The translations under genes and the position numbers were made by a program. DNA of 50,623 bases. Origin: Desulfobulbaceae bacterium. Its GTDB lineage: Bacteria; Desulfobacterota; Desulfobulbia; Desulfobulbales; Desulfocapsaceae. Shown here piece by piece: positions 1 through 50,623 of the stretch. The notes below the pieces were generated by a model. It saw only the letters and a list, made by a program, of their open reading frames with translations, did no database searches and was not told the DNA's origin. Every line of letters starts with the position of its first letter. Within the stretch, counting starts at the first letter, position 1. The stretch lies in contig JALSMA010000037.1 in NCBI GenBank assembly GCA_026988015.1, positions 1-50,623 of the forward strand. The letters run 5' to 3'.

Positions 1-109
1 CTGTCGATTAAGTCCGAAACTTGAGATACACAAAACAGTAGCACCCCATATTTGTCGTTTTTCCGAGAATACCCTTGCTTTTCCACAGGTGTTTTTGTAT
101 TGCTTGCTT

Positions 110-146
110 GAAGACATCTAAAAAATCACTTTTTTAGATGATCTTC
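110..146. repeat. AT-rich inverted repeat (hairpin)
   Basis: CATCTAAAAAA (115-125) and TTTTTTAGATG (130-140) are exact reverse complements around a 4-base loop. The stem extends by GAAGA/TCTTC with one bulged A. The right arm ends in the ATG at 138, the first possible start of the following gene. It could be a weak terminator of an upstream gene or a translation-blocking hairpin. Confidence 0.6.
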
Positions 147-1022
147 ATTGTTGTGGGGAAAAGTATTCTGAAACTGCACTGCGCCAACGGATGCCCGTTC
201 ATTATGCTTGTTCTCTCCCGTTATTTCTTAAAACAACAGGCTTATATTTTCTACCACCATCCCGTGAAACCCGACAACGACACCTCCCTGAGATATCATA
301 AGGAAACCTTCGATTACCACAAGCTCAAGCCTAACAACATTGATCGGATCCAGATCGACATGATTCCCGATGGCTCCCATGTTCTTGAAATAGGCTGTTC
401 CACCGGGTTCATGGCTGAGTATCTGGTTCAGAAGAAAAATTGCCGCTACCTTGGTATAGAAGCAGAAACCGAGCCGGCTCGGGTGGCACAGAAACGCGGC
501 CTTTCTGTTTTACCCGGATTCATTGAAGATGTTGATATCAAAAGACAAATAAACAGGCACATTGCAGAATTCGGCCCATTTCAGACTATCTTCATGTCAC
601 AGGTCATCGAACATATAGCCACCCCGGAACAAACCCTGGAGGCCATTAAAGAGTGGATGCACCCCGACTGTACCCTGGTCATTTCTACCTGTTCCATTGC
701 TCACTGGAGGTGCCGTTTCAGACTACTTTGGGGAATCTGGCGCTACGAGGACTTTGGTGTTTTTGACCACAGCCACCTTCGCTTCTTCACTATCAGCAGC
801 TTCCGCGAGCTCCTCGAACAGTGTAACTACTCTGTTGTGGACTTCGGCTACTCCTTTGAAGATATCTGTCCCTTTAAGGTTCTCTTTGGAACCCGCCTCA
901 TTGCCCCATCAGACATTCTGCGCCTGATCCCGTTTATCGGAATGCGGTTGCGTAAAGGCTATACAGATCTTGCCAAGAATCTTATCAGTCACCAGTTCGT
1001 TTATAAAGTTCGGCTTCCCTAG
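138..1022 (+). CDS. Class I SAM-dependent methyltransferase
   Basis: Predicted small-molecule or glycan methyltransferase of 294 residues if read from 138. The SAM-binding motif I (VLEIGCSTGF) lies near residue 82, followed by an acidic residue in GIEAE and an FMSQVIEHI segment resembling the post-II region of UbiE/Coq-type methyltransferases. The first 40 or so residues are hydrophobic and unlike the family. The ATG at 138 sits inside a hairpin with no ribosome binding site, so the true start may be the ATG at 204 or later. It is followed after 11 bases by an acetyltransferase and then a glycosyltransferase, which suggests tailoring of a surface polysaccharide. The substrate cannot be read from the sequence. 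Confidence 0.75.
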   Translation: MIFIVVGKSILKLHCANGCPFIMLVLSRYFLKQQAYIFYHHPVKPDNDTSLRYHKETFDYHKLKPNNIDRIQIDMIPDGSHVLEIGCSTGFMAEYLVQKKNCRYLGIEAETEPARVAQKRGLSVLPGFIEDVDIKRQINRHIAEFGPFQTIFMSQVIEHIATPEQTLEAIKEWMHPDCTLVISTCSIAHWRCRFRLLWGIWRYEDFGVFDHSHLRFFTISSFRELLEQCNYSVVDFGYSFEDICPFKVLFGTRLIAPSDILRLIPFIGMRLRKGYTDLAKNLISHQFVYKVRLP

Positions 1023-1033
1023 GTGCTCTGACC

Positions 1034-1603
1034 ATGTTTTTTCGTGCCCCAAAAAGGCCTCCCCTCACCAGAGAACAATTCAATAACCCACTGTTCAGCA
1101 TTGGTGAGCACACCTACGGTTGCCCGGAAATTAAATCCTTTTCAGATGGAACAAAACTCTCCATCGGGAAATTCTGTTCCATTGCATCCCAGGTAACAAT
1201 TCTTCTTGGCGGCAACCACAGAACTGACTGGAACAGCACCTACCCATTTCCCGACATGCCTGGGCAGTGGCCGGAAGCTGAGTCCATATCCGGTCACCCG
1301 CAGACCAAGGGGGATCTCTCTATCGGACATGATGTTTGGATCGGGTACGGATCCACTATACTCTCAGGGTTATCCATTGGGAGCGGAGTAGTTATTGGTG
1401 CCTGCAGTATTGTTGCCAGTGATGTTGAGCCCTACGGAATAGTTGCCGGCAACCCGGCTCGACTTGTAAAAAGCCGTTTTCCGCCAGAACTGTGCGAGCA
1501 ATTACTAGCACATGAGTGGTGGGATCTACCCGAAGAGGTCATTAGAAAGAACCTGGACATAATCTGCAGTAACCAGATTCACAAACTTCTCAGGATAAAA
1601 TGA
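1034..1603 (+). CDS. CatB-like hexapeptide-repeat acetyltransferase
   Basis: A 189-residue left-handed beta-helix acyltransferase of the xenobiotic/CatB type. It has the internal IGEHTYG, IGKFCSIA, IGHDVWIGYGSTIL and IGSGVVIGACSIV repeats, an ending typical of the family (YGIVAGNPARLVKSRF), and the loop NHRTDW carrying the expected catalytic His. These enzymes O- or N-acetylate sugars or small molecules with acetyl-CoA. The stop overlaps the next start as ATGA at 1600-1603, so it is translationally coupled to the glycosyltransferase. A role in polysaccharide O-acetylation is inferred from these neighbours. Confidence 0.85.
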   Translation: MFFRAPKRPPLTREQFNNPLFSIGEHTYGCPEIKSFSDGTKLSIGKFCSIASQVTILLGGNHRTDWNSTYPFPDMPGQWPEAESISGHPQTKGDLSIGHDVWIGYGSTILSGLSIGSGVVIGACSIVASDVEPYGIVAGNPARLVKSRFPPELCEQLLAHEWWDLPEEVIRKNLDIICSNQIHKLLRIK

Positions 1604-2559
1604 TAAAATCCCCTCCGATCTGTAGTGTCATTATCGTCTCCTATAAAGGATTCCATGACACAACCGGCCCATGTCTCCAGAGTCTTCTCAACTGTACAGA
1701 AGATATTGAGATAATTGTTGTTGATAACAATTCCGGATCGGAAACACGTAAACTGCTCTCGCAGGCTGCCCAAAAAGATCCACGAATCAACTTGTTGTTT
1801 CTCGACGAGAACAGAGGGTATGCCGCTGGCAACAATATTGGCGCAAGGGCTGCAAACAGTTCACCGCTCCTGCTTCTCAACAGCGACACCCTTGTTCCCG
1901 TCCATGCACTGCAACGGCTCTGCAATCTTATGGATAAAAATCCGCACTGGGATATGCTGGGTCCTGTCACCAACAGCGCCGGAAACGACCAGCATATTCT
2001 CTGCGATGCTGACACACCTCAGGAAATTATGGCACAGGGAACCCGCTGGTGCAGCCATACCCCCGAAATCAACTTCCAGACCGATCGTCTTATTTTCTTC
2101 TGTGTTGTTATCCGCAGTGAACTGTACCAGGATTTCCAGGGACTCGATGAAGAATTCGGCCTAGGATATTATGAAGACACGGACTTTGTCTACCGCGTAA
2201 TAAAATCCGGAAAGCGGCTGGTTATCACAGAAGATGTTTTCATCTACCATAAGGGAAAGGGGAGTTTTTCAAGAAGGAGCGGAGCAGTTCGAAAACTGAT
2301 AAAAAGAAATAAAAAACTTTTCAAAAAGAAACATGGCCACGGTGAAACCACCGACCACTGGCGTATAAAAAATCTCCAAGCGTTACAACGATACCAGACA
2401 TCTCTCAGCCATGGCGTCTCACCGCAGCAGTTACAATATGCCTTTTCCAATCGCTACAAACTGGCCGAGACACTCATGCCTAACAGCCCCATTAAACGGT
2501 TTTTCTACAGACGGCGCCTCAGGGCTGTACTTGAACTTTTCAAAAAAGGTAGCCCTTAA
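1600..2559 (+). CDS. Family 2 glycosyltransferase
   Basis: A 319-residue inverting GT-A glycosyltransferase. The N-terminus (CSVIIVSYKG, then VVDNNSG) is the nucleotide-binding core. NRGYAAGNNIG followed by LLLLNSDT is the usual rhamnosyltransferase/WbbL-like signature, with NSD in place of DXD. LDEEFGLGYYEDTDFVYRV near residue 185 carries the ED motif that holds the catalytic base. No membrane helices are evident; the C-terminus is basic and probably peripheral to the inner membrane. It closes the polysaccharide cluster and is followed by 276 bases without a gene. Confidence 0.87.
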   Translation: MIKSPPICSVIIVSYKGFHDTTGPCLQSLLNCTEDIEIIVVDNNSGSETRKLLSQAAQKDPRINLLFLDENRGYAAGNNIGARAANSSPLLLLNSDTLVPVHALQRLCNLMDKNPHWDMLGPVTNSAGNDQHILCDADTPQEIMAQGTRWCSHTPEINFQTDRLIFFCVVIRSELYQDFQGLDEEFGLGYYEDTDFVYRVIKSGKRLVITEDVFIYHKGKGSFSRRSGAVRKLIKRNKKLFKKKHGHGETTDHWRIKNLQALQRYQTSLSHGVSPQQLQYAFSNRYKLAETLMPNSPIKRFFYRRRLRAVLELFKKGSP

Positions 2560-2835
2560 AATTCCGATACCAGGCTACCTTGAACTCCACTCAGCCTGGA
2601 AAAGGGTACATATTTGCAAAAATGCCCTTACTTTTTTCGCAACATACTGATAGAATAAATGAACTTTAGGGTGCTTTGAAAAATTAGAATTTTCGTTCGA
2701 AGTTAAGGAACAAGAAATTTAAAAAGCGCATCATACTAGTCATATGTGAGCATTTTCAATTTTCCTGTGACGCAGAGATTGAGCGAAAAGGCATTTTTCC
2801 AAGGTGGCCTTCATAAATAATCAGGAGAATAAACC
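2560..2835 (+). other. Intergenic region before the receiver-domain gene
   Basis: AT-rich, 276 bases. It contains imperfect AT-rich inverted repeats around 2679-2695 and a good ribosome binding site (CAGGAG, 2822-2827) for the gene at 2836. I found no convincing open frame, RNA gene or strong terminator. Confidence 0.5.
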
Positions 2836-3216
2836 ATGGGCAAGCACACCCGTATTGTACTCATTGATGATGATCAGGACGCCTGCGATCTACTGAAAAT
2901 GCAACTTGAGGATACCGGGCGAATGGATGTAAACTACAGCACAAAAAGTGAAGAAGCTGTAGCCTTGATCAGCCGGGAACTCCCTGACATTGCAATCCTT
3001 GACATTAATATGCCCGGTACCCATGGTGTTGAGTTAAGCTCAATGCTGGCAGCCAACGAGGCCACCGCTGCAATCCCCATTCTCTACCTCTCTGGCATGG
3101 TGACGCCACACGAAGCCGAAGGAATGGTAACTGGAGAAAACAGACCATCCCTTATCTCCAAAGGTTCTCCCATAGAAGAGCTCATTGCCGCCATTGACAA
3201 TCTCACCTCACCCTGA
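2836..3216 (+). CDS. Stand-alone response regulator receiver domain
   Basis: A 126-residue CheY-like receiver with no output domain. The acidic pair is in IVLIDDDQD at the N-terminus, the phospho-acceptor Asp in IAILDINMPG near residue 56, the switch Ser in LYLSGM and the conserved Lys in LISKGSP. It would accept phosphate from a histidine kinase and act by protein contact. No kinase is adjacent; the hybrid kinase at 37302 is far away. It ends 14 bases before rsmB. Confidence 0.85.
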   Translation: MGKHTRIVLIDDDQDACDLLKMQLEDTGRMDVNYSTKSEEAVALISRELPDIAILDINMPGTHGVELSSMLAANEATAAIPILYLSGMVTPHEAEGMVTGENRPSLISKGSPIEELIAAIDNLTSP

Positions 3217-3230
3217 GACCAGTATTTCCC

Positions 3231-4586
3231 TTGCCTTCCACACAGAACACATCCGCTCGTTTTGTTGCCATTACAACCCTGTGCAAACTTGAACAGACCA
3301 AGAAGCCGGTTAACAAACTTTTTGCCTCCGTCCTGGCCACTCTCCCCCTCAAAAGCAACGATCGCCAGCTTGCATCCAATATCATCTTCGGCCTCTTACG
3401 AAACCGTGAAACACTGGATACCATGTTGCATCACCTCTGCAACAAGCCACTCAAGAAATTTGACCCGTTTGTCCTCGAGGCCCTTCGGGTGGGCCTTTTT
3501 CAAATTATGTACCTTGATCGTATCCCGGAATCTGCTGCAGTCAACGAATCGGTAAAGGCAGTCCAGGCAGCACACCTCCCCAAGAGGCTCCATGGCTTTG
3601 TAAATGCGGTACTTCGCAATTCCATCCGCAAAAAGAAAGAGCTGTTGAAACTCACCGAAAACCCGGCCCGCCCCATCCGCAACCATCCAAAATGGCTCTA
3701 CGAGCGCTGGAGAAAACAGTTCGGTGAACAGGAAGCAGATCGCATCTGTCTTGAGAACGGTCGCCAGACAACACTCTGCCTCCAGATAAACTCAATCAGC
3801 ACCGACCCGGACACATTTCAGCGCCTCTTGCACAGTGAAAATATTACCTGCCACCGTGGCCGCCACTGCACTAACAGCATCATCCTGGAAGATCTTCACA
3901 CAAAGGTGAGTGACCTCCCCGGCTATCAGGAGGGCTGGTTTCAGGTTCAGGATCAGGGGGCCCAACTCCTGACTCAGCTCATGACACCCCTGGTACCAGG
4001 TGGAACCTACCTAGATGCCTGTGCTGGAGTTGGTGGTAAAACCAGCCTCCTTATCCAACTGGCCCATTCAGTCCAAGCCAGGGTATACGCCGTGGAACCA
4101 GACCAGAGTCGTCAAAAACTATTCCGTGAAAATATGGCGCGACTGCATCAAGGGCAGGTTACCCAGCTATTCTCTGAAACCCTCCAGAATTTTGCTGTAT
4201 CAAGTGACATCCAATTTGACGGCATTCTCCTTGACGCCCCCTGCTCAGGAACCGGGGTCATCAGGCGCCATCCTGACATTCGCTGGAACAGGCGCCCTGA
4301 AGACCTCCATCGTTATCAGAAAATCCAGCTGGAACTCCTGTATACTGCTGCCACACTCCTTAAGCCAAATGGGCGTCTTGTATACGCCACCTGCTCTCTT
4401 GAAGACCTTGAAAACCAGCAGGTGATCAGATCCTTTCTTGCTGACAACAGTAATTTCACCCTTGATGACTGCTCGCCCGTTCTCCCCGAAAGTGCCAGGC
4501 CACTTGTTGACAAACACTGTTTTAAACCGCTGCCGCAGCCTGAGATAGATGGTTTTTTTGGTGCCAGGCTGACAAAAACAGGTTAG
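3231..4586 (+). CDS. rsmB: 16S rRNA (cytosine-967-C5)-methyltransferase RsmB
   Basis: A 451-residue protein with an N-terminal NusB-like RNA-binding region (LPLKSNDRQLASNIIFGLLRNR) and a C-terminal Rossmann methyltransferase. Motif I is YLDACAGVGGKT; motif IV LLDAPCSGTGVIRRHPDI and motif VI YATCSLED each carry one of the two Cys residues of m5C RNA methyltransferases. The length matches the RsmB/Fmu family. The most upstream start is a TTG at 3231 without a strong ribosome binding site. Because the NusB-like domain begins soon after, this start or one close to it is needed. Confidence 0.9.
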   Translation: MPSTQNTSARFVAITTLCKLEQTKKPVNKLFASVLATLPLKSNDRQLASNIIFGLLRNRETLDTMLHHLCNKPLKKFDPFVLEALRVGLFQIMYLDRIPESAAVNESVKAVQAAHLPKRLHGFVNAVLRNSIRKKKELLKLTENPARPIRNHPKWLYERWRKQFGEQEADRICLENGRQTTLCLQINSISTDPDTFQRLLHSENITCHRGRHCTNSIILEDLHTKVSDLPGYQEGWFQVQDQGAQLLTQLMTPLVPGGTYLDACAGVGGKTSLLIQLAHSVQARVYAVEPDQSRQKLFRENMARLHQGQVTQLFSETLQNFAVSSDIQFDGILLDAPCSGTGVIRRHPDIRWNRRPEDLHRYQKIQLELLYTAATLLKPNGRLVYATCSLEDLENQQVIRSFLADNSNFTLDDCSPVLPESARPLVDKHCFKPLPQPEIDGFFGARLTKTG

Positions 4587-4694
4587 ACTTTTCAACCTCA
4601 TGAACTGGCAACTCAATCATTTTCAATGAAGAGTAACTGGGTCTGTGAGACAGAGGGAACAACTTATTTCTTTAACCTGTGAGAAAAGAACGAA

Positions 4695-5288
4695 ATGGCT
4701 GAGATACGAAGTACACTTGATATGGTAATGGAACGGGCAGCAATAATGGCTGCACGAGCCGGAGATGTTCCTGCAGATCAGGCAACTGAGCAGCGGGGCA
4801 TGCGCCTAGTTGCAGGGTTCCTTGAAGGCAAACACGCTGCCCTGATCCCCCTGCTCGAGAAAGAAGTATCAGCTGACCAGAATGCAGTCAAGCGGGGTAT
4901 GGCAAAAGCCCTGCTGCGTAACATTGTAATCCCCCGTGATGAACAGCTCATGGAGAGTAGCCTTGCTGCCATAGCAGGCCTTCTTGAAATCACAGAATCA
5001 GGTGGTGATGACGCTGAAGCCCTCTGCCTTGAGCTGAAACAGCTTCTGGAACAATACTCCCAGCACAGAGAGCAGATGAAACAGCAGCTCGAAGAGGCCA
5101 TCCGCAACCAGCTCGTTCAGCAGGCAATGGAACAGACAGGGGAGAGTCCGGATCCTGCCACCATTGACCCGAGCAGGCACCCGCAGTACCAGAAGGAATG
5201 GACCCAGGCCCAGACGAATCTGAACGATCAGTACAGTCAGGCGTTTGACCAGCGCAAGGATGTCCTCCTGCAGGGATTCAGCTCATGA
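4695..5288 (+). CDS. Conserved protein of unknown function
   Basis: A 197-residue soluble protein that I do not recognise with certainty. It is helical and Glu/Gln-rich, with a probable amphipathic or coiled-coil stretch at about residues 110-145 (Leu-Glu-Gln repeats) and no Cys-based metal site, signal peptide or membrane segment. It resembles radical-SAM-linked accessory proteins of Desulfobacterota only in being small and helical. Its stop overlaps the next start (ATGA, 5285-5288), so it is co-translated with the peptidase. Confidence 0.7.
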   Translation: MAEIRSTLDMVMERAAIMAARAGDVPADQATEQRGMRLVAGFLEGKHAALIPLLEKEVSADQNAVKRGMAKALLRNIVIPRDEQLMESSLAAIAGLLEITESGGDDAEALCLELKQLLEQYSQHREQMKQQLEEAIRNQLVQQAMEQTGESPDPATIDPSRHPQYQKEWTQAQTNLNDQYSQAFDQRKDVLLQGFSS

Positions 5289-6385
5289 ACTACTCCGAAC
5301 GGATAAAAAAAATCCAGAAGAAGCTGCGCAGAAAGAAAATTGATGCCATCCTGATTACCCAGCCACACAACCGGCGCTACCTGAGTGGCTATAGTGCCAG
5401 TGACCATGACATCGGTGAAAGTTCCGGCGCACTGCTCATCCCTGCGCGCAGGAAACCCATCCTGCTTACTGACTTCCGTTTTCAAATCCTGGCCCAGCAG
5501 GAAACAAAGGGAATGGAGATCCTCCTCTACCCTAGAGGAATCCTGCCTCTGCTGAAAAAACTGCTCCCAGACCTTGATATTACCAGCCTCGCCTTCGAAA
5601 GTCATTACACCCTGCACAGTGTTGCAAAAACACTCAAAAGAATGTGCAGAAAACTTTCCATCTCACTCCACCCCACCAGTGACATTGTGGAGAAAATGCG
5701 GCAGGTGAAAGACAAAAAGGAAATTGAGATAATACGCCGCTCAGTACTCCTCAACGAAAAGGTCTTCAAAAAAATACACAAGACAATTTATCCCGGCCAC
5801 ACAGAGATAGACATTGCTCTGGCTCTTGAAACCACCATGCGCAGACGTGGTGCCGAGGGGCCTAGTTTTGAGACTATTGTGGCCACCGGGGCGCGAAGTG
5901 CGCTGCCCCACGCAGTTGCCGGTAGTGTAAAGATAATTAAAAACAAGGCACTTATGATAGATATGGGACTTATCCTGGATGGCTACTGCTCTGATATGAC
6001 AAGAACCTTTGTGGTGGGATCAGCCAGTAAAAAGTATCTCAAAATCCATCGCTTGGTCCGCAAAGCACAGCTTGCAGCCATAAAAAAGATCCGTGCCGGC
6101 GTCTCAGCTGCCTCCGTTGACAAAACGGCCCGCGATATCATTGTCAATGGCGGTTATGGCAAACATTTTGGCCATGCTCTGGGCCATGGGGTGGGCCTTG
6201 CCGTCCATGAATCCCCCCGCCTTGCTATGCGTAACCGCAAAATCCTCAAAGCCGGTATGGTCGTTACGGTGGAGCCCGGAATCTACCTGCCGGACTGGGG
6301 GGGAGTACGGCTGGAAAACATGGTTGTTGTTCGCGAAAATGACTGTGAAGTCCTGAACCGTGATACAACCTGGCTGGACATCTGA
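5285..6385 (+). CDS. M24 family Xaa-Pro aminopeptidase (creatinase fold)
   Basis: A 366-residue cytosolic metallopeptidase. The N-terminal creatinase-like domain (about 1-130) is followed by the pita-bread catalytic domain. The five dinuclear-metal ligands are visible: Asp in MIDMGLILDGYCSDMTRTF (two), His in GHALGHGVGLAVHE, and Glu in VEPGIYLP and in RLENM. It would release N-terminal residues before proline. It is translationally coupled to the unknown gene upstream. A long AT-poor spacer of about 87 bases separates it from the PhoH gene. Confidence 0.9.
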   Translation: MNYSERIKKIQKKLRRKKIDAILITQPHNRRYLSGYSASDHDIGESSGALLIPARRKPILLTDFRFQILAQQETKGMEILLYPRGILPLLKKLLPDLDITSLAFESHYTLHSVAKTLKRMCRKLSISLHPTSDIVEKMRQVKDKKEIEIIRRSVLLNEKVFKKIHKTIYPGHTEIDIALALETTMRRRGAEGPSFETIVATGARSALPHAVAGSVKIIKNKALMIDMGLILDGYCSDMTRTFVVGSASKKYLKIHRLVRKAQLAAIKKIRAGVSAASVDKTARDIIVNGGYGKHFGHALGHGVGLAVHESPRLAMRNRKILKAGMVVTVEPGIYLPDWGGVRLENMVVVRENDCEVLNRDTTWLDI

Positions 6386-6472
6386 GTTTCAACCGCACCT
6401 CATAGCAGACGGATCCCTGCCTCTAAGTGCAGGATTCCATAACTCACTCAAGCACCCAGGAAGCTACCCCGC

Positions 6473-7789
6473 ATGAATAACCGAAAATACTTTGTTCTTG
6501 ATACCAATGTGCTGCTGCATAACGCCGACTCACTGACATCCTTTGCCGACAATTCTGTCATCCTTCCCATGACGGTTATAGAAGAACTCGACAAGTTCAA
6601 ACGGCACAATGACGAATTAGGCCGCAACGCCCGCCACGTCATCAGGCAGTTGGACAAACTCAGGATGACCGGGTCACTGAAAGATGGCGTTGCCATGGAA
6701 AATGGTGGGATCCTCCGCATCACAGTGGAAAAACGTGACATGCCCGGAGCCCTGCTTGACATGAGTGTTGCCGATAACCGTATCCTTGCCGTGGCCAACA
6801 GCCTCCATGAAGAGGGAAAAGCAGTTATTTTTGTCTCCAAAGATATCAATGCCCGTCTCAAAGCTGATGCCCTGGGAATTGATACCATGGATTTTGAAAA
6901 ACAGAAGTGCAATGCTGATGAACTCTACTCGGGATGGCGGAAAACCAGTGTTCCCACCGAAGTCATTAACCGCTTCTACCAGGAGAATACTCTGACAACA
7001 GAAGGATTTGACTTTTTCCACAATGAATTTATCCTGCTCCAGGATGAGGATAACCCCAAGCACTCAGGAATTGGAAGAGCCATAGCCAAAGACACCATAA
7101 CTCACCTCAACTCCAAGTACGAGCATGCCTGGAACATTCACCCACGCTCCAAAGAGCAGCGTATGGCTCTCGAGCTCCTCCTGGACCCAGAAGTGAGTCT
7201 GGTCACACTCATTGGCCAGGCGGGGACAGGAAAAACGTTACTGGCGCTTGCTGCAGGACTTGAATGTGTCATTCATAAGGAGAGTTATGAGCGACTCCTG
7301 GTGTCACGACCAGTAATCCCCATGGGTAAAGACATTGGCTATCTCCCGGGAACAAAGGATGAAAAACTCACCCTCTGGATGCAACCCATATTTGACAATC
7401 TCACCTACTTAATGCGCCATGACCGCAGGAGTGATGATGAAGGCAGTGTCCAGCAGAGAGTCAACAAGCTGCTCAAAAACCAGCAGGTAGAACTTGAAGC
7501 TCTCACCTATATTCGTGGCCGCTCAATTCCCCGGCAGTTTGTCATTGTTGATGAAGCCCAGAACCTGACCCCCCATGAAGTAAAAACCATTATCTCCCGT
7601 GCTGGTGAAAATACCAAGATGGTCTTTACCGGAGATCCGCAGCAAATTGACAACCCCTATCTCGATTCTGCCTCCAATGGACTCTCCTATGCAGTTGAAA
7701 GATTAAAAGGACATGGTATATATGGGCACGTTACACTGAGTAAGAGCGAAAGAAGCCCACTGTCTGCCATTGCTGCCGACTATCTCTAA
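6473..7789 (+). CDS. PIN domain-PhoH family ATPase
   Basis: A 438-residue YlaK/PhoH2-type fusion. The N-terminal PIN nuclease domain has its acidic residues in FVLDTNVLLHN, VIEELDKF and the SVADNRILA/SKDIN segments. The C-terminal PhoH domain has Walker A GQAGTGKT near residue 249 and Walker B FVIVDEAQN, followed by MVFTGDPQQID. The family is described as ATP-driven RNA helicase/ribonucleases. The length is normal for the fusion. No antitoxin (PhoAT) gene is visible upstream, so this is probably the housekeeping form. Confidence 0.9.
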   Translation: MNNRKYFVLDTNVLLHNADSLTSFADNSVILPMTVIEELDKFKRHNDELGRNARHVIRQLDKLRMTGSLKDGVAMENGGILRITVEKRDMPGALLDMSVADNRILAVANSLHEEGKAVIFVSKDINARLKADALGIDTMDFEKQKCNADELYSGWRKTSVPTEVINRFYQENTLTTEGFDFFHNEFILLQDEDNPKHSGIGRAIAKDTITHLNSKYEHAWNIHPRSKEQRMALELLLDPEVSLVTLIGQAGTGKTLLALAAGLECVIHKESYERLLVSRPVIPMGKDIGYLPGTKDEKLTLWMQPIFDNLTYLMRHDRRSDDEGSVQQRVNKLLKNQQVELEALTYIRGRSIPRQFVIVDEAQNLTPHEVKTIISRAGENTKMVFTGDPQQIDNPYLDSASNGLSYAVERLKGHGIYGHVTLSKSERSPLSAIAADYL

Positions 7790-7875
7790 CAACAGGAAAC
7801 AGACTGAAAGGGAGTCTAAAAGACCCAGTTATTTTTTCCCGCCAGCCGCTGCCCTGACAACCTGGATAAACCGCC

Positions 7876-8208
7876 ATGCGCCAATTTATAGTTGATGACC
7901 TCTCCCCCATGGAGCGTGACAACATAGACTCATATTTGAAACGGAACCTGAAGATGGGACCAATGATCGGACTCTACTGGATCGTTCTTCCCGATGAAAT
8001 TCTTAGCGAAACCCAAAAGGAACATACCGATTGCGGCCCATTTTACTTTGGGGTTGAGGTGAGAAAGGATTCGGTATGTTTTGAACTGCTGGTGAGAAGT
8101 AATGCCCATCTGCACTGTGACTGCATAGCACATGCCACAGGAGCGCAGCGCCAGTATGTTCTCGATTTTCTCGACACAATGCTGGACAAAGAGCAGATTC
8201 GTTCCTGA
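7876..8208 (+). CDS. Small conserved hypothetical protein
   Basis: A 110-residue soluble protein of unrecognised family, probably an alpha/beta fold. It has three Cys residues (CGPF, VCFEL, CDC) and two His residues near HLHCDC that could bind metal, though no spacing fits a known motif. It lies 86 bases after the PhoH gene and 48 bases before aconitase. Codon usage is like the neighbours and the start ATG has no rival, so I take it as real. Confidence 0.65.
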   Translation: MRQFIVDDLSPMERDNIDSYLKRNLKMGPMIGLYWIVLPDEILSETQKEHTDCGPFYFGVEVRKDSVCFELLVRSNAHLHCDCIAHATGAQRQYVLDFLDTMLDKEQIRS

Positions 8209-8256
8209 CCAGCCAACCATAGCCAAATATTTCACTGCACACAAGATGGAGACAGT

Positions 8257-10524
8257 ATGAACACATCGGTTGATTCCACCCCCGCTTTTATTGAAGCCAC
8301 ATATAAGAAGATGAACGCAAACATTGCAATCATTCGCCAACGTCTTGGCCGTGCCCTGACCTATGGAGAAAAGATTCTTTATGGCCATCTCGACAATGCC
8401 ACATCCGCCGAACTTAACCCTGGAACCTCCTACATAAAAACACGACCTGATCGCATTGCCCTTCAGGATGCCACAGCCCAAATGGCCGTGCTCCAGTTCA
8501 TGCTCGCTGACAAAGATGAGGCAGCTGTGCCGGTAACCGTTCACTGTGACCATCTTATCCGTGCCCACAAAGGTGCAGAAAGCGACCTCAACATTGCCAA
8601 AACCGAGAACAAAGAGGTGTATGATTTTCTCTCATCAGCATCACAGCGTTACGGGTTCGGCTGCTGGATGCCTGGTGCAGGTATTATCCATCAGGTGGTT
8701 ATTGAGCAGTACGGATTTCCCGGGCTAATGATGCTTGGCACTGACTCACACACTCCAAATGCTGGTGGCCTTGGTGCCTTCGCCTCCGGCGTAGGCGGTG
8801 CAGATGCTGTGGATGTAATGGTTGGCCTTCCCTGGGAGGTACTGCATCCCAAATTTATCGGTGTTCACCTCACCGGTGAACTGCACGGATGGGCAGCTCC
8901 CAAAGATGTTATCCTGTACCTCCTGGGTAAGATCACCTGCTCCGGTGGCACTAACAGGGTCTTTGAATACTTTGGTTCTGGAGCCGACTCCATCTCCTGT
9001 ACCGGGAAGGCAACTATCTGTAATATGGGCGCAGAGTTCGGTGCAACCACATCCACCTTCCCATACGACAAGCACATGGCCACATTCCTCGCTGCCTGTA
9101 ACCGGGAGGATGTTGTTACAGTCACTGACAAATACAAACATCTGCTTCGGGCTGACGATGAGGTGCTTAAAAATCCTGAAAAATATTTCGAACAAGTAAT
9201 TGAAGTTGATCTGTCCACTCTCGAACCACATCTGGTCGGCCCCCATTCACCCGACCGTGCATCAACAGTTTCCAACATGGCTGACTATGTGGAAAAAGGT
9301 GACCATCCTGAAAATGTAACCTATGCCTTGGTGGGATCATGCACAAACTCCTCCTATGAAGATATGGGCCGGATAACTGCCATGGCTGAACAAATAACAG
9401 CCAAAGGCGTTAAGCTGAAAATCCCCATGCTCATAACACCGGGCTCAGAGCAGATCCGAGCCACCATTGAACGCGATGGACAGCTCGCAAAACTCGAAGC
9501 AATTGGTGCAACTCTGCTGGCCAACGCCTGTGGTCCCTGCATCGGACAGTGGAGCAGAGAGGGGATAGAAGATGGCTTCCGCAACTCTATTGTCACCTCC
9601 TACAACCGAAATTTCCCCAAAAGAAACGATGGCAACTCAGGAACCAGTGGTTTCATAGGAAGCCCGGAAACCTGTTTTTCCTATGCAATGACTGGAACTT
9701 TCAGCATAAACCCCTTCACCGCCGAATACACTGCTGCAGATGGAAGTAGCTTCACCCTGAAGCCTCCCGGGAAAGTACCTGAAGTACCAGATGGAAAACT
9801 CGTGCAGGATAAGAGTGGCTTCCTTGCTCCCATAACTGAAAACTCCAGCATCACAGTTCAAGTGTCCCCTGACTCGGAACGACTTGCTCTGCTTACCCCC
9901 TTCGATAAATGGGATGGCCATGACTTCTCCGGGCTACGCCTGCTACTCAAGGCACAGGGTAAATGTACCACCGATCACATCTCCCCTGCCGGCCCCTGGC
10001 TCCGTTTCAGAGGGCACCTTGACAATATTTCCGGCAACATGTTCAGCGGTGCTGTCAATGCTTTCACAGGAGAACCTGGTATTGGGAAAAACCAGATCAG
10101 TGGTGACATGCAGCCTTACAACGAGATCGCACGTGCTTATACTTCCGTTGGCGACAACTGGGTTGTTATTGGTGACACCAACTACGGAGAAGGTTCTTCA
10201 AGAGAGCACGCAGCCATGTGCCCACGCCACATGGGGGGACGTGCTGTGATCACCCGCTCTTTTGCTCGTATCCATGAGACTAACCTCAAGAAACAGGGCA
10301 TTCTGCCACTCACCTTTGCAGATCCTGCAGACTATGATCTTGTCCAGGAGGGTGATCAGATTGATCTTACCGGAATCACTGAGATAGCACCAGGTTCCAC
10401 TGTCACAGCATACTTCAACCACGATGATGGTACAGCCTCTGAGGTCATTTTAAATCACTCGCTGAACAGCGAGCAGATCGACTGGTTCAAGGCAGGCTCA
10501 GCCCTAAACTTTTTACGGAAATAA
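8257..10524 (+). CDS. Aconitate hydratase (mitochondrial-type)
   Basis: A 755-residue aconitase converting citrate to isocitrate through a [4Fe-4S] cluster. The cluster Cys residues are in GSCTNSSYEDM and in NACGPCIGQW. Substrate-loop motifs include GTDSHTPNAGGLG and, in the swivel domain after about residue 560, GEGSSREHAAMCPRHMGG. The length fits mitochondrial-type aconitase rather than the ~890-residue AcnA or AcnB. In an anaerobe it can serve the oxidative or reductive TCA cycle or only glutamate synthesis; the window does not show which. A hairpin 28 bases after the stop can end transcription in either direction. Confidence 0.95.
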   Translation: MNTSVDSTPAFIEATYKKMNANIAIIRQRLGRALTYGEKILYGHLDNATSAELNPGTSYIKTRPDRIALQDATAQMAVLQFMLADKDEAAVPVTVHCDHLIRAHKGAESDLNIAKTENKEVYDFLSSASQRYGFGCWMPGAGIIHQVVIEQYGFPGLMMLGTDSHTPNAGGLGAFASGVGGADAVDVMVGLPWEVLHPKFIGVHLTGELHGWAAPKDVILYLLGKITCSGGTNRVFEYFGSGADSISCTGKATICNMGAEFGATTSTFPYDKHMATFLAACNREDVVTVTDKYKHLLRADDEVLKNPEKYFEQVIEVDLSTLEPHLVGPHSPDRASTVSNMADYVEKGDHPENVTYALVGSCTNSSYEDMGRITAMAEQITAKGVKLKIPMLITPGSEQIRATIERDGQLAKLEAIGATLLANACGPCIGQWSREGIEDGFRNSIVTSYNRNFPKRNDGNSGTSGFIGSPETCFSYAMTGTFSINPFTAEYTAADGSSFTLKPPGKVPEVPDGKLVQDKSGFLAPITENSSITVQVSPDSERLALLTPFDKWDGHDFSGLRLLLKAQGKCTTDHISPAGPWLRFRGHLDNISGNMFSGAVNAFTGEPGIGKNQISGDMQPYNEIARAYTSVGDNWVVIGDTNYGEGSSREHAAMCPRHMGGRAVITRSFARIHETNLKKQGILPLTFADPADYDLVQEGDQIDLTGITEIAPGSTVTAYFNHDDGTASEVILNHSLNSEQIDWFKAGSALNFLRK

Positions 10525-10551
10525 GGCAAAAAGTGCTCTAACAACAGAAAA

Positions 10552-10579
10552 AAGCCCCCTCAAACAATCAAGGGGGCTT
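10552..10579. terminator. Bidirectional hairpin terminator, copy A
   Basis: AAGCCCCCT (10552-10560) pairs with AGGGGGCTT (10571-10579) around a 10-base loop. On the minus strand it is followed by a run of T, so it ends the PEP-CTERM gene and can also block read-through from aconitase. The same hairpin with the same loop recurs at 11619-11646. Confidence 0.88.
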
Positions 10580-10668
10580 CTCTGAATGCACACTGTTGCT
10601 ATAATATTTGTTTGTTGTTCTATAGTTTACTTTGACCTTAACTTATTAAATCGGAATAACACATTCTA

Positions 10669-11283
10669 TTAGCACATCCCCATTCCTTCCCCGATTTTCT
10701 TTGCTTTTCGCAATTTCCTCCCGACAAGGCCTGCCATACCAACGCCAAACAGCAGCATGGTTGCAGGCTCTGGAATGGGTGAGGTCCCGTATGCCTGCAG
10801 CTCACCAACTGCATACTGGCTATCCCCATCAGTAGCAAAAATTCTCAAATATTGCGCTGTGACACCATTGAAATCTATTGCAGCTAGGTATTCAGAATCA
10901 CCAGATACTGATGACATAGTGTCCATTCCACCATAGATTTCTCCGTCCCAAGCGTCAATAGCTGTAAGAACATTCCAGTTTGTGAAGTCCAAGGAATACT
11001 CAATTCTATAGTAATCGTTATTATCAACGGATACGACGATATCTTCAATTAAAAAAATACCTCCGTAATCCACTGTAAACTGGGGAGGGGTGTAGTACCA
11101 CCAAGTGGTATCACCTCTCCAGTACGAACCTTCGCTTGGTATGATGCCATCAGTCATGTAATCAATATTACTAAACGTGCCTGTACCACTGACGGAGACC
11201 GGGGCAAGCAGAGCAGCATTGGCTGTTCCAAATATCCCGATCATTAATCCTGCAAGTAAAGGTGCTGACAATTTCTTTTTCAT
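10669..11283 (-). CDS. PEP-CTERM-anchored secreted protein with discoidin-like domain
   Basis: A 204-residue exported protein. It has a basic N-terminus and hydrophobic signal peptide (about 1-23) and a beta-rich central domain with the look of an F5/8-type C (discoidin) carbohydrate-binding fold (FTVDYGG, IEYSLDFTNWN, AQYLRIFATDGD, VGELQAYG). The C-terminal sorting signal is complete: IPEPAT, a hydrophobic helix, then the basic run RKLRKAKK. PEP-CTERM proteins are processed by exosortase and tied to exopolysaccharide export; no exosortase lies in this window. The start has a strong ribosome binding site (GGAGGAAAC before ATG). A sigma-54 promoter and paired palindromes lie upstream. Confidence 0.88.
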   Translation of the reverse strand: MKKKLSAPLLAGLMIGIFGTANAALLAPVSVSGTGTFSNIDYMTDGIIPSEGSYWRGDTTWWYYTPPQFTVDYGGIFLIEDIVVSVDNNDYYRIEYSLDFTNWNVLTAIDAWDGEIYGGMDTMSSVSGDSEYLAAIDFNGVTAQYLRIFATDGDSQYAVGELQAYGTSPIPEPATMLLFGVGMAGLVGRKLRKAKKIGEGMGMC

Positions 11284-11298
11284 GTTTCCTCCTGTGTG

Positions 11299-11327
11299 TG
11301 TATAAACGCAACAACCTGTTTAATCAA
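11299..11327 (-). promoter_or_regulatory. Possible sigma-70 promoter of the PEP-CTERM gene
   Basis: On the minus strand TTGATT and TATACA are separated by 17 bases, ending about 15 bases before the start codon. That leaves a very short leader. It overlaps the region where the sigma-54 transcript would begin, so it is the weaker candidate. Confidence 0.35.
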
Positions 11328-11333
11328 CGTTTG

Positions 11334-11350
11334 ATGCAAAATAAATGCCA
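11334..11350 (-). promoter_or_regulatory. Sigma-54 (-24/-12) promoter
   Basis: The minus strand reads TGGCATTTATTTTGCAT. The invariant GG and GC are separated by exactly 10 bases, as required for RpoN, and the flanks match TGGCA...TTGCA. Transcription would start near 11322, about 40 bases before the PEP-CTERM start codon. It needs an enhancer-binding activator, and the paired palindromes at 11440-11476 sit at the expected distance. Confidence 0.75.
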
Positions 11351-11439
11351 TCACTGGCCACGATCAACAGGCGCATTGATTTCACACATCCTTCTTATGA
11401 AACCCAACAGATACTACATAAGAACAAGGGGGAAATTCG

Positions 11440-11476
11440 GTTGATATCAACCTGTTCAACCGGTTGATATCAACCA
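11440..11476. promoter_or_regulatory. Two identical 14-bp palindromes, likely enhancer-binding sites
   Basis: GGTTGATATCAACC occurs at 11440-11453 and again at 11463-11476. Each copy is a perfect palindrome and their centres are 23 bp apart, about two helical turns. They lie about 120-155 bp upstream of the predicted sigma-54 start, the usual place for enhancer sites. The core is TTGATATCAA without the 4-bp spacer of an FNR site, so it is not an FNR box. Confidence 0.7.
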
Positions 11477-11610
11477 CAACCAATATTTTACCCTTCTTTT
11501 CTGATGGCATCGTGAAACTCTCTACCTGCTTCTTTGTGTGCCCTTCAGGAAGTGCCCTTAGAGTACATTTTGCCAAATTGACGCCCCCTGGCGGCAAGAC
11601 GAAATTAAAC

Positions 11611-11646
11611 AAAAAAAAAAGCCCCCTCAAACAATCAAGGGGGCTT
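11611..11646 (-). terminator. nrfA intrinsic terminator, copy B
   Basis: On the minus strand a 9-bp GC-rich stem (arms 11638-11646 and 11619-11627, loop 10 bases) is followed by an uninterrupted run of ten T (11611-11620 on the plus strand as A). It ends the nrfA transcript. Stem and loop are identical to the hairpin at 10552-10579, and the bases beyond the stem are also similar. Confidence 0.9.
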
Positions 11647-11702
11647 CTATAGATGCACAGAGCATCACAATATATTTATTGTTGTTTTACAGCTTATGGC
11701 CC

Positions 11703-13187
11703 TTAGTTTGAATAAGAACTTTTATCACTCATACCTTTACGAGAATCCATATCCAGAAGGCCGTTTTTAACTGCCTGTTTTTCCCACTCTTTCAGCAAAG
11801 TCGCTTTAAACTTCTTCTTTTCCTCTACCAATTTAGCAAGAGGAACGCCCGCAAGGGCCTGCGCCTTCTCTTTTGTAGAAAAGTCCGGTGCCATAAACGC
11901 AATATCACCATATTTCGCCAGAACCTTTACAAGCTTGAGACGAGCTGTCTGGGCGATTTCATTAGCTACCGCCAACAGTCTCAAAGTTTCTTCAGGAGCG
12001 TGAAAAAATGATGCATGGCTGGCAATGGAGTAATCCCAGCGCCACTGGCCATGACGAATATCCTGCAGGATATCTGCCATATCCTCTTCGGTAGCTCCTA
12101 ACTCCCAAGCCTTTCCGGCTTCAAGATGAGCTTTGGCAAGGTTATCCATGGCTATTTCCATTAACTGCTCTTTACGCTGCAGTTTTTGCTCGACCACTGT
12201 GCGAAATTCTTCTTCGGACTGGTCATGGCAACTGAGACAGGTATTGTCTATGTCGTTAAGCGGATTTTGAATGTTGTGGTTTGTGTAAGTCTCTCCATCT
12301 TTAACACTACTTGGCATATGACAATCAGCACAGGACACATCACGTCTTGCATGGATACCGGTTTTGAAAATTTCATAACCAGGATGCTGAGCCTTCAGCA
12401 TAGGAGCTCGACTGATTTTATGGGTCCAGTCTTTAAACTGAATATCATCATAATACGCTTCCATATCCTCTGCAGTAAGCCCGTTATCCCATGGGAAAGT
12501 AACTACTTTGGCAACTTTTTTGTTGCCATCTTTATCCTCCCAAGGGGTCTTTTTAAAATAATACTCAGAGTGACACTGGGCACACACCAGGGAGCGCATA
12601 TCGTTTTCGGTTATTTTATCAAGCTTCACTCCACTTGCCTCGAGTCCCCTCTTAAGATAAGGTCTTGTGAGTGCAATCTTACCGGTCTGGCTGTCATGAC
12701 AATCACCGCATCCAATGGAATTCACAATTTCATCACCATACTTTGCCCATTTTCCTGTGAAAAATTCCAATTCGCCGTCTTTCTCCATCATCCTTGGGAC
12801 ATCTGGTGACTTACAGCTCCAGCAGGCGGTGGGCATCGGACCGGTTATAGGTCCCACAGGTGCTCCGGTGCGCAAAGTGTTGATATTGTCCTGCAAGGCA
12901 TAATAATGTCCCCTAGGGGCATTATAGTCCTTAGCAAAACCATAACCTGCCCAGATAACCGCCAGCTGAGGTTTTTTGTCGAGCATATCAATAATCTGCT
13001 CACTTTGGCTTGTCTGTTTCCAGGAATTGTACTGGAGTGGAAAGTGTTTAGCCCACACCTCATTGCGACTCTCTACTCCCTCTTTTTTTATCATGGTTTC
13101 TGTTTCCGCATGACCATCCGGAACAACCATAAATGAGGTGGTGATGATAAAAGTAGAACTGAGTAGCAAGGCCTTGTGTAATCGCAT
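11703..13187 (-). CDS. nrfA: Cytochrome c nitrite reductase NrfA (ammonia-forming)
   Basis: A 494-residue periplasmic pentaheme enzyme reducing nitrite to ammonium. A signal peptide (about 1-27, ending GHA) precedes the mature protein. Five heme motifs are visible in order: CWSCK (active-site heme with Lys ligand), CGDCH, CAQCH, CADCH and CLSCH. The length and motif set are those of canonical NrfA. The usual membrane electron donor NrfH is not adjacent on either side, so the partner must be encoded elsewhere. The start ATG follows a strong GGAGGAGA site. A GGGGT...ACCCC hairpin (13215-13230) lies in the leader. Confidence 0.96.
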   Translation of the reverse strand: MRLHKALLLSSTFIITTSFMVVPDGHAETETMIKKEGVESRNEVWAKHFPLQYNSWKQTSQSEQIIDMLDKKPQLAVIWAGYGFAKDYNAPRGHYYALQDNINTLRTGAPVGPITGPMPTACWSCKSPDVPRMMEKDGELEFFTGKWAKYGDEIVNSIGCGDCHDSQTGKIALTRPYLKRGLEASGVKLDKITENDMRSLVCAQCHSEYYFKKTPWEDKDGNKKVAKVVTFPWDNGLTAEDMEAYYDDIQFKDWTHKISRAPMLKAQHPGYEIFKTGIHARRDVSCADCHMPSSVKDGETYTNHNIQNPLNDIDNTCLSCHDQSEEEFRTVVEQKLQRKEQLMEIAMDNLAKAHLEAGKAWELGATEEDMADILQDIRHGQWRWDYSIASHASFFHAPEETLRLLAVANEIAQTARLKLVKVLAKYGDIAFMAPDFSTKEKAQALAGVPLAKLVEEKKKFKATLLKEWEKQAVKNGLLDMDSRKGMSDKSSYSN

Positions 13188-13370
13188 CGATAATCTCCTC
13201 CTTTTCAGGTGAACGGGGTGTTATTACCCCAGGTTATAACGTATGTTTTACAGTATAAGTACTCTGTTTGCTTGGTCTTTTTCCCTTATTCCAGATTCAG
13301 GTTGGCCGGAAACATGCAACTGCACCTTCCACGAAACTCTACTAGAGCTAAGATTAGTGTCCCTTCAATC

Positions 13371-13384
13371 AGATTTATAAATCT
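13371..13384. promoter_or_regulatory. Perfect AT-rich palindrome upstream of nrfA
   Basis: AGATTTATAAATCT is its own reverse complement. It lies about 185 bases before the nrfA start and may be an operator for a dimeric regulator. It does not match the FNR/NarP or NsrR patterns I know. Confidence 0.35.
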
Positions 13385-13706
13385 ATGATCAACAGAATAT
13401 CATACCAGATTTCAATTTTCCACCCCTTTATGACACTATCCGCGTATCAAACACACAAAACTGGACATGGAAGGGTTACCGGGTGACGGACACAAACACG
13501 CCAAGAAGACATAGTGAAGCGACAACAGCCAACCTGGGTCCTCTGTCGCGACAGGGAGGCCACCAACAGGCCAGGGCCGGTGGGGGGGCAAATAGACTGC
13601 CAGACAAGGCAAGTTTAATCGACAAGATAAGAATTTATTACCGTTATCAGGAGAAATGCGGAAAAGAATATGACGATAAAAAAGAAAGAAAGGCAGGAAC
13701 TTCAGC

Positions 13707-13749
13707 CCGGTTTCAACCTGGACAGCTCTCACTGTCAGGCTAAAACCGG
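13707..13749. terminator. Two-part hairpin at the end of the oxidative-stress operon
   Basis: An outer stem CCGGTTT (13707-13713) / AAACCGG (13743-13749) encloses an inner stem of CCTG-ACAG and CTGT-CAGG. It lies 31 bases past the stop of the last minus-strand gene (13781). On the minus strand no long T run follows, so it may be a transcript-stabilising or weak terminator structure. Confidence 0.5.
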
Positions 13750-13780
13750 AAAAATCTGAAAAACTATCACCTGCTTTTTA

Positions 13781-14104
13781 TCAATCAGCAGTCCCCATTG
13801 GCCTGCCACAGCAGACAGGTACAGCATCGCCACCTTTCAACTGCATGTACTTATTGCAGGTTGTGCAAATTACAGTACACTCTTCCACGGCTTTATCTTC
13901 AGTGTACACTGTAGTTGAGGCAACACCTTCAATGTGAAACCGTGCAAGATTCTGCTTGGAAGGAATATACTCGCCAATTGCAGTTAAACGCTTATTATCA
14001 GCGGCACAGTCGACAACCACCCGCCAGAGAGTCTCCAGAGAAGCTGTCTCCTGCTCATTTTCCGGTAAAAACTCAACAATATTTTTATCAATTTGTATTT
14101 TCAT
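13781..14104 (-). CDS. Small protein with C-terminal desulforedoxin-like Cys4 site
   Basis: A 107-residue cytosolic protein. The first 70 residues have no recognised motif. The C-terminus has CTTC, then 13 residues on the adjacent Cys pair CCGRPM, the same CxxC...CC pattern as desulforedoxin and the N-terminal domain of desulfoferrodoxin, which binds one Fe(Cys)4. It is the last gene of the oxygen-defence operon, 17 bases after the flavo-diiron protein. A role as redox partner or electron relay is inferred from the site and the context. The start has AAGGAAC six bases upstream. Confidence 0.75.
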   Translation of the reverse strand: MKIQIDKNIVEFLPENEQETASLETLWRVVVDCAADNKRLTAIGEYIPSKQNLARFHIEGVASTTVYTEDKAVEECTVICTTCNKYMQLKGGDAVPVCCGRPMGTAD

Positions 14105-14120
14105 TACAGTTCCTTAATAA

Positions 14121-15323
14121 CTATTCAGCAGATTGTTTTGCTTTCAGTGCCTGTCCAACTCTCTGACCAAGCTCCACACACTGATTCAGATCGGCATCTT
14201 CCGGCACATATTTCACTTTCAGACCATCATCAACCACATCAAACTTCATTTCAGTCATTGCTTCATTGAGTAGTTTTACTGACTCGCCGGACCAACCAAA
14301 GGAGCCAAAAGCGGCACCAATCTTATTCGCAGGTCTCAGTCCACGCATATACATGAGGAAACCAGCCATCCTCGGCAAAAGTCCGTTATTCAAGGTAGGG
14401 CATCCCAGAATAATTGCGGATGCATTCAACACCTCACGCATGACATCGCTGCGATGATTATAACGCAGGTTAAGTAGCTGATAGGAGATCCCCTCATTCT
14501 GCAACCCTGAGCCAACCTCTTTTGCCATAGCTTCAGTGGAGTGCCACATGGTGTCGTATATTATAAGGGCCTTGCCATTCCCTTCATTACTGCTCCACTT
14601 TTCATAGGCCTCAATGGCCATTCCGGGATTACTGCGCCAGATTACACCGTGATCCGGTGCAATCATCTTAATCTTAAGATCCATCTCTTTCACCTTGGCA
14701 ATCAGCTTTTTGACTAGGGGTGAGTAGAGTGTCAGAATATTTGCATAATACTTGGTCAACTCCTCAAGAAGAATGGCCTGATCGACTTCGTCATCAAAGC
14801 GCTCGCTGGTACCAAGATGTTCACCAAAGGCATCTGAAGAAAAAAGAATCTGATCCTCCACCAAGTAGGTAAACATGGAGTCGGGCCAGTGAAGCATCCT
14901 GGTCTCAAGAAAGGAGAGAGTCTTCTTTCCAAGGCTTACATCCTCACCTGGCACGGCGATTTCATAGGGCCAGTCTTCTCTGTGAAAATGCTGCAGCAGG
15001 GCTTTTTCACCCATCTTGGAACAAATGATTTTCTCAGGTTTGACCAGCTCAACTAGATCAGGAAGGCTGCCGGAGTGATCCATCTCCACGTGGTTCACAA
15101 CAATATAATCAATCTTCTCAGGATCTACGATTTCGCTGATCCGAGCAAGCAGATCACCCTTCAGCGATTTTTTCACCGTATCAATCAAAGTGATTTTTTC
15201 ATCCATGATAAGAAAGGCATTATAGGTGGTACCACGATTTGTGGAGTATCCATGAAAATCACGAACATCCCAATCTACGGCACCAACCCAGTACACATTT
15301 TCGGTGAGTTTAACTGGATTCAT
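14121..15323 (-). CDS. roo: Flavo-diiron protein, rubredoxin:oxygen oxidoreductase
   Basis: A 400-residue class A flavodiiron protein that reduces O2 to water (or NO to N2O) with electrons from rubredoxin. The N-terminal metallo-beta-lactamase domain (1-250) carries the diiron ligand motif HVEMDH near residue 80, with further ligands in LHWPDSMF and IAPDHG. The flavodoxin domain (250-390) has the FMN loop IIYDTMWHSTEAMA. There is no fused C-terminal rubredoxin, but a double rubredoxin is encoded upstream in the same operon. The length matches Desulfovibrio ROO/Moorella FprA. Confidence 0.95.
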   Translation of the reverse strand: MNPVKLTENVYWVGAVDWDVRDFHGYSTNRGTTYNAFLIMDEKITLIDTVKKSLKGDLLARISEIVDPEKIDYIVVNHVEMDHSGSLPDLVELVKPEKIICSKMGEKALLQHFHREDWPYEIAVPGEDVSLGKKTLSFLETRMLHWPDSMFTYLVEDQILFSSDAFGEHLGTSERFDDEVDQAILLEELTKYYANILTLYSPLVKKLIAKVKEMDLKIKMIAPDHGVIWRSNPGMAIEAYEKWSSNEGNGKALIIYDTMWHSTEAMAKEVGSGLQNEGISYQLLNLRYNHRSDVMREVLNASAIILGCPTLNNGLLPRMAGFLMYMRGLRPANKIGAAFGSFGWSGESVKLLNEAMTEMKFDVVDDGLKVKYVPEDADLNQCVELGQRVGQALKAKQSAE

Positions 15324-15343
15324 GGCTCAATCCTCCTGCTGAG

Positions 15344-15691
15344 TTAAAAATTTATTATTTTGAAACCGTTTTCAATATATTTCGCCATTCCAGGGTGCCC
15401 TGACATATCACCCAATACTGGAAGGCCTGTTTTTTCTATCTGTTCAAAAACCTGCGTCTTCATCGAGCAGGCCTTGCAGGCACCTTCAATAAGCCCAGCA
15501 TCCATAACTTGCTGATAGAGGCCATGAAGAAAATGTTCCTGCTTCGCTACTTCAGGAATTAATGTGGTGGCCTCACCTTCTATAATAATTTTGCACTCAT
15601 ATCCGGCAGCCTTCATTTCCAGTCCATTTAGCAGGACATGAATGAAACACATGGGCTGGCCCTGAAATGCAACAAGCAGAATCTTTTTCAT
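15344..15691 (-). CDS. DsrE-like small cytosolic protein
   Basis: A 115-residue protein when started at the ATG at 15691; the longer reading to 15751 adds unlikely residues. The N-terminus KKILLVAFQGQPMCF, the ECKIIIEGEAT strand and the late GACKACSMK segment with two Cys fit the DsrE/DsrF-like sulfur-relay fold. The known family members carry persulfides in dissimilatory sulfur metabolism or tRNA thiolation. Its place between rubredoxin and ROO suggests a link between sulfur or thiol redox and oxygen defence; that is inference. Confidence 0.7.
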   Translation of the reverse strand: MKKILLVAFQGQPMCFIHVLLNGLEMKAAGYECKIIIEGEATTLIPEVAKQEHFLHGLYQQVMDAGLIEGACKACSMKTQVFEQIEKTGLPVLGDMSGHPGMAKYIENGFKIINF

Positions 15692-15811
15692 ATTTATACC
15701 AGTTTTTTTAGAATAATCAAGGAGGTGGAACCATACTCGGGTATACCACAATGCACCTGAGTAGCGTTTGAAGACGGGGACTGCCGTGATGGCAACCCCC
15801 GGTAATCTGCA

Positions 15812-16228
15812 TTACATCTCGGAAAATTCTTCCTTGCCTGCACCACAGACAGGACATTCATAATCATCAGGCAGATCATCAAAAGAGGTCCCTGCCGCAA
15901 TTCCTGCAGCATCATCCCCCGCATCAGGATCATATACATAACCGCAAATATCACATCTATATTTTTTCATACCGTTTGATTCTCCTTTTACTTCAGATTT
16001 AGCTGGGGTTGCAGTTGCCGCTGCGTTCTCAGCATGAACAGAACCAGGCCCCGCCAACGGTTTAAACGCCTTTACTGATGCACCGCACACAGGACATCTC
16101 CAGCCATCAGGGAGATCTTTAAACTGGGTCCCTTTTTTTATTTTACCCTTACGATCCCCCTTATCCGGATCGTAAATATAGCCACAGTTCATTGTCTGAC
16201 ACTGATACATCTCTTCTGGTGACGACAT
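15812..16228 (-). CDS. Tandem double-rubredoxin protein
   Basis: A 138-residue protein with two rubredoxin domains. Domain 1 (about 5-55) has Cys residues in [13 protein letters not shown] and WRCPVCGA, so its first pair is spaced CX4C rather than CX2C. Domain 2 (about 88-138) is canonical, with [11 protein letters not shown] and YECPVCGA. An Ala/Pro-rich linker joins them. Rubredoxins carry single electrons to superoxide reductase, rubrerythrin and flavo-diiron proteins, all encoded in this operon. The altered first site may tune its potential. Confidence 0.93.
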
Positions 16229-16256
16229 TACTTACTCCTTACCTTAAACATAGTAA

Positions 16257-16631
16257 TCAAGATTTCCAGACTCCATGCAGGTTGCAATAGGCACGTGCAA
16301 CAACACTGTCTCCCGACACCTGAAAGGTGGCCTCCGGGGTATCACCAGGGTTCAGAAACTGTCTGTAACAAGTGTTACCATCAATAACCTCAATCCACTC
16401 AATGGAATGTTCATCACTCATGGGATGGGCGACACTTCCAACGCTCACCTTACAAACACCCGCAACTTTTTCCACTACAGGTACATGCTTTTCCCTGGCA
16501 GCGTCAACAGTATTCTCCTTCAACTGTTCCATGACTGCACCGCAGCAGCTCATCTCACCGCCTCCGGCATGAACAACTTCCGCAACATTTCCACAAATAT
16601 TACATTTATAAATACCAAGTTTCTCAGCCAT
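16257..16631 (-). CDS. dfx: Desulfoferrodoxin (2Fe superoxide reductase)
   Basis: A 124-residue superoxide reductase that converts superoxide to peroxide without making O2. The N-terminal desulforedoxin-like centre I has all four Cys (CNIC and CCG). The catalytic centre II ligands are present: His in EKHVPV, VAHPM and DEHSIEW, then Cys and His in YCNLHG. The Lys of EKHVP near residue 49 is the usual catalytic Lys. The length matches Desulfovibrio Dfx. It lies 28 bases upstream of the double rubredoxin, its likely electron donor. Confidence 0.96.
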   Translation of the reverse strand: MAEKLGIYKCNICGNVAEVVHAGGGEMSCCGAVMEQLKENTVDAAREKHVPVVEKVAGVCKVSVGSVAHPMSDEHSIEWIEVIDGNTCYRQFLNPGDTPEATFQVSGDSVVARAYCNLHGVWKS

Positions 16632-16764
16632 ACTACTTCCTCCAATCAGGAATTAATGGGACTACAATCTCCCAGGTTTAGCGCAACAGGGGTAACAGCA
16701 AAATGAGCAGCCACCTTCTCCGCCTACTCGAATTACCGAAAAATCTCAAACAAAATCATTTCTT

Positions 16765-17358
16765 TCAGGCAACATGGTCGGTCAGATATTTTGCAACGCC
16801 TTCTGCCGAGGGCTCCATGGCATCATCGCCCTTATTCCAGTTCGCAGGACAGACATCACCATGTTCTTCGGTGAACTGGATGGCGTCAAGCATACGCATT
16901 GCCTCTGACACACTTCGTCCAAGGGGAAGATCATTTACCACTTGATGTCTGACCACCCCCTCCTTGTCAATGAGATACAGCCCACGCAAAGCTATGGCAC
17001 CGCCAAACAAGATACCATAATTATCTGAAATGGATTTGTCCAGATCTGCAACCAGCGGAAACTGGACATTACCAATACCGCCCTGATTCACCGGAGTATT
17101 TTTCCAGGCAAGGTGGCTGAAGTGGGAATCCACAGAAACACCGACAACCTCACAGTTTTTTTCCTTAAATTGATCCACAGCCGCATTAAATGCCAGAATT
17201 TCAGACGGACAGACAAAGGTGAAATCCAAAGGATAAAAAAACAGCAGAACATATTTACCGCGCATATCTGAAAGCGTAAACTCCTCGTTAAAGGTATTAT
17301 CAGGCATAACTGCTGTTGCGGTGAAATCAGGGGCTTCGTTAGTAACTAATGGTTTCAT
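16765..17358 (-). CDS. 2-Cys peroxiredoxin (AhpC/Prx1 type)
   Basis: A 197-residue thiol peroxidase. The peroxidatic Cys is in FTFVCPSE near residue 50, and the resolving Cys in EHGDVCPANW near residue 170, as in typical 2-Cys peroxiredoxins. It reduces the H2O2 that superoxide reductase produces. The reductant is not encoded nearby; rubredoxin or thioredoxin systems are possible. No AhpF is adjacent. The gene sits between dfx and rubrerythrin in the same operon. Confidence 0.95.
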   Translation of the reverse strand: MKPLVTNEAPDFTATAVMPDNTFNEEFTLSDMRGKYVLLFFYPLDFTFVCPSEILAFNAAVDQFKEKNCEVVGVSVDSHFSHLAWKNTPVNQGGIGNVQFPLVADLDKSISDNYGILFGGAIALRGLYLIDKEGVVRHQVVNDLPLGRSVSEAMRMLDAIQFTEEHGDVCPANWNKGDDAMEPSAEGVAKYLTDHVA

Positions 17359-17415
17359 TTCAAAATCTCCACTTGATTTTCTGTTTTATGTATTCTTGTA
17401 TTTACGTTGTAAAAC

Positions 17416-17991
17416 TTACACATTCTCGGCAAGCAACTCGAAATAGCCCTGGGAATGAGCACAGGCAGGACACTTCTTCGGAGCCGTGGTACCTGTACTG
17501 GTAAATCCACACTTAGAACAGTACCAGGTCACTTCTCCATCTCGTGCAAAAACCTTCCCTTCTTTAATATTTGCAATAAGCTTCCGATATACTCTGGCAT
17601 GCTGTTTTTCGGCCACCGCAATGGAACGCATGGCTGCAGCGATTACGTCAAAACCCTCTGCGTCGGCAACGGCTGCAAACTCAGGATACATGCTTTCAAA
17701 TTCATGCTCCTCACCCGCTGCTGCATTGTGTAGATTTTCTATGGTATCACCAGGAGGAGTTGCAGGATACACCGCTGTGATCTCCACCTCGCCACCTTCA
17801 AGAAACTTGATCAGGGTCTTGGCATGGGCATGTTCCTGCTCAGCGGTACGATCAAATATTGCTGCAATTTGAACATAGCCTTCCTTCTTTGCCACTTTCG
17901 CATAATAGGAGTACCTGTTTCTCGCCATTGACTCTCCGGCAAAAGCCGTAAGAATATTTTTCTCAGTTCTGCTTCCTTTCATAGTGCTCAT
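17416..17991 (-). CDS. rbr: Rubrerythrin
   Basis: A 191-residue non-heme NADH-peroxidase component. The N-terminal ferritin-like four-helix domain (1-145) carries the diiron ligands in FAGESMARNRY, AEQEHAHA, GEEHEFE and EKQHARV. The C-terminal rubredoxin-like domain (150-191) has Cys pairs in WYCSKCGF and KCPACAH. The length is that of Desulfovibrio rubrerythrin. It takes electrons from rubredoxin to reduce H2O2 to water. It follows the two regulators at the head of the operon. Confidence 0.96.
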   Translation of the reverse strand: MSTMKGSRTEKNILTAFAGESMARNRYSYYAKVAKKEGYVQIAAIFDRTAEQEHAHAKTLIKFLEGGEVEITAVYPATPPGDTIENLHNAAAGEEHEFESMYPEFAAVADAEGFDVIAAAMRSIAVAEKQHARVYRKLIANIKEGKVFARDGEVTWYCSKCGFTSTGTTAPKKCPACAHSQGYFELLAENV

Positions 17992-18010
17992 AGCAATACC
18001 TTACAAAGTT

Positions 18011-18244
18011 TCACGCCTTCAAGGCGCTTTTTCCTTCAGTGGTTATGGCATATTTGCAGCGTACGGGACTGTCCACATAACCCTTCTTTTTCAATGCTGT
18101 GATCCTGCAACTCACCTGCTTGCTTTCCAGACCAGTTGCAGCTGCAATGTCTTTTGAAGCGCAAGGTCCATCACACTTCTCCATTGCTGCAAGTACCTGC
18201 TTTTGCTCATCACTCAATGTACCTTTTTTACATCCACAACCCAT
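18011..18244 (-). CDS. Small Cys-rich winged-helix protein
   Basis: A 77-residue protein. A helix-turn-helix and wing are visible from about residue 12 on (DEQKQVLAAMEK, KDIAAATGLESKQVSCRITALKKKGYV, then KYAITTEGK), like a minimal MarR/ArsR-type DNA-binding domain. It has five or more Cys residues, clustered as CGC at the N-terminus and CDGPC near residue 24, which could bind iron, zinc or a cluster. It is placed second in the operon, between Fur and rubrerythrin. A redox- or metal-sensing regulator is a reasonable inference, not proven. Confidence 0.75.
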   Translation of the reverse strand: MGCGCKKGTLSDEQKQVLAAMEKCDGPCASKDIAAATGLESKQVSCRITALKKKGYVDSPVRCKYAITTEGKSALKA

Positions 18245-18260
18245 TGTACTTCCTCCTTGC

Positions 18261-18665
18261 TTACTTTTTTGCGTTTTTCTTACTATTCTTTTTCTGACAC
18301 TTGGGACACACCCCGGTTACCTCAAGGCGACGACCGGTGATGGCATACCCTCTGGTATCTACTTCAGTTAAGTTCACTTCCTTATCACCAATATCCAGGT
18401 TCTCGATTCGATGACACTGAACACAATAAATATGGTCATGATCCTCAAGCTCACTGTCGAAACGCTTCTGACGACCACTTATTTCAAGCTTTCGTATCAT
18501 CGAAGCATCGGACAGAATCTCAAGATTTCTGTAAACCGTGGCCAGGCTGATTCGCGGCATAAATTTTTTAACACGTTCATAGAGTTCGTCAGCGCTCAGG
18601 TGTTTTTTACTCTTTTTAAGTTCCCTGAGGATCATCTCACGCTGGTTTGTCATTCGTAATTGCAT
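18261..18665 (-). CDS. Fur/PerR family transcriptional regulator
   Basis: A 134-residue regulator read from the ATG at 18665, which has AAGGAGAT in front. The N-terminal winged helix (TNQREMILRELKKSKKHLSADELY, ISLATVYRNLEIL) is followed by the dimer domain with metal-site residues in FDSELEDHDHIYCVQCH and a structural zinc site made by CVQC and CPKC. Being first in a peroxide-defence operon favours PerR over Fur, but the residue that decides metal-catalysed oxidation sensing cannot be assigned with certainty by eye. It probably represses its own promoter through the box at 18679-18699. Confidence 0.9.
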   Translation of the reverse strand: MQLRMTNQREMILRELKKSKKHLSADELYERVKKFMPRISLATVYRNLEILSDASMIRKLEISGRQKRFDSELEDHDHIYCVQCHRIENLDIGDKEVNLTEVDTRGYAITGRRLEVTGVCPKCQKKNSKKNAKK

Positions 18666-18678
18666 AATATCTCCTTGC

Positions 18679-18699
18679 GATAATGATTTCCAATAGTAA
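18679..18699. promoter_or_regulatory. Fur/PerR-like operator
   Basis: GATAATGATTTCCAATAGT matches 13 of 19 positions of the Fur consensus, with the left half GATAATGAT exact. It overlaps the -10 element of the promoter at 18693-18721, so binding would block transcription of the whole operon. Confidence 0.6.
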
Positions 18700-18721
18700 A
18701 TAGTAACCCTTCGCAAGTCAA
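18693..18721 (-). promoter_or_regulatory. Sigma-70 promoter of the oxidative-stress operon
   Basis: The minus strand reads TTGACT, 17 bases, TACTAT, followed 27 bases later by the fur start codon. The transcript would cover nine minus-strand genes down to 13781, whose gaps are small (17 to about 135 bases). Confidence 0.75.
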
Positions 18722-18794
18722 GTTTTTTTTCATATCCTCAGGAATCCTTCCTATTATTTACAGACAGGACAAAACAAGGATGGCGGCAGATAAC

Positions 18795-18831
18795 AAAAAA
18801 AAAGTCGCAGCCACTGATACATTCAGCGACT
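18795..18831 (-). terminator. Intrinsic terminator of the selenoprotein/rhodanese operon
   Basis: On the minus strand AGTCGC pairs with GCGACT (arms 18826-18831 and 18803-18808), followed by a run of about nine T. It lies 75 bases past the stop of the rhodanese-rubrerythrin gene. Confidence 0.75.
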
Positions 18832-18907
18832 ACGACTCATAGGACATGATAATATTACAACCAGACTGCGGAGAAACCCACAAAGACAATTCGGCAGGCG
18901 ATTCTTT

Positions 18908-19717
18908 CTACTGCAGAATCCTATCGTATTCCCTGCTCAAAAACCCCAGGTGCTGTTTCTCCTCAGTCTGCATAAATTTGAAAAACTTCTCAGTCTCAGG
19001 GTCATCGGCCTTTTCTGCAAGCCGGAAATAGAGGTCAAAGGCCTGAGTTTCAAGCATCATCCCAAGCTGTATCACGGCATCGACACTGAAGTCCCTCCCT
19101 TGAAAATGAGCCACTATCTGTTCCTTTCCAAATCCTCCTTCAAGGCTCTCCGGAGCACAATCTTCACCTTGGCCAACATTGGGGAACTTTGCCTTCAGCT
19201 TGGACTTGTGACCCTCTTCAAAAATTGCCAGACGATCAAGAAGGGCTTTCACCTCCTCATCGTCACAGAGATCGACCAGTACCAGATAGAGTTGCTGCAG
19301 ACCTTCTTCCATGGCATAACTCATTCGAAAAGCATCTTCAAACTCGCCACTGACAAAGAGGTCCATGCCAAAATCTGGCCCTCCGGTGGCCTTGCCACCA
19401 TTGTAAGCGATGATACCCCCGGTCATATTAAAAATATGCGGGAAATTATGACCAAGCAACAGTTGCGATGCTGCCTTGCTGCGTACCCCGGAATGGCAGT
19501 ACACAAAAACGGGTTTTTCAGGATCCAGTTCGTCACATCTTTCACTAAGTTCCTTCACCGGAATAAGTACTGCACCGGGAATATGCTCTTTCTGGTATTC
19601 CTTCAACTGCCGCACATCGAGGAGCTGGTACTCTCCCGGATCATGTCCTGCCATAAATTTTCTAACTTCATCAGGACTAATGTTGGCCCCTGATGTAAAC
19701 AGGTTTTTCCAGTTCAT
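18908..19717 (-). CDS. Rhodanese-ferritin-like (rubrerythrin) fusion protein
   Basis: A 269-residue two-domain protein. The N-terminal rhodanese domain (about 1-110) has its catalytic Cys in the loop VYCHSGVRSK and the entry DVRQLKEYQKEHIPGA. The C-terminal ferritin-like diiron domain (about 125-265) has ligands in YAMEEGLQQLY, FEEGHKSK, ETQAFDLYF and TEEKQH. No rubredoxin-type Cys4 site is present. Such fusions occur in anaerobes, and combining sulfane-sulfur chemistry with a peroxidase-like centre is consistent with thiol or persulfide stress. Its start overlaps the stop of the selenoprotein gene (ATGA). Confidence 0.9.
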   Translation of the reverse strand: MNWKNLFTSGANISPDEVRKFMAGHDPGEYQLLDVRQLKEYQKEHIPGAVLIPVKELSERCDELDPEKPVFVYCHSGVRSKAASQLLLGHNFPHIFNMTGGIIAYNGGKATGGPDFGMDLFVSGEFEDAFRMSYAMEEGLQQLYLVLVDLCDDEEVKALLDRLAIFEEGHKSKLKAKFPNVGQGEDCAPESLEGGFGKEQIVAHFQGRDFSVDAVIQLGMMLETQAFDLYFRLAEKADDPETEKFFKFMQTEEKQHLGFLSREYDRILQ

Positions 19718-20055
19718 CCAATCAACTCCTGGTACATAGCGTCGTTATAGCCGATATAAAAACTCTTTCCAACACGCAGAGCTGGTGCTCGGAGGTTGCC
19801 GGTACGACCAAGACTTACTTTCAAAAGTTCATCTTTTGACTCTGCATCCGGATGATAAACTACTGTTTTCTTTCCCCGACCGACATAGACTGCTTGAGAA
19901 CCCTGGAAAAGTTTCCAGGCCTCATCTGCCTTCAGTACGTTTTTCCTTGCATCAACAGTCTCAACCACCTGCACACCTGCCTGCTCAAGGGCCCCCTGAG
20001 CTTTAGTACATGACGTTCAACCCTTCCGAAAATACATCCATTCAATTTCTATCAT
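19714..20055 (-). CDS. ArsC-like selenoprotein (in-frame UGA = Sec, UxxC motif)
   Basis: A 113-residue thioredoxin-fold protein of the ArsC/Spx-like group if the TGA at 20017-20019 is read as selenocysteine at residue 13. The start ATG at 20055 follows AAGGAG with 6-base spacing, and the frame runs MYFRKG-U-TSC-TKAQ, the normal place of the CxxC active site. The downstream part keeps the cis-Pro segment RAPALRVGK. A standard gene call would begin at 19974 and lose the active site. A SECIS-like hairpin follows the UGA. The gene overlaps the rhodanese-rubrerythrin gene and lies 50 bases below an FAD oxidoreductase. An oxidoreductase role is likely; arsenate as substrate is not shown. Confidence 0.85.
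19983..20001 (-). promoter_or_regulatory. Bacterial SECIS-like hairpin
   Basis: Starting 15 bases after the UGA, the minus strand folds as GCTCAGGG-GGC-CCTTGAGC, with one G-U pair and a 3-base loop starting with G. Distance and loop fit bacterial SECIS elements bound by SelB. Confidence 0.75.
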
Positions 20056-20105
20056 CCCAACTCCTTTTATGTAAATATCATACCTGGTATCCACTTATTA
20101 CTATC

Positions 20106-21227
20106 CTACCGGAACTTCTCCATAAAACGGCGATCTATCCAGTCCTTCACCAAAAAGGCCAGTCGACCCGAGATCTGAAACCAGTTTTTACGCAAAACTC
20201 CCCGCCTTTTCCCAAGATTAAAGATTAGAAGATAACCTCCTCCGGGCTCAAATCGCTGCAGTTCATCTCCCTGGAGGTATGCCTTAAGATTTTGAAAGAG
20301 AACAGGATTTTCGCGCACTGCATACACCCCAACCTTCTCAAGGGGGCGTTCATCAAACCAGATACAATCACCTCCTCCAAAAATTTCAGGAAAGTCAGGA
20401 GATTGCAGATAACTGTTCACCAGCAGTCCGCCATCAGGACCGGTGCCAAGACCAGCCTCTCTGAAAAATGAAGCAGGATGCACCCCGGTGGCGAGAATTA
20501 CAAAATCTGCATTCTCACTGGCCCCTGAATCGAAATGAAGACAGTAGTTATCAATAGAGAGTAGATGCCCGACCTCCTTCACCACAACCCCGTTCTCCTC
20601 AAGAATCATTCGGCTTTTATCTCGAACGGCAGCAGGAAATTTTGCAAGCAATTGGCTCCCAGCAAACAGAATCACCCTTGAAGAGCGGTCTCCCTGTTCC
20701 AGGAGCTCAGCAACATTCCCGGCAACCTCTGCCCCGGCAGGCCCTCCACCGACGACAGCAACTGTAACGGCCTGCTGTTGAGCCAGTAATTCAATCTCTT
20801 GTCCTGCCTGATAGAGTCGCTCAATGGGTTTCACTGTATACACCCGCTCTCTGCTGCCGATGATGTCAGGAACAGCTATGTGGCTCCCGGTATTAAAGGA
20901 GATAAGGTCATAACGAATAACTCCTCCAGAAGCCAGTTTCAGTTCCCGAAGTACAGGATCAACACCAACCACACTATCCCGGACAAATTCCCCTCCCTGA
21001 TCCTCAACCGTCCGTCTCACGGCAAATCGAATATCGTCAGGAGTATATCCGGTGCCAAGCATCCCCGGCCCCATCCCGGAGTAGTAATGATAATCAGAGG
21101 GGCCAACCACTGTTACGTCATGCCCCATTCTCCTGATTTCATGTATCCCCGCCATGGTCACCATATGGGCATGGCCAGCACCGGCAAGGACAAGATGTTG
21201 TCGTTTTTTCATGGGGAGACCAGTCAT
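20106..21227 (-). CDS. FAD-dependent NDH-like oxidoreductase (SelD-associated type)
   Basis: A 373-residue pyridine nucleotide-disulfide-type flavoprotein. The FAD-binding N-terminus has LVLAGAGHAHMVT, the NAD-binding GGGPAGAEVAGN lies near residue 157, and FGGGDCIWF closes the FAD site. The segment DYHYYSGMGPGMLGTGY and the ending VKDWIDRRFMEKF resemble the flavoprotein domain that is fused to the N-terminus of selenophosphate synthetase in many bacteria. Here it is free-standing, directly upstream of a selenoprotein gene. A role in selenium or sulfur redox is inferred from this. The first Met or Met-6 may be the true start. Confidence 0.85.
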   Translation of the reverse strand: MTGLPMKKRQHLVLAGAGHAHMVTMAGIHEIRRMGHDVTVVGPSDYHYYSGMGPGMLGTGYTPDDIRFAVRRTVEDQGGEFVRDSVVGVDPVLRELKLASGGVIRYDLISFNTGSHIAVPDIIGSRERVYTVKPIERLYQAGQEIELLAQQQAVTVAVVGGGPAGAEVAGNVAELLEQGDRSSRVILFAGSQLLAKFPAAVRDKSRMILEENGVVVKEVGHLLSIDNYCLHFDSGASENADFVILATGVHPASFFREAGLGTGPDGGLLVNSYLQSPDFPEIFGGGDCIWFDERPLEKVGVYAVRENPVLFQNLKAYLQGDELQRFEPGGGYLLIFNLGKRRGVLRKNWFQISGRLAFLVKDWIDRRFMEKFR

Positions 21228-21328
21228 TCATTTCGGGTAAAAGTAATCATTTTTTTACTGTAATATTCCTGAGTCTGCAGCTACTTCATCGATATTTCCC
21301 TGATAACAGACGACAACAAACACCGCGG

Positions 21329-23473
21329 CTACACCTTGAAGCGACTCACCATTTCCCCAAGTTTTTCAGAAAGGTCGGAAAGATCCCCGGCACTCTCACG
21401 CACCTGTTGCGAACTTACTGTTATCTCTTCATTAATTCCACTTATCTGACTAATATCACCAGCAATATCACCAGCAACTGTTGAGGTATGTGCAACATTT
21501 TCATTCACCTCCGAGATCCCCATAGCCGCCTGTTGGACGTTGGAGCCAATTTCACTTGTGGTTGCAGCCTGCTCATCAATGGCTGTGGATATGGTGGAGA
21601 CAATGCCATTAACATTATTGATGACCTCAGTAATCTCCCTGATCTCCGTCACCGTCTCATCAGTGGAGCTCTGAATCCCCTCAATCTGCTGCTTTATCTC
21701 CTGCGTTGCATCAGATGTCTGGCGAGCCAGCTCCTTTATCTCATTGGCAACAACTGCAAAGCCTTTCCCCGCCTCACCTGCCCTTGCCGCTTCAATGGTT
21801 GCATTCAAGGCCAGAAGGTTGGTCTGTGCTGAAATTTCTGAGATAACCTCGGTAACCTTACTGATTTCAACAGCAGCCTGACCGAGTACATCCACTTTAT
21901 CACTGGCACTTGAAGCCTGTTCAACGGCACGAACTGCAATACTACTAGCCTCTTCCGTATTCGATGCAATATCAGCAATAGTTGATGTCATTTCCTCTGT
22001 GGCAGTAGAGACCATATTGACATTGGTTGAGGCCTGCTCACTAGCTGCAGCCACCGAATTCATATTGGCACTCATCTCTTCTGCAGCTGCAGCCACAGTA
22101 TTTGTTCTTTCTGCAGCTGAAGCTGCACCAGTCTCCATCCCTTCGGAAAGTGTTGTCAACTGTGCTGCAGCAGTAGAAGTCTCAGAGATACTACCCTTGA
22201 TATCCATTACCATGCCGCGGATATTACGCAGAAAGGAATTAAAAGTAGTGGAAAGTTCTGCAAATTCATCCCTGACTGCCCCCTTATAGACCCTGCATTC
22301 ACTACAACTGGAATACTCCCCCTTACTGATTTTGGGACACTCCACCGTAGACGAAAAAGAACCGCTCTGTTCCCAGCATTTTCCAGAATGGCCATAACTT
22401 GAGCAATCGGATTCACTACACTCCATTTCTTCTGCACAATTGACACTCTCAAGATTTTTACTCACCATCATGACAGTCAAATCACCCTGTCCGGCCAGCT
22501 TAAATTTATCCACCAGGTTTTTCATGGGATTATTAATCAAAACATTCATCAAGCAGTAAATGGCAACCATGGTAACAACCAGAACAAGAACACCACCTAT
22601 CGCCATCTTATAAAGATGATTACGCATCTCTCCCGTGGGTCCGGTTATATCTTCAGGCAGTGCCAGTATACCTATGGTCTTGCCACTGTAGTCTTTTATC
22701 GGTCCAAAAACGGTCATCAAATTCCGGCCATTCTTATTAACCTGCTTATACTGGATCTTATCTTCATTCATTATCTTTCTAAGCCATGGATAACTCTTCT
22801 GGGGTATATCCATGGAGTGGGTTTTAGCAAGATACGTAAAGCCGTCTCCAACAGGTATCACAACTGACAGATCCACCCCCAGGGTCTTTTTCATAGCCCC
22901 GAGCAACTTATCATTAAGTTTTATGCCAAACTCAACAGAACCCACATGATTACCATTCATGGCAACGGGAACAACCCCCCTAATGCCAAACCCTGCCCGA
23001 CCCTTTTCAATACCAGAGATAATCTGCTTACTGCTGTTTACGGCAACGACAGTATTACGAAAAGAAGAGAGATCATCATCGAATTTCTCTGGTTTATGCA
23101 GCCTCAGAAACGATGTGGCTGGGGGTAGATGAAACTGGAACTGTGCAAGGGAAAGCCGCTCCTTCTGCTCTTCAAAAAAAGGCAGGGTCAACTTCAGCAG
23201 CTGCTGACGATTCCTAAACCCAAAGGCCTGCTGCACATCTGGCATGGCAGCAACCACCAGCGCCATAGCAGATGCCAGGCCCGCCTTGTCCTCAAACACC
23301 CGTTGTGCCCCATTGAATTTTGCCTCAAGACGCAGCTGTTCTGAGCTAATAAATGATTTCTTCCGTTCGATTCCCGTCAAGACAACAGTGATACCGATCA
23401 ACAAACAAAAAGAAAAACCAATCAAACTCAGCAATCTGGCCTTGACAGTCTGGGGTAAAAGTTTTCGCACCAT
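21329..23473 (-). CDS. Methyl-accepting chemotaxis protein with dCACHE sensor and Cys-rich insert
   Basis: A 714-residue chemoreceptor. TM1 (about 12-30) is followed by a periplasmic double-Cache-like domain ([20 protein letters not shown] and [13 protein letters not shown] are typical of the dCACHE_3 group), TM2 near residue 300 and a HAMP linker. About residues 350-410 hold a Cys-rich segment with nine Cys, including the CWEQSG motif, resembling the two-CW module of Desulfobacterota signalling proteins but with Trp missing in its first half (CAEEMEC). The signalling hairpin ([20 protein letters not shown]) and a final RFKV close the protein. Redox or metal sensing through the insert is possible. 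Confidence 0.92.
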
Positions 23474-23600
23474 AACCTCCGTAGCAATAGATGAAGTAAC
23501 TAAAAAAAGAAGAAATGTTTTTTCTCTCCTTCAGTATATGGGCTGGAGAAAAAAAAATGAAATGTTTTTTATCGGGAGCAGTGTCATGTCGTGACAACAG

Positions 23601-24485
23601 TCAAAGACTTTTGGCCACGGAACGCTGTATCACCACCATGACAGCGAGAACAATAGCAATCCCTGGAAGGATCTGTAAGCCTGGCCAGATACCGCCAAAG
23701 AGAAGGTCCAGCAGCAAAACAAGGCCGGGGTAAAGATAGGAATATGCAGCAACCCTGGTTGGCCCAAGAAAAATAATGGCATACTGGGTAAGAAAAAAGG
23801 TTATCACCGTTGAGAAGATGGCGAGATAAGCTATACCCAGCCACACCCTGAACGGAACAAGGGCCCAAGAGACAGATGCCAGGCTGGGCCCTGCCAGCAG
23901 AAAAAGCCAGAAGGTTCCTGTCACCATGATCCAGAAAGCCATCTGAAGCATGGGCTCTCCCCGATGGAACCGACGAACCAGTGGCGTATAGAGCCCCAGA
24001 AAAAGACAGCCGATCCCAAAAACCAAATCACCCCTGTTCCAGTCAAATGCGGCAAACAGAACCACATCTCCTCTAAAAATTATCCACAACGCTCCAACAA
24101 CTCCAAGAAAAAGTGCAAACAGCCGGGTAGCACCCAACCGTTCCCTGTTAAGCACCATAGCATATATCCCTGCAAAGCCGGGCACCAGGGTAAAGATGGC
24201 ACTGGTATTCAAGGCAGTGGTAAAGCGGAGAGCGTAGAACATACTCCAGAAAAAGATTACAAGGGATGCTGAAATAATTGAATAGCGAAAAAGGGCACCA
24301 GGAGAGATAGCAAGACCGTAACGAAACCAGATCAGGGGGGCAAACAGGACACTGGCTAGGGCGAACCTGATCAGCGTCAGTACAGAGGAATCAAGATCCA
24401 TGCTGATGGCAGCAACTACCGGAAAAGAACCGGAAACCAGCACGGCACAGAGAAGCATCAGGAGGTGGATTCTCAAAAAACGCAT
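23601..24485 (-). CDS. EamA/DMT superfamily transporter
   Basis: A 294-residue inner-membrane protein with about ten hydrophobic helices arranged as two EamA repeats. The first repeat includes LVSGSFPVVAAIS and LTLIRFALASVLFAPLIWFRYG; the second ends in FLGPTRVAAYSYLYPGLVLLLDLLFGG. Family members export amino acids or other small metabolites. The substrate cannot be inferred from the neighbours, a chemoreceptor and a zinc-ribbon membrane protein. Confidence 0.88.
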   Translation of the reverse strand: MRFLRIHLLMLLCAVLVSGSFPVVAAISMDLDSSVLTLIRFALASVLFAPLIWFRYGLAISPGALFRYSIISASLVIFFWSMFYALRFTTALNTSAIFTLVPGFAGIYAMVLNRERLGATRLFALFLGVVGALWIIFRGDVVLFAAFDWNRGDLVFGIGCLFLGLYTPLVRRFHRGEPMLQMAFWIMVTGTFWLFLLAGPSLASVSWALVPFRVWLGIAYLAIFSTVITFFLTQYAIIFLGPTRVAAYSYLYPGLVLLLDLLFGGIWPGLQILPGIAIVLAVMVVIQRSVAKSL

Positions 24486-24559
24486 ACCACTCTCCTTAGA
24501 GATCGAACTCCCCGTAGGTCATGCCAGCAGCACCGGCCGGACCTGCGGGGAATTTCCCA

Positions 24560-26293
24560 TCAGATCTGTTCAGCCTCCCCGGAGGCATCATCTATCAGCT
24601 CCTCATCCTCATCTTCTTCATCACTCTCTAGCTCTTCGCCATGACCAAAGCAATGAGCATAAAGAACACCGATGGAGACAAAAAACATGGGCACGGTCCA
24701 TATCAAGCCCAAGCCGAGAGGAATGGCCGACACCATATAAATCAGCATCATCACCAGATAGAGACCAAACACGGTCCACCATTTCTTGTGAATCGCCTTG
24801 CGCGAGGCCTCAAGGGCCTGCCACGGCCCCATTCCTTTATCGAGAATCAGCGGCAGGGTCAGGGCATAACCGACTGTGAGATATATTCCCGGTAAAATGA
24901 AAAGAACAAATCCTATCAACACCAGAATGACCTGAAGAATAATCGCAATGGTTATGGAAAGAACCTTTGAAAATCCTGCAAAGACCATCTTCCAGCTCAC
25001 CCGCTGACCAAGAGCCCGGCGTACACCGATCAGCAGGACCCCTCCGGTCATAAGCATAGACAACCAAGTGGTAATAAGCTGCAGAGCAGCATTAACACCC
25101 ATGACCATGGCGGGATCACTTCCTTTATAGAAGCCATGAAAGGCTGTCATTCCGCCTAAACTGATTCCAAAACAAATCGCGTACAACACTATCATTGCGG
25201 CCCAGACAGCGCCTTTAGCACCTTTGGTTTTCTGCCAGGCCTCTTTGATCAGGTCACCCACCGTGAAATCGGCCTCATTTTCCTGATCTTCTGTGAAATC
25301 TTTATTTTCCGTGGCAATCACATCACGATCATCATCACTCAAAACTTCAATCACTTCCGGTTGACAGATACCACAGTAAAGTTTTGAATCAACTTCCTGC
25401 ATAAAGTCGCGGTAAAACTCTTCACCGCAGACAGAACAGACCTCTTTGGGAGAATCACTGAAATCATCGTCTATCACAGGTAGCTCCGCAACCTCCGACT
25501 CATCGCCTCCAAAGCCATCGCCCTCATCTGAGACCGATTCACTCCCCAACTCAGCGTCGCTACCATCCTCTTCAGGCGTACAGAGGGCGCAAAAACGTTC
25601 TGCCCCCACGGTCTCCAGAAAATCGGGGTGAAGCGACTCTCCACATCCTGAGCAGGCTTCCAGTTCTACTGCATCCTCTCCTGAATCATTATCATCCTCC
25701 GCCATAAGCAGGAGATTCTCGTCAGCTTCTTCAAGATCCTCCTCATCATCCATCAGGCCCTCACCACCGTCATCATCCGCTACACGTCCCTGATCATCGT
25801 CAGTGTAGAAATCTTCCTCCATGATGTCCAACAGCTCGTCTTCAGAGGTGTCTTCCCCATCTTCTTCATCCAGAAAACCGGAATCATCCTCATCATCTTC
25901 ATCAGAATCGGGCTGACACAGGGCACAGTAAAGTTGCGAATCGATTTCAACCAGAAAAGCCTCAGCAAATGATTGATTACATACCGAGCAGTCTGCTACG
26001 GAATCGCCATCAGAGTCAAAATCGTCCTCCATCAGATCCTCGACAGATTCCGGTGCTTCATCAGGCACAGTAGTTTCTTCCGCTGCAGCTGTCTCGGTAG
26101 CGGACGCTTCAGGTGCCTGCGGACTATCATCGTACAGTATCTCCTGCCGCACCATAGTGGTCTCCTCTGCGACGGGAGAGATATCCACGGCAGCCAGAAA
26201 GACCTTGCTGCACTTGGGGCAACGCAGTTTTTTACCTGCAAGAGAATCGTCTACAGAACCATGCACCCCGCAATGGGGACAATCTATCTTCAT
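24560..26293 (-). CDS. Membrane protein with four zinc-ribbon-like modules and acidic linkers
   Basis: A 577-residue protein of unusual build. Residues 1-33 are an MJ0042-type zinc finger (CPHC...CPKC). Three more Cys modules of the pattern CxxC-x17-18-CxxC follow (DCSVCNQSF...YCALC, ACSGCGESL...FCALC, VCSVCGEEF...YCGIC), joined by long Asp/Glu-rich linkers. From about residue 345 a membrane domain with five or six helices begins; LPGIYLTVGYALTLPLILDKG and ALEASRKAIHKKWWTV recall the DUF975/glycerophosphodiesterase-membrane family. The tail is acidic again. Function is unknown; it could sense metal, ligand or stress at the membrane. Confidence 0.85.
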   Translation of the reverse strand: MKIDCPHCGVHGSVDDSLAGKKLRCPKCSKVFLAAVDISPVAEETTMVRQEILYDDSPQAPEASATETAAAEETTVPDEAPESVEDLMEDDFDSDGDSVADCSVCNQSFAEAFLVEIDSQLYCALCQPDSDEDDEDDSGFLDEEDGEDTSEDELLDIMEEDFYTDDDQGRVADDDGGEGLMDDEEDLEEADENLLLMAEDDNDSGEDAVELEACSGCGESLHPDFLETVGAERFCALCTPEEDGSDAELGSESVSDEGDGFGGDESEVAELPVIDDDFSDSPKEVCSVCGEEFYRDFMQEVDSKLYCGICQPEVIEVLSDDDRDVIATENKDFTEDQENEADFTVGDLIKEAWQKTKGAKGAVWAAMIVLYAICFGISLGGMTAFHGFYKGSDPAMVMGVNAALQLITTWLSMLMTGGVLLIGVRRALGQRVSWKMVFAGFSKVLSITIAIILQVILVLIGFVLFILPGIYLTVGYALTLPLILDKGMGPWQALEASRKAIHKKWWTVFGLYLVMMLIYMVSAIPLGLGLIWTVPMFFVSIGVLYAHCFGHGEELESDEEDEDEELIDDASGEAEQI

Positions 26294-26358
26294 GTACAGC
26301 CTCCACGTTCTTGGAATCTAACCCGGATAAATTTACGGTAAGAGGAAAACAAAACAGT

Positions 26359-26388
26359 TATAATGGCGAAGTGTAGTACAAAACTACA
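26359..26388 (+). promoter_or_regulatory. Possible -10 element and operator before folA
   Basis: A perfect TATAAT (26359-26364) is followed by an inverted repeat TGTAGT (26372-26377) / ACTACA (26383-26388). No good -35 is found at 16-18 bases, so the promoter is uncertain. Confidence 0.35.
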
Positions 26389-26460
26389 GATAAAATACAG
26401 GAAAAACAGCACTTCCCTTTATTTTTTCCATTTTTCTCAAAAAATAAGCCATCATCCAGC

Positions 26461-26961
26461 ATGAAACTTATTCTCATTGCCGCCATGGCAAAAAACAGGG
26501 TTATCGGAAACAACAACTCTATTCCATGGTGTATTCCTGAAGAAATGGCCCATTTCAAAAAAAATACCATGGGCCATGCTCTCATCATGGGCAGAAAAAC
26601 GTTTGAATCCATTGGAGATCCACTGCCGGGCCGCAGGAATGTAGTTCTCAGCAGAGATTCGCAATACTCTTTCTCTGGATGCCGCATGGCACCCGACCTC
26701 AGCGCAGCCATAACACTCTGCGGAACTCAGGAAAAAATTTTCATCATCGGCGGCGGAAGCCTCTACGCTGAGGCAATCCACAGGGTTGACACCATCTGCT
26801 TATCTGTCATCGATAAAGAGTACAAAGGGGATACTTTCTTCCCGGTAATCCCACAGACTCTTTTCAAACAGGTTTCCATAAAAAAAATTAACTCGTCTCC
26901 TGCGTTCACCATCCTGACTTTTGAACGGAAACAAGAAGCATCACCCAAATCCACTCCATGA
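26461..26961 (+). CDS. folA: Dihydrofolate reductase
   Basis: A 166-residue cytosolic enzyme reducing dihydrofolate with NADPH. The N-terminus LILIAAMAKNRVIGNNNSIPW is the family signature, with the catalytic acidic residue in IPEEMAHFK. NADPH-binding segments ALIMGRKTFESIG and IIGGGSLYAEAI are present. The length is normal. The stop overlaps the hrpB start (ATGA, 26958-26961). It is divergent from the zinc-ribbon membrane protein. Confidence 0.95.
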   Translation: MKLILIAAMAKNRVIGNNNSIPWCIPEEMAHFKKNTMGHALIMGRKTFESIGDPLPGRRNVVLSRDSQYSFSGCRMAPDLSAAITLCGTQEKIFIIGGGSLYAEAIHRVDTICLSVIDKEYKGDTFFPVIPQTLFKQVSIKKINSSPAFTILTFERKQEASPKSTP

Positions 26962-29450
26962 AATTCACGCTGCCGCAACTGCCGATAAACGCCATTCTCC
27001 CGGAGATCGCAAAGAGCCTGGCCAACAACCGGAGCCTGGTTCTTACTGCGGAACCAGGCTCCGGAAAAACCACTATTGTGCCCCTTAGTCTCATTACTGA
27101 ACCATGTCTTTGGAAAAAAAAGATCATCATGCTGGAACCCAGGCGCCTTGCTGCACGAATGGCTGCCAGACGAATGAGCGAGCTTGCCGGAAGTTCACTG
27201 GGGGATTTTGTAGGCTACCGCATCCGCTTTGACAAACAGGTCAGTTCCAACACTCGTATTGAAGTGGTGACCGAAGGAATTTTCATAAGGATGATTCAAA
27301 ATGATCCCGATCTGCAGGATGTGGGCCTGGTTATATTTGATGAGTTCCACCTCCGCTCCATCCAGTTAGACCTGGCACTCGCTTTCTGCCTCGACATATC
27401 AGCAATCCGGGATGATTTGAAAATCATGGTCATGTCTGCCACCATTGACAGTTCCCGGGCGGCTATGATTCTTGGTAATGCTCCTGTGATTACAGGGAAG
27501 GGGAGCTGTTTCCCGGTACACATCCAGTACCTTAAACGTGCCACAACAGATTACCCCGTGCAGAAGACCATTAAGGCCATCCAACAATCCCTTGCCTGTG
27601 ACAGGGGTGACATACTGGTTTTTCTGCCTGGGGCAGGTGAGATAAAAGCTGTTCAAAGGCTGCTCCCTGATGACATCCTCTGTATTCCTCTTTATGGCGA
27701 TCTGCCCCAGAAACAGCAGGACGTGGTCTTTGCAGCAACAGAGAGAAGAAGGGTTATCTTGGCGACTCCCATTGCAGAAACCAGTCTCACCATTGAAGGA
27801 GTTACCGTGGTTATTGACAGTGGACTGATGAAAATCCCTTTTTTTTCACCAGCAAATGGACTCACAAGCCTTACAACAGTCAACATATCCAAGGCCTCCG
27901 CAGATCAGCGCAGTGGCCGAGCCGGACGTATCGGAGAAGGGACCTGTTACCGCCTCTGGCTGCAGGCAGAACACCACTCAAGACCAGATTTCCTCCCCCC
28001 GGAGATCACCGCTGCAGACCTCGCCCCGCTGCTGCTTGAGCTTCTGCAATGGGGTGTTTCCGACCCGGACGAACTCACCTGGCTGGACCCGCCACGACGA
28101 GGCTCCATTGATCGGGCCCGAAAACTCCTCAGACGTCTCGGCGCAATTGACCAAAGAGGAGTACTCACCAGAAAGGGACGGGAGCTCGGTTCACTGCCCC
28201 TCCATCCGCGCCTTGCCCTGATGCTCCTTCACGGCAAAAATCGTGGCCAGGGGGTTCTGGCCTGCCGCCTTGCTGCCCTGCTTCAGAATCGGGATCTGTT
28301 TCGGGGAAACAGAGGGCAACAGAGTAGTAACATTGAAGACCGACTCGACATTCTGGCACTGCTCGACAACAATCATGGAGACAGAATCCAGGCCAGAGGT
28401 GGAGATATTGCACTCTGTCGCCGTATCATCAGGGAAGCAGAACAGTACCAGCGTATCCTTAAAATCAACAACAAAAACAACAGCGCCTGTTCCTGTGAAT
28501 GCGGCAGCCTGCTGGCCATTGCCTATCCTGATCGCATCGCCATGAAAAAAAAGGATTCCGGACAGCACCTGTTATCGTCAGGACGCGGAGTTAAACTACC
28601 CGAAGGAGATCCGCTGCACCGCGCTGATTTTCTTGTTGTAGCCATGGTAGATGGTGGCAGGAAACAGGGACAGATTTTTCTTGCCGCAGCGCTGGACAGG
28701 GATGATATTATCAGCGACCACAGTCACCTTCTGACAGAAGAAGAGCGTGTGGAATGGAAAAACTCACGGGTGGAGGCAAACTTCATCCTCTCCCTCGGCA
28801 GTCTTGAAATCAGCAGAAAAACGCTCCCCAACAAGGATCCGGAGAGTATTACTCAATGCCTTCTTGAGGGGATCAAACAGCATGGCACAGGATGCCTCAA
28901 CTGGCAGAAGAAGAGTCGGGAACTCCAGGCCAGAATCCAGACCGCGCACCAGATTGCCCCGAGTACATGGCCTGATGTATCGGACAACGCACTCATTTCA
29001 GATTTGTCATGGCTCTCACCCTATCTCGGGTCAGCCAGCACCTTGAAACAGGTCAGAAAAATTGACATTCACGGAGCCCTGCTCTCTCTGCTCTCCTGGG
29101 ACAAACAGCAAATGCTCAACCAACTCCTTCCAACCCATTACCAGGCACCCAGCGGATCAAAAATAAGGCTGCAGTATCAGGCAGGCAAGCCTCCTGTCAT
29201 CGCAGTCCGACTTCAGGAGATGTTTGGAGCAACAGAGACACCACTCCTCTACAGGGGTAACATAACCGTACTGATCCACCTCCTGTCTCCGGCTAGACGA
29301 CCAGTTCAGGTCACAGCAGATCTTACCTCATTCTGGAAAAATACCTACCCTGCAGTCAAAAAGGAACTTGCCGGACGCTACCCCAAACATTCTTGGCCGG
29401 ATGACCCACTCTCTGCGCCAGCCACAGCACGCTGTAAGCCAAGGAAGTAA
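26958..29450 (+). CDS. hrpB: ATP-dependent helicase HrpB
   Basis: An 830-residue DEAH-type superfamily 2 helicase. Motif I is AEPGSGKTT, motif II DEFH, motif III SATID and motif VI QRSGRAGRIGEG. The HrpB C-terminal domain follows (about 470-830, ending with the typical GRYPKHSWPDDP segment). The length and architecture match bacterial HrpB, whose physiological role is poorly known. It is translationally coupled to folA. Confidence 0.93.
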   Translation: MKFTLPQLPINAILPEIAKSLANNRSLVLTAEPGSGKTTIVPLSLITEPCLWKKKIIMLEPRRLAARMAARRMSELAGSSLGDFVGYRIRFDKQVSSNTRIEVVTEGIFIRMIQNDPDLQDVGLVIFDEFHLRSIQLDLALAFCLDISAIRDDLKIMVMSATIDSSRAAMILGNAPVITGKGSCFPVHIQYLKRATTDYPVQKTIKAIQQSLACDRGDILVFLPGAGEIKAVQRLLPDDILCIPLYGDLPQKQQDVVFAATERRRVILATPIAETSLTIEGVTVVIDSGLMKIPFFSPANGLTSLTTVNISKASADQRSGRAGRIGEGTCYRLWLQAEHHSRPDFLPPEITAADLAPLLLELLQWGVSDPDELTWLDPPRRGSIDRARKLLRRLGAIDQRGVLTRKGRELGSLPLHPRLALMLLHGKNRGQGVLACRLAALLQNRDLFRGNRGQQSSNIEDRLDILALLDNNHGDRIQARGGDIALCRRIIREAEQYQRILKINNKNNSACSCECGSLLAIAYPDRIAMKKKDSGQHLLSSGRGVKLPEGDPLHRADFLVVAMVDGGRKQGQIFLAAALDRDDIISDHSHLLTEEERVEWKNSRVEANFILSLGSLEISRKTLPNKDPESITQCLLEGIKQHGTGCLNWQKKSRELQARIQTAHQIAPSTWPDVSDNALISDLSWLSPYLGSASTLKQVRKIDIHGALLSLLSWDKQQMLNQLLPTHYQAPSGSKIRLQYQAGKPPVIAVRLQEMFGATETPLLYRGNITVLIHLLSPARRPVQVTADLTSFWKNTYPAVKKELAGRYPKHSWPDDPLSAPATARCKPRK

Positions 29451-29538
29451 CAACCCCATTCCCCGCATCTTCAAAACGCTGTAAAAATGAAATTTTGTCG
29501 CAGGCACCAATTTGCATCACCATCAAATACTCCCGGAT

Positions 29539-30216
29539 TCAAGCTTGCAGTAATACCTTTTTGAGCGGGCAGTGATCCGGCAGATCGTGGCCATTCCGAT
29601 AGTCCTGCAGAGCCTGAACAGACTGGGCAGCAAGTTTTCGCCTCACCTCTCTCCTCCTGCCTTTAACTCTTGCGATCTTCATGGAATCATAAGCCGTTGT
29701 CTGATGACGCATCCAGGCAATGGTGGCAGCCTCGGCCCGGGCCGCAAGGGGGATTCGATCTGTTCTAGCCACTGTTCCGCTTCCAACAGGCGCAGCATGT
29801 TCTGTTATCGTTTCACCAAGTAAAGCGGCCTCCTTCTGATACCTGGGGTGAAAATTCAAAAAACCCACAACTGCCGCACAGAAATCCACCAGATACTGCC
29901 GTTGCTTTGCAGCACGCCTGGCAAGCTCACTGCTGCGTCTTTTTGCATACTCGGGTGTTGCCCGTTTTGCAGCCACTTATGTTTTCGATTCATCAATATG
30001 CCTGCTGTCCGCCCAAATCCCCTTTGAAATCACCCGACGTCCTCGTCGCTCCTGCACAACCCAGGTCGTCCCTTTTCCTTTAACACTACGGGTAACAGCC
30101 GCATCCCCCGCCTTTAAAGAATCCCAGTTCCCTGGGATTGCCAGCATCTCACCGGACTCTAAATAGAGAATTTCTGCTGTTCTGCCCTGCCGCACCATGC
30201 GATGACTAAATGTCAT
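29539..30216 (-). pseudogene. DUF2293 protein interrupted by an in-frame TAA
   Basis: Two segments in the same frame together make a complete DUF2293-type protein of about 225 residues. The N-terminal part starts at the ATG at 30216 (CAGGAGAG upstream) and runs through GDAAVTRSVKGKGTTWVVQE to SKT at 29980. A single TAA (29977-29979) follows, and the frame continues at once with GTG (29976) as VAAKRATPEYAKRR... through GSGTVARTDRIPLAARAEAATIAWMRHQTTAYDSM to 29539. Because the stop is TAA it is not selenocysteine. The C-terminal domain could still be made by reinitiation at GTG, so this is either a recent pseudogene or a split gene. Confidence 0.75.
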
Positions 30217-30307
30217 TTGTATTCTCTCCTGAATCTGTGACGAATTCGTGATTGTTTTTTTTACAACAGAATGAAACACAAATCTGCAATTCGCAGTCAG
30301 GTTTCTG

Positions 30308-30673
30308 TTATCCCCCAGCCCGCTTAACTCTGTAGCCTAGATCGAGCAGTTCTTTTTCCAGTAGATCCCGATGTTCACCCTGAATCTCGATCACTCCATT
30401 TTTAACACTGCCTCCACTGCCGCATTTCTGTTTAAGAGTTTTTGCCAGTTTTTTCAGTGCTGCATTATCCAACGGCAGCCCACTTATAAGGGTGACCCCC
30501 TTCCCCTTACGCCCCTTGGTCTCCCGCATCAGTCGCACAATTCCATCCTCTGGTTGCTTTTGTTTTTTTTTCGCACAGTCGCAGAGTGCCAGTGCTTCAC
30601 CGCAACGCGGAAAAACGGTACCTGTTTCCGTTGAATAAACAAGACTTGACTTACTGTTCCTGGTTCTTTTCAT
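30308..30673 (-). CDS. yciH: SUI1/YciH family translation initiation-like protein
   Basis: A 121-residue protein with the SUI1 (eIF1) fold in its C-terminal 80 residues: KGKGVTLISGLPL, LKKLAKTLKQKCGSGGSVKNGVIEIQG and the final GYRVKRAGG. The N-terminus has a short Cys cluster (CGEALALCDCAKK) typical of bacterial YciH-like members. Members act on start-site selection or RNA, but their bacterial role is not settled. The start overlaps the end of the flavoprotein gene by 4 bases. Confidence 0.92.
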   Translation of the reverse strand: MKRTRNSKSSLVYSTETGTVFPRCGEALALCDCAKKKQKQPEDGIVRLMRETKGRKGKGVTLISGLPLDNAALKKLAKTLKQKCGSGGSVKNGVIEIQGEHRDLLEKELLDLGYRVKRAGG

Positions 30674-32259
30674 GCTTTCCTCGATCCCGCAAATCGCGCG
30701 CTCACTGCCTTTATGGCATCGGCGGCAGAGCTGGTGATGCCACCGGTATATCCTGCCCCTTCGCCTATGGGATAGAGGTTTCCGATGTTCACCGATTCAT
30801 AGGCCTCGTTTCTGCTGATTCGTACTGGAGAAGATGTCCGGGTTTCAACACCCATGAGCATGGCGTTATGGGAGATGAAGAGCGGCACTTCTGCCTCCCA
30901 GCGGGTAAAAGCCACCCGCAGTTCATCTGTGACAAAACCGGGCAGAAGATCCTTCATATCAGCGGCCACCACCCCCGTTTTACAGGAAACCTCACACAGC
31001 TCATTGGATTTTTTCCGACCCAGAAAATGCATCAGATTCTGAGCCGGTACCGACCAGTTTCCTGATCCCGCCAGAAAGGCCTTTATTTCAAGTTCTCTCT
31101 GGAAACTGATCCCGGCAAGGGAATCATCAGCACCATAATCTGAACAGTGACAGCTCACCACCAGCGCACCATTGGAGAAAGAAGACGCCCTGTCTGAATA
31201 ACTCATTCCATTTAACACCAGCTGCCCCTCTTCAGAGGACGCGTTCACCACCTCACCACCCGGACACATACAGAAGGTGTAAACTCCGCGCCTGTTTACC
31301 CGATTGGTATAATTCAATGAATATGTGGCTGCACCTAATCCCGGATAGTTCACATACTTTCTCCCGTACCGCATGAGATTGACAGTATCCACCGGATGCT
31401 CAATCCGGACCCCCACGGCAATCCGGCGTTGTTCAAGAAATACTCCCCTTCTTTTAAGCAGGGACAGAGTATCACGGGCAGAATGACCAAGAGCAAGGTA
31501 GATGTCCGATGCCAGGAACTCCTGCTCACCATTGATCACGATCCCCACCGCCCGCTGCTCCCTGATCAGAAGATCTGTCATCTTGGCACCATAGTGGATA
31601 TCACCGCCGTGCTTCAGAACATGGAGTCGGATATTTTTTACGATCTCACACAGGACATCGGTACCGAGGTGGGGCTTACTAATATACTCGATCTCTTTGG
31701 GAGCACCAAACTGAACGAAGCGACTCAGGACCCGGTTCACGGTGGAGGTATTGTTGTTACGTCGTGAAAAAAGTTTGCCATCGGAATAGGACCCGGCCCC
31801 CCCTTCACCAAACTGGATGTTTGACTCAGGATTCAGCTTTCTTTCTCTGATAAAACGTTCCACATCCAGAGAGCGCTCTTCTATTTTTTTACCCCGTTCA
31901 AAAATAAGTGGCCTGACTCCGTGGTCAATAAGTTCCAGGGCGGCAAACATCCCGGCCGGACCAAATCCGACTATGATGGGTCGATCTTCAACGGAGTAGG
32001 ATCTTCTGATTTCACCTTCCAGCTCCTTGTATACTGTAAAATTCAGGGGATTCAGATAACCGTCGAAAACGGCAACAACAAGGGAGTAGATATAGTAAAA
32101 CTGTTCCTTGTCCTTCAGATCAAAATTCCTGCTGAGTATTGCTGCAATGGATATATCTCCGGCGGTTAATTTCAGTCTCTTCGAAACAACATCAAGACGG
32201 AAAGGGGGGGTGTCCTGCTCAATGGGAATCCGGATATTATTTACAATCAGTTTCAACAA
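30670..32259 (-). CDS. COG2509-type FAD-dependent dehydrogenase
   Basis: A 529-residue flavoprotein of the uncharacterised FAD-dependent COG2509 family. An N-terminal ~90-residue domain is followed by the FAD-binding VGFGPAGMFAALEL near residue 98 and the family signature IQFGEGGAGSYSDGKL. VYTFCMCPGGEVVNAS and the C-terminal YPIGEGAGYTGGITSSA complete the flavin site. The substrate is unknown. The likely start is a TTG at 32259, two bases after the racemase stop, so the genes are coupled. Confidence 0.88.
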   Translation of the reverse strand: MLKLIVNNIRIPIEQDTPPFRLDVVSKRLKLTAGDISIAAILSRNFDLKDKEQFYYIYSLVVAVFDGYLNPLNFTVYKELEGEIRRSYSVEDRPIIVGFGPAGMFAALELIDHGVRPLIFERGKKIEERSLDVERFIRERKLNPESNIQFGEGGAGSYSDGKLFSRRNNNTSTVNRVLSRFVQFGAPKEIEYISKPHLGTDVLCEIVKNIRLHVLKHGGDIHYGAKMTDLLIREQRAVGIVINGEQEFLASDIYLALGHSARDTLSLLKRRGVFLEQRRIAVGVRIEHPVDTVNLMRYGRKYVNYPGLGAATYSLNYTNRVNRRGVYTFCMCPGGEVVNASSEEGQLVLNGMSYSDRASSFSNGALVVSCHCSDYGADDSLAGISFQRELEIKAFLAGSGNWSVPAQNLMHFLGRKKSNELCEVSCKTGVVAADMKDLLPGFVTDELRVAFTRWEAEVPLFISHNAMLMGVETRTSSPVRISRNEAYESVNIGNLYPIGEGAGYTGGITSSAADAIKAVSARFAGSRKA

Positions 32260-32260
32260 C

Positions 32261-32962
32261 TCATACCTGCGCTACCAAGAGCATATTGTACTGCAGCCAT
32301 GGCATGTATCTCTGTAGTATCATAGAATGGAACTCGCGAGGCTGCTGCTGTATGAGCAGAGCAATTTCGGTACAGCCAAGAATCACGGCATCAGCCCCAT
32401 CCATCTGCAGCAGAGCAACAATTCGCTGATACTCCTGCCGTGAACTTTCAGATACTGTCCCCAGACAAAGTTCCTCGAAAATTACCCGGTGCACAATATC
32501 CATATCCTCGTCTCCAGGAATTACCACCTCAATTCCATGCACACCACTCAACCTCACCCTGTAGAAATCTTCCTCCATGGTAAATTTGGTGCCAAGAAGA
32601 TCTACCCGGTTCACCCCGTCACCCTTCAATTTGTCAGCTGTGGCATCTGCGATATGAAGCAGGGGGATTGCAATTGCACCCTCAATTTCCACAGCTACCT
32701 TGTGCATGGTGTTGGTACAGATGATGACAAAATCAGCACCAGCTGCCTCAAGACTGCGGGCAGCAGCTGAGAGAATAACTGCGGTGGCCTGCCAATCTCC
32801 CCGGCGCTGCAGCGCCTCAATTTCCGCAAAATCAACACTGTAGAGACATATCTTTGCGGATCTGAATCCGCCCAAGGCTGCTTTTATCCCTTCATTAATA
32901 CGCCTGTAATAGCTCGACGTTGATTGCCAGCTCATCCCGCCAAGCATCCCTATGGTTTTCAT
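32261..32962 (-). CDS. Aspartate/glutamate racemase family protein
   Basis: A 233-residue PLP-independent amino-acid racemase of the YgeA/aspartate racemase group. The two catalytic Cys residues are in FVIICTNTMHK and VILGCTEIALL, one in each half of the pseudo-symmetric fold. The N-terminus KTIGMLGGMSWQSTSSYYR is the family signature. The exact amino acid cannot be read. It leads into the COG2509 flavoprotein and SUI1 genes. Confidence 0.9.
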   Translation of the reverse strand: MKTIGMLGGMSWQSTSSYYRRINEGIKAALGGFRSAKICLYSVDFAEIEALQRRGDWQATAVILSAAARSLEAAGADFVIICTNTMHKVAVEIEGAIAIPLLHIADATADKLKGDGVNRVDLLGTKFTMEEDFYRVRLSGVHGIEVVIPGDEDMDIVHRVIFEELCLGTVSESSRQEYQRIVALLQMDGADAVILGCTEIALLIQQQPREFHSMILQRYMPWLQYNMLLVAQV

Positions 32963-33023
32963 ATCAATTTACCCTTCCATCTGACACCGCGACAAATTCA
33001 GGAATATACGATGAAAAGAACAA

Positions 33024-34619
33024 TCATGCATCCGGCACGGACTCGGGTTCCAGATAGTACCCCCTTGCAAGTGCGGTAAATTGCTCAACCTGCGCATCCT
33101 GCCACACCTTATCATATCCCAGCTCATGAGCTAAAATTTCTGCCACCTTCGGGGCCATTTCAACTGCTGCCCTGGCATCTAGAAAAAGGGCTCTCTGTCG
33201 CCTGGCAAGTATATCTTCCACGGTACGAGCCATTTCATAACGCGCTGACCAGATAATTTCAACAGGGGTGTAGGGAAGGTGCGAATGAATCGGTTCTCCC
33301 AGTTCAGGATTTGCCGAGACCAGATCCCGCATTCCATCCGCATCAGAACCATAATAATAGAGTGGATCATCATAATCCACCCCTGCGAGCCAACCATGGA
33401 TCGGCATGTCTTCGGTACGACAGGGCTGCTCAGCAAGCCCTCCCACCATGGCAGCCTTATCCACTGTATCCTGAGCCATCTTACGATAGGTGGTCCATTT
33501 ACCACCGGTTATGGTCACAAGTCCGGACAGTGATACCTGGAGATGATGACTTCTCGATATCTCCTTAGTCGCACCACTCGCTTCCTCCTCTTTTGCCGCG
33601 GCCAGAGGCCGTAAGCCGGCGAAGATGGAAAGTATATCCCGGCGCTGCGGCTCCCGGGTCAGATACTTTCCGGCGGTGCTCAAAATAAACTCAACCTCCT
33701 CCTCAAGGGCACGCGGTTCTAGACTGCACTCATCAAGGGGGGTATCTGTAGTGCCCACCACAACCCTGTCATGCCAGGGAACAGCAAAAAGCACTCGGCC
33801 ATCGGAGGTCTTCGGAATCATTATTGCAGACTCTCCATCGAGGAAATCTTTCTCAAGAATGACATGTACCCCCTGACTGGGCCGAATAAGAGCCATCGCA
33901 TCCGGGTCATCCATGTGCAGAATCTCATCCACAAAAACGCCAGTGGCATTAACAACACTCTTCGTGGTAAGCTGATATTCCTCACCACTCTCATAATCAA
34001 CGGCCTGTACCCCGTTCACAAGGCCGGAATCATCTTTCACAAGGCCGGTTACCCCCATATAGTTAAGCAGCACGCCACCGTGTTCGGCACAGGTCTGTGC
34101 GATATTCACCGCCAGACGGGAATCGTCAAACTGTCCATCATAATAGATCACCCCGCCGCACAGTCCCTCAGTCTTCAGATTAGGGATTGCCTCGAGAACC
34201 TCTTCTGATGACAGAGACTGCGATGGGCCAAGACCCAGCTTCCCGGCCATCATGTCATAGACCTTCATCCCAAGGGTATAAAAAGGTCCATCCCACCAGT
34301 CATAGTTGGGAATGATAAAGGATTGATTTTTCACCAGATGGGGGGCATTATGACGCAAAAGTCCACGTTCGCGCAGAGCCTCTAGGACCAGCGATATATC
34401 GCCCTGGGCAAGATAACGGACACCACCATGAACCAGCTTAGTGGAGCGGCTCGATGTACCCTTACTGAAATCTGACTGTTCCAGAAGGAGCGTCCGGTAC
34501 CCTCGGGAAGCAGCATCAAGTGCTGTACCAAGACCCGTGGCACCACCACCGATGATAATAACATCCCAGGGGTTTTCACCCTGTTTTTTGATGGTTGCAA
34601 GCATCCGCTGCCGTTTCAT
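33024..34619 (-). CDS. glpD: Glycerol-3-phosphate dehydrogenase (FAD, GlpD type)
   Basis: A 531-residue membrane-associated flavoenzyme oxidising glycerol-3-phosphate to dihydroxyacetone phosphate and passing electrons to quinone. The FAD motif is IIIGGGATGLGTALDAASRG near residue 20, then LEQSDFSKGTSSRSTKLVHGG and YYDGQFDDSRL. The C-terminal DAO_C domain follows residue 390 or so. It lies 45 bases after a glycerophosphodiester phosphodiesterase gene that would supply its substrate. Confidence 0.94.
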   Translation of the reverse strand: MKRQRMLATIKKQGENPWDVIIIGGGATGLGTALDAASRGYRTLLLEQSDFSKGTSSRSTKLVHGGVRYLAQGDISLVLEALRERGLLRHNAPHLVKNQSFIIPNYDWWDGPFYTLGMKVYDMMAGKLGLGPSQSLSSEEVLEAIPNLKTEGLCGGVIYYDGQFDDSRLAVNIAQTCAEHGGVLLNYMGVTGLVKDDSGLVNGVQAVDYESGEEYQLTTKSVVNATGVFVDEILHMDDPDAMALIRPSQGVHVILEKDFLDGESAIMIPKTSDGRVLFAVPWHDRVVVGTTDTPLDECSLEPRALEEEVEFILSTAGKYLTREPQRRDILSIFAGLRPLAAAKEEEASGATKEISRSHHLQVSLSGLVTITGGKWTTYRKMAQDTVDKAAMVGGLAEQPCRTEDMPIHGWLAGVDYDDPLYYYGSDADGMRDLVSANPELGEPIHSHLPYTPVEIIWSARYEMARTVEDILARRQRALFLDARAAVEMAPKVAEILAHELGYDKVWQDAQVEQFTALARGYYLEPESVPDA

Positions 34620-34664
34620 AAACTGCTCCTGGATTTTAGGTATGGAAAAAGAGGATAAAAAAAA

Positions 34665-35507
34665 TCAGACCAGCCGCTGCGGCCAGTCGGTGATCACCCC
34701 GATCCCGGCGCTCAACATCTGCTGCGCCCGCGTCATATCATTCACGGTCCAGCTGTTAACACGAAACCCTGCGCCACCAAGAGCGGTCATCAGGACATCA
34801 TCGCAGAGTTCCTGATCAGGATGATAAGCAGCAGCCGCAAAACTTTTGAGATAATTAATGAGATCCGGAGGATGCTGTCCGACAGCAAGAACCGCAATGG
34901 CAATGTCTTGGCTCAGATTTCTGGCTCTATGCAGATACTCATGCCGGAATGAAGAGAGCAGCACAAGATCCATGGTACAGGTTTCCTGGATCATAGTCAG
35001 GACAGCATCCACCACTCCATCATCACCCTCAGGCCCATGGAGATCCTTTATTTCCAGGTTTACAGGAAAACGGTGTTTTGCCGTAAACTCCAAAACTTCA
35101 CACAACAAAGGAATCTGCTGACCGTCTGAGCCAGCCACAGCAACTCCCTCTGCCACCGTTCCATATGGGTCATTCTCCAGAAACCATCCTCCCGCATCCA
35201 ACCTCCGCAATTCCTCCAGGTTGCAGGATTCAACCTTCCACGGTTTCAATGCAGCTGCTCCTGGTCGCGCACAAATATCAGTGCAACGTTCCAGGGTATC
35301 ATCGTGAAAGATAATCAGCTCCCCACCTCGTGCCTGCCGTACGTCAGTTTCCCAGCAGTGTGCGCCACAATTCCGCGCTGTTTTCAGGGCCAGCATAGTG
35401 TTTTCCGGGGCAATGGAACGGGCACCACGATGAGCACAGATCAATCCGGTCCTAGGCACATGATCAAAGAATCCACCCTCGCCGGTCTTTATGATATCTT
35501 TCAGCAC
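34665..35507 (-). CDS. Glycerophosphodiester phosphodiesterase
   Basis: A 280-residue TIM-barrel enzyme hydrolysing glycerophosphodiesters to glycerol-3-phosphate and an alcohol. The catalytic set is visible: AHRGARSIAPENT (His and Glu), ETDVRQ and HDDTLERCT (Asp and His). A metal-ligand Glu lies in NLEIKDLHG. No signal peptide is seen, so it is cytosolic like UgpQ. Its start overlaps the 2-hydroxyacid dehydrogenase gene by 7 bases. With GlpD it forms a phospholipid-headgroup degradation pair. Confidence 0.93.
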   Translation of the reverse strand: MLKDIIKTGEGGFFDHVPRTGLICAHRGARSIAPENTMLALKTARNCGAHCWETDVRQARGGELIIFHDDTLERCTDICARPGAAALKPWKVESCNLEELRRLDAGGWFLENDPYGTVAEGVAVAGSDGQQIPLLCEVLEFTAKHRFPVNLEIKDLHGPEGDDGVVDAVLTMIQETCTMDLVLLSSFRHEYLHRARNLSQDIAIAVLAVGQHPPDLINYLKSFAAAAYHPDQELCDDVLMTALGGAGFRVNSWTVNDMTRAQQMLSAGIGVITDWPQRLV

Positions 35508-36472
35508 CCCATCCCTCCACCCCGATGGATACAGTTCTGCAAGCCTTCATCTGCCAGCCAGGACTGCAGGTTATCAGCAAAAAAAGAGGCAAAACGATCA
35601 TGCCAATCCGCTACCGAATCGCAGTAATGGGGGCTCATTATGAGATTCCCAAGCTGCCATAATGGACTCGACAGCGGGAGAGGTTCCTCACTGAACACAT
35701 CAAGATAGGCTCCTCGGATACTTCCCTCACGCAATGCTGCAATCAGAACCTCCTCGTCCACAATATTACCACGGGCAGTATTGATAAAGAAGGCGCTCTC
35801 TTTCATTTTTGCAAACATTGCAGCATTAAAGAAATAATGGGTTTTTTCATTGTAAGGCAGGTGCAGGGAAACAAAATCTGCCTGCGGGAGGAGTTCAGGG
35901 AGCTGATCCGGTGTACAGACCCTGTCCGCATCAGGGCTGTCCTCAATCCTGGAACGCACAGCTGTCACCTGCATCCCGAAATAGCGGGCATTCCTGGCCA
36001 CAGCCCGTCCGATATGCCCCAGTCCAATGAGAAGAAGATTCTGCCCCTCAAGGGAGCGCCATGGCAGCTTGCGGTACAGCCTTTCCTGTTGCTGCTGCTG
36101 ATAACGAAAGAACCCGAAGTTAAGATTGATCATCGCCCCAATGACTGTTTCAGCCTGGAATCGACTCAACACTCCGGCACAATTGGTCACCACACACAAC
36201 AATTCATCAAGATTACCAAGGTGATCATAGCCTGCCCCAGCGACCTGTACCCACTTGACACAGGCGTCACGCACTGCCACACCCTGTGCTGCCGTAGAGA
36301 TACTGTCACAGCGAAAGCTGAAAATAACCTGTGGCCTGATTCTTGCCATCTTCTCAGCCACGTCCTGATTATCACGGGCACTATGAAAATCAACACCTGG
36401 AAACCTGTCACTGAGACTGTTAAAATACCGATCAGGCTCATGATGGATAACCAGTACATCTGTTCCCATCAA
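35501..36472 (-). CDS. D-2-hydroxyacid dehydrogenase family protein
   Basis: A 323-residue NAD(P)-dependent dehydrogenase. The Rossmann motif is LIGLGHIGRAVARNA near residue 150. The catalytic Arg is in INTARGNIVDE, the Glu in DVFSEEPLP and the His in MSPHYCDS. It resembles the glyoxylate/hydroxypyruvate reductase branch more than phosphoglycerate dehydrogenase, because no ACT domain follows. The substrate is unknown. Both ends overlap neighbours, so it is in the middle of an operon. Confidence 0.9.
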   Translation of the reverse strand: MMGTDVLVIHHEPDRYFNSLSDRFPGVDFHSARDNQDVAEKMARIRPQVIFSFRCDSISTAAQGVAVRDACVKWVQVAGAGYDHLGNLDELLCVVTNCAGVLSRFQAETVIGAMINLNFGFFRYQQQQQERLYRKLPWRSLEGQNLLLIGLGHIGRAVARNARYFGMQVTAVRSRIEDSPDADRVCTPDQLPELLPQADFVSLHLPYNEKTHYFFNAAMFAKMKESAFFINTARGNIVDEEVLIAALREGSIRGAYLDVFSEEPLPLSSPLWQLGNLIMSPHYCDSVADWHDRFASFFADNLQSWLADEGLQNCIHRGGGMGC

Positions 36473-36951
36473 TCCACCTCACCAAACTCCGGTTCATAGG
36501 CAACGACAAACTCCCCGGTACCATCGTTTCGGATACTTAAAAAATGTTTATTGTCCATGTCAAATGGACACAGTGGCTGCCGGCAGGATTCAAAACCAAA
36601 TTTCCTGTAATATAACGGATCTCCGTGAACAAACAGAGTGCTGCTTCTCACCGCCTCCTGACGCAAGGCAAAATGCAATAGCTCGGAGCCCACTCCCTGC
36701 CGCTGAAATTCTGGCTTTACTGCCAGAGGCGCCAGGTGCAGACCACAAACTTCTTTGCCATTGTAGGCATTAGTGAAAACAATATGGGCAATAACCTTAC
36801 CAGTGTGAATACAAACCCACTCATGGATATCACGTCTGTTGCTGCGCAACTTCTCCACCAGGCGGATCTCATCACTGCGCCCCGGAAAGGCCTGACGCAA
36901 CAGGGCAATGGTTTTTGGCTGGAGTTCGGAATCAACTACACGGATTTTCAT
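36469..36951 (-). CDS. GNAT family N-acetyltransferase (YhbS-like)
   Basis: A 160-residue acetyltransferase when started at the ATG at 36951, which follows GGAGG. The acetyl-CoA loop is LAVKPEFQRQGVGSELL, with preceding strand VCGLHLAPLAV. The late YRKFGFE is typical of the YhbS group. Longer readings upstream lack family similarity. It overlaps the next gene as ATGA (36469-36472) and appears to be the first gene of the minus-strand run down to 29539. Confidence 0.87.
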   Translation of the reverse strand: MKIRVVDSELQPKTIALLRQAFPGRSDEIRLVEKLRSNRRDIHEWVCIHTGKVIAHIVFTNAYNGKEVCGLHLAPLAVKPEFQRQGVGSELLHFALRQEAVRSSTLFVHGDPLYYRKFGFESCRQPLCPFDMDNKHFLSIRNDGTGEFVVAYEPEFGEVD

Positions 36952-37301
36952 TATCCCTCCGGTATGAATTACAGGTGGTAGACTGAACATAACTACTAAC
37001 GGGGCTAACAACCTGTTGTTATAATAACCTTTGGACTGTAACTGCTCACAGGTACTCCATATTCGTGCAAGCACATTTGTCCGTTATAGCCCCTCTATAC
37101 GGGCAGATGATCCGTGCGAAGATGGCGTGCCTGTGAACAGGCTGTTCTCTGACGGTTCCAGTAATGGTATAAATAGAATGATCGAAATGACAGAAAAAAA
37201 GTACAAAGCAGGTTGGGAGAAGTCAATTGTTTTCATGGAGATTATATAAAAAAACAGGGATTTCCGATCGCCAGAAGATTTACTGTTATGTCACAGCAGA
37301 A
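36952..37301. other. 350-base intergenic region
   Basis: Lies between the GNAT start and the hybrid kinase stop. It holds a perfect 16-bp palindrome TAACAACCTGTTGTTA (37006-37021), 55 bases upstream of the GNAT start, which could be an operator. I see no clear terminator for the kinase gene and no gene. Confidence 0.5.
37006..37021. promoter_or_regulatory. 16-bp palindrome, possible operator of the GNAT-GlpD operon
   Basis: TAACAAC and GTTGTTA are perfect inverted repeats around CT. The site sits where a promoter of the minus-strand operon would be. The regulator is unknown. Confidence 0.4.
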
Positions 37302-39500
37302 TCAGGAGAGTGCAAACTTAACAGCATTCCCCAGCTGTTCAAACGAATAGGGTTTTTTAATGTAACATGCAGCGCCAAGTGCAATGGCTGCTTCGACATC
37401 TTTACTTGCTGAGAAACCACTTGCGATAACAGCTTTTTGACCAGGTGAGAGAGCAATGATTTTTTCATACGTCTGAAGCCCATTTATCCCAACTCCCATC
37501 AGCATATCAATCAGTACAAGATCAACAGAGTTGTTCATAAAAAATGCGACAGCTTTCTCACCACTGGAAACGGAAACTGTCGAATAGCCGAGCTTCTTAA
37601 GCATTTGTGAGGCAATTTCACGTTGTGTCAGGTCGTCATCAACAATTAAAATTGAGCCATCTCCACACAGCGTTGAGAAATCTACAGCAACTTTCGGTTG
37701 AGCTGTTTCTTTCGACATTGCCGGAAAATAGAGGGTAAAAATAGTTCCGTTTTTATCACTGTTGACATGAATCACAGCTTCGTGATCCTTGACGATGTTC
37801 CAGACAACTGCCAGTCCCAGTCCTGTGCCGCTTCGCCCCATAACCTTTTTTGTATAAAAGGGTTCAAATATTTTTTCGTGATCACCGGCAGGGATTCCCT
37901 TTCCAGTATCCTTAATCCTGAGAACCACATATTCACCGGGGTGTGGTAAATCTGTTGTATTTTTAGTATCAATCACCATGTTTTCAGTGGAGACACTTAC
38001 ACATCCCGATAAATCAATTGCTTCAATTCCGTTAAGGACTAGATTAAATAGAATTTTTTGAATGTGCACAGGAGAGCATTTTATGTTCCACAGTTCTGGG
38101 GTCAAATCCAACACAATTTTCACCTGAGGAGCGAGTGACCGTGTGTTCTGGAATTCCGGAGAATCAATAAATTCTTCGGCAATTGTATTTAATGAACACA
38201 CCTCACTGACAGTGGCAACTCCTCTGGCAACGGTTAACATGTCTGCAACAACGGCAGCAGCACGTTTACCAGAATCATGAATGGCCTTTAACGGCCCATA
38301 AAGTGGATCGTTTTCCGTTAATTCAAGCAGAAGAATTTCAGGATAACTGACCACGCCGGACAAGATATTATTAAGATCATGGGCAACCCCACCAGCCATA
38401 AGTCCGATAGCCTCCATCTTTTCTACCTTACGCAGTTGTTCTCTGGCATTATCTCTCTCACTCTGAGCGATTTTTTGCTCAGTAATATCACGGGCCACCC
38501 GCACAGACCCGACAAATACACCTTTGCTGTCGTGTAGTGGGGACGCAGTGGTAGAAAAGTAGCGTTGTCTGTTATCGTCAAAATATTCAAAGTGGAAGGG
38601 CTCTTTGCTTTCAAGAAGTTTTGAGTGGGGACAACATGCAGGCGGGCTGTCCATTTTATGAATGGACTTGTAGCAATAAGTGCCAATAAGTTCTGTGAGT
38701 GGAATTTTCAGGGCTTTACAAACTGCTGTGTTGGCGCGAATAATCTGCCTTGCTGTGTTCAAGATAATTATTTCATCTGGAACCGCATCGAATGTACGCT
38801 CCCACTCTTCTTTTGCCAACACAGCTATCTCCCTGGCTTGGGTTTTTTCGTGTATTTCTTTGCGGAGTTCTGCCGTTTGTAAGTTGACTTGTTGCTCAAG
38901 GTGGTCATTTAATCTGACAAGTGCCTTCTGTGATCTTTCGCGATAGAGTTCATAAGCAGATGTCAGAAGAATGACAACCATGTAAGAAGAGAGAAAACGA
39001 ATGGCAAAATTTATTGTATACAGGCCAGCGGCGGCAGGCGTGTTGAGATCCAGGAGGAAAACTGCAAGGCAGAAGAGAAAATGAGTCATTGAAACCAGTA
39101 AACCCTTTTGGACACCAAGCATGAAAAAGCTGATAAGGGGGAAGATGTAACACCAGACAAAGGCGTTACCTGCAACTCCTCCTGTGGCTAGGAGATACAG
39201 AAACAGGAAAAACATGAGTGCAATATTGCAGTAAATGCAGAGATTCAGATACCTCTTCTTCCTGAGAAGAAAGACAAATCCTCCCAGGAGAGCAGCCGCC
39301 AGGAAATCCACTGCTGCCAGTGACAGTACTCCCTGCCAAAGAGCGAGGGCCCCGAGTAAGAATAAAAAAAATATACCTACCAGAGAGATGGCATTGAGAA
39401 GACCACGTCTCCTTGTCTCATCGTCGATAATGATGTCTGGAGAAGACAATCCCTCTCTGAGGGTAACAAGAAAAGAACGACGAACAGGTTGTTTATCCAT
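37302..39500 (-). CDS. Membrane hybrid histidine kinase (PAS-HisKA-HATPase-REC)
   Basis: A 732-residue sensor kinase. Five or six membrane helices fill residues 35-190, followed by a short coiled coil, a PAS domain (about 235-350, DAVPDEIIILNTARQIIRAN...), and the HisKA H-box GGVAHDLNNILSG. The ATPase has NLVLNGIEAI, GKGIPAGDHEKIFEPF and SGTGLGLAVV. The C-terminal receiver (about 610-732) has the acceptor Asp in LVLIDMLMG and Lys in YIKKPYS. The signal is unknown. No response regulator is adjacent, so it may act through its own receiver or on the lone receiver gene at 2836. Confidence 0.93.
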   Translation of the reverse strand: MDKQPVRRSFLVTLREGLSSPDIIIDDETRRRGLLNAISLVGIFFLFLLGALALWQGVLSLAAVDFLAAALLGGFVFLLRKKRYLNLCIYCNIALMFFLFLYLLATGGVAGNAFVWCYIFPLISFFMLGVQKGLLVSMTHFLFCLAVFLLDLNTPAAAGLYTINFAIRFLSSYMVVILLTSAYELYRERSQKALVRLNDHLEQQVNLQTAELRKEIHEKTQAREIAVLAKEEWERTFDAVPDEIIILNTARQIIRANTAVCKALKIPLTELIGTYCYKSIHKMDSPPACCPHSKLLESKEPFHFEYFDDNRQRYFSTTASPLHDSKGVFVGSVRVARDITEQKIAQSERDNAREQLRKVEKMEAIGLMAGGVAHDLNNILSGVVSYPEILLLELTENDPLYGPLKAIHDSGKRAAAVVADMLTVARGVATVSEVCSLNTIAEEFIDSPEFQNTRSLAPQVKIVLDLTPELWNIKCSPVHIQKILFNLVLNGIEAIDLSGCVSVSTENMVIDTKNTTDLPHPGEYVVLRIKDTGKGIPAGDHEKIFEPFYTKKVMGRSGTGLGLAVVWNIVKDHEAVIHVNSDKNGTIFTLYFPAMSKETAQPKVAVDFSTLCGDGSILIVDDDLTQREIASQMLKKLGYSTVSVSSGEKAVAFFMNNSVDLVLIDMLMGVGINGLQTYEKIIALSPGQKAVIASGFSASKDVEAAIALGAACYIKKPYSFEQLGNAVKFALS

Positions 39501-39800
39501 TATTGATGGCCTGACTCACAGAGTATCCACAACGTAATGAGAAGTTGAGCACTGAAAAGAATTTTGTGTCCTTAATGCACCACCACTTCCGGCAGCGCAT
39601 ACGGCTGAGCCCACGAGCAGTCCTCATTTCCATATAAATTGTATCAACATACCTTATATCACTACCACAAAAGCAGCAACATCAAAAAGCAGAACAGAAA
39701 CAGTTCCTGCTCATTACAGTAAAATTTCTCAAGCCGGTAGATGGTCATTTTCATCTGTTATGAATATTTCAAAGCTGATTACAACGGTACGGTATGATAG

Positions 39801-39830
39801 TTGATAAAAAAACGGAGACGGAGTATATAA
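39801..39830 (+). promoter_or_regulatory. Sigma-70 promoter of the riboswitch operon
   Basis: TTGATA (39801-39806), 17 bases, TATATAA (39824-39830). The first transcribed base falls at about 39837, exactly where the riboswitch P1 stem begins. Confidence 0.75.
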
Positions 39831-39836
39831 AAATTC

Positions 39837-40045
39837 TGCAGGTGCCTCTCGCACATAAAAAGGAAAGACGGTGCGAATCCGTCACAAGCCAGTCATTGCT
39901 GTATTCGAAGTCTGCGGCAACCGTAACTCAAGGATTTAATTGAGTGCTGAGCTCGGTTTTTCCGGGCAGGTCACTAGGGGCTCCCTCCTGGGAAGGCCGT
40001 TGCTGATTCAGGTCAATTCGTAAGTCAGAAAGCCTGCCTGCACAC
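39837..40045 (+). ncRNA. Cobalamin riboswitch
   Basis: The closing stem P1 pairs TGCAGG (39837-39842) with CCTGCA (40037-40042). After it come the conserved core pieces GGTGCC, GGAAAGACGGTGCGAATCC (39861-39879) and, at the 3' end, AAGTCAGAAAGCCTGCC (40022-40038), which corresponds to the B12 box. The peripheral arms in between are longer than average. It would bind adenosyl- or another cobalamin and control the three genes downstream. In known cases cobalamin switches expression off. Confidence 0.87.
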
Positions 40046-40094
40046 AAATGGATTCCCTTTAATCCACATTCAGAGCCTACCACTGGAGTTCTCT

Positions 40095-40190
40095 GTATCC
40101 TGGGAGCATTGCAGCCTCACAACTGTTAGAGAGGTTCTGTACTGCTGTATGGATACGGGGGCTTTCATTTCTTTTGTTTTTCCCGTATCC
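40095..40190 (+). promoter_or_regulatory. Possible riboswitch expression platform
   Basis: GGATACGGG (40151-40159) can pair with CCCGTATCC (40182-40190) across a pyrimidine-rich loop. Its left arm can alternatively pair with GTATCC at 40095-40100. These two structures exclude each other. No T run follows the hairpin, so the switch may act on translation or through Rho; this is inference. Confidence 0.45.
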
Positions 40191-40309
40191 GCATATTGCC
40201 AGTCTCTCTTATAATGGCCTCGCGTGATTGCATGCCTCCTGACTCTATAAAGGCCCGGCAACATATACGAATGAATACAAAAGTTCCTGATAAGGGGGGC
40301 GCGTTGAAG

Positions 40310-41431
40310 ATGGAAAAAAAAAACAGAATATTCGGGCGAATTATCACCCGATTAATTGCAAAAGAAGAACTGTCAAAAACTGAAGCATACGATGCTTTCA
40401 ACATGATCCTCAATAATGAAGTCTCGGACATGCAGCAGGGAGCTTTTCTAGCGGCATTAACTGCTAAGGGAGAAACTGCAGATGAAGTAGCCGGTGGCTG
40501 GAGGGCAATATACGAACTGGACACAGAAAAGGTAACTTTTACAGACCCGGAAGGTGTTGTCGACAACTGCGGCACCGGCATGGACACTTTCAAGACCTTT
40601 AATATCAGCACCGCCGCCGCCATAGTCGCAGCCGGGGGCGGAGTTAAGGTTGCCCGTCACGGTGCCCGGGCAATCAGCTCCGTCTGCGGGACCGTTGATA
40701 TGGCTGAGGCCCTGGGCGTAGATGTGGAATGCGGAGTGGAGGTGGTGGCAAGCAGTATTAGGCAGGCGGGCCTGGGCCTGTTTAACGGTATGAGCTCCAA
40801 GGTGCACCCCATGGCGCTGAGCAGAATCCTCTCCCAGATCCATTTCGGTTCACCACTTAACATCGCCGCCTCCTTGGCCAACCCAGCCCTGCCGAAAATC
40901 GCAGTACGGGGTGTCTACGCAAAAGACCTACTCCTTCCCGTCGCCCAAGTCATGCAATCCATCGGCTATACAGACGCCCTTGTTGTCTACGGCTCCATTA
41001 ATGGCAGTACCCAGGGGATGGATGAAGCCTCTGTATGCGGCACTACCTGCTGCGCTAAGCTTGAAAACGGCAAGATCAGCGAGTTCACCTTTGAACCTGA
41101 AGATTGCGGTCTGCCAACCCATAGCGCCCTGGAGCTTGCGGCTGATGCAAATATTTCCGACGCAGCCGTGAACATGGTAGCACTTCTGGGCGAACATTCT
41201 CCCGGGGCACGGACAGATGCAGTGTTGCTCAACGCCGCTTTACTCTTTCTTGTCAAAGGGATGGTCACCACACTCAAGGATGGTGTTGAACAGGCCCGCG
41301 GAGTCCTTACCACCGGCCAGGCCATGAAAACCCTAAGAGGGTGGGTTGCCCTGCAGAACACCACTCCGGATGTGGGATTAACGAAACTCAACCACCTGCA
41401 GGAAAAGGCCGCAACATGCAGGAACTGCTGA
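40310..41431 (+). CDS. TrpD-fold phosphoribosyltransferase-like protein
   Basis: A 373-residue protein from the ATG at 40310 (AAGGGGGG upstream; earlier in-frame starts run back to a TTG at 40196). It has the Glycos_trans_3N helical domain (about 1-70) and the nucleoside phosphorylase/anthranilate phosphoribosyltransferase domain. The PRPP loop is CGTGMDTFKTFNIST, then VKVARHGARAISSVCGT and ADMAEALG-like residues. The anthranilate-binding parts differ: TrpD has HHPAM, an Arg and GIRTIFN, whereas here the sequence is VHPMALS with IHFGSPLN. It is therefore probably not the tryptophan enzyme, and no trp genes are adjacent. It lies below a cobalamin riboswitch, which suggests a cobamide-related base or a B12-independent bypass. 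Confidence 0.85.
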   Translation: MEKKNRIFGRIITRLIAKEELSKTEAYDAFNMILNNEVSDMQQGAFLAALTAKGETADEVAGGWRAIYELDTEKVTFTDPEGVVDNCGTGMDTFKTFNISTAAAIVAAGGGVKVARHGARAISSVCGTVDMAEALGVDVECGVEVVASSIRQAGLGLFNGMSSKVHPMALSRILSQIHFGSPLNIAASLANPALPKIAVRGVYAKDLLLPVAQVMQSIGYTDALVVYGSINGSTQGMDEASVCGTTCCAKLENGKISEFTFEPEDCGLPTHSALELAADANISDAAVNMVALLGEHSPGARTDAVLLNAALLFLVKGMVTTLKDGVEQARGVLTTGQAMKTLRGWVALQNTTPDVGLTKLNHLQEKAATCRNC

Positions 41432-41634
41432 TCGTCAAAGCCGGGAGCCGATATTATCGTTTCCAAGACCGGCAGTATCATACCTGTGAGCTGAACAAGG
41501 CCAGCGTCTTTCCGATGGAGAAAATTGACACCGTCAAGGAGCTGATCAACAGGCTGCAGGATGATGGCATCAAAAAACCCTATATTGCCAGACTAACCAT
41601 CACAGAAGAGCCTTATTCGGAGGAAGAGTCATAA
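41416..41634 (+). CDS. Small unknown protein of the cobalamin-riboswitch operon
   Basis: A 72-residue protein from the ATG at 41416, overlapping the end of the TrpD-like gene by 16 bases and followed at once by the dehydrogenase gene. It has mixed alpha/beta composition with an acidic tail, one Cys and no signal peptide. I do not recognise the family. The tight overlaps on both sides indicate coupled translation and a role as subunit or partner of the two enzymes. Confidence 0.7.
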   Translation: MQELLIVKAGSRYYRFQDRQYHTCELNKASVFPMEKIDTVKELINRLQDDGIKKPYIARLTITEEPYSEEES

Positions 41635-42605
41635 AACTATCACTGATTGAACGGGGACAACTTGTATGCAGGCAGCATGACGAAGCGGGCTTGGTTCCGG
41701 CAGAACATATTCGCCTTACTGTTCTCTACTGTGCCATCTGCCGGACGGATGCCAAAATGTGGCAGCAGGGGCATCGCGACCTTACCATGCCCCGGGTGCC
41801 CGGCCACGAAATTGGAGCTGTTGATGAACAGACCGGAGCCCTGTACACTATCTGGCCCGGCCAGTCATGCGGAAAATGCCGATATTGCCGTGACAACCGG
41901 GAAAACCTATGCGACGAGATTAAGATAATCGGCTTCCATTCCGATGGAGGTTTCTCCAGCCAGATATCAGTACCGAAGAACTGCCTGATCCCAGTTGAAC
42001 ATGATATTGCCCCACAGCTGCTCTGCTTTGCCGAACCGGTAGGCTGCGTCTTGAACGCGTTATCAGCAGCGAGGATTCAAGAGGGAGAAACAATCATCAT
42101 TTACGGAGGAGGAGTTATCGGCATGATAGCGGCCCTGGTCTGCCAGAATCTGGGCGCAGTACCGCTGGTGATTGAAAACAATGAGGAGAAGATTACCCGC
42201 CTGCAAGCCTTCAGCACTGAGACCGGAATTATAATATGCAAGGACACCCGGGCCAGTGATTTCGATCTTGCCATAAACACCTGTAACTCTCCGGCTGCGC
42301 TAGGGCTCTGTATCACAAAACTTTGTAAAGGCGGCAGACTGTGCTATTTTTCAGGCCTGCAGAAAAACAGTAGCATGGACAGTAACCTGCTCAACCTTAT
42401 TCACTATAAGGAACTCCAGATCATCGGCTCCTATGGCCCGAAAAGGGAGCACATGGTTGCTGCCCTGGTGTTTATTGCCAAGCAATATGCAAAGCTGTCT
42501 CTGCTTATTGAGAAAATCATCACTCCGGAAGATGTACCCGGCCTGATGCAAGATGTCCTGTCGGCACGACCATTAAAATATATCATCAATTTCCAGGAGC
42601 AATAA
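41631..42605 (+). CDS. Zinc-type medium-chain alcohol/polyol dehydrogenase
   Basis: A 324-residue MDR dehydrogenase if translated from an ATA at 41631. This codon overlaps the upstream stop (ATAA) and has GGAGGA 7 bases before it. A TTG at 41691 would cut off the first beta strands (KLSLIERGQLVCRQ). The catalytic zinc site is suggested by LYCAICRTDAKMW and VPGHEIG. The structural zinc loop SCGKCRYCRDNRENLC has four Cys, as in threonine and sorbitol dehydrogenases. The cofactor-binding segment is IIYGGGVIGMIAALVCQ. The substrate is unknown; it is presumably linked to the TrpD-like enzyme's product or precursor. Confidence 0.83.
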   Translation: MKLSLIERGQLVCRQHDEAGLVPAEHIRLTVLYCAICRTDAKMWQQGHRDLTMPRVPGHEIGAVDEQTGALYTIWPGQSCGKCRYCRDNRENLCDEIKIIGFHSDGGFSSQISVPKNCLIPVEHDIAPQLLCFAEPVGCVLNALSAARIQEGETIIIYGGGVIGMIAALVCQNLGAVPLVIENNEEKITRLQAFSTETGIIICKDTRASDFDLAINTCNSPAALGLCITKLCKGGRLCYFSGLQKNSSMDSNLLNLIHYKELQIIGSYGPKREHMVAALVFIAKQYAKLSLLIEKIITPEDVPGLMQDVLSARPLKYIINFQEQ

Positions 42606-42654
42606 ACCCTGGGCAGGAGACAAGGTACTCATGATGACAGTACTCCAGGAGAAG

Positions 42655-44331
42655 CTACACCTTAAACTTGTTCACAATGGCTGAGAGTTTTTCTGACAAT
42701 TCTTCCAGACCAACGGCACTGCTGCTCACCTGAGAGCTGCTCTCATTGATCTCATTGGATGCCTGGCCCACCATGGTGATATCAGATGCAATTTCACCGG
42801 TCACAGCAGATGCCTGGGCGACATTCTCGTTCACCTCCTGAATACCATGGGATGCCTGACTGACATTCTCGGCTATCTCCTGAGTAGCGTTCGTCTGCTC
42901 CAGTACCGTCTGAGCAACCATAGAGATCTTCTCGTCAATTGCATTGATGATCTCTGAGATCTGAGTAATTTCAGTCACGGACCCTCGGCTGGCGTGCTGA
43001 ATGGCCTCGATCTTTTCCTTGATCTGTGCGGTGGCATCCGATGTCTGTTTTGCCAGATCTTTGATTTCATTGGCTACAACAGCAAAGCCTTTACCAGCTT
43101 CTCCTGCCCGTGCAGCCTCAATGGTTGCATTCAGAGCCAGCAGGTTGGTCTGTTCTGAAATTTCGGTGATTGCTTCAGTTACCTTGCCAATCTCCTTGGC
43201 AGCTGCACCCAGCTCCTTAATTTGACTGGTTGCATTGGCAGACTGGGTGACTGCAGTTGTGGTTATTGTCTGAGTCTGCTCGGTGTTGGAAGAAATTTCT
43301 GCAATGGTGGATGTCATCTCTTCTGCAGCTGAAGCCACCATATTCACATTGACTGAAGTCTGTTCTGTGGCTGCAGCAACTGAGGTCATATTGGCGCTCA
43401 TCTCTTCTGCTGCGACTGCTACGCTATTAGCCTTTGCAGTGGTATGTTCAGCATTGCCTGACAGTTCGGTTGAAATGGAGGCCAGCTCTTTTGAGGATTC
43501 GGTCAGGGTTCGGGTTGCTGACAGAATATCCTGAAACATACCCCTGAGGTTACTTCCCATTTCATTTAAAGATACCGCCAATTTCCCGATCTCATCATCC
43601 TGCTCCAGAGTGGACTGTGCTGTCAGATCGCCATTCTTCATCTTATGGGCATAGGAAACCAGCTCAGACAACGGAGTTGTGATTGATCTGGTGAGAAAGA
43701 ATGAAACACAGGTTGCCAGAAACAGGGCAACGGCACTGAAAATCATCAACATCTCTGAACTCTTTTCTTCTCCTGAAAGAATACGCTCCAACTGATCCGC
43801 CAGCACAGCCTCACTTCCTTCAACCAGATCATCCACAATGACAGTGAGTTTTTCAGCAAACTGATCAAACTGATCCATCAGCTTGTTTCCCGATTCCGGT
43901 CCGCCTTTGATATAGGCGGCGGCGAGTTTTTTCCCCATGGCATAGTAGGCATCCAGACTCTCCCTAAGGGAGGACATGGTTCGCACCATCTCACTGTTTC
44001 CTGCCTGCTGAAGATCCCTTCTTGCGGAATCAATGCGTTTTACCGCATCCTGATAAAACTTTTCAGCCTCGGCATAGCCATCATCGTATCCGGCTGCTGC
44101 CCTGGTTGCCGATATATCAGTGAGCCACTGTTGAATCTGGAGGATATCTGCTTGAATATGCAAGTAATTTATCAGACTGGGATACACTTCCTCTTTAACA
44201 GAGGCTGTTAAAGAGGAAATATTTTTATTCTGTAAATTTATCAGGTAATTCGCAAAAAGAAACATTAGACAGACGACTGTAAACGCCCCCAAGATTCTGC
44301 CCTGCATGGGTGTATTTTTTAACTTCATCAT
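42655..44331 (-). CDS. Methyl-accepting chemotaxis protein, four-helix-bundle sensor
   Basis: A 558-residue chemoreceptor. TM1 (about 10-30), a periplasmic helical bundle (about 35-188), TM2 (about 190-212), HAMP ([14 protein letters not shown] at its end) and a long signalling coiled coil with the hairpin tip [24 protein letters not shown]. The last residues KFKV match the ending of the chemoreceptor at 21329. No che genes are nearby. It is convergent with the riboswitch operon, 50 bases apart. Confidence 0.93.
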
Positions 44332-44546
44332 GATAATACCTCAGCCAAGACCGATGGAGGACTCAACAATGTAGAATGTTGTTCTGACAAACTCTTCGAC
44401 CTCCTTCATTCTGCTAATAAAAATTATCGTTTGTCAAACAGATTTTTTAACCACGGCATTCTTTTTCTGCAACCAATTATCATTATCTCAAAGACCCTGA
44501 ACTCCACCAGAATCCGAGTAGCAGGGGCCCTGGTGCACCTCATAAT

Positions 44547-45137
44547 TCAGGCAAACATTGCATAACCCGTGGCACCAAGCATCAACCCAACCATTATCAG
44601 ATTAATCCCAAAGAGCAACCAACTGGAACCTATAATCTTTGGAATAAGCGCACCAGCGCCACACCAGGCGCTGTGAAAAACAAGGAGGCCAACCAGAAAG
44701 GAGAAAACAAACACCATCGCCTGGGGAACAAGGGGTTGTTCCGGGTTCATAAACTGACTGAATGCAACCACCGCCATGGCCCAGCTCTTTGGACTTAAAG
44801 GGTGGATCAACAGCCCCTCGTAAAAGCTAAAACGTTTCTCCACTTTTTTACTGCTGAACTGGAGGAAAAGTATCTTTCCCGCCAGATACAATATGTAGAG
44901 CGATCCGGCTATACGCAGGGTAATGGCAGCCACCGGTGATGCCACAATAACCCCACCCAGGCCACAGGCAACCAGGGAGTCAAGAAAAATACACCCCACC
45001 GCGGTCCCCACGAGAAAAGGGATAGAACTGGAAAACCCTGTGGTTTGCCCGATGGCAAGCATTGTCAGGTTCCCCGGACCCGGAGTTCCGGTCATGGCGA
45101 TGACAAAAATAATAAACGGAAAAAGATTATCCAGCAT
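44547..45137 (-). CDS. LysE/RhtB family amino-acid exporter
   Basis: A 196-residue inner-membrane protein started at the ATG at 45137; the reading to 45176 adds unlike residues. The family signature ITGTPGPGNL-type segment is present as MTGTPGPGNLTMLAIG, and about six hydrophobic helices follow, with LLIHPLSPKSWAMAVVAF in the middle. Members export amino acids such as lysine, threonine or homoserine. The substrate is not readable. It is a single gene with its own upstream gap of 140 bases. Confidence 0.87.
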   Translation of the reverse strand: MLDNLFPFIIFVIAMTGTPGPGNLTMLAIGQTTGFSSSIPFLVGTAVGCIFLDSLVACGLGGVIVASPVAAITLRIAGSLYILYLAGKILFLQFSSKKVEKRFSFYEGLLIHPLSPKSWAMAVVAFSQFMNPEQPLVPQAMVFVFSFLVGLLVFHSAWCGAGALIPKIIGSSWLLFGINLIMVGLMLGATGYAMFA

Positions 45138-45281
45138 TTTAAAATCCTGACTATGGTCACACCATTGAGATACCAACGAGACCAGCTTGGAACAGTAGCT
45201 TAGCGTCCTGCTGTCCCTTGGTGAAATTCTGTATTTAAGCAGCTGTTTTCAGACTGGAGTCAACTACCAGCTCAGAGCTGT

Positions 45282-46298
45282 TTACCCCATGGGGTAAAGA
45301 ATATCACTGTGTACTTCATCACAGAGCAGCATCGTTTCACTTGACAACTCTAAATCCATGGCAGCCAGAGAATCATCTAGCTGTGCCAGACTGGTCACTC
45401 CGATGATGGTTGAAGCCACAAAATCAAACTGCTTGCTCCACGCCACAGCAAGGGTGGCAGGAGCGACAGCTAACTTTTCCGCAATAGCTACATAACGTTC
45501 AGTTGCAGCAAGGGTCCTTGTGTTCACAAAACGGGCCACCATGGCTCTGATTCTCGGATCCTCCGACTGCGAATATATCTTGAACCTGCCCTTCACAGCC
45601 GAGTCCACATTATACTTGCCAGTCAGCACTCCGCCTGCTATGGGAGAATAAGGAAGCAGTGATATCTGCTCCCTGCGACACATTTCCACCATCTCGTCGA
45701 GGAAGCGTCGATTCAACAGAGAAAAATTATTCTGGATGGACTCGAATCGCTTATACCCGTGAGCCTCTGCAATCATATTGGACTTCGTTGTTCCATAGGC
45801 TGTGTCATTAGACGTTCCAATATAACGTACCTTTCCGGAACGTACCAGCATATCAAAGGCCTCCATGGATTCTTCACGCGGCACCACCGTGTCGGGCCAA
45901 TGCACCTGATAAAGATCAATATATTCGCACTTCAAGCGACGCAGGCTGCCCTCCACTCCCTTCACAATATGATGGCGGTCAATTGCTGTAAGTCCTGCCC
46001 GTACAGGTGGGACAAACCAGCCGGAAGCCGCACCAGCCACCTTGGTGGCTACAATGAGAGAATCCCTGTCCTTTCCCTGCAACCACTCGCCCACAATTTT
46101 TTCTGTAATACCGATGGTCGCGGCCCGTGGCGGCACCGGGTAAACCTCAGCAGTATCAAGAAAATTGATCCCGGCATCACAGGCCTTATCCATGATAGCA
46201 AAACTCGTCTTTTTGTCACACATGGAGCCAAATGTCATGGTTCCAAGACAGATGGGGCTCACCCGCAGACCACTTCTTCCAATATATCGATATTCCAT
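45282..46298 (-). CDS. Aldo/keto reductase
   Basis: A 338-residue NADPH-dependent TIM-barrel oxidoreductase. The catalytic tetrad is visible as Asp in FLDTAEVYP with Tyr, Lys in IVATKVAG and His in QVHWPD. The cofactor region has LLPYSPIAGGVLTGKY, and the N-terminus EYRYIGRSGLRVSPICLGTMTFG is typical of the Tas/YajO group. Function in the cell is not indicated by the neighbours. Confidence 0.92.
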   Translation of the reverse strand: MEYRYIGRSGLRVSPICLGTMTFGSMCDKKTSFAIMDKACDAGINFLDTAEVYPVPPRAATIGITEKIVGEWLQGKDRDSLIVATKVAGAASGWFVPPVRAGLTAIDRHHIVKGVEGSLRRLKCEYIDLYQVHWPDTVVPREESMEAFDMLVRSGKVRYIGTSNDTAYGTTKSNMIAEAHGYKRFESIQNNFSLLNRRFLDEMVEMCRREQISLLPYSPIAGGVLTGKYNVDSAVKGRFKIYSQSEDPRIRAMVARFVNTRTLAATERYVAIAEKLAVAPATLAVAWSKQFDFVASTIIGVTSLAQLDDSLAAMDLELSSETMLLCDEVHSDILYPMG

Positions 46299-46431
46299 AA
46301 CAGGACTCCTTTTCCATTATATCTGAATCCGTGACGGCCTCAGGATTGTTTTCTTATAACACATTGAAGTTCTAACATAAAATCAACAACCAGGTATGTT
46401 AAAAAAACCAGTCTGTACCACCATCGAACGC

Positions 46432-47628
46432 TCACTGTTTCGGACTATTAAATCCAGGAAGATCCCTGACAAAGGTAAAAAGTACATTACCCCACTTTAC
46501 CAGTGGACGCTGCACACGGATATTTTCATCGATTCCGGGAACTATACCGGGCAGACGCACCTCAAGTGCTGTCAACTCTCCTGAATATGGGATACGGGCC
46601 ACCGCCAGCCATCTCGGAAGTGTCTCCCAGCGCCTGATGTCAGGACCTTCAAGCATACCGATCAAAATGATTCTGGTAAGCGCTCCAAGAAACTCATCCT
46701 GATTCTCAACAGATCGGGTCACAGCCTCTTTAGCGGCTATACGGGCTGCCATCTTTACAATACGTGCCGGTGCTTCGAGATTCCAGGTAGCAAAAGTCAG
46801 CCTGCTGATACTGGTTAGAATTGTGGCTTCACCCAGATATTTATTCTCTGCATAAATACGTATTGCAGGATGATAAAAGCCCATACCATACTGCCCCCTC
46901 ATCTCCGCGCCCGTTGGTGAATGGCCCAGAAGAATGAAACAGACCAGTTCCTGCTGCTGATCAGTATATGAAGTTTGTCCGGCAATAGAAGCACCACCAA
47001 TCCGACCCCGTTGGTCAATCTGGATATCGGGCAATAAATCATTGGCCACCCCATACTGCACGGCAGCATTAGAACTGTCTCCTGTCATCTCCAGAATAAA
47101 CGCCGCAAGGTATCTGGAGAAGGCGTCGTCCGGATACTCCTCCCCACGTTCGTCAGGTCGAAGCGAGTGGATGATTCTTCTCGCCTCCACCCCTGCATCG
47201 GCCCAGTTATCCATCGCCAGATGATTCAGAGCTGCCATGGAATGAAGCAGGGTTTGCTCGTATGGATCACCCTCGAAAGAATAGACTGCATCATTGGCAA
47301 CCCAGCTGCCCACGCCTTCCGAAACAGAGTAGGTCTCAAGCAGAGTTATGATATCATTTGCCTGAATAAAATCTGACGAACTTTTTTCATAATCCCCCTC
47401 TGCCTGATAAATAGTACCGCGTTCCATCAAAATCAGTACGGAATCTTTTCCAGCAATTTCCCCTGTACCTACTTTTTCCAGAGCATGCTGGTACTCACCT
47501 TTGTAAAATGCCTCCCTTGCTTCTGGCAGATTATGCCGCGAGCAGGATGCCAGAACCAAAAGACAGCACCCGGCAGCAAAAAGCCGCAGAGTCAGAACAA
47601 CCTGAGCTGTTCGATGGAACGAAACCAC
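46432..47628 (-). CDS. COG3014-type lipoprotein
   Basis: A 398-residue exported lipoprotein, read from GTG at 47628. A signal peptide with lipobox LASC near residue 28 is followed by TPR-like helices (REAFYKGEYQHALEKV, YQAEGDYEKSSSDFI) and a later beta-rich region. It belongs to the poorly described COG3014 family that often neighbours LpoB. Its start lies 5 bases after the stop of the LpoB-like gene. An outer-membrane role in envelope assembly is inferred. Confidence 0.82.
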   Translation of the reverse strand: MVSFHRTAQVVLTLRLFAAGCCLLVLASCSRHNLPEAREAFYKGEYQHALEKVGTGEIAGKDSVLILMERGTIYQAEGDYEKSSSDFIQANDIITLLETYSVSEGVGSWVANDAVYSFEGDPYEQTLLHSMAALNHLAMDNWADAGVEARRIIHSLRPDERGEEYPDDAFSRYLAAFILEMTGDSSNAAVQYGVANDLLPDIQIDQRGRIGGASIAGQTSYTDQQQELVCFILLGHSPTGAEMRGQYGMGFYHPAIRIYAENKYLGEATILTSISRLTFATWNLEAPARIVKMAARIAAKEAVTRSVENQDEFLGALTRIILIGMLEGPDIRRWETLPRWLAVARIPYSGELTALEVRLPGIVPGIDENIRVQRPLVKWGNVLFTFVRDLPGFNSPKQ

Positions 47629-47632
47629 GAAA

Positions 47633-48250
47633 TTACCAGCCTATAAGCGGAATAGACTCGTTACGGGCAAACTCCTCTTCTGCTGTCCAGACAATAAGAC
47701 CGGAACTAAGATCTGTGACTTCCATCGTTAATTTGTAATAGTTGAGACGCTGTGAAGACAGACGAACCTGCCTGGCACTCTTCTGGGTCATCTGGGTCAG
47801 GGAACCGGTAATCATATATTTTGCCCCCGCCTGCTGGCCGATTGCAGCCATCTGCTCCGGCGTAACATTGGCTGCCTGATAGCCCTGTTCATCAAGGAGA
47901 TCCTTTCTTCTGGCAGTGTTAACAAACTGCATCCTGCCACTCTGCAACAGCATGGTCCGCATTCTATCGGTGAGATTCTTGGTATCCACATATTCCCGGG
48001 TCCTGTTTTCCACCCCGGCGATACTCATTACCGGCGGCGAACTCTGCTGTTCCATAAAGGAGCTGCCAAGCAGCTTATCCACGATTGCACTGGTGATTTT
48101 CCGCATATCAGAAGCATCGTAATCGGCCCGGTAATGTCCTATATTTTCGGGATTGACATCCTGGGTGGATGCCTGAAATGCCGAACATCCCGACAGCAAC
48201 AGTGTGGTAACAACAAGCAGGGCAAGGCCCCTTACAAGTGAAGTATTCAA
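47633..48250 (-). CDS. LpoB-like lipoprotein (penicillin-binding protein activator)
   Basis: A 205-residue lipoprotein with lipobox LSGC near residue 21. The domain from about residue 45 (MRKITSAIVDKLL, VMSIAGVENRTREYVDT, YMITGSLTQM, VDLSSGLIVWTAEEEFARN-like end) matches the LpoB/YcfM fold, which activates the peptidoglycan synthase PBP1B in enterobacteria. In this phylum the partner is unknown. It is followed by the COG3014 lipoprotein and divergent from the CsgG/PEGA-like gene. Confidence 0.87.
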   Translation of the reverse strand: MNTSLVRGLALLVVTTLLLSGCSAFQASTQDVNPENIGHYRADYDASDMRKITSAIVDKLLGSSFMEQQSSPPVMSIAGVENRTREYVDTKNLTDRMRTMLLQSGRMQFVNTARRKDLLDEQGYQAANVTPEQMAAIGQQAGAKYMITGSLTQMTQKSARQVRLSSQRLNYYKLTMEVTDLSSGLIVWTAEEEFARNESIPLIGW

Positions 48251-48469
48251 AACAGATCCTCCAGTATGAGAGTACTTACAGGGAAATAGTATATCAGCTA
48301 CAATTCTGAAGCTGTACCAACTTAGTGATTCAAGTCAATATTTTCTTATTGTACAGCCCTAGGATACCTTTTGTAAATTATCTATTTAGAGAATCAGGAA
48401 CTATTTTCATTTGCCTTTCCCCTGCTTTGCCAGTAGCATTTCAGAAAAAGCCGGCCACAGGAGCGTACC
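48251..48469. other. Divergent promoter region of the envelope module
   Basis: 219 AT-rich bases between the LpoB-like gene (minus) and the CsgG/PEGA-like gene (plus). On the minus strand a TTGACT (near 48337) is seen with a poor -10. AGGAG precedes the plus start. No palindrome of note. Confidence 0.45.
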
Positions 48470-49411
48470 ATGAATAAAACTGCCCTATTACTCGCCATCA
48501 GTATTCTCTTCCTTTTTTCCGCACTCACGGCCCAGGCTAGGCCTGTTCGGGTCATCATGCTCGACTTTGCCGATGAAACAGGAGGAACTGCAGACAACAC
48601 CCTCACCGGCCCCTTTGACTCCCGAACCTTTGCAGCAAAAGGGCCGCATTTTCTGCAAAACTCAATTCTCAGTTCACCGGATTTCATACTGATTGACAGG
48701 AGAGATTTTATTCGTCAAATCGAAAGACTCCAGCCACGGGATGGGTCAGACCCTGTACCTAAGAGTTTCTTTGCCACTAAGGAACGTCCAACACCGCTGA
48801 GACCCACATTTCTCAACGCAGCACGTTCATTACAAGGAGACGCCCTGATACGCGGCAGTCTCCTCTCTCTCTCCACCAGCAAACAGAAAATAAACCAGGG
48901 CGGCTACCGCGCAGAATTCATCACCCTCAACTTGAGGGTCATGGTACAGGCCCTCGACACATTAAATGGAAGTGTAATCGCAGCTAAAGAAGGGAAGGCC
49001 GAACGCAGGTTCAGACAGACATCCAGTATACAGAATGAAATTGGGGAAGATGAGCTGCTCGACCTGTATCAGTCTGCAATTGCTGCAGCGGTTACAGATA
49101 TCACAACCCAGCTCAAAGGACGGGTGAGCATGGATACAAACGTGAGAATATGGATTTCAACAAGTGCAGACCCAGCCATGATAGAACTGGACGGCATCCT
49201 CCTGGGCACCAGCCCCGTTGAAGGTGTTGAAGTCCTGCGCGGAGATCACACTCTCTCTGTTTCCCGGCCCGGATATGAGACCATCACCAAAAAGATCATG
49301 CTGGAAAGCAACATGAAAATCACCGTCCCCATGATCTCCGATCAGCTAAATGCAGAGGAGAGAAAAGAGGCCCTCTCAAACATGAACCTGCGCCTGTTGA
49401 AAATAAACTGA
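48470..49411 (+). CDS. Exported CsgG-like protein with C-terminal PEGA domain
   Basis: A 313-residue secreted protein. The signal peptide (about 1-22, ending TAQA) has no lipobox Cys. The middle part (RVIMLDFADETGG, ILIDRRDFIRQIE, ALIRGSLLSLST, LNLRVMVQALDTLNGSVI) resembles CsgG/LpoB-type outer-membrane assembly factors. The C-terminal PEGA domain (about 225-295) has IELDGILLGTSPVEGVEVLRG and SVSRPGYET. It starts divergently from the LpoB-like gene, and all three genes look like one envelope module. Confidence 0.75.
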   Translation: MNKTALLLAISILFLFSALTAQARPVRVIMLDFADETGGTADNTLTGPFDSRTFAAKGPHFLQNSILSSPDFILIDRRDFIRQIERLQPRDGSDPVPKSFFATKERPTPLRPTFLNAARSLQGDALIRGSLLSLSTSKQKINQGGYRAEFITLNLRVMVQALDTLNGSVIAAKEGKAERRFRQTSSIQNEIGEDELLDLYQSAIAAAVTDITTQLKGRVSMDTNVRIWISTSADPAMIELDGILLGTSPVEGVEVLRGDHTLSVSRPGYETITKKIMLESNMKITVPMISDQLNAEERKEALSNMNLRLLKIN

Positions 49412-49438
49412 ATCCGTGGCTCTTCGACAGATACCACC

Positions 49439-49852
49439 TCACTCCACAACTTCAATTTTGACACGGATAACACCAGAGTCCAGATTTGCAATGGCATCAA
49501 AAGCCGTACGGGAGAGATCAATGATCCTGCCTTTAATAAAAGGCCCACGGTCATTGATCTTCACGATCACACTGCTGCTGTTTTTCAGGTTGGTAACCCT
49601 TACCCTGGTGCCAAAAGGTAACTTTTTATGGGCAGCGGTGAGAGAGTACTGATTAAAACGCTCCCCACTGGCAGTTTTTCTGAATTGAAACTTCATGGCA
49701 TAATATGATGCTTTTCCATACTCAGTGTGGCCAATCAGCTTCGGAGAACTCTTCGGAGAAATGGTGGCACAGCTGCTCAGCAGGAATACGACTGGTAAGA
49801 GACAGACTATTCCTGCCAAGATCTTTCTCAGCATCATTGGAGTGAGTTGCAT
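49439..49852 (-). CDS. rlpA: RlpA-like septal lipoprotein
   Basis: A 137-residue lipoprotein with lipobox LSSC near residue 28. The double-psi beta-barrel domain is complete: [39 protein letters not shown] and [21 protein letters not shown]-type motif with catalytic Asp. RlpA binds denuded peptidoglycan and in some species is a lytic transglycosylase. There is no SPOR domain, so this is a short form. The gene starts right after the stop of the HD-domain gene. Confidence 0.9.
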
Positions 49853-50443
49853 CTACACCACCACATCACCTTTCAAGCCGATTTCTTCTGCCACGTCCTG
49901 CATACCTGATATGGTATCAACAATGAGATCCGCAACCTGCAGGCCAAGCATATCTGCACCCTTCTCTATTATGGCGCGATCCACACCCGCAGCAAAACGC
50001 TTATCCTTCCATTTTTTCTTAACCGATTTTGGCTTGAGATCCATGACACTTTTTGAGGGACGTACCAGCGCAGTTGTGGTCACAAGACCGGTGAGCTCGT
50101 CAATGGCATACAGTACTTTCTCCATTTCACTCTGTGGTTCAACGTTACTGCATATCCCCCAACCATGGCTCACCACAGCCCGGACATACTCGTCCGGCCA
50201 ATTATGTTCCCTCAAGATCTCCTCTGCTTTGGTACAATGCTGATCCGGAAACTGTTCATAGTCAAGATCATGGATCAGGCCAACGACACCCCACTTCTCT
50301 TGGTCCTCACCTCTTTTTCGGGCGCAAAACCTCATCACGCCCTCCACAGACAGAGCGTGCTTAATCAAGCTCTCTGACTGATTATACTCTCGCAGCAGAT
50401 CAAGCGCCTGCTGCCTGGTTGGTATGTGTCCCATAGAAATCAT
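49853..50443 (-). CDS. HD domain protein (putative phosphohydrolase)
   Basis: A 196-residue cytosolic protein with a single HD domain: His in IKHALSVEGVMRF, the HD pair in GLIHDLDYE, later VVSHG and the Asp of YAIDELTGL. This is the HDIG-like phosphohydrolase type with unknown nucleotide substrate. Start may be at 50443 or at the second ATG (50434), which has AGGATGAT in front. It is the first gene of a pair with rlpA. Confidence 0.87.
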   Translation of the reverse strand: MISMGHIPTRQQALDLLREYNQSESLIKHALSVEGVMRFCARKRGEDQEKWGVVGLIHDLDYEQFPDQHCTKAEEILREHNWPDEYVRAVVSHGWGICSNVEPQSEMEKVLYAIDELTGLVTTTALVRPSKSVMDLKPKSVKKKWKDKRFAAGVDRAIIEKGADMLGLQVADLIVDTISGMQDVAEEIGLKGDVVV

Positions 50444-50544
50444 CCTGAATCGAAATTATCACCTACAACTACCTACAGAAGAGCCGTGTTTGTTACATTA
50501 GAGCTTCCTCAATAAGTCATCCAGCTACAAGCTGAATGGATTTT

Positions 50545-50560
50545 ACTGGCATGAGCCAGT
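50545..50560. repeat. Short inverted repeat near the window end
   Basis: ACTGGC and GCCAGT flank ATGA (50545-50560). No T run follows. It lies 100 bases upstream of the HD-domain gene and could be an operator or part of a neighbouring terminator. No gene is seen from 50444 to the end. Confidence 0.3.
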
Positions 50561-50623
50561 CCGTAAATTTAGCCAATATTTTTACCAAAAGGGCCAATTG
50601 TACAAATCCAAGAGTCTTTTTGA

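Follow-up and report, generated by a model that had tools for sequence, protein, structure and literature searches.

A cobalamin riboswitch operon in the window

The window analysed here is a stretch of 50,623 nucleotides from a Desulfobulbaceae bacterium. In it, a cobalamin riboswitch is followed by genes for a TrpD-like protein, a small protein and a zinc dehydrogenase (ADH), which overlap end to end (Table 1). The TrpD-like and small genes share 16 nt, and the small and ADH genes share ATAA, provided that the ADH starts at the ATA codon at 41631. At this site the codon is ATG in several relatives and ATC in the closest relative (L032), and failing a start there, the first common start codon is a TTG at 41691.

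Table 1. Features of the operon, with window coordinates and the evidence for each.
Feature	Position	Strand	Evidence or remark
Possible promoter	39801..39829	+	TTGATA-17 nt-TATATA, by eye
Cobalamin riboswitch aptamer, RF00174	39823..40055	+	cmscan 48.3 bits, gathering score 31.5, E 4.1e-9, full model 1-189
Leader, aptamer to first gene	40056..40309	+	perfect 9-nt inverted repeat 40151-40159/40182-40190
TrpD-like phosphoribosyltransferase, 373 aa, altered acceptor site	40310..41431	+	PF00591/PF02885; TIGR01245; structure model; tree
Small protein, 72 aa, NKASVFP motif, no known family	41416..41634	+	homologue in 65/86 loci
Zinc-dependent MDR dehydrogenase (ADH), 324 aa if ATA start	41631..42605	+	PF08240 51.9 bits

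A first-pass annotation had proposed that a promoter, a cobalamin riboswitch and three overlapping genes form one transcription unit, and had named a covariance-model search as one test that could refute its reading. In that search, the aptamer exceeded its gathering score and was the sole Rfam match in the window to do so. The riboswitch and the genes were confirmed. The promoter was not: a consensus scan for sigma-70-like sites returned 0 sites with 1.6 expected by chance, and the hexamer pair in Table 1 is a possible promoter by eye. The leader was no more stable than its shuffled versions (z 0.35) and contains no clear expression platform. Through the riboswitch, cobamide presumably switches the operon off.

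The small protein was modelled by AF2 with a pLDDT of 95, and its fold had no PDB match at E <0.5 (best Foldseek E 0.58). The best structural comparison (VIA) reached Z 5.0, with 5.4 Å over 65 residues, and a Pfam search of 61 family members returned weak matches only (best E 0.0027). It probably serves as an accessory subunit or as a partner.

The TrpD-like protein and the dehydrogenase

The TrpD-like protein scored 260 bits against the TrpD profile TIGR01245 (cut-off 199), and its structure model (pLDDT 91.7) superposed on TrpD 1o17 with Z 43.9 and an rmsd of 1.9 over 342 residues. It contains the PRPP motifs NCGTGMD and FNIST, and G88, G90, D92, T96, N98, S100, D238 and E239 are invariant in all 76 TrpD-like sequences; we take GTGxD, NIST and DE to be the PRPP and Mg motifs of TrpD. 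The acceptor side is altered. We take the Asn of KHGN and the two Arg of RRE(L/M)G to form the anthranilate site, equivalent to N138, R193 and R194 of the M. tuberculosis variants, and when aligned to TrpD 4hkm these three residues are lost (A119, L174 and S175). L174 is likewise invariant (76/76), and its replacement was also seen in a second comparison. The earlier reading that the PRPP loop is kept and the anthranilate pattern lost was thus borne out.

Placement within genuine tryptophan-pathway TrpD had been named as a refuting result. In our tree, the 39 TrpD-like rows were separate from the 19 trpD rows (trpD side 100/100; control locus L024 is absent from the tree), and the same genome carries its own trpEGDCF elsewhere. 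The protein shares the fold and the PRPP and Mg motifs of TrpD but differs in its lost anthranilate-site residues, its position outside a trp operon and the B12 riboswitch in front.

The ADH has a complete set of catalytic motifs. Residues C37, E60, E135 and C80/83/86/94, which we take to be the catalytic and structural Zn ligands, and G159/161/164 of GxGxxG are kept in all 39 ADH sequences. Its best NCBIfam matches were L-threonine 3-dehydrogenases, at 89.6 and 82.7 bits against cut-offs of 380 and 458; it thus falls well short of the equivalog cut-off for that enzyme (TIGR00692, 82.7 versus 458 bits).

Conservation of the gene pair and its link to CobT

An ADH gene adjoins the TrpD-like gene in 78 of 89 loci (L005 and L045, on the same contig, are both counted); in samples of two phyla, it does so at 14 of 15 loci. 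The group samples contain their centre genomes (G000, G091 and G081) and, because of strict E-value limits (1e-100, 1e-90 and 1e-80), may miss divergent copies. No small protein turned up in the four archaeal and two Kiritimatiellota loci; the conserved core is the ADH and the TrpD-like protein, with the small protein accessory, rather than the conserved trio that the first-pass annotation had asked about. At four of the 11 loci without an adjacent ADH (L011, L067, L093 and L104), the sequence stops ≤130 bp beyond the TrpD-like match, and that of L035 stops at 845 bp. In L041, a truncated small gene is followed by the C-terminal 45 residues of a CobT, indicating a deletion or a false join, and in L036 an inserted gene separates the TrpD-like gene from an ADH fused to CobT (ADH:CobT). 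Other genes take the place of the ADH in L034, L038 and L040; the single one of these genomes that was checked, G058 (L034), carries the C-terminal end of an ADH, fused to CobT, on a different contig. The TrpD-like gene of L094, without an ADH, is inside a transporter operon.

Of 54 bacterial loci (the window and 53 others; L151 was left out), 46 have RF00174 immediately upstream, compared with 0 of 20 canonical trpD loci, for which at most 1.5 kb on either side was available. The Fisher test (p 5e-12) is a rough guide only, since related loci are not independent and the control sequences reach ≤1.5 kb upstream of trpD. The eight loci without an upstream riboswitch are L046, L051, L057, L060, L068, L088, L094 and L160, and the matches in L153 and L155 cover model positions 47-167 only. 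RF00174 was not matched in four archaeal genomes with the ADH and TrpD-like pair.

At the 62 loci where the ADH lies downstream of the TrpD-like gene, it is fused to CobT in 48, unfused in 10 and broken off in four. In L032, for example, the ADH has a C-terminal CobT part (PF02277, 439 bits). Fused copies made up 45 of the 78 distinct sequences in a CobT tree, all in one clade, and all 45 keep RLGEGTGA, which presumably holds the catalytic Glu of CobT. An excerpt of a CobT study identifies this residue as Glu 317 (PMC9561151). Fused and unfused CobT copies differ at a set of positions. In other lineages, the order is riboswitch-ADH-TrpD-like-CobT(-CobS-CobD): an unfused CobT directly follows the TrpD-like gene in L153, L154, L155 and L158, CobS comes next in the last three (0.9 bits below its cut-off in L154), and CobD follows in L155. 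The link to CobT therefore occurs in two different arrangements. CobU and CobQ genes are also neighbours of the set in relatives, and L098 has the order CobU-CobT-CobS-riboswitch-ADH-TrpD-like with CobD:CobQ alongside. In the window, tblastn found no CobT part (PF02277); the sole CobT of this genome is elsewhere, within a cob operon. The first-pass statement that no product is a known B12 gene thus held for the three window proteins, but relatives of the ADH are fused to one.

The set occurs in sulfate reducers, acetogens and some methanogens, and carriers among 80 loci include Desulfospira joergensenii, Alkalibacter mobilis and Eubacterium callanderi. We examined 51 genomes with a TrpD-like gene, a non-random sample from 42 of the 80 loci (chosen, with long contigs favoured) and nine from another search; L151/L046, L152/L111 and L147/L101 share contigs. 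All 51 encode CobT (47 by PF02277 and four by TIGR00303) and 50 encode CobS. PF02277 is missing from four Methanomassiliicoccales genomes that have the pair, as if the TrpD-like protein replaced CobT, but this idea was dropped because all four have archaeal CobT (TIGR00303 over cut-off).

BluB exceeded its cut-off in one of the 51 genomes, and 11 lacked both a match to the ThiC/Bza family and a BluB above its cut-off. PF01964 was unmatched in 11/51 genomes with the TrpD-like gene versus 5/29 without, i.e. there was no anticorrelation. Because Bza-type genes are no scarcer in genomes with the TrpD-like gene, and Eubacterium callanderi carries two of them side by side (one above the BzaB cut-off), the pair is not simply a Bza substitute. 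When 20 ThiC/Bza genes were scanned with NCBIfam, ThiC and BzaF were not separated and the BzaB model passed its cut-off in one; the class with lower scores is termed 'Bza-like' here, as some of its members come after RF00174 or before CobT. Such a gene lies elsewhere in the window's genome, behind RF00174. In eight genomes, all of which also have a fused ADH:CobT, a parallel second CobT lies directly behind a Bza-like gene.

A proposed role in lower-ligand supply

Taken from the riboswitch in front, the gene order, the CobT linkage and the intact catalytic motifs, we propose that the operon is a dedicated module for supplying the cobamide lower ligand, with a probability of roughly 70%. Because the set is so closely tied to CobT, which attaches the lower base of B12, it probably supplies the base itself by an undescribed route. 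The first-pass suggestion that a PRPP-using enzyme under cobalamin control makes or salvages a lower ligand gains support from the CobT fusion, the ADH-TrpD-like-CobT-CobS operons, the CobU/CobQ neighbours and the conserved riboswitch. Counting against a lower-ligand module, the operon contains no enzyme to supply the o-diamine that our proposed chemistry would use. Further observations on this side are the Bza-type genes that are no rarer in genomes with the TrpD-like gene, the window without a CobT part, the four archaeal genomes without RF00174, L094 without an ADH and a second gene pair without a riboswitch (described below).

In the proposed pathway, the TrpD-like protein would use PRPP to place a phosphoribose on an aromatic amine that lacks a carboxylate (or on an N-heterocycle), the ADH, dependent on NAD and zinc, would oxidise the sugar part of the adduct and free the finished base, and CobT, whether fused, adjacent or elsewhere as in the window's genome, would convert the base to the alpha-ribotide for CobS. 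In the most economical chemistry, an o-diamine would take the phosphoribose and C1' would close on the second amine. Oxidation at C3' could then allow retro-Mannich cleavage of C1'-C2', releasing a benzimidazole-type base and erythrulose 4-phosphate; neither O2 nor radicals would be required. This would constitute a third, oxygen-independent and radical-free route to an imidazole-type base, combining a ring carbon from PRPP, a TrpD descendant with an o-diamine, C-C cleavage by a polyol-type zinc dehydrogenase and a fused CobT, across Desulfobacterota, Bacillota, Kiritimatiellota, Bacteroidota and Methanomassiliicoccales. In this specific form, the idea is tentative and rather doubtful.

Alternatively, the pair could work on the ribosyl side, making or recycling the phosphoribosyl donor for CobT or salvaging ribazole-type nucleosides. 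The kept PRPP/Mg site agrees with this, as does the occurrence of the pair beside Bza-type genes, where another base would be redundant, and CobT requires a ribotide donor, NaMN, according to an extract of PMC9561151. However, the dehydrogenase is left unexplained and the known lower-ligand partner fused to CobT is the base-forming BluB, making this explanation unlikely. We regard as less probable still that the ADH, resembling threonine dehydrogenases, serves the aminopropanol linker while the TrpD-like protein has a separate nucleotide-loop task. The NCBIfam matches point this way, far under their cut-offs as they are, and the L155 operon runs on from CobT through CobS to CobD, but CobT rather than CobD is the fusion partner of the ADH, the linker is already made by CobD and PRPP would have no role. 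Equally slim are the chances of a B12-independent bypass, the other option of the first-pass annotation, with isoenzymes expressed only under cobalamin scarcity. We know of no B12-dependent reaction that the pair could replace, and the CobT fusion, the CobU/CobT/CobS neighbourhoods and the presence of CobT in every genome examined speak against it. Cobalamin riboswitches also control metE and nrdD, as part of one report states (PMC8620254), and nothing here beyond the riboswitch itself favours a bypass. Finally, an ordinary tryptophan-pathway TrpD with a chance neighbour has a negligible probability, because the profile score and shared fold are outweighed by the genome's own trpEGDCF, the separate clade, the lost acceptor residues, the riboswitch and the CobT linkage.

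The proposed lower-ligand set is in our view unrelated to BluB, BzaA-F and ArsAB, and profile searches with the three window proteins returned no BluB or ThiC-type match. BluB is an O2-using flavin enzyme that derives the imidazole carbon of its base from a sugar, a feature that for the new set is a proposal only, and no sequence relation between the two was seen. BluB/CobT2, like ADH:CobT, joins a base maker to CobT; part of one study describes it as making DMB and channelling it to CobT (PMC4657239), a precedent for the logic of the fusion. BzaAB/BzaF likewise places a base maker directly before its own CobT, visibly behind a cobalamin riboswitch in two of the eight genomes with such pairs. 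AIR is the substrate of the Bza enzymes, which are radical enzymes of the ThiC type; in contrast, the window proteins match neither PF01964 nor TIGR04386. ArsAB resembles the set in CobT-type activation of a special base, and to our knowledge has no TrpD-like or ADH partner. An excerpt of PMC6461909 defines ArsAB by two tandem cobT genes; a comparable tandem is seen in L088, where a second CobT follows ADH:CobT, whereas the window's genome has one CobT.

Whether organisms can share a cobamide depends on the chemistry of its lower ligand. With bluB, bza and arsAB as markers, the ligand was predictable for only 58% of predicted producers, as given in a portion of PMC6461909. The gene set would be a new lower-ligand marker and probably a new pathway, would make the base used by these anaerobes directly testable in the named isolates, and would clearly exemplify the recruitment of an enzyme from tryptophan synthesis to that of B12. 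Among the titles and abstract openings of the matches listed from open-licence PMC literature, none described this set; an extract of PMC8620254 has trpD and 'DH' both among the variable genes of a Chlorobium, unlinked. A second pair of adjacent ADH and TrpD-like genes, with RF00174 at none of its four loci, occurs in the window's genus (L028) and in L190-L192; its TrpD-like proteins are 31-33% and its ADHs 30-39% identical to those of the window.

Operon organisation and probable riboswitch control

The window is contig C37 of a genome that is 99.8% complete, and its single Rfam match above gathering score is a cobalamin riboswitch (RF00174). The first-pass annotation had read a promoter, this riboswitch and three overlapping genes as one transcription unit; the riboswitch and the overlaps (40310-42605) were borne out, and scanning gave no support for a promoter ahead of the riboswitch. 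The probable start site of the zinc dehydrogenase (ADH) gene is unusual: it reads ATA in the window, ATC in the closest relative (L032) and ATG in several relatives. The window's ATA (41631-41633), which shares its bases with the small gene's stop codon (ATAA), is possibly a non-canonical start codon.

Features of the gene set behind the riboswitch in the window
Feature	Start	End	Strand	Remark
Cobalamin riboswitch RF00174	39823	40055	+	48.3 bits; gathering score 31.5
TrpD-like gene	40310	41431	+	Behind riboswitch
72-aa protein gene	41416	41634	+	Overlaps neighbours
Zinc dehydrogenase (ADH) gene		42605	+	Third of three overlapping genes

Across related loci, RF00174 immediately precedes the first gene in 12/14, 10/13 and 11/13 loci of three batches, in 3/3 further named loci and in 9/11 bacterial loci sampled from the window's phylum. 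With the window added and L151 left out (it repeats L046), the total is 46/54 bacterial loci vs 0/20 canonical trpD loci (same order, 1.5 kb flanks; Fisher p 5e-12, which is not a strict probability because the loci are related). The aptamer ends 64-298 nt ahead of the gene in the 26 loci measured. Two loci without a riboswitch in the 11/13 batch sit within B12-related operons, L088 behind cobJ/cbiH and precorrin-6A reductase genes and L094 ahead of a periplasmic-binding/FecCD transporter. No RF00174 was among the matches listed for four archaeal genomes.

The TrpD-like protein and tryptophan synthesis

The first product resembles anthranilate phosphoribosyltransferase (TIGR01245, 260 bits; cut-off 199), and its AlphaFold model (pLDDT 91.7) overlays on TrpD 1o17 with Z 43.9 and an rmsd of 1.9 over 342 residues. 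As had been proposed from the sequence, the PRPP motifs are kept: in an alignment of 76 relatives the PRPP and Mg motif residues G88, G90, D92, T96, N98, S100, D238 and E239 are invariant. The anthranilate pattern is lost: where TrpD 4hkm has the KHGN Asn and the two RREMG Arg, the protein has A119, L174 and S175, of which L174 is itself invariant in the 76. We take the Asn and Arg positions to be the anthranilate-binding residues, presumably N138, R193 and R194 as varied in M. tuberculosis structures. A tree of 59 sequences set 39 TrpD-like rows apart from 19 trpD rows (support 100/100 on the trpD side; 89/40 at the fork holding the 39 without a long-branched row of the second pair version, 'pair 2'). 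The genome also carries its own trpE-trpG-trpD-trpC-trpF on contig C75. A role as a tryptophan enzyme was rejected because of this operon, the separate clade and the changed Asn/Arg positions.

Conserved core and linkage to CobT

A scan of genome contigs for relatives kept 80 of 86 loci (49-82% identity), titled as Desulfobacterota, Bacillota (Acetobacterium, Eubacterium callanderi, Alkalibacter), Kiritimatiellota, Bacteroidota, a Sabulitectum and Methanomassiliicoccales. Even sampling showed the TrpD-like gene to be rare: it occurs in 12/395 genomes of the window's phylum (E 1e-100) and 4/145 of the archaeal phylum (E 1e-90), centres included. Bacteroidota gave matches in 4/395 genomes (E 1e-80), namely the centre G081 and three 'pair 2' genes (~271 bits).

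A same-strand ADH gene adjoins the TrpD-like gene in 78/89 loci, and in 14 of the 15 loci (11 bacterial, 4 archaeal) from the window-phylum and archaeal samples; at the fifteenth (L160) the contig stops ~160 bp upstream of the TrpD-like gene. The zinc ligands of ADH and the glycines that bind the nucleotide do not vary (39/39). The small protein occurs in 65/86 loci, including 7/7 Bacillota, but was not found in any of the 4 archaeal or 2 Kiritimatiellota loci among the 86. Conservation of the trio thus reduces to ADH and the TrpD-like protein, which are the core of the set. The order is TrpD-like-small-ADH in most Desulfobacterota and ADH-TrpD-like(-small) elsewhere (ADH downstream in 61 loci, upstream in 17). 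In a Desulfobulbaceae-type subgroup (L034, L035, L036, L038, L040), the small gene is followed by an opposite-strand gene (~380 aa where complete) or by others, with ADH:CobT either beyond this insertion or relocated. One TrpD-like gene (L010, G033:C1:3526038-3527131), with an RF00174 match ahead, changes reading frame at query residue 205, being 76% identical up to that point and 48% identical beyond it, which looks like a frameshift or a chimera.

In L032, the ADH part is 81% identical to that of the window and runs on into a second domain, CobT (PF02277, 439 bits), the enzyme that activates the lower-ligand base. This fusion occurs in 48/62 loci with ADH downstream of TrpD-like (10 unfused, 4 cut off) and in 0/17 with ADH upstream. 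Among 78 distinct CobT sequences from the fetched loci, the 45 fused ones form one clade and all keep RLGEGTGA. Unfused CobT directly 3' of TrpD-like in L153, L154, L155 and L158 is a link independent of fusion; CobS follows in L154, L155 and L158 (TIGR00317 109, 138 and 129 bits; cut-off 110), and in L155 CobS is in turn followed by CobD. L098 reads CobU-CobT-CobS-riboswitch-ADH-TrpD-like, with CobD:CobQ on the opposite strand. The window's ADH lacks the CobT part, of which no trace was seen; the only CobT of this genome adjoins CobS and genes slightly below the CobU and CobC cut-offs.

Three further arrangements were observed. In L154 (1415-7999), trpB and trpA, both above cut-offs, lie directly upstream of the riboswitch-ADH-TrpD-like-CobT-CobS operon. 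L041 (2569-3871) has TrpD-like, a truncated small gene and just the C-terminal 45 residues of a CobT, suggestive of a deletion within the operon or an assembly join. In a Bacteroidota genome (L088:6248-9356 / L141), a second, very divergent CobT stands in tandem behind ADH:CobT, resembling the tandem CobT pair ArsAB.

Probable lower-ligand supply and other base makers

The riboswitch, the linkage, the intact motifs and the loss of the arginines are observed; that the set in some way supplies a cobamide lower ligand is the likely reading (probability about 0.72). TrpD-like would place phosphoribose onto an uncharged aromatic amine, ADH would oxidise the sugar of that product, and the freed base would be handed to CobT. 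Fusion of ADH to CobT speaks for CobT taking the ADH product as its substrate, by analogy with BluB/CobT2, a base maker fused to CobT, which according to PMC4657239 makes DMB and channels it to CobT. As for the specific chemistry, an o-diamine could yield a benzimidazole and erythrulose 4-phosphate by a retro-Mannich route, in which electrons would balance and TrpD-like and ADH would suffice; we regard this route as unlikely.

A profile covered 80 genomes, 51 with the TrpD-like gene and 29 relatives without. CobT was found in 51/51 (47 PF02277, 4 archaeal TIGR00303) vs 25/29, and CobS in 50/51 genomes with the gene. BluB exceeded its cut-off in 1/51 vs 4/29, and a ThiC/Bza-family match was absent from 11/51 vs 5/29; the latter counts therefore give no anticorrelation with the TrpD-like gene. 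In draft genomes, gene absences may be chance. The fused CobT is the sole CobT in four genomes (G072, G073, G076, G083), of which G072 and G073 have neither a ThiC/Bza-family match nor BluB above cut-off. Eight others (G064, G066, G068, G069, G070, G074, G075, G077) carry, besides the fused CobT, an extra CobT directly behind a Bza-like gene (the lower-scoring ThiC/Bza-family class), visibly behind RF00174 in at least two (G070, G075), which repeats the design with another base maker. A Bza-like ThiC paralogue likewise stands immediately after a strong RF00174 riboswitch (99.8 bits) in the window's genome (contig C76, L163:1794-3393), which may therefore make a hydroxybenzimidazole-type base as well.

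Genetic lower-ligand markers named in PMC6461909 are bluB, bzaA-F and tandem cobT (arsAB). The impression that no system of this make-up had been described agreed with the open-licence PMC literature, where none of the matches listed describes the TrpD-like/ADH/CobT set. The function class, lower-ligand supply, is already known; the enzymes would be new.

The 'pair 2' ADH and TrpD-like genes, with motifs GTGSD and KKGAR, lie at L028:535-2583 in the window's genus and at L190-L192 in three genomes of the Bacteroidota sample, which may be Chlorobia; no riboswitch was found at these four loci. PMC8620254 lists trpD and DH among the variable genes of a Chlorobium. Sensor-kinase-type genes, named by eye, adjoin both pair versions in the genus (window 37302-39500, minus strand; L028:2733-4061), possibly by chance.
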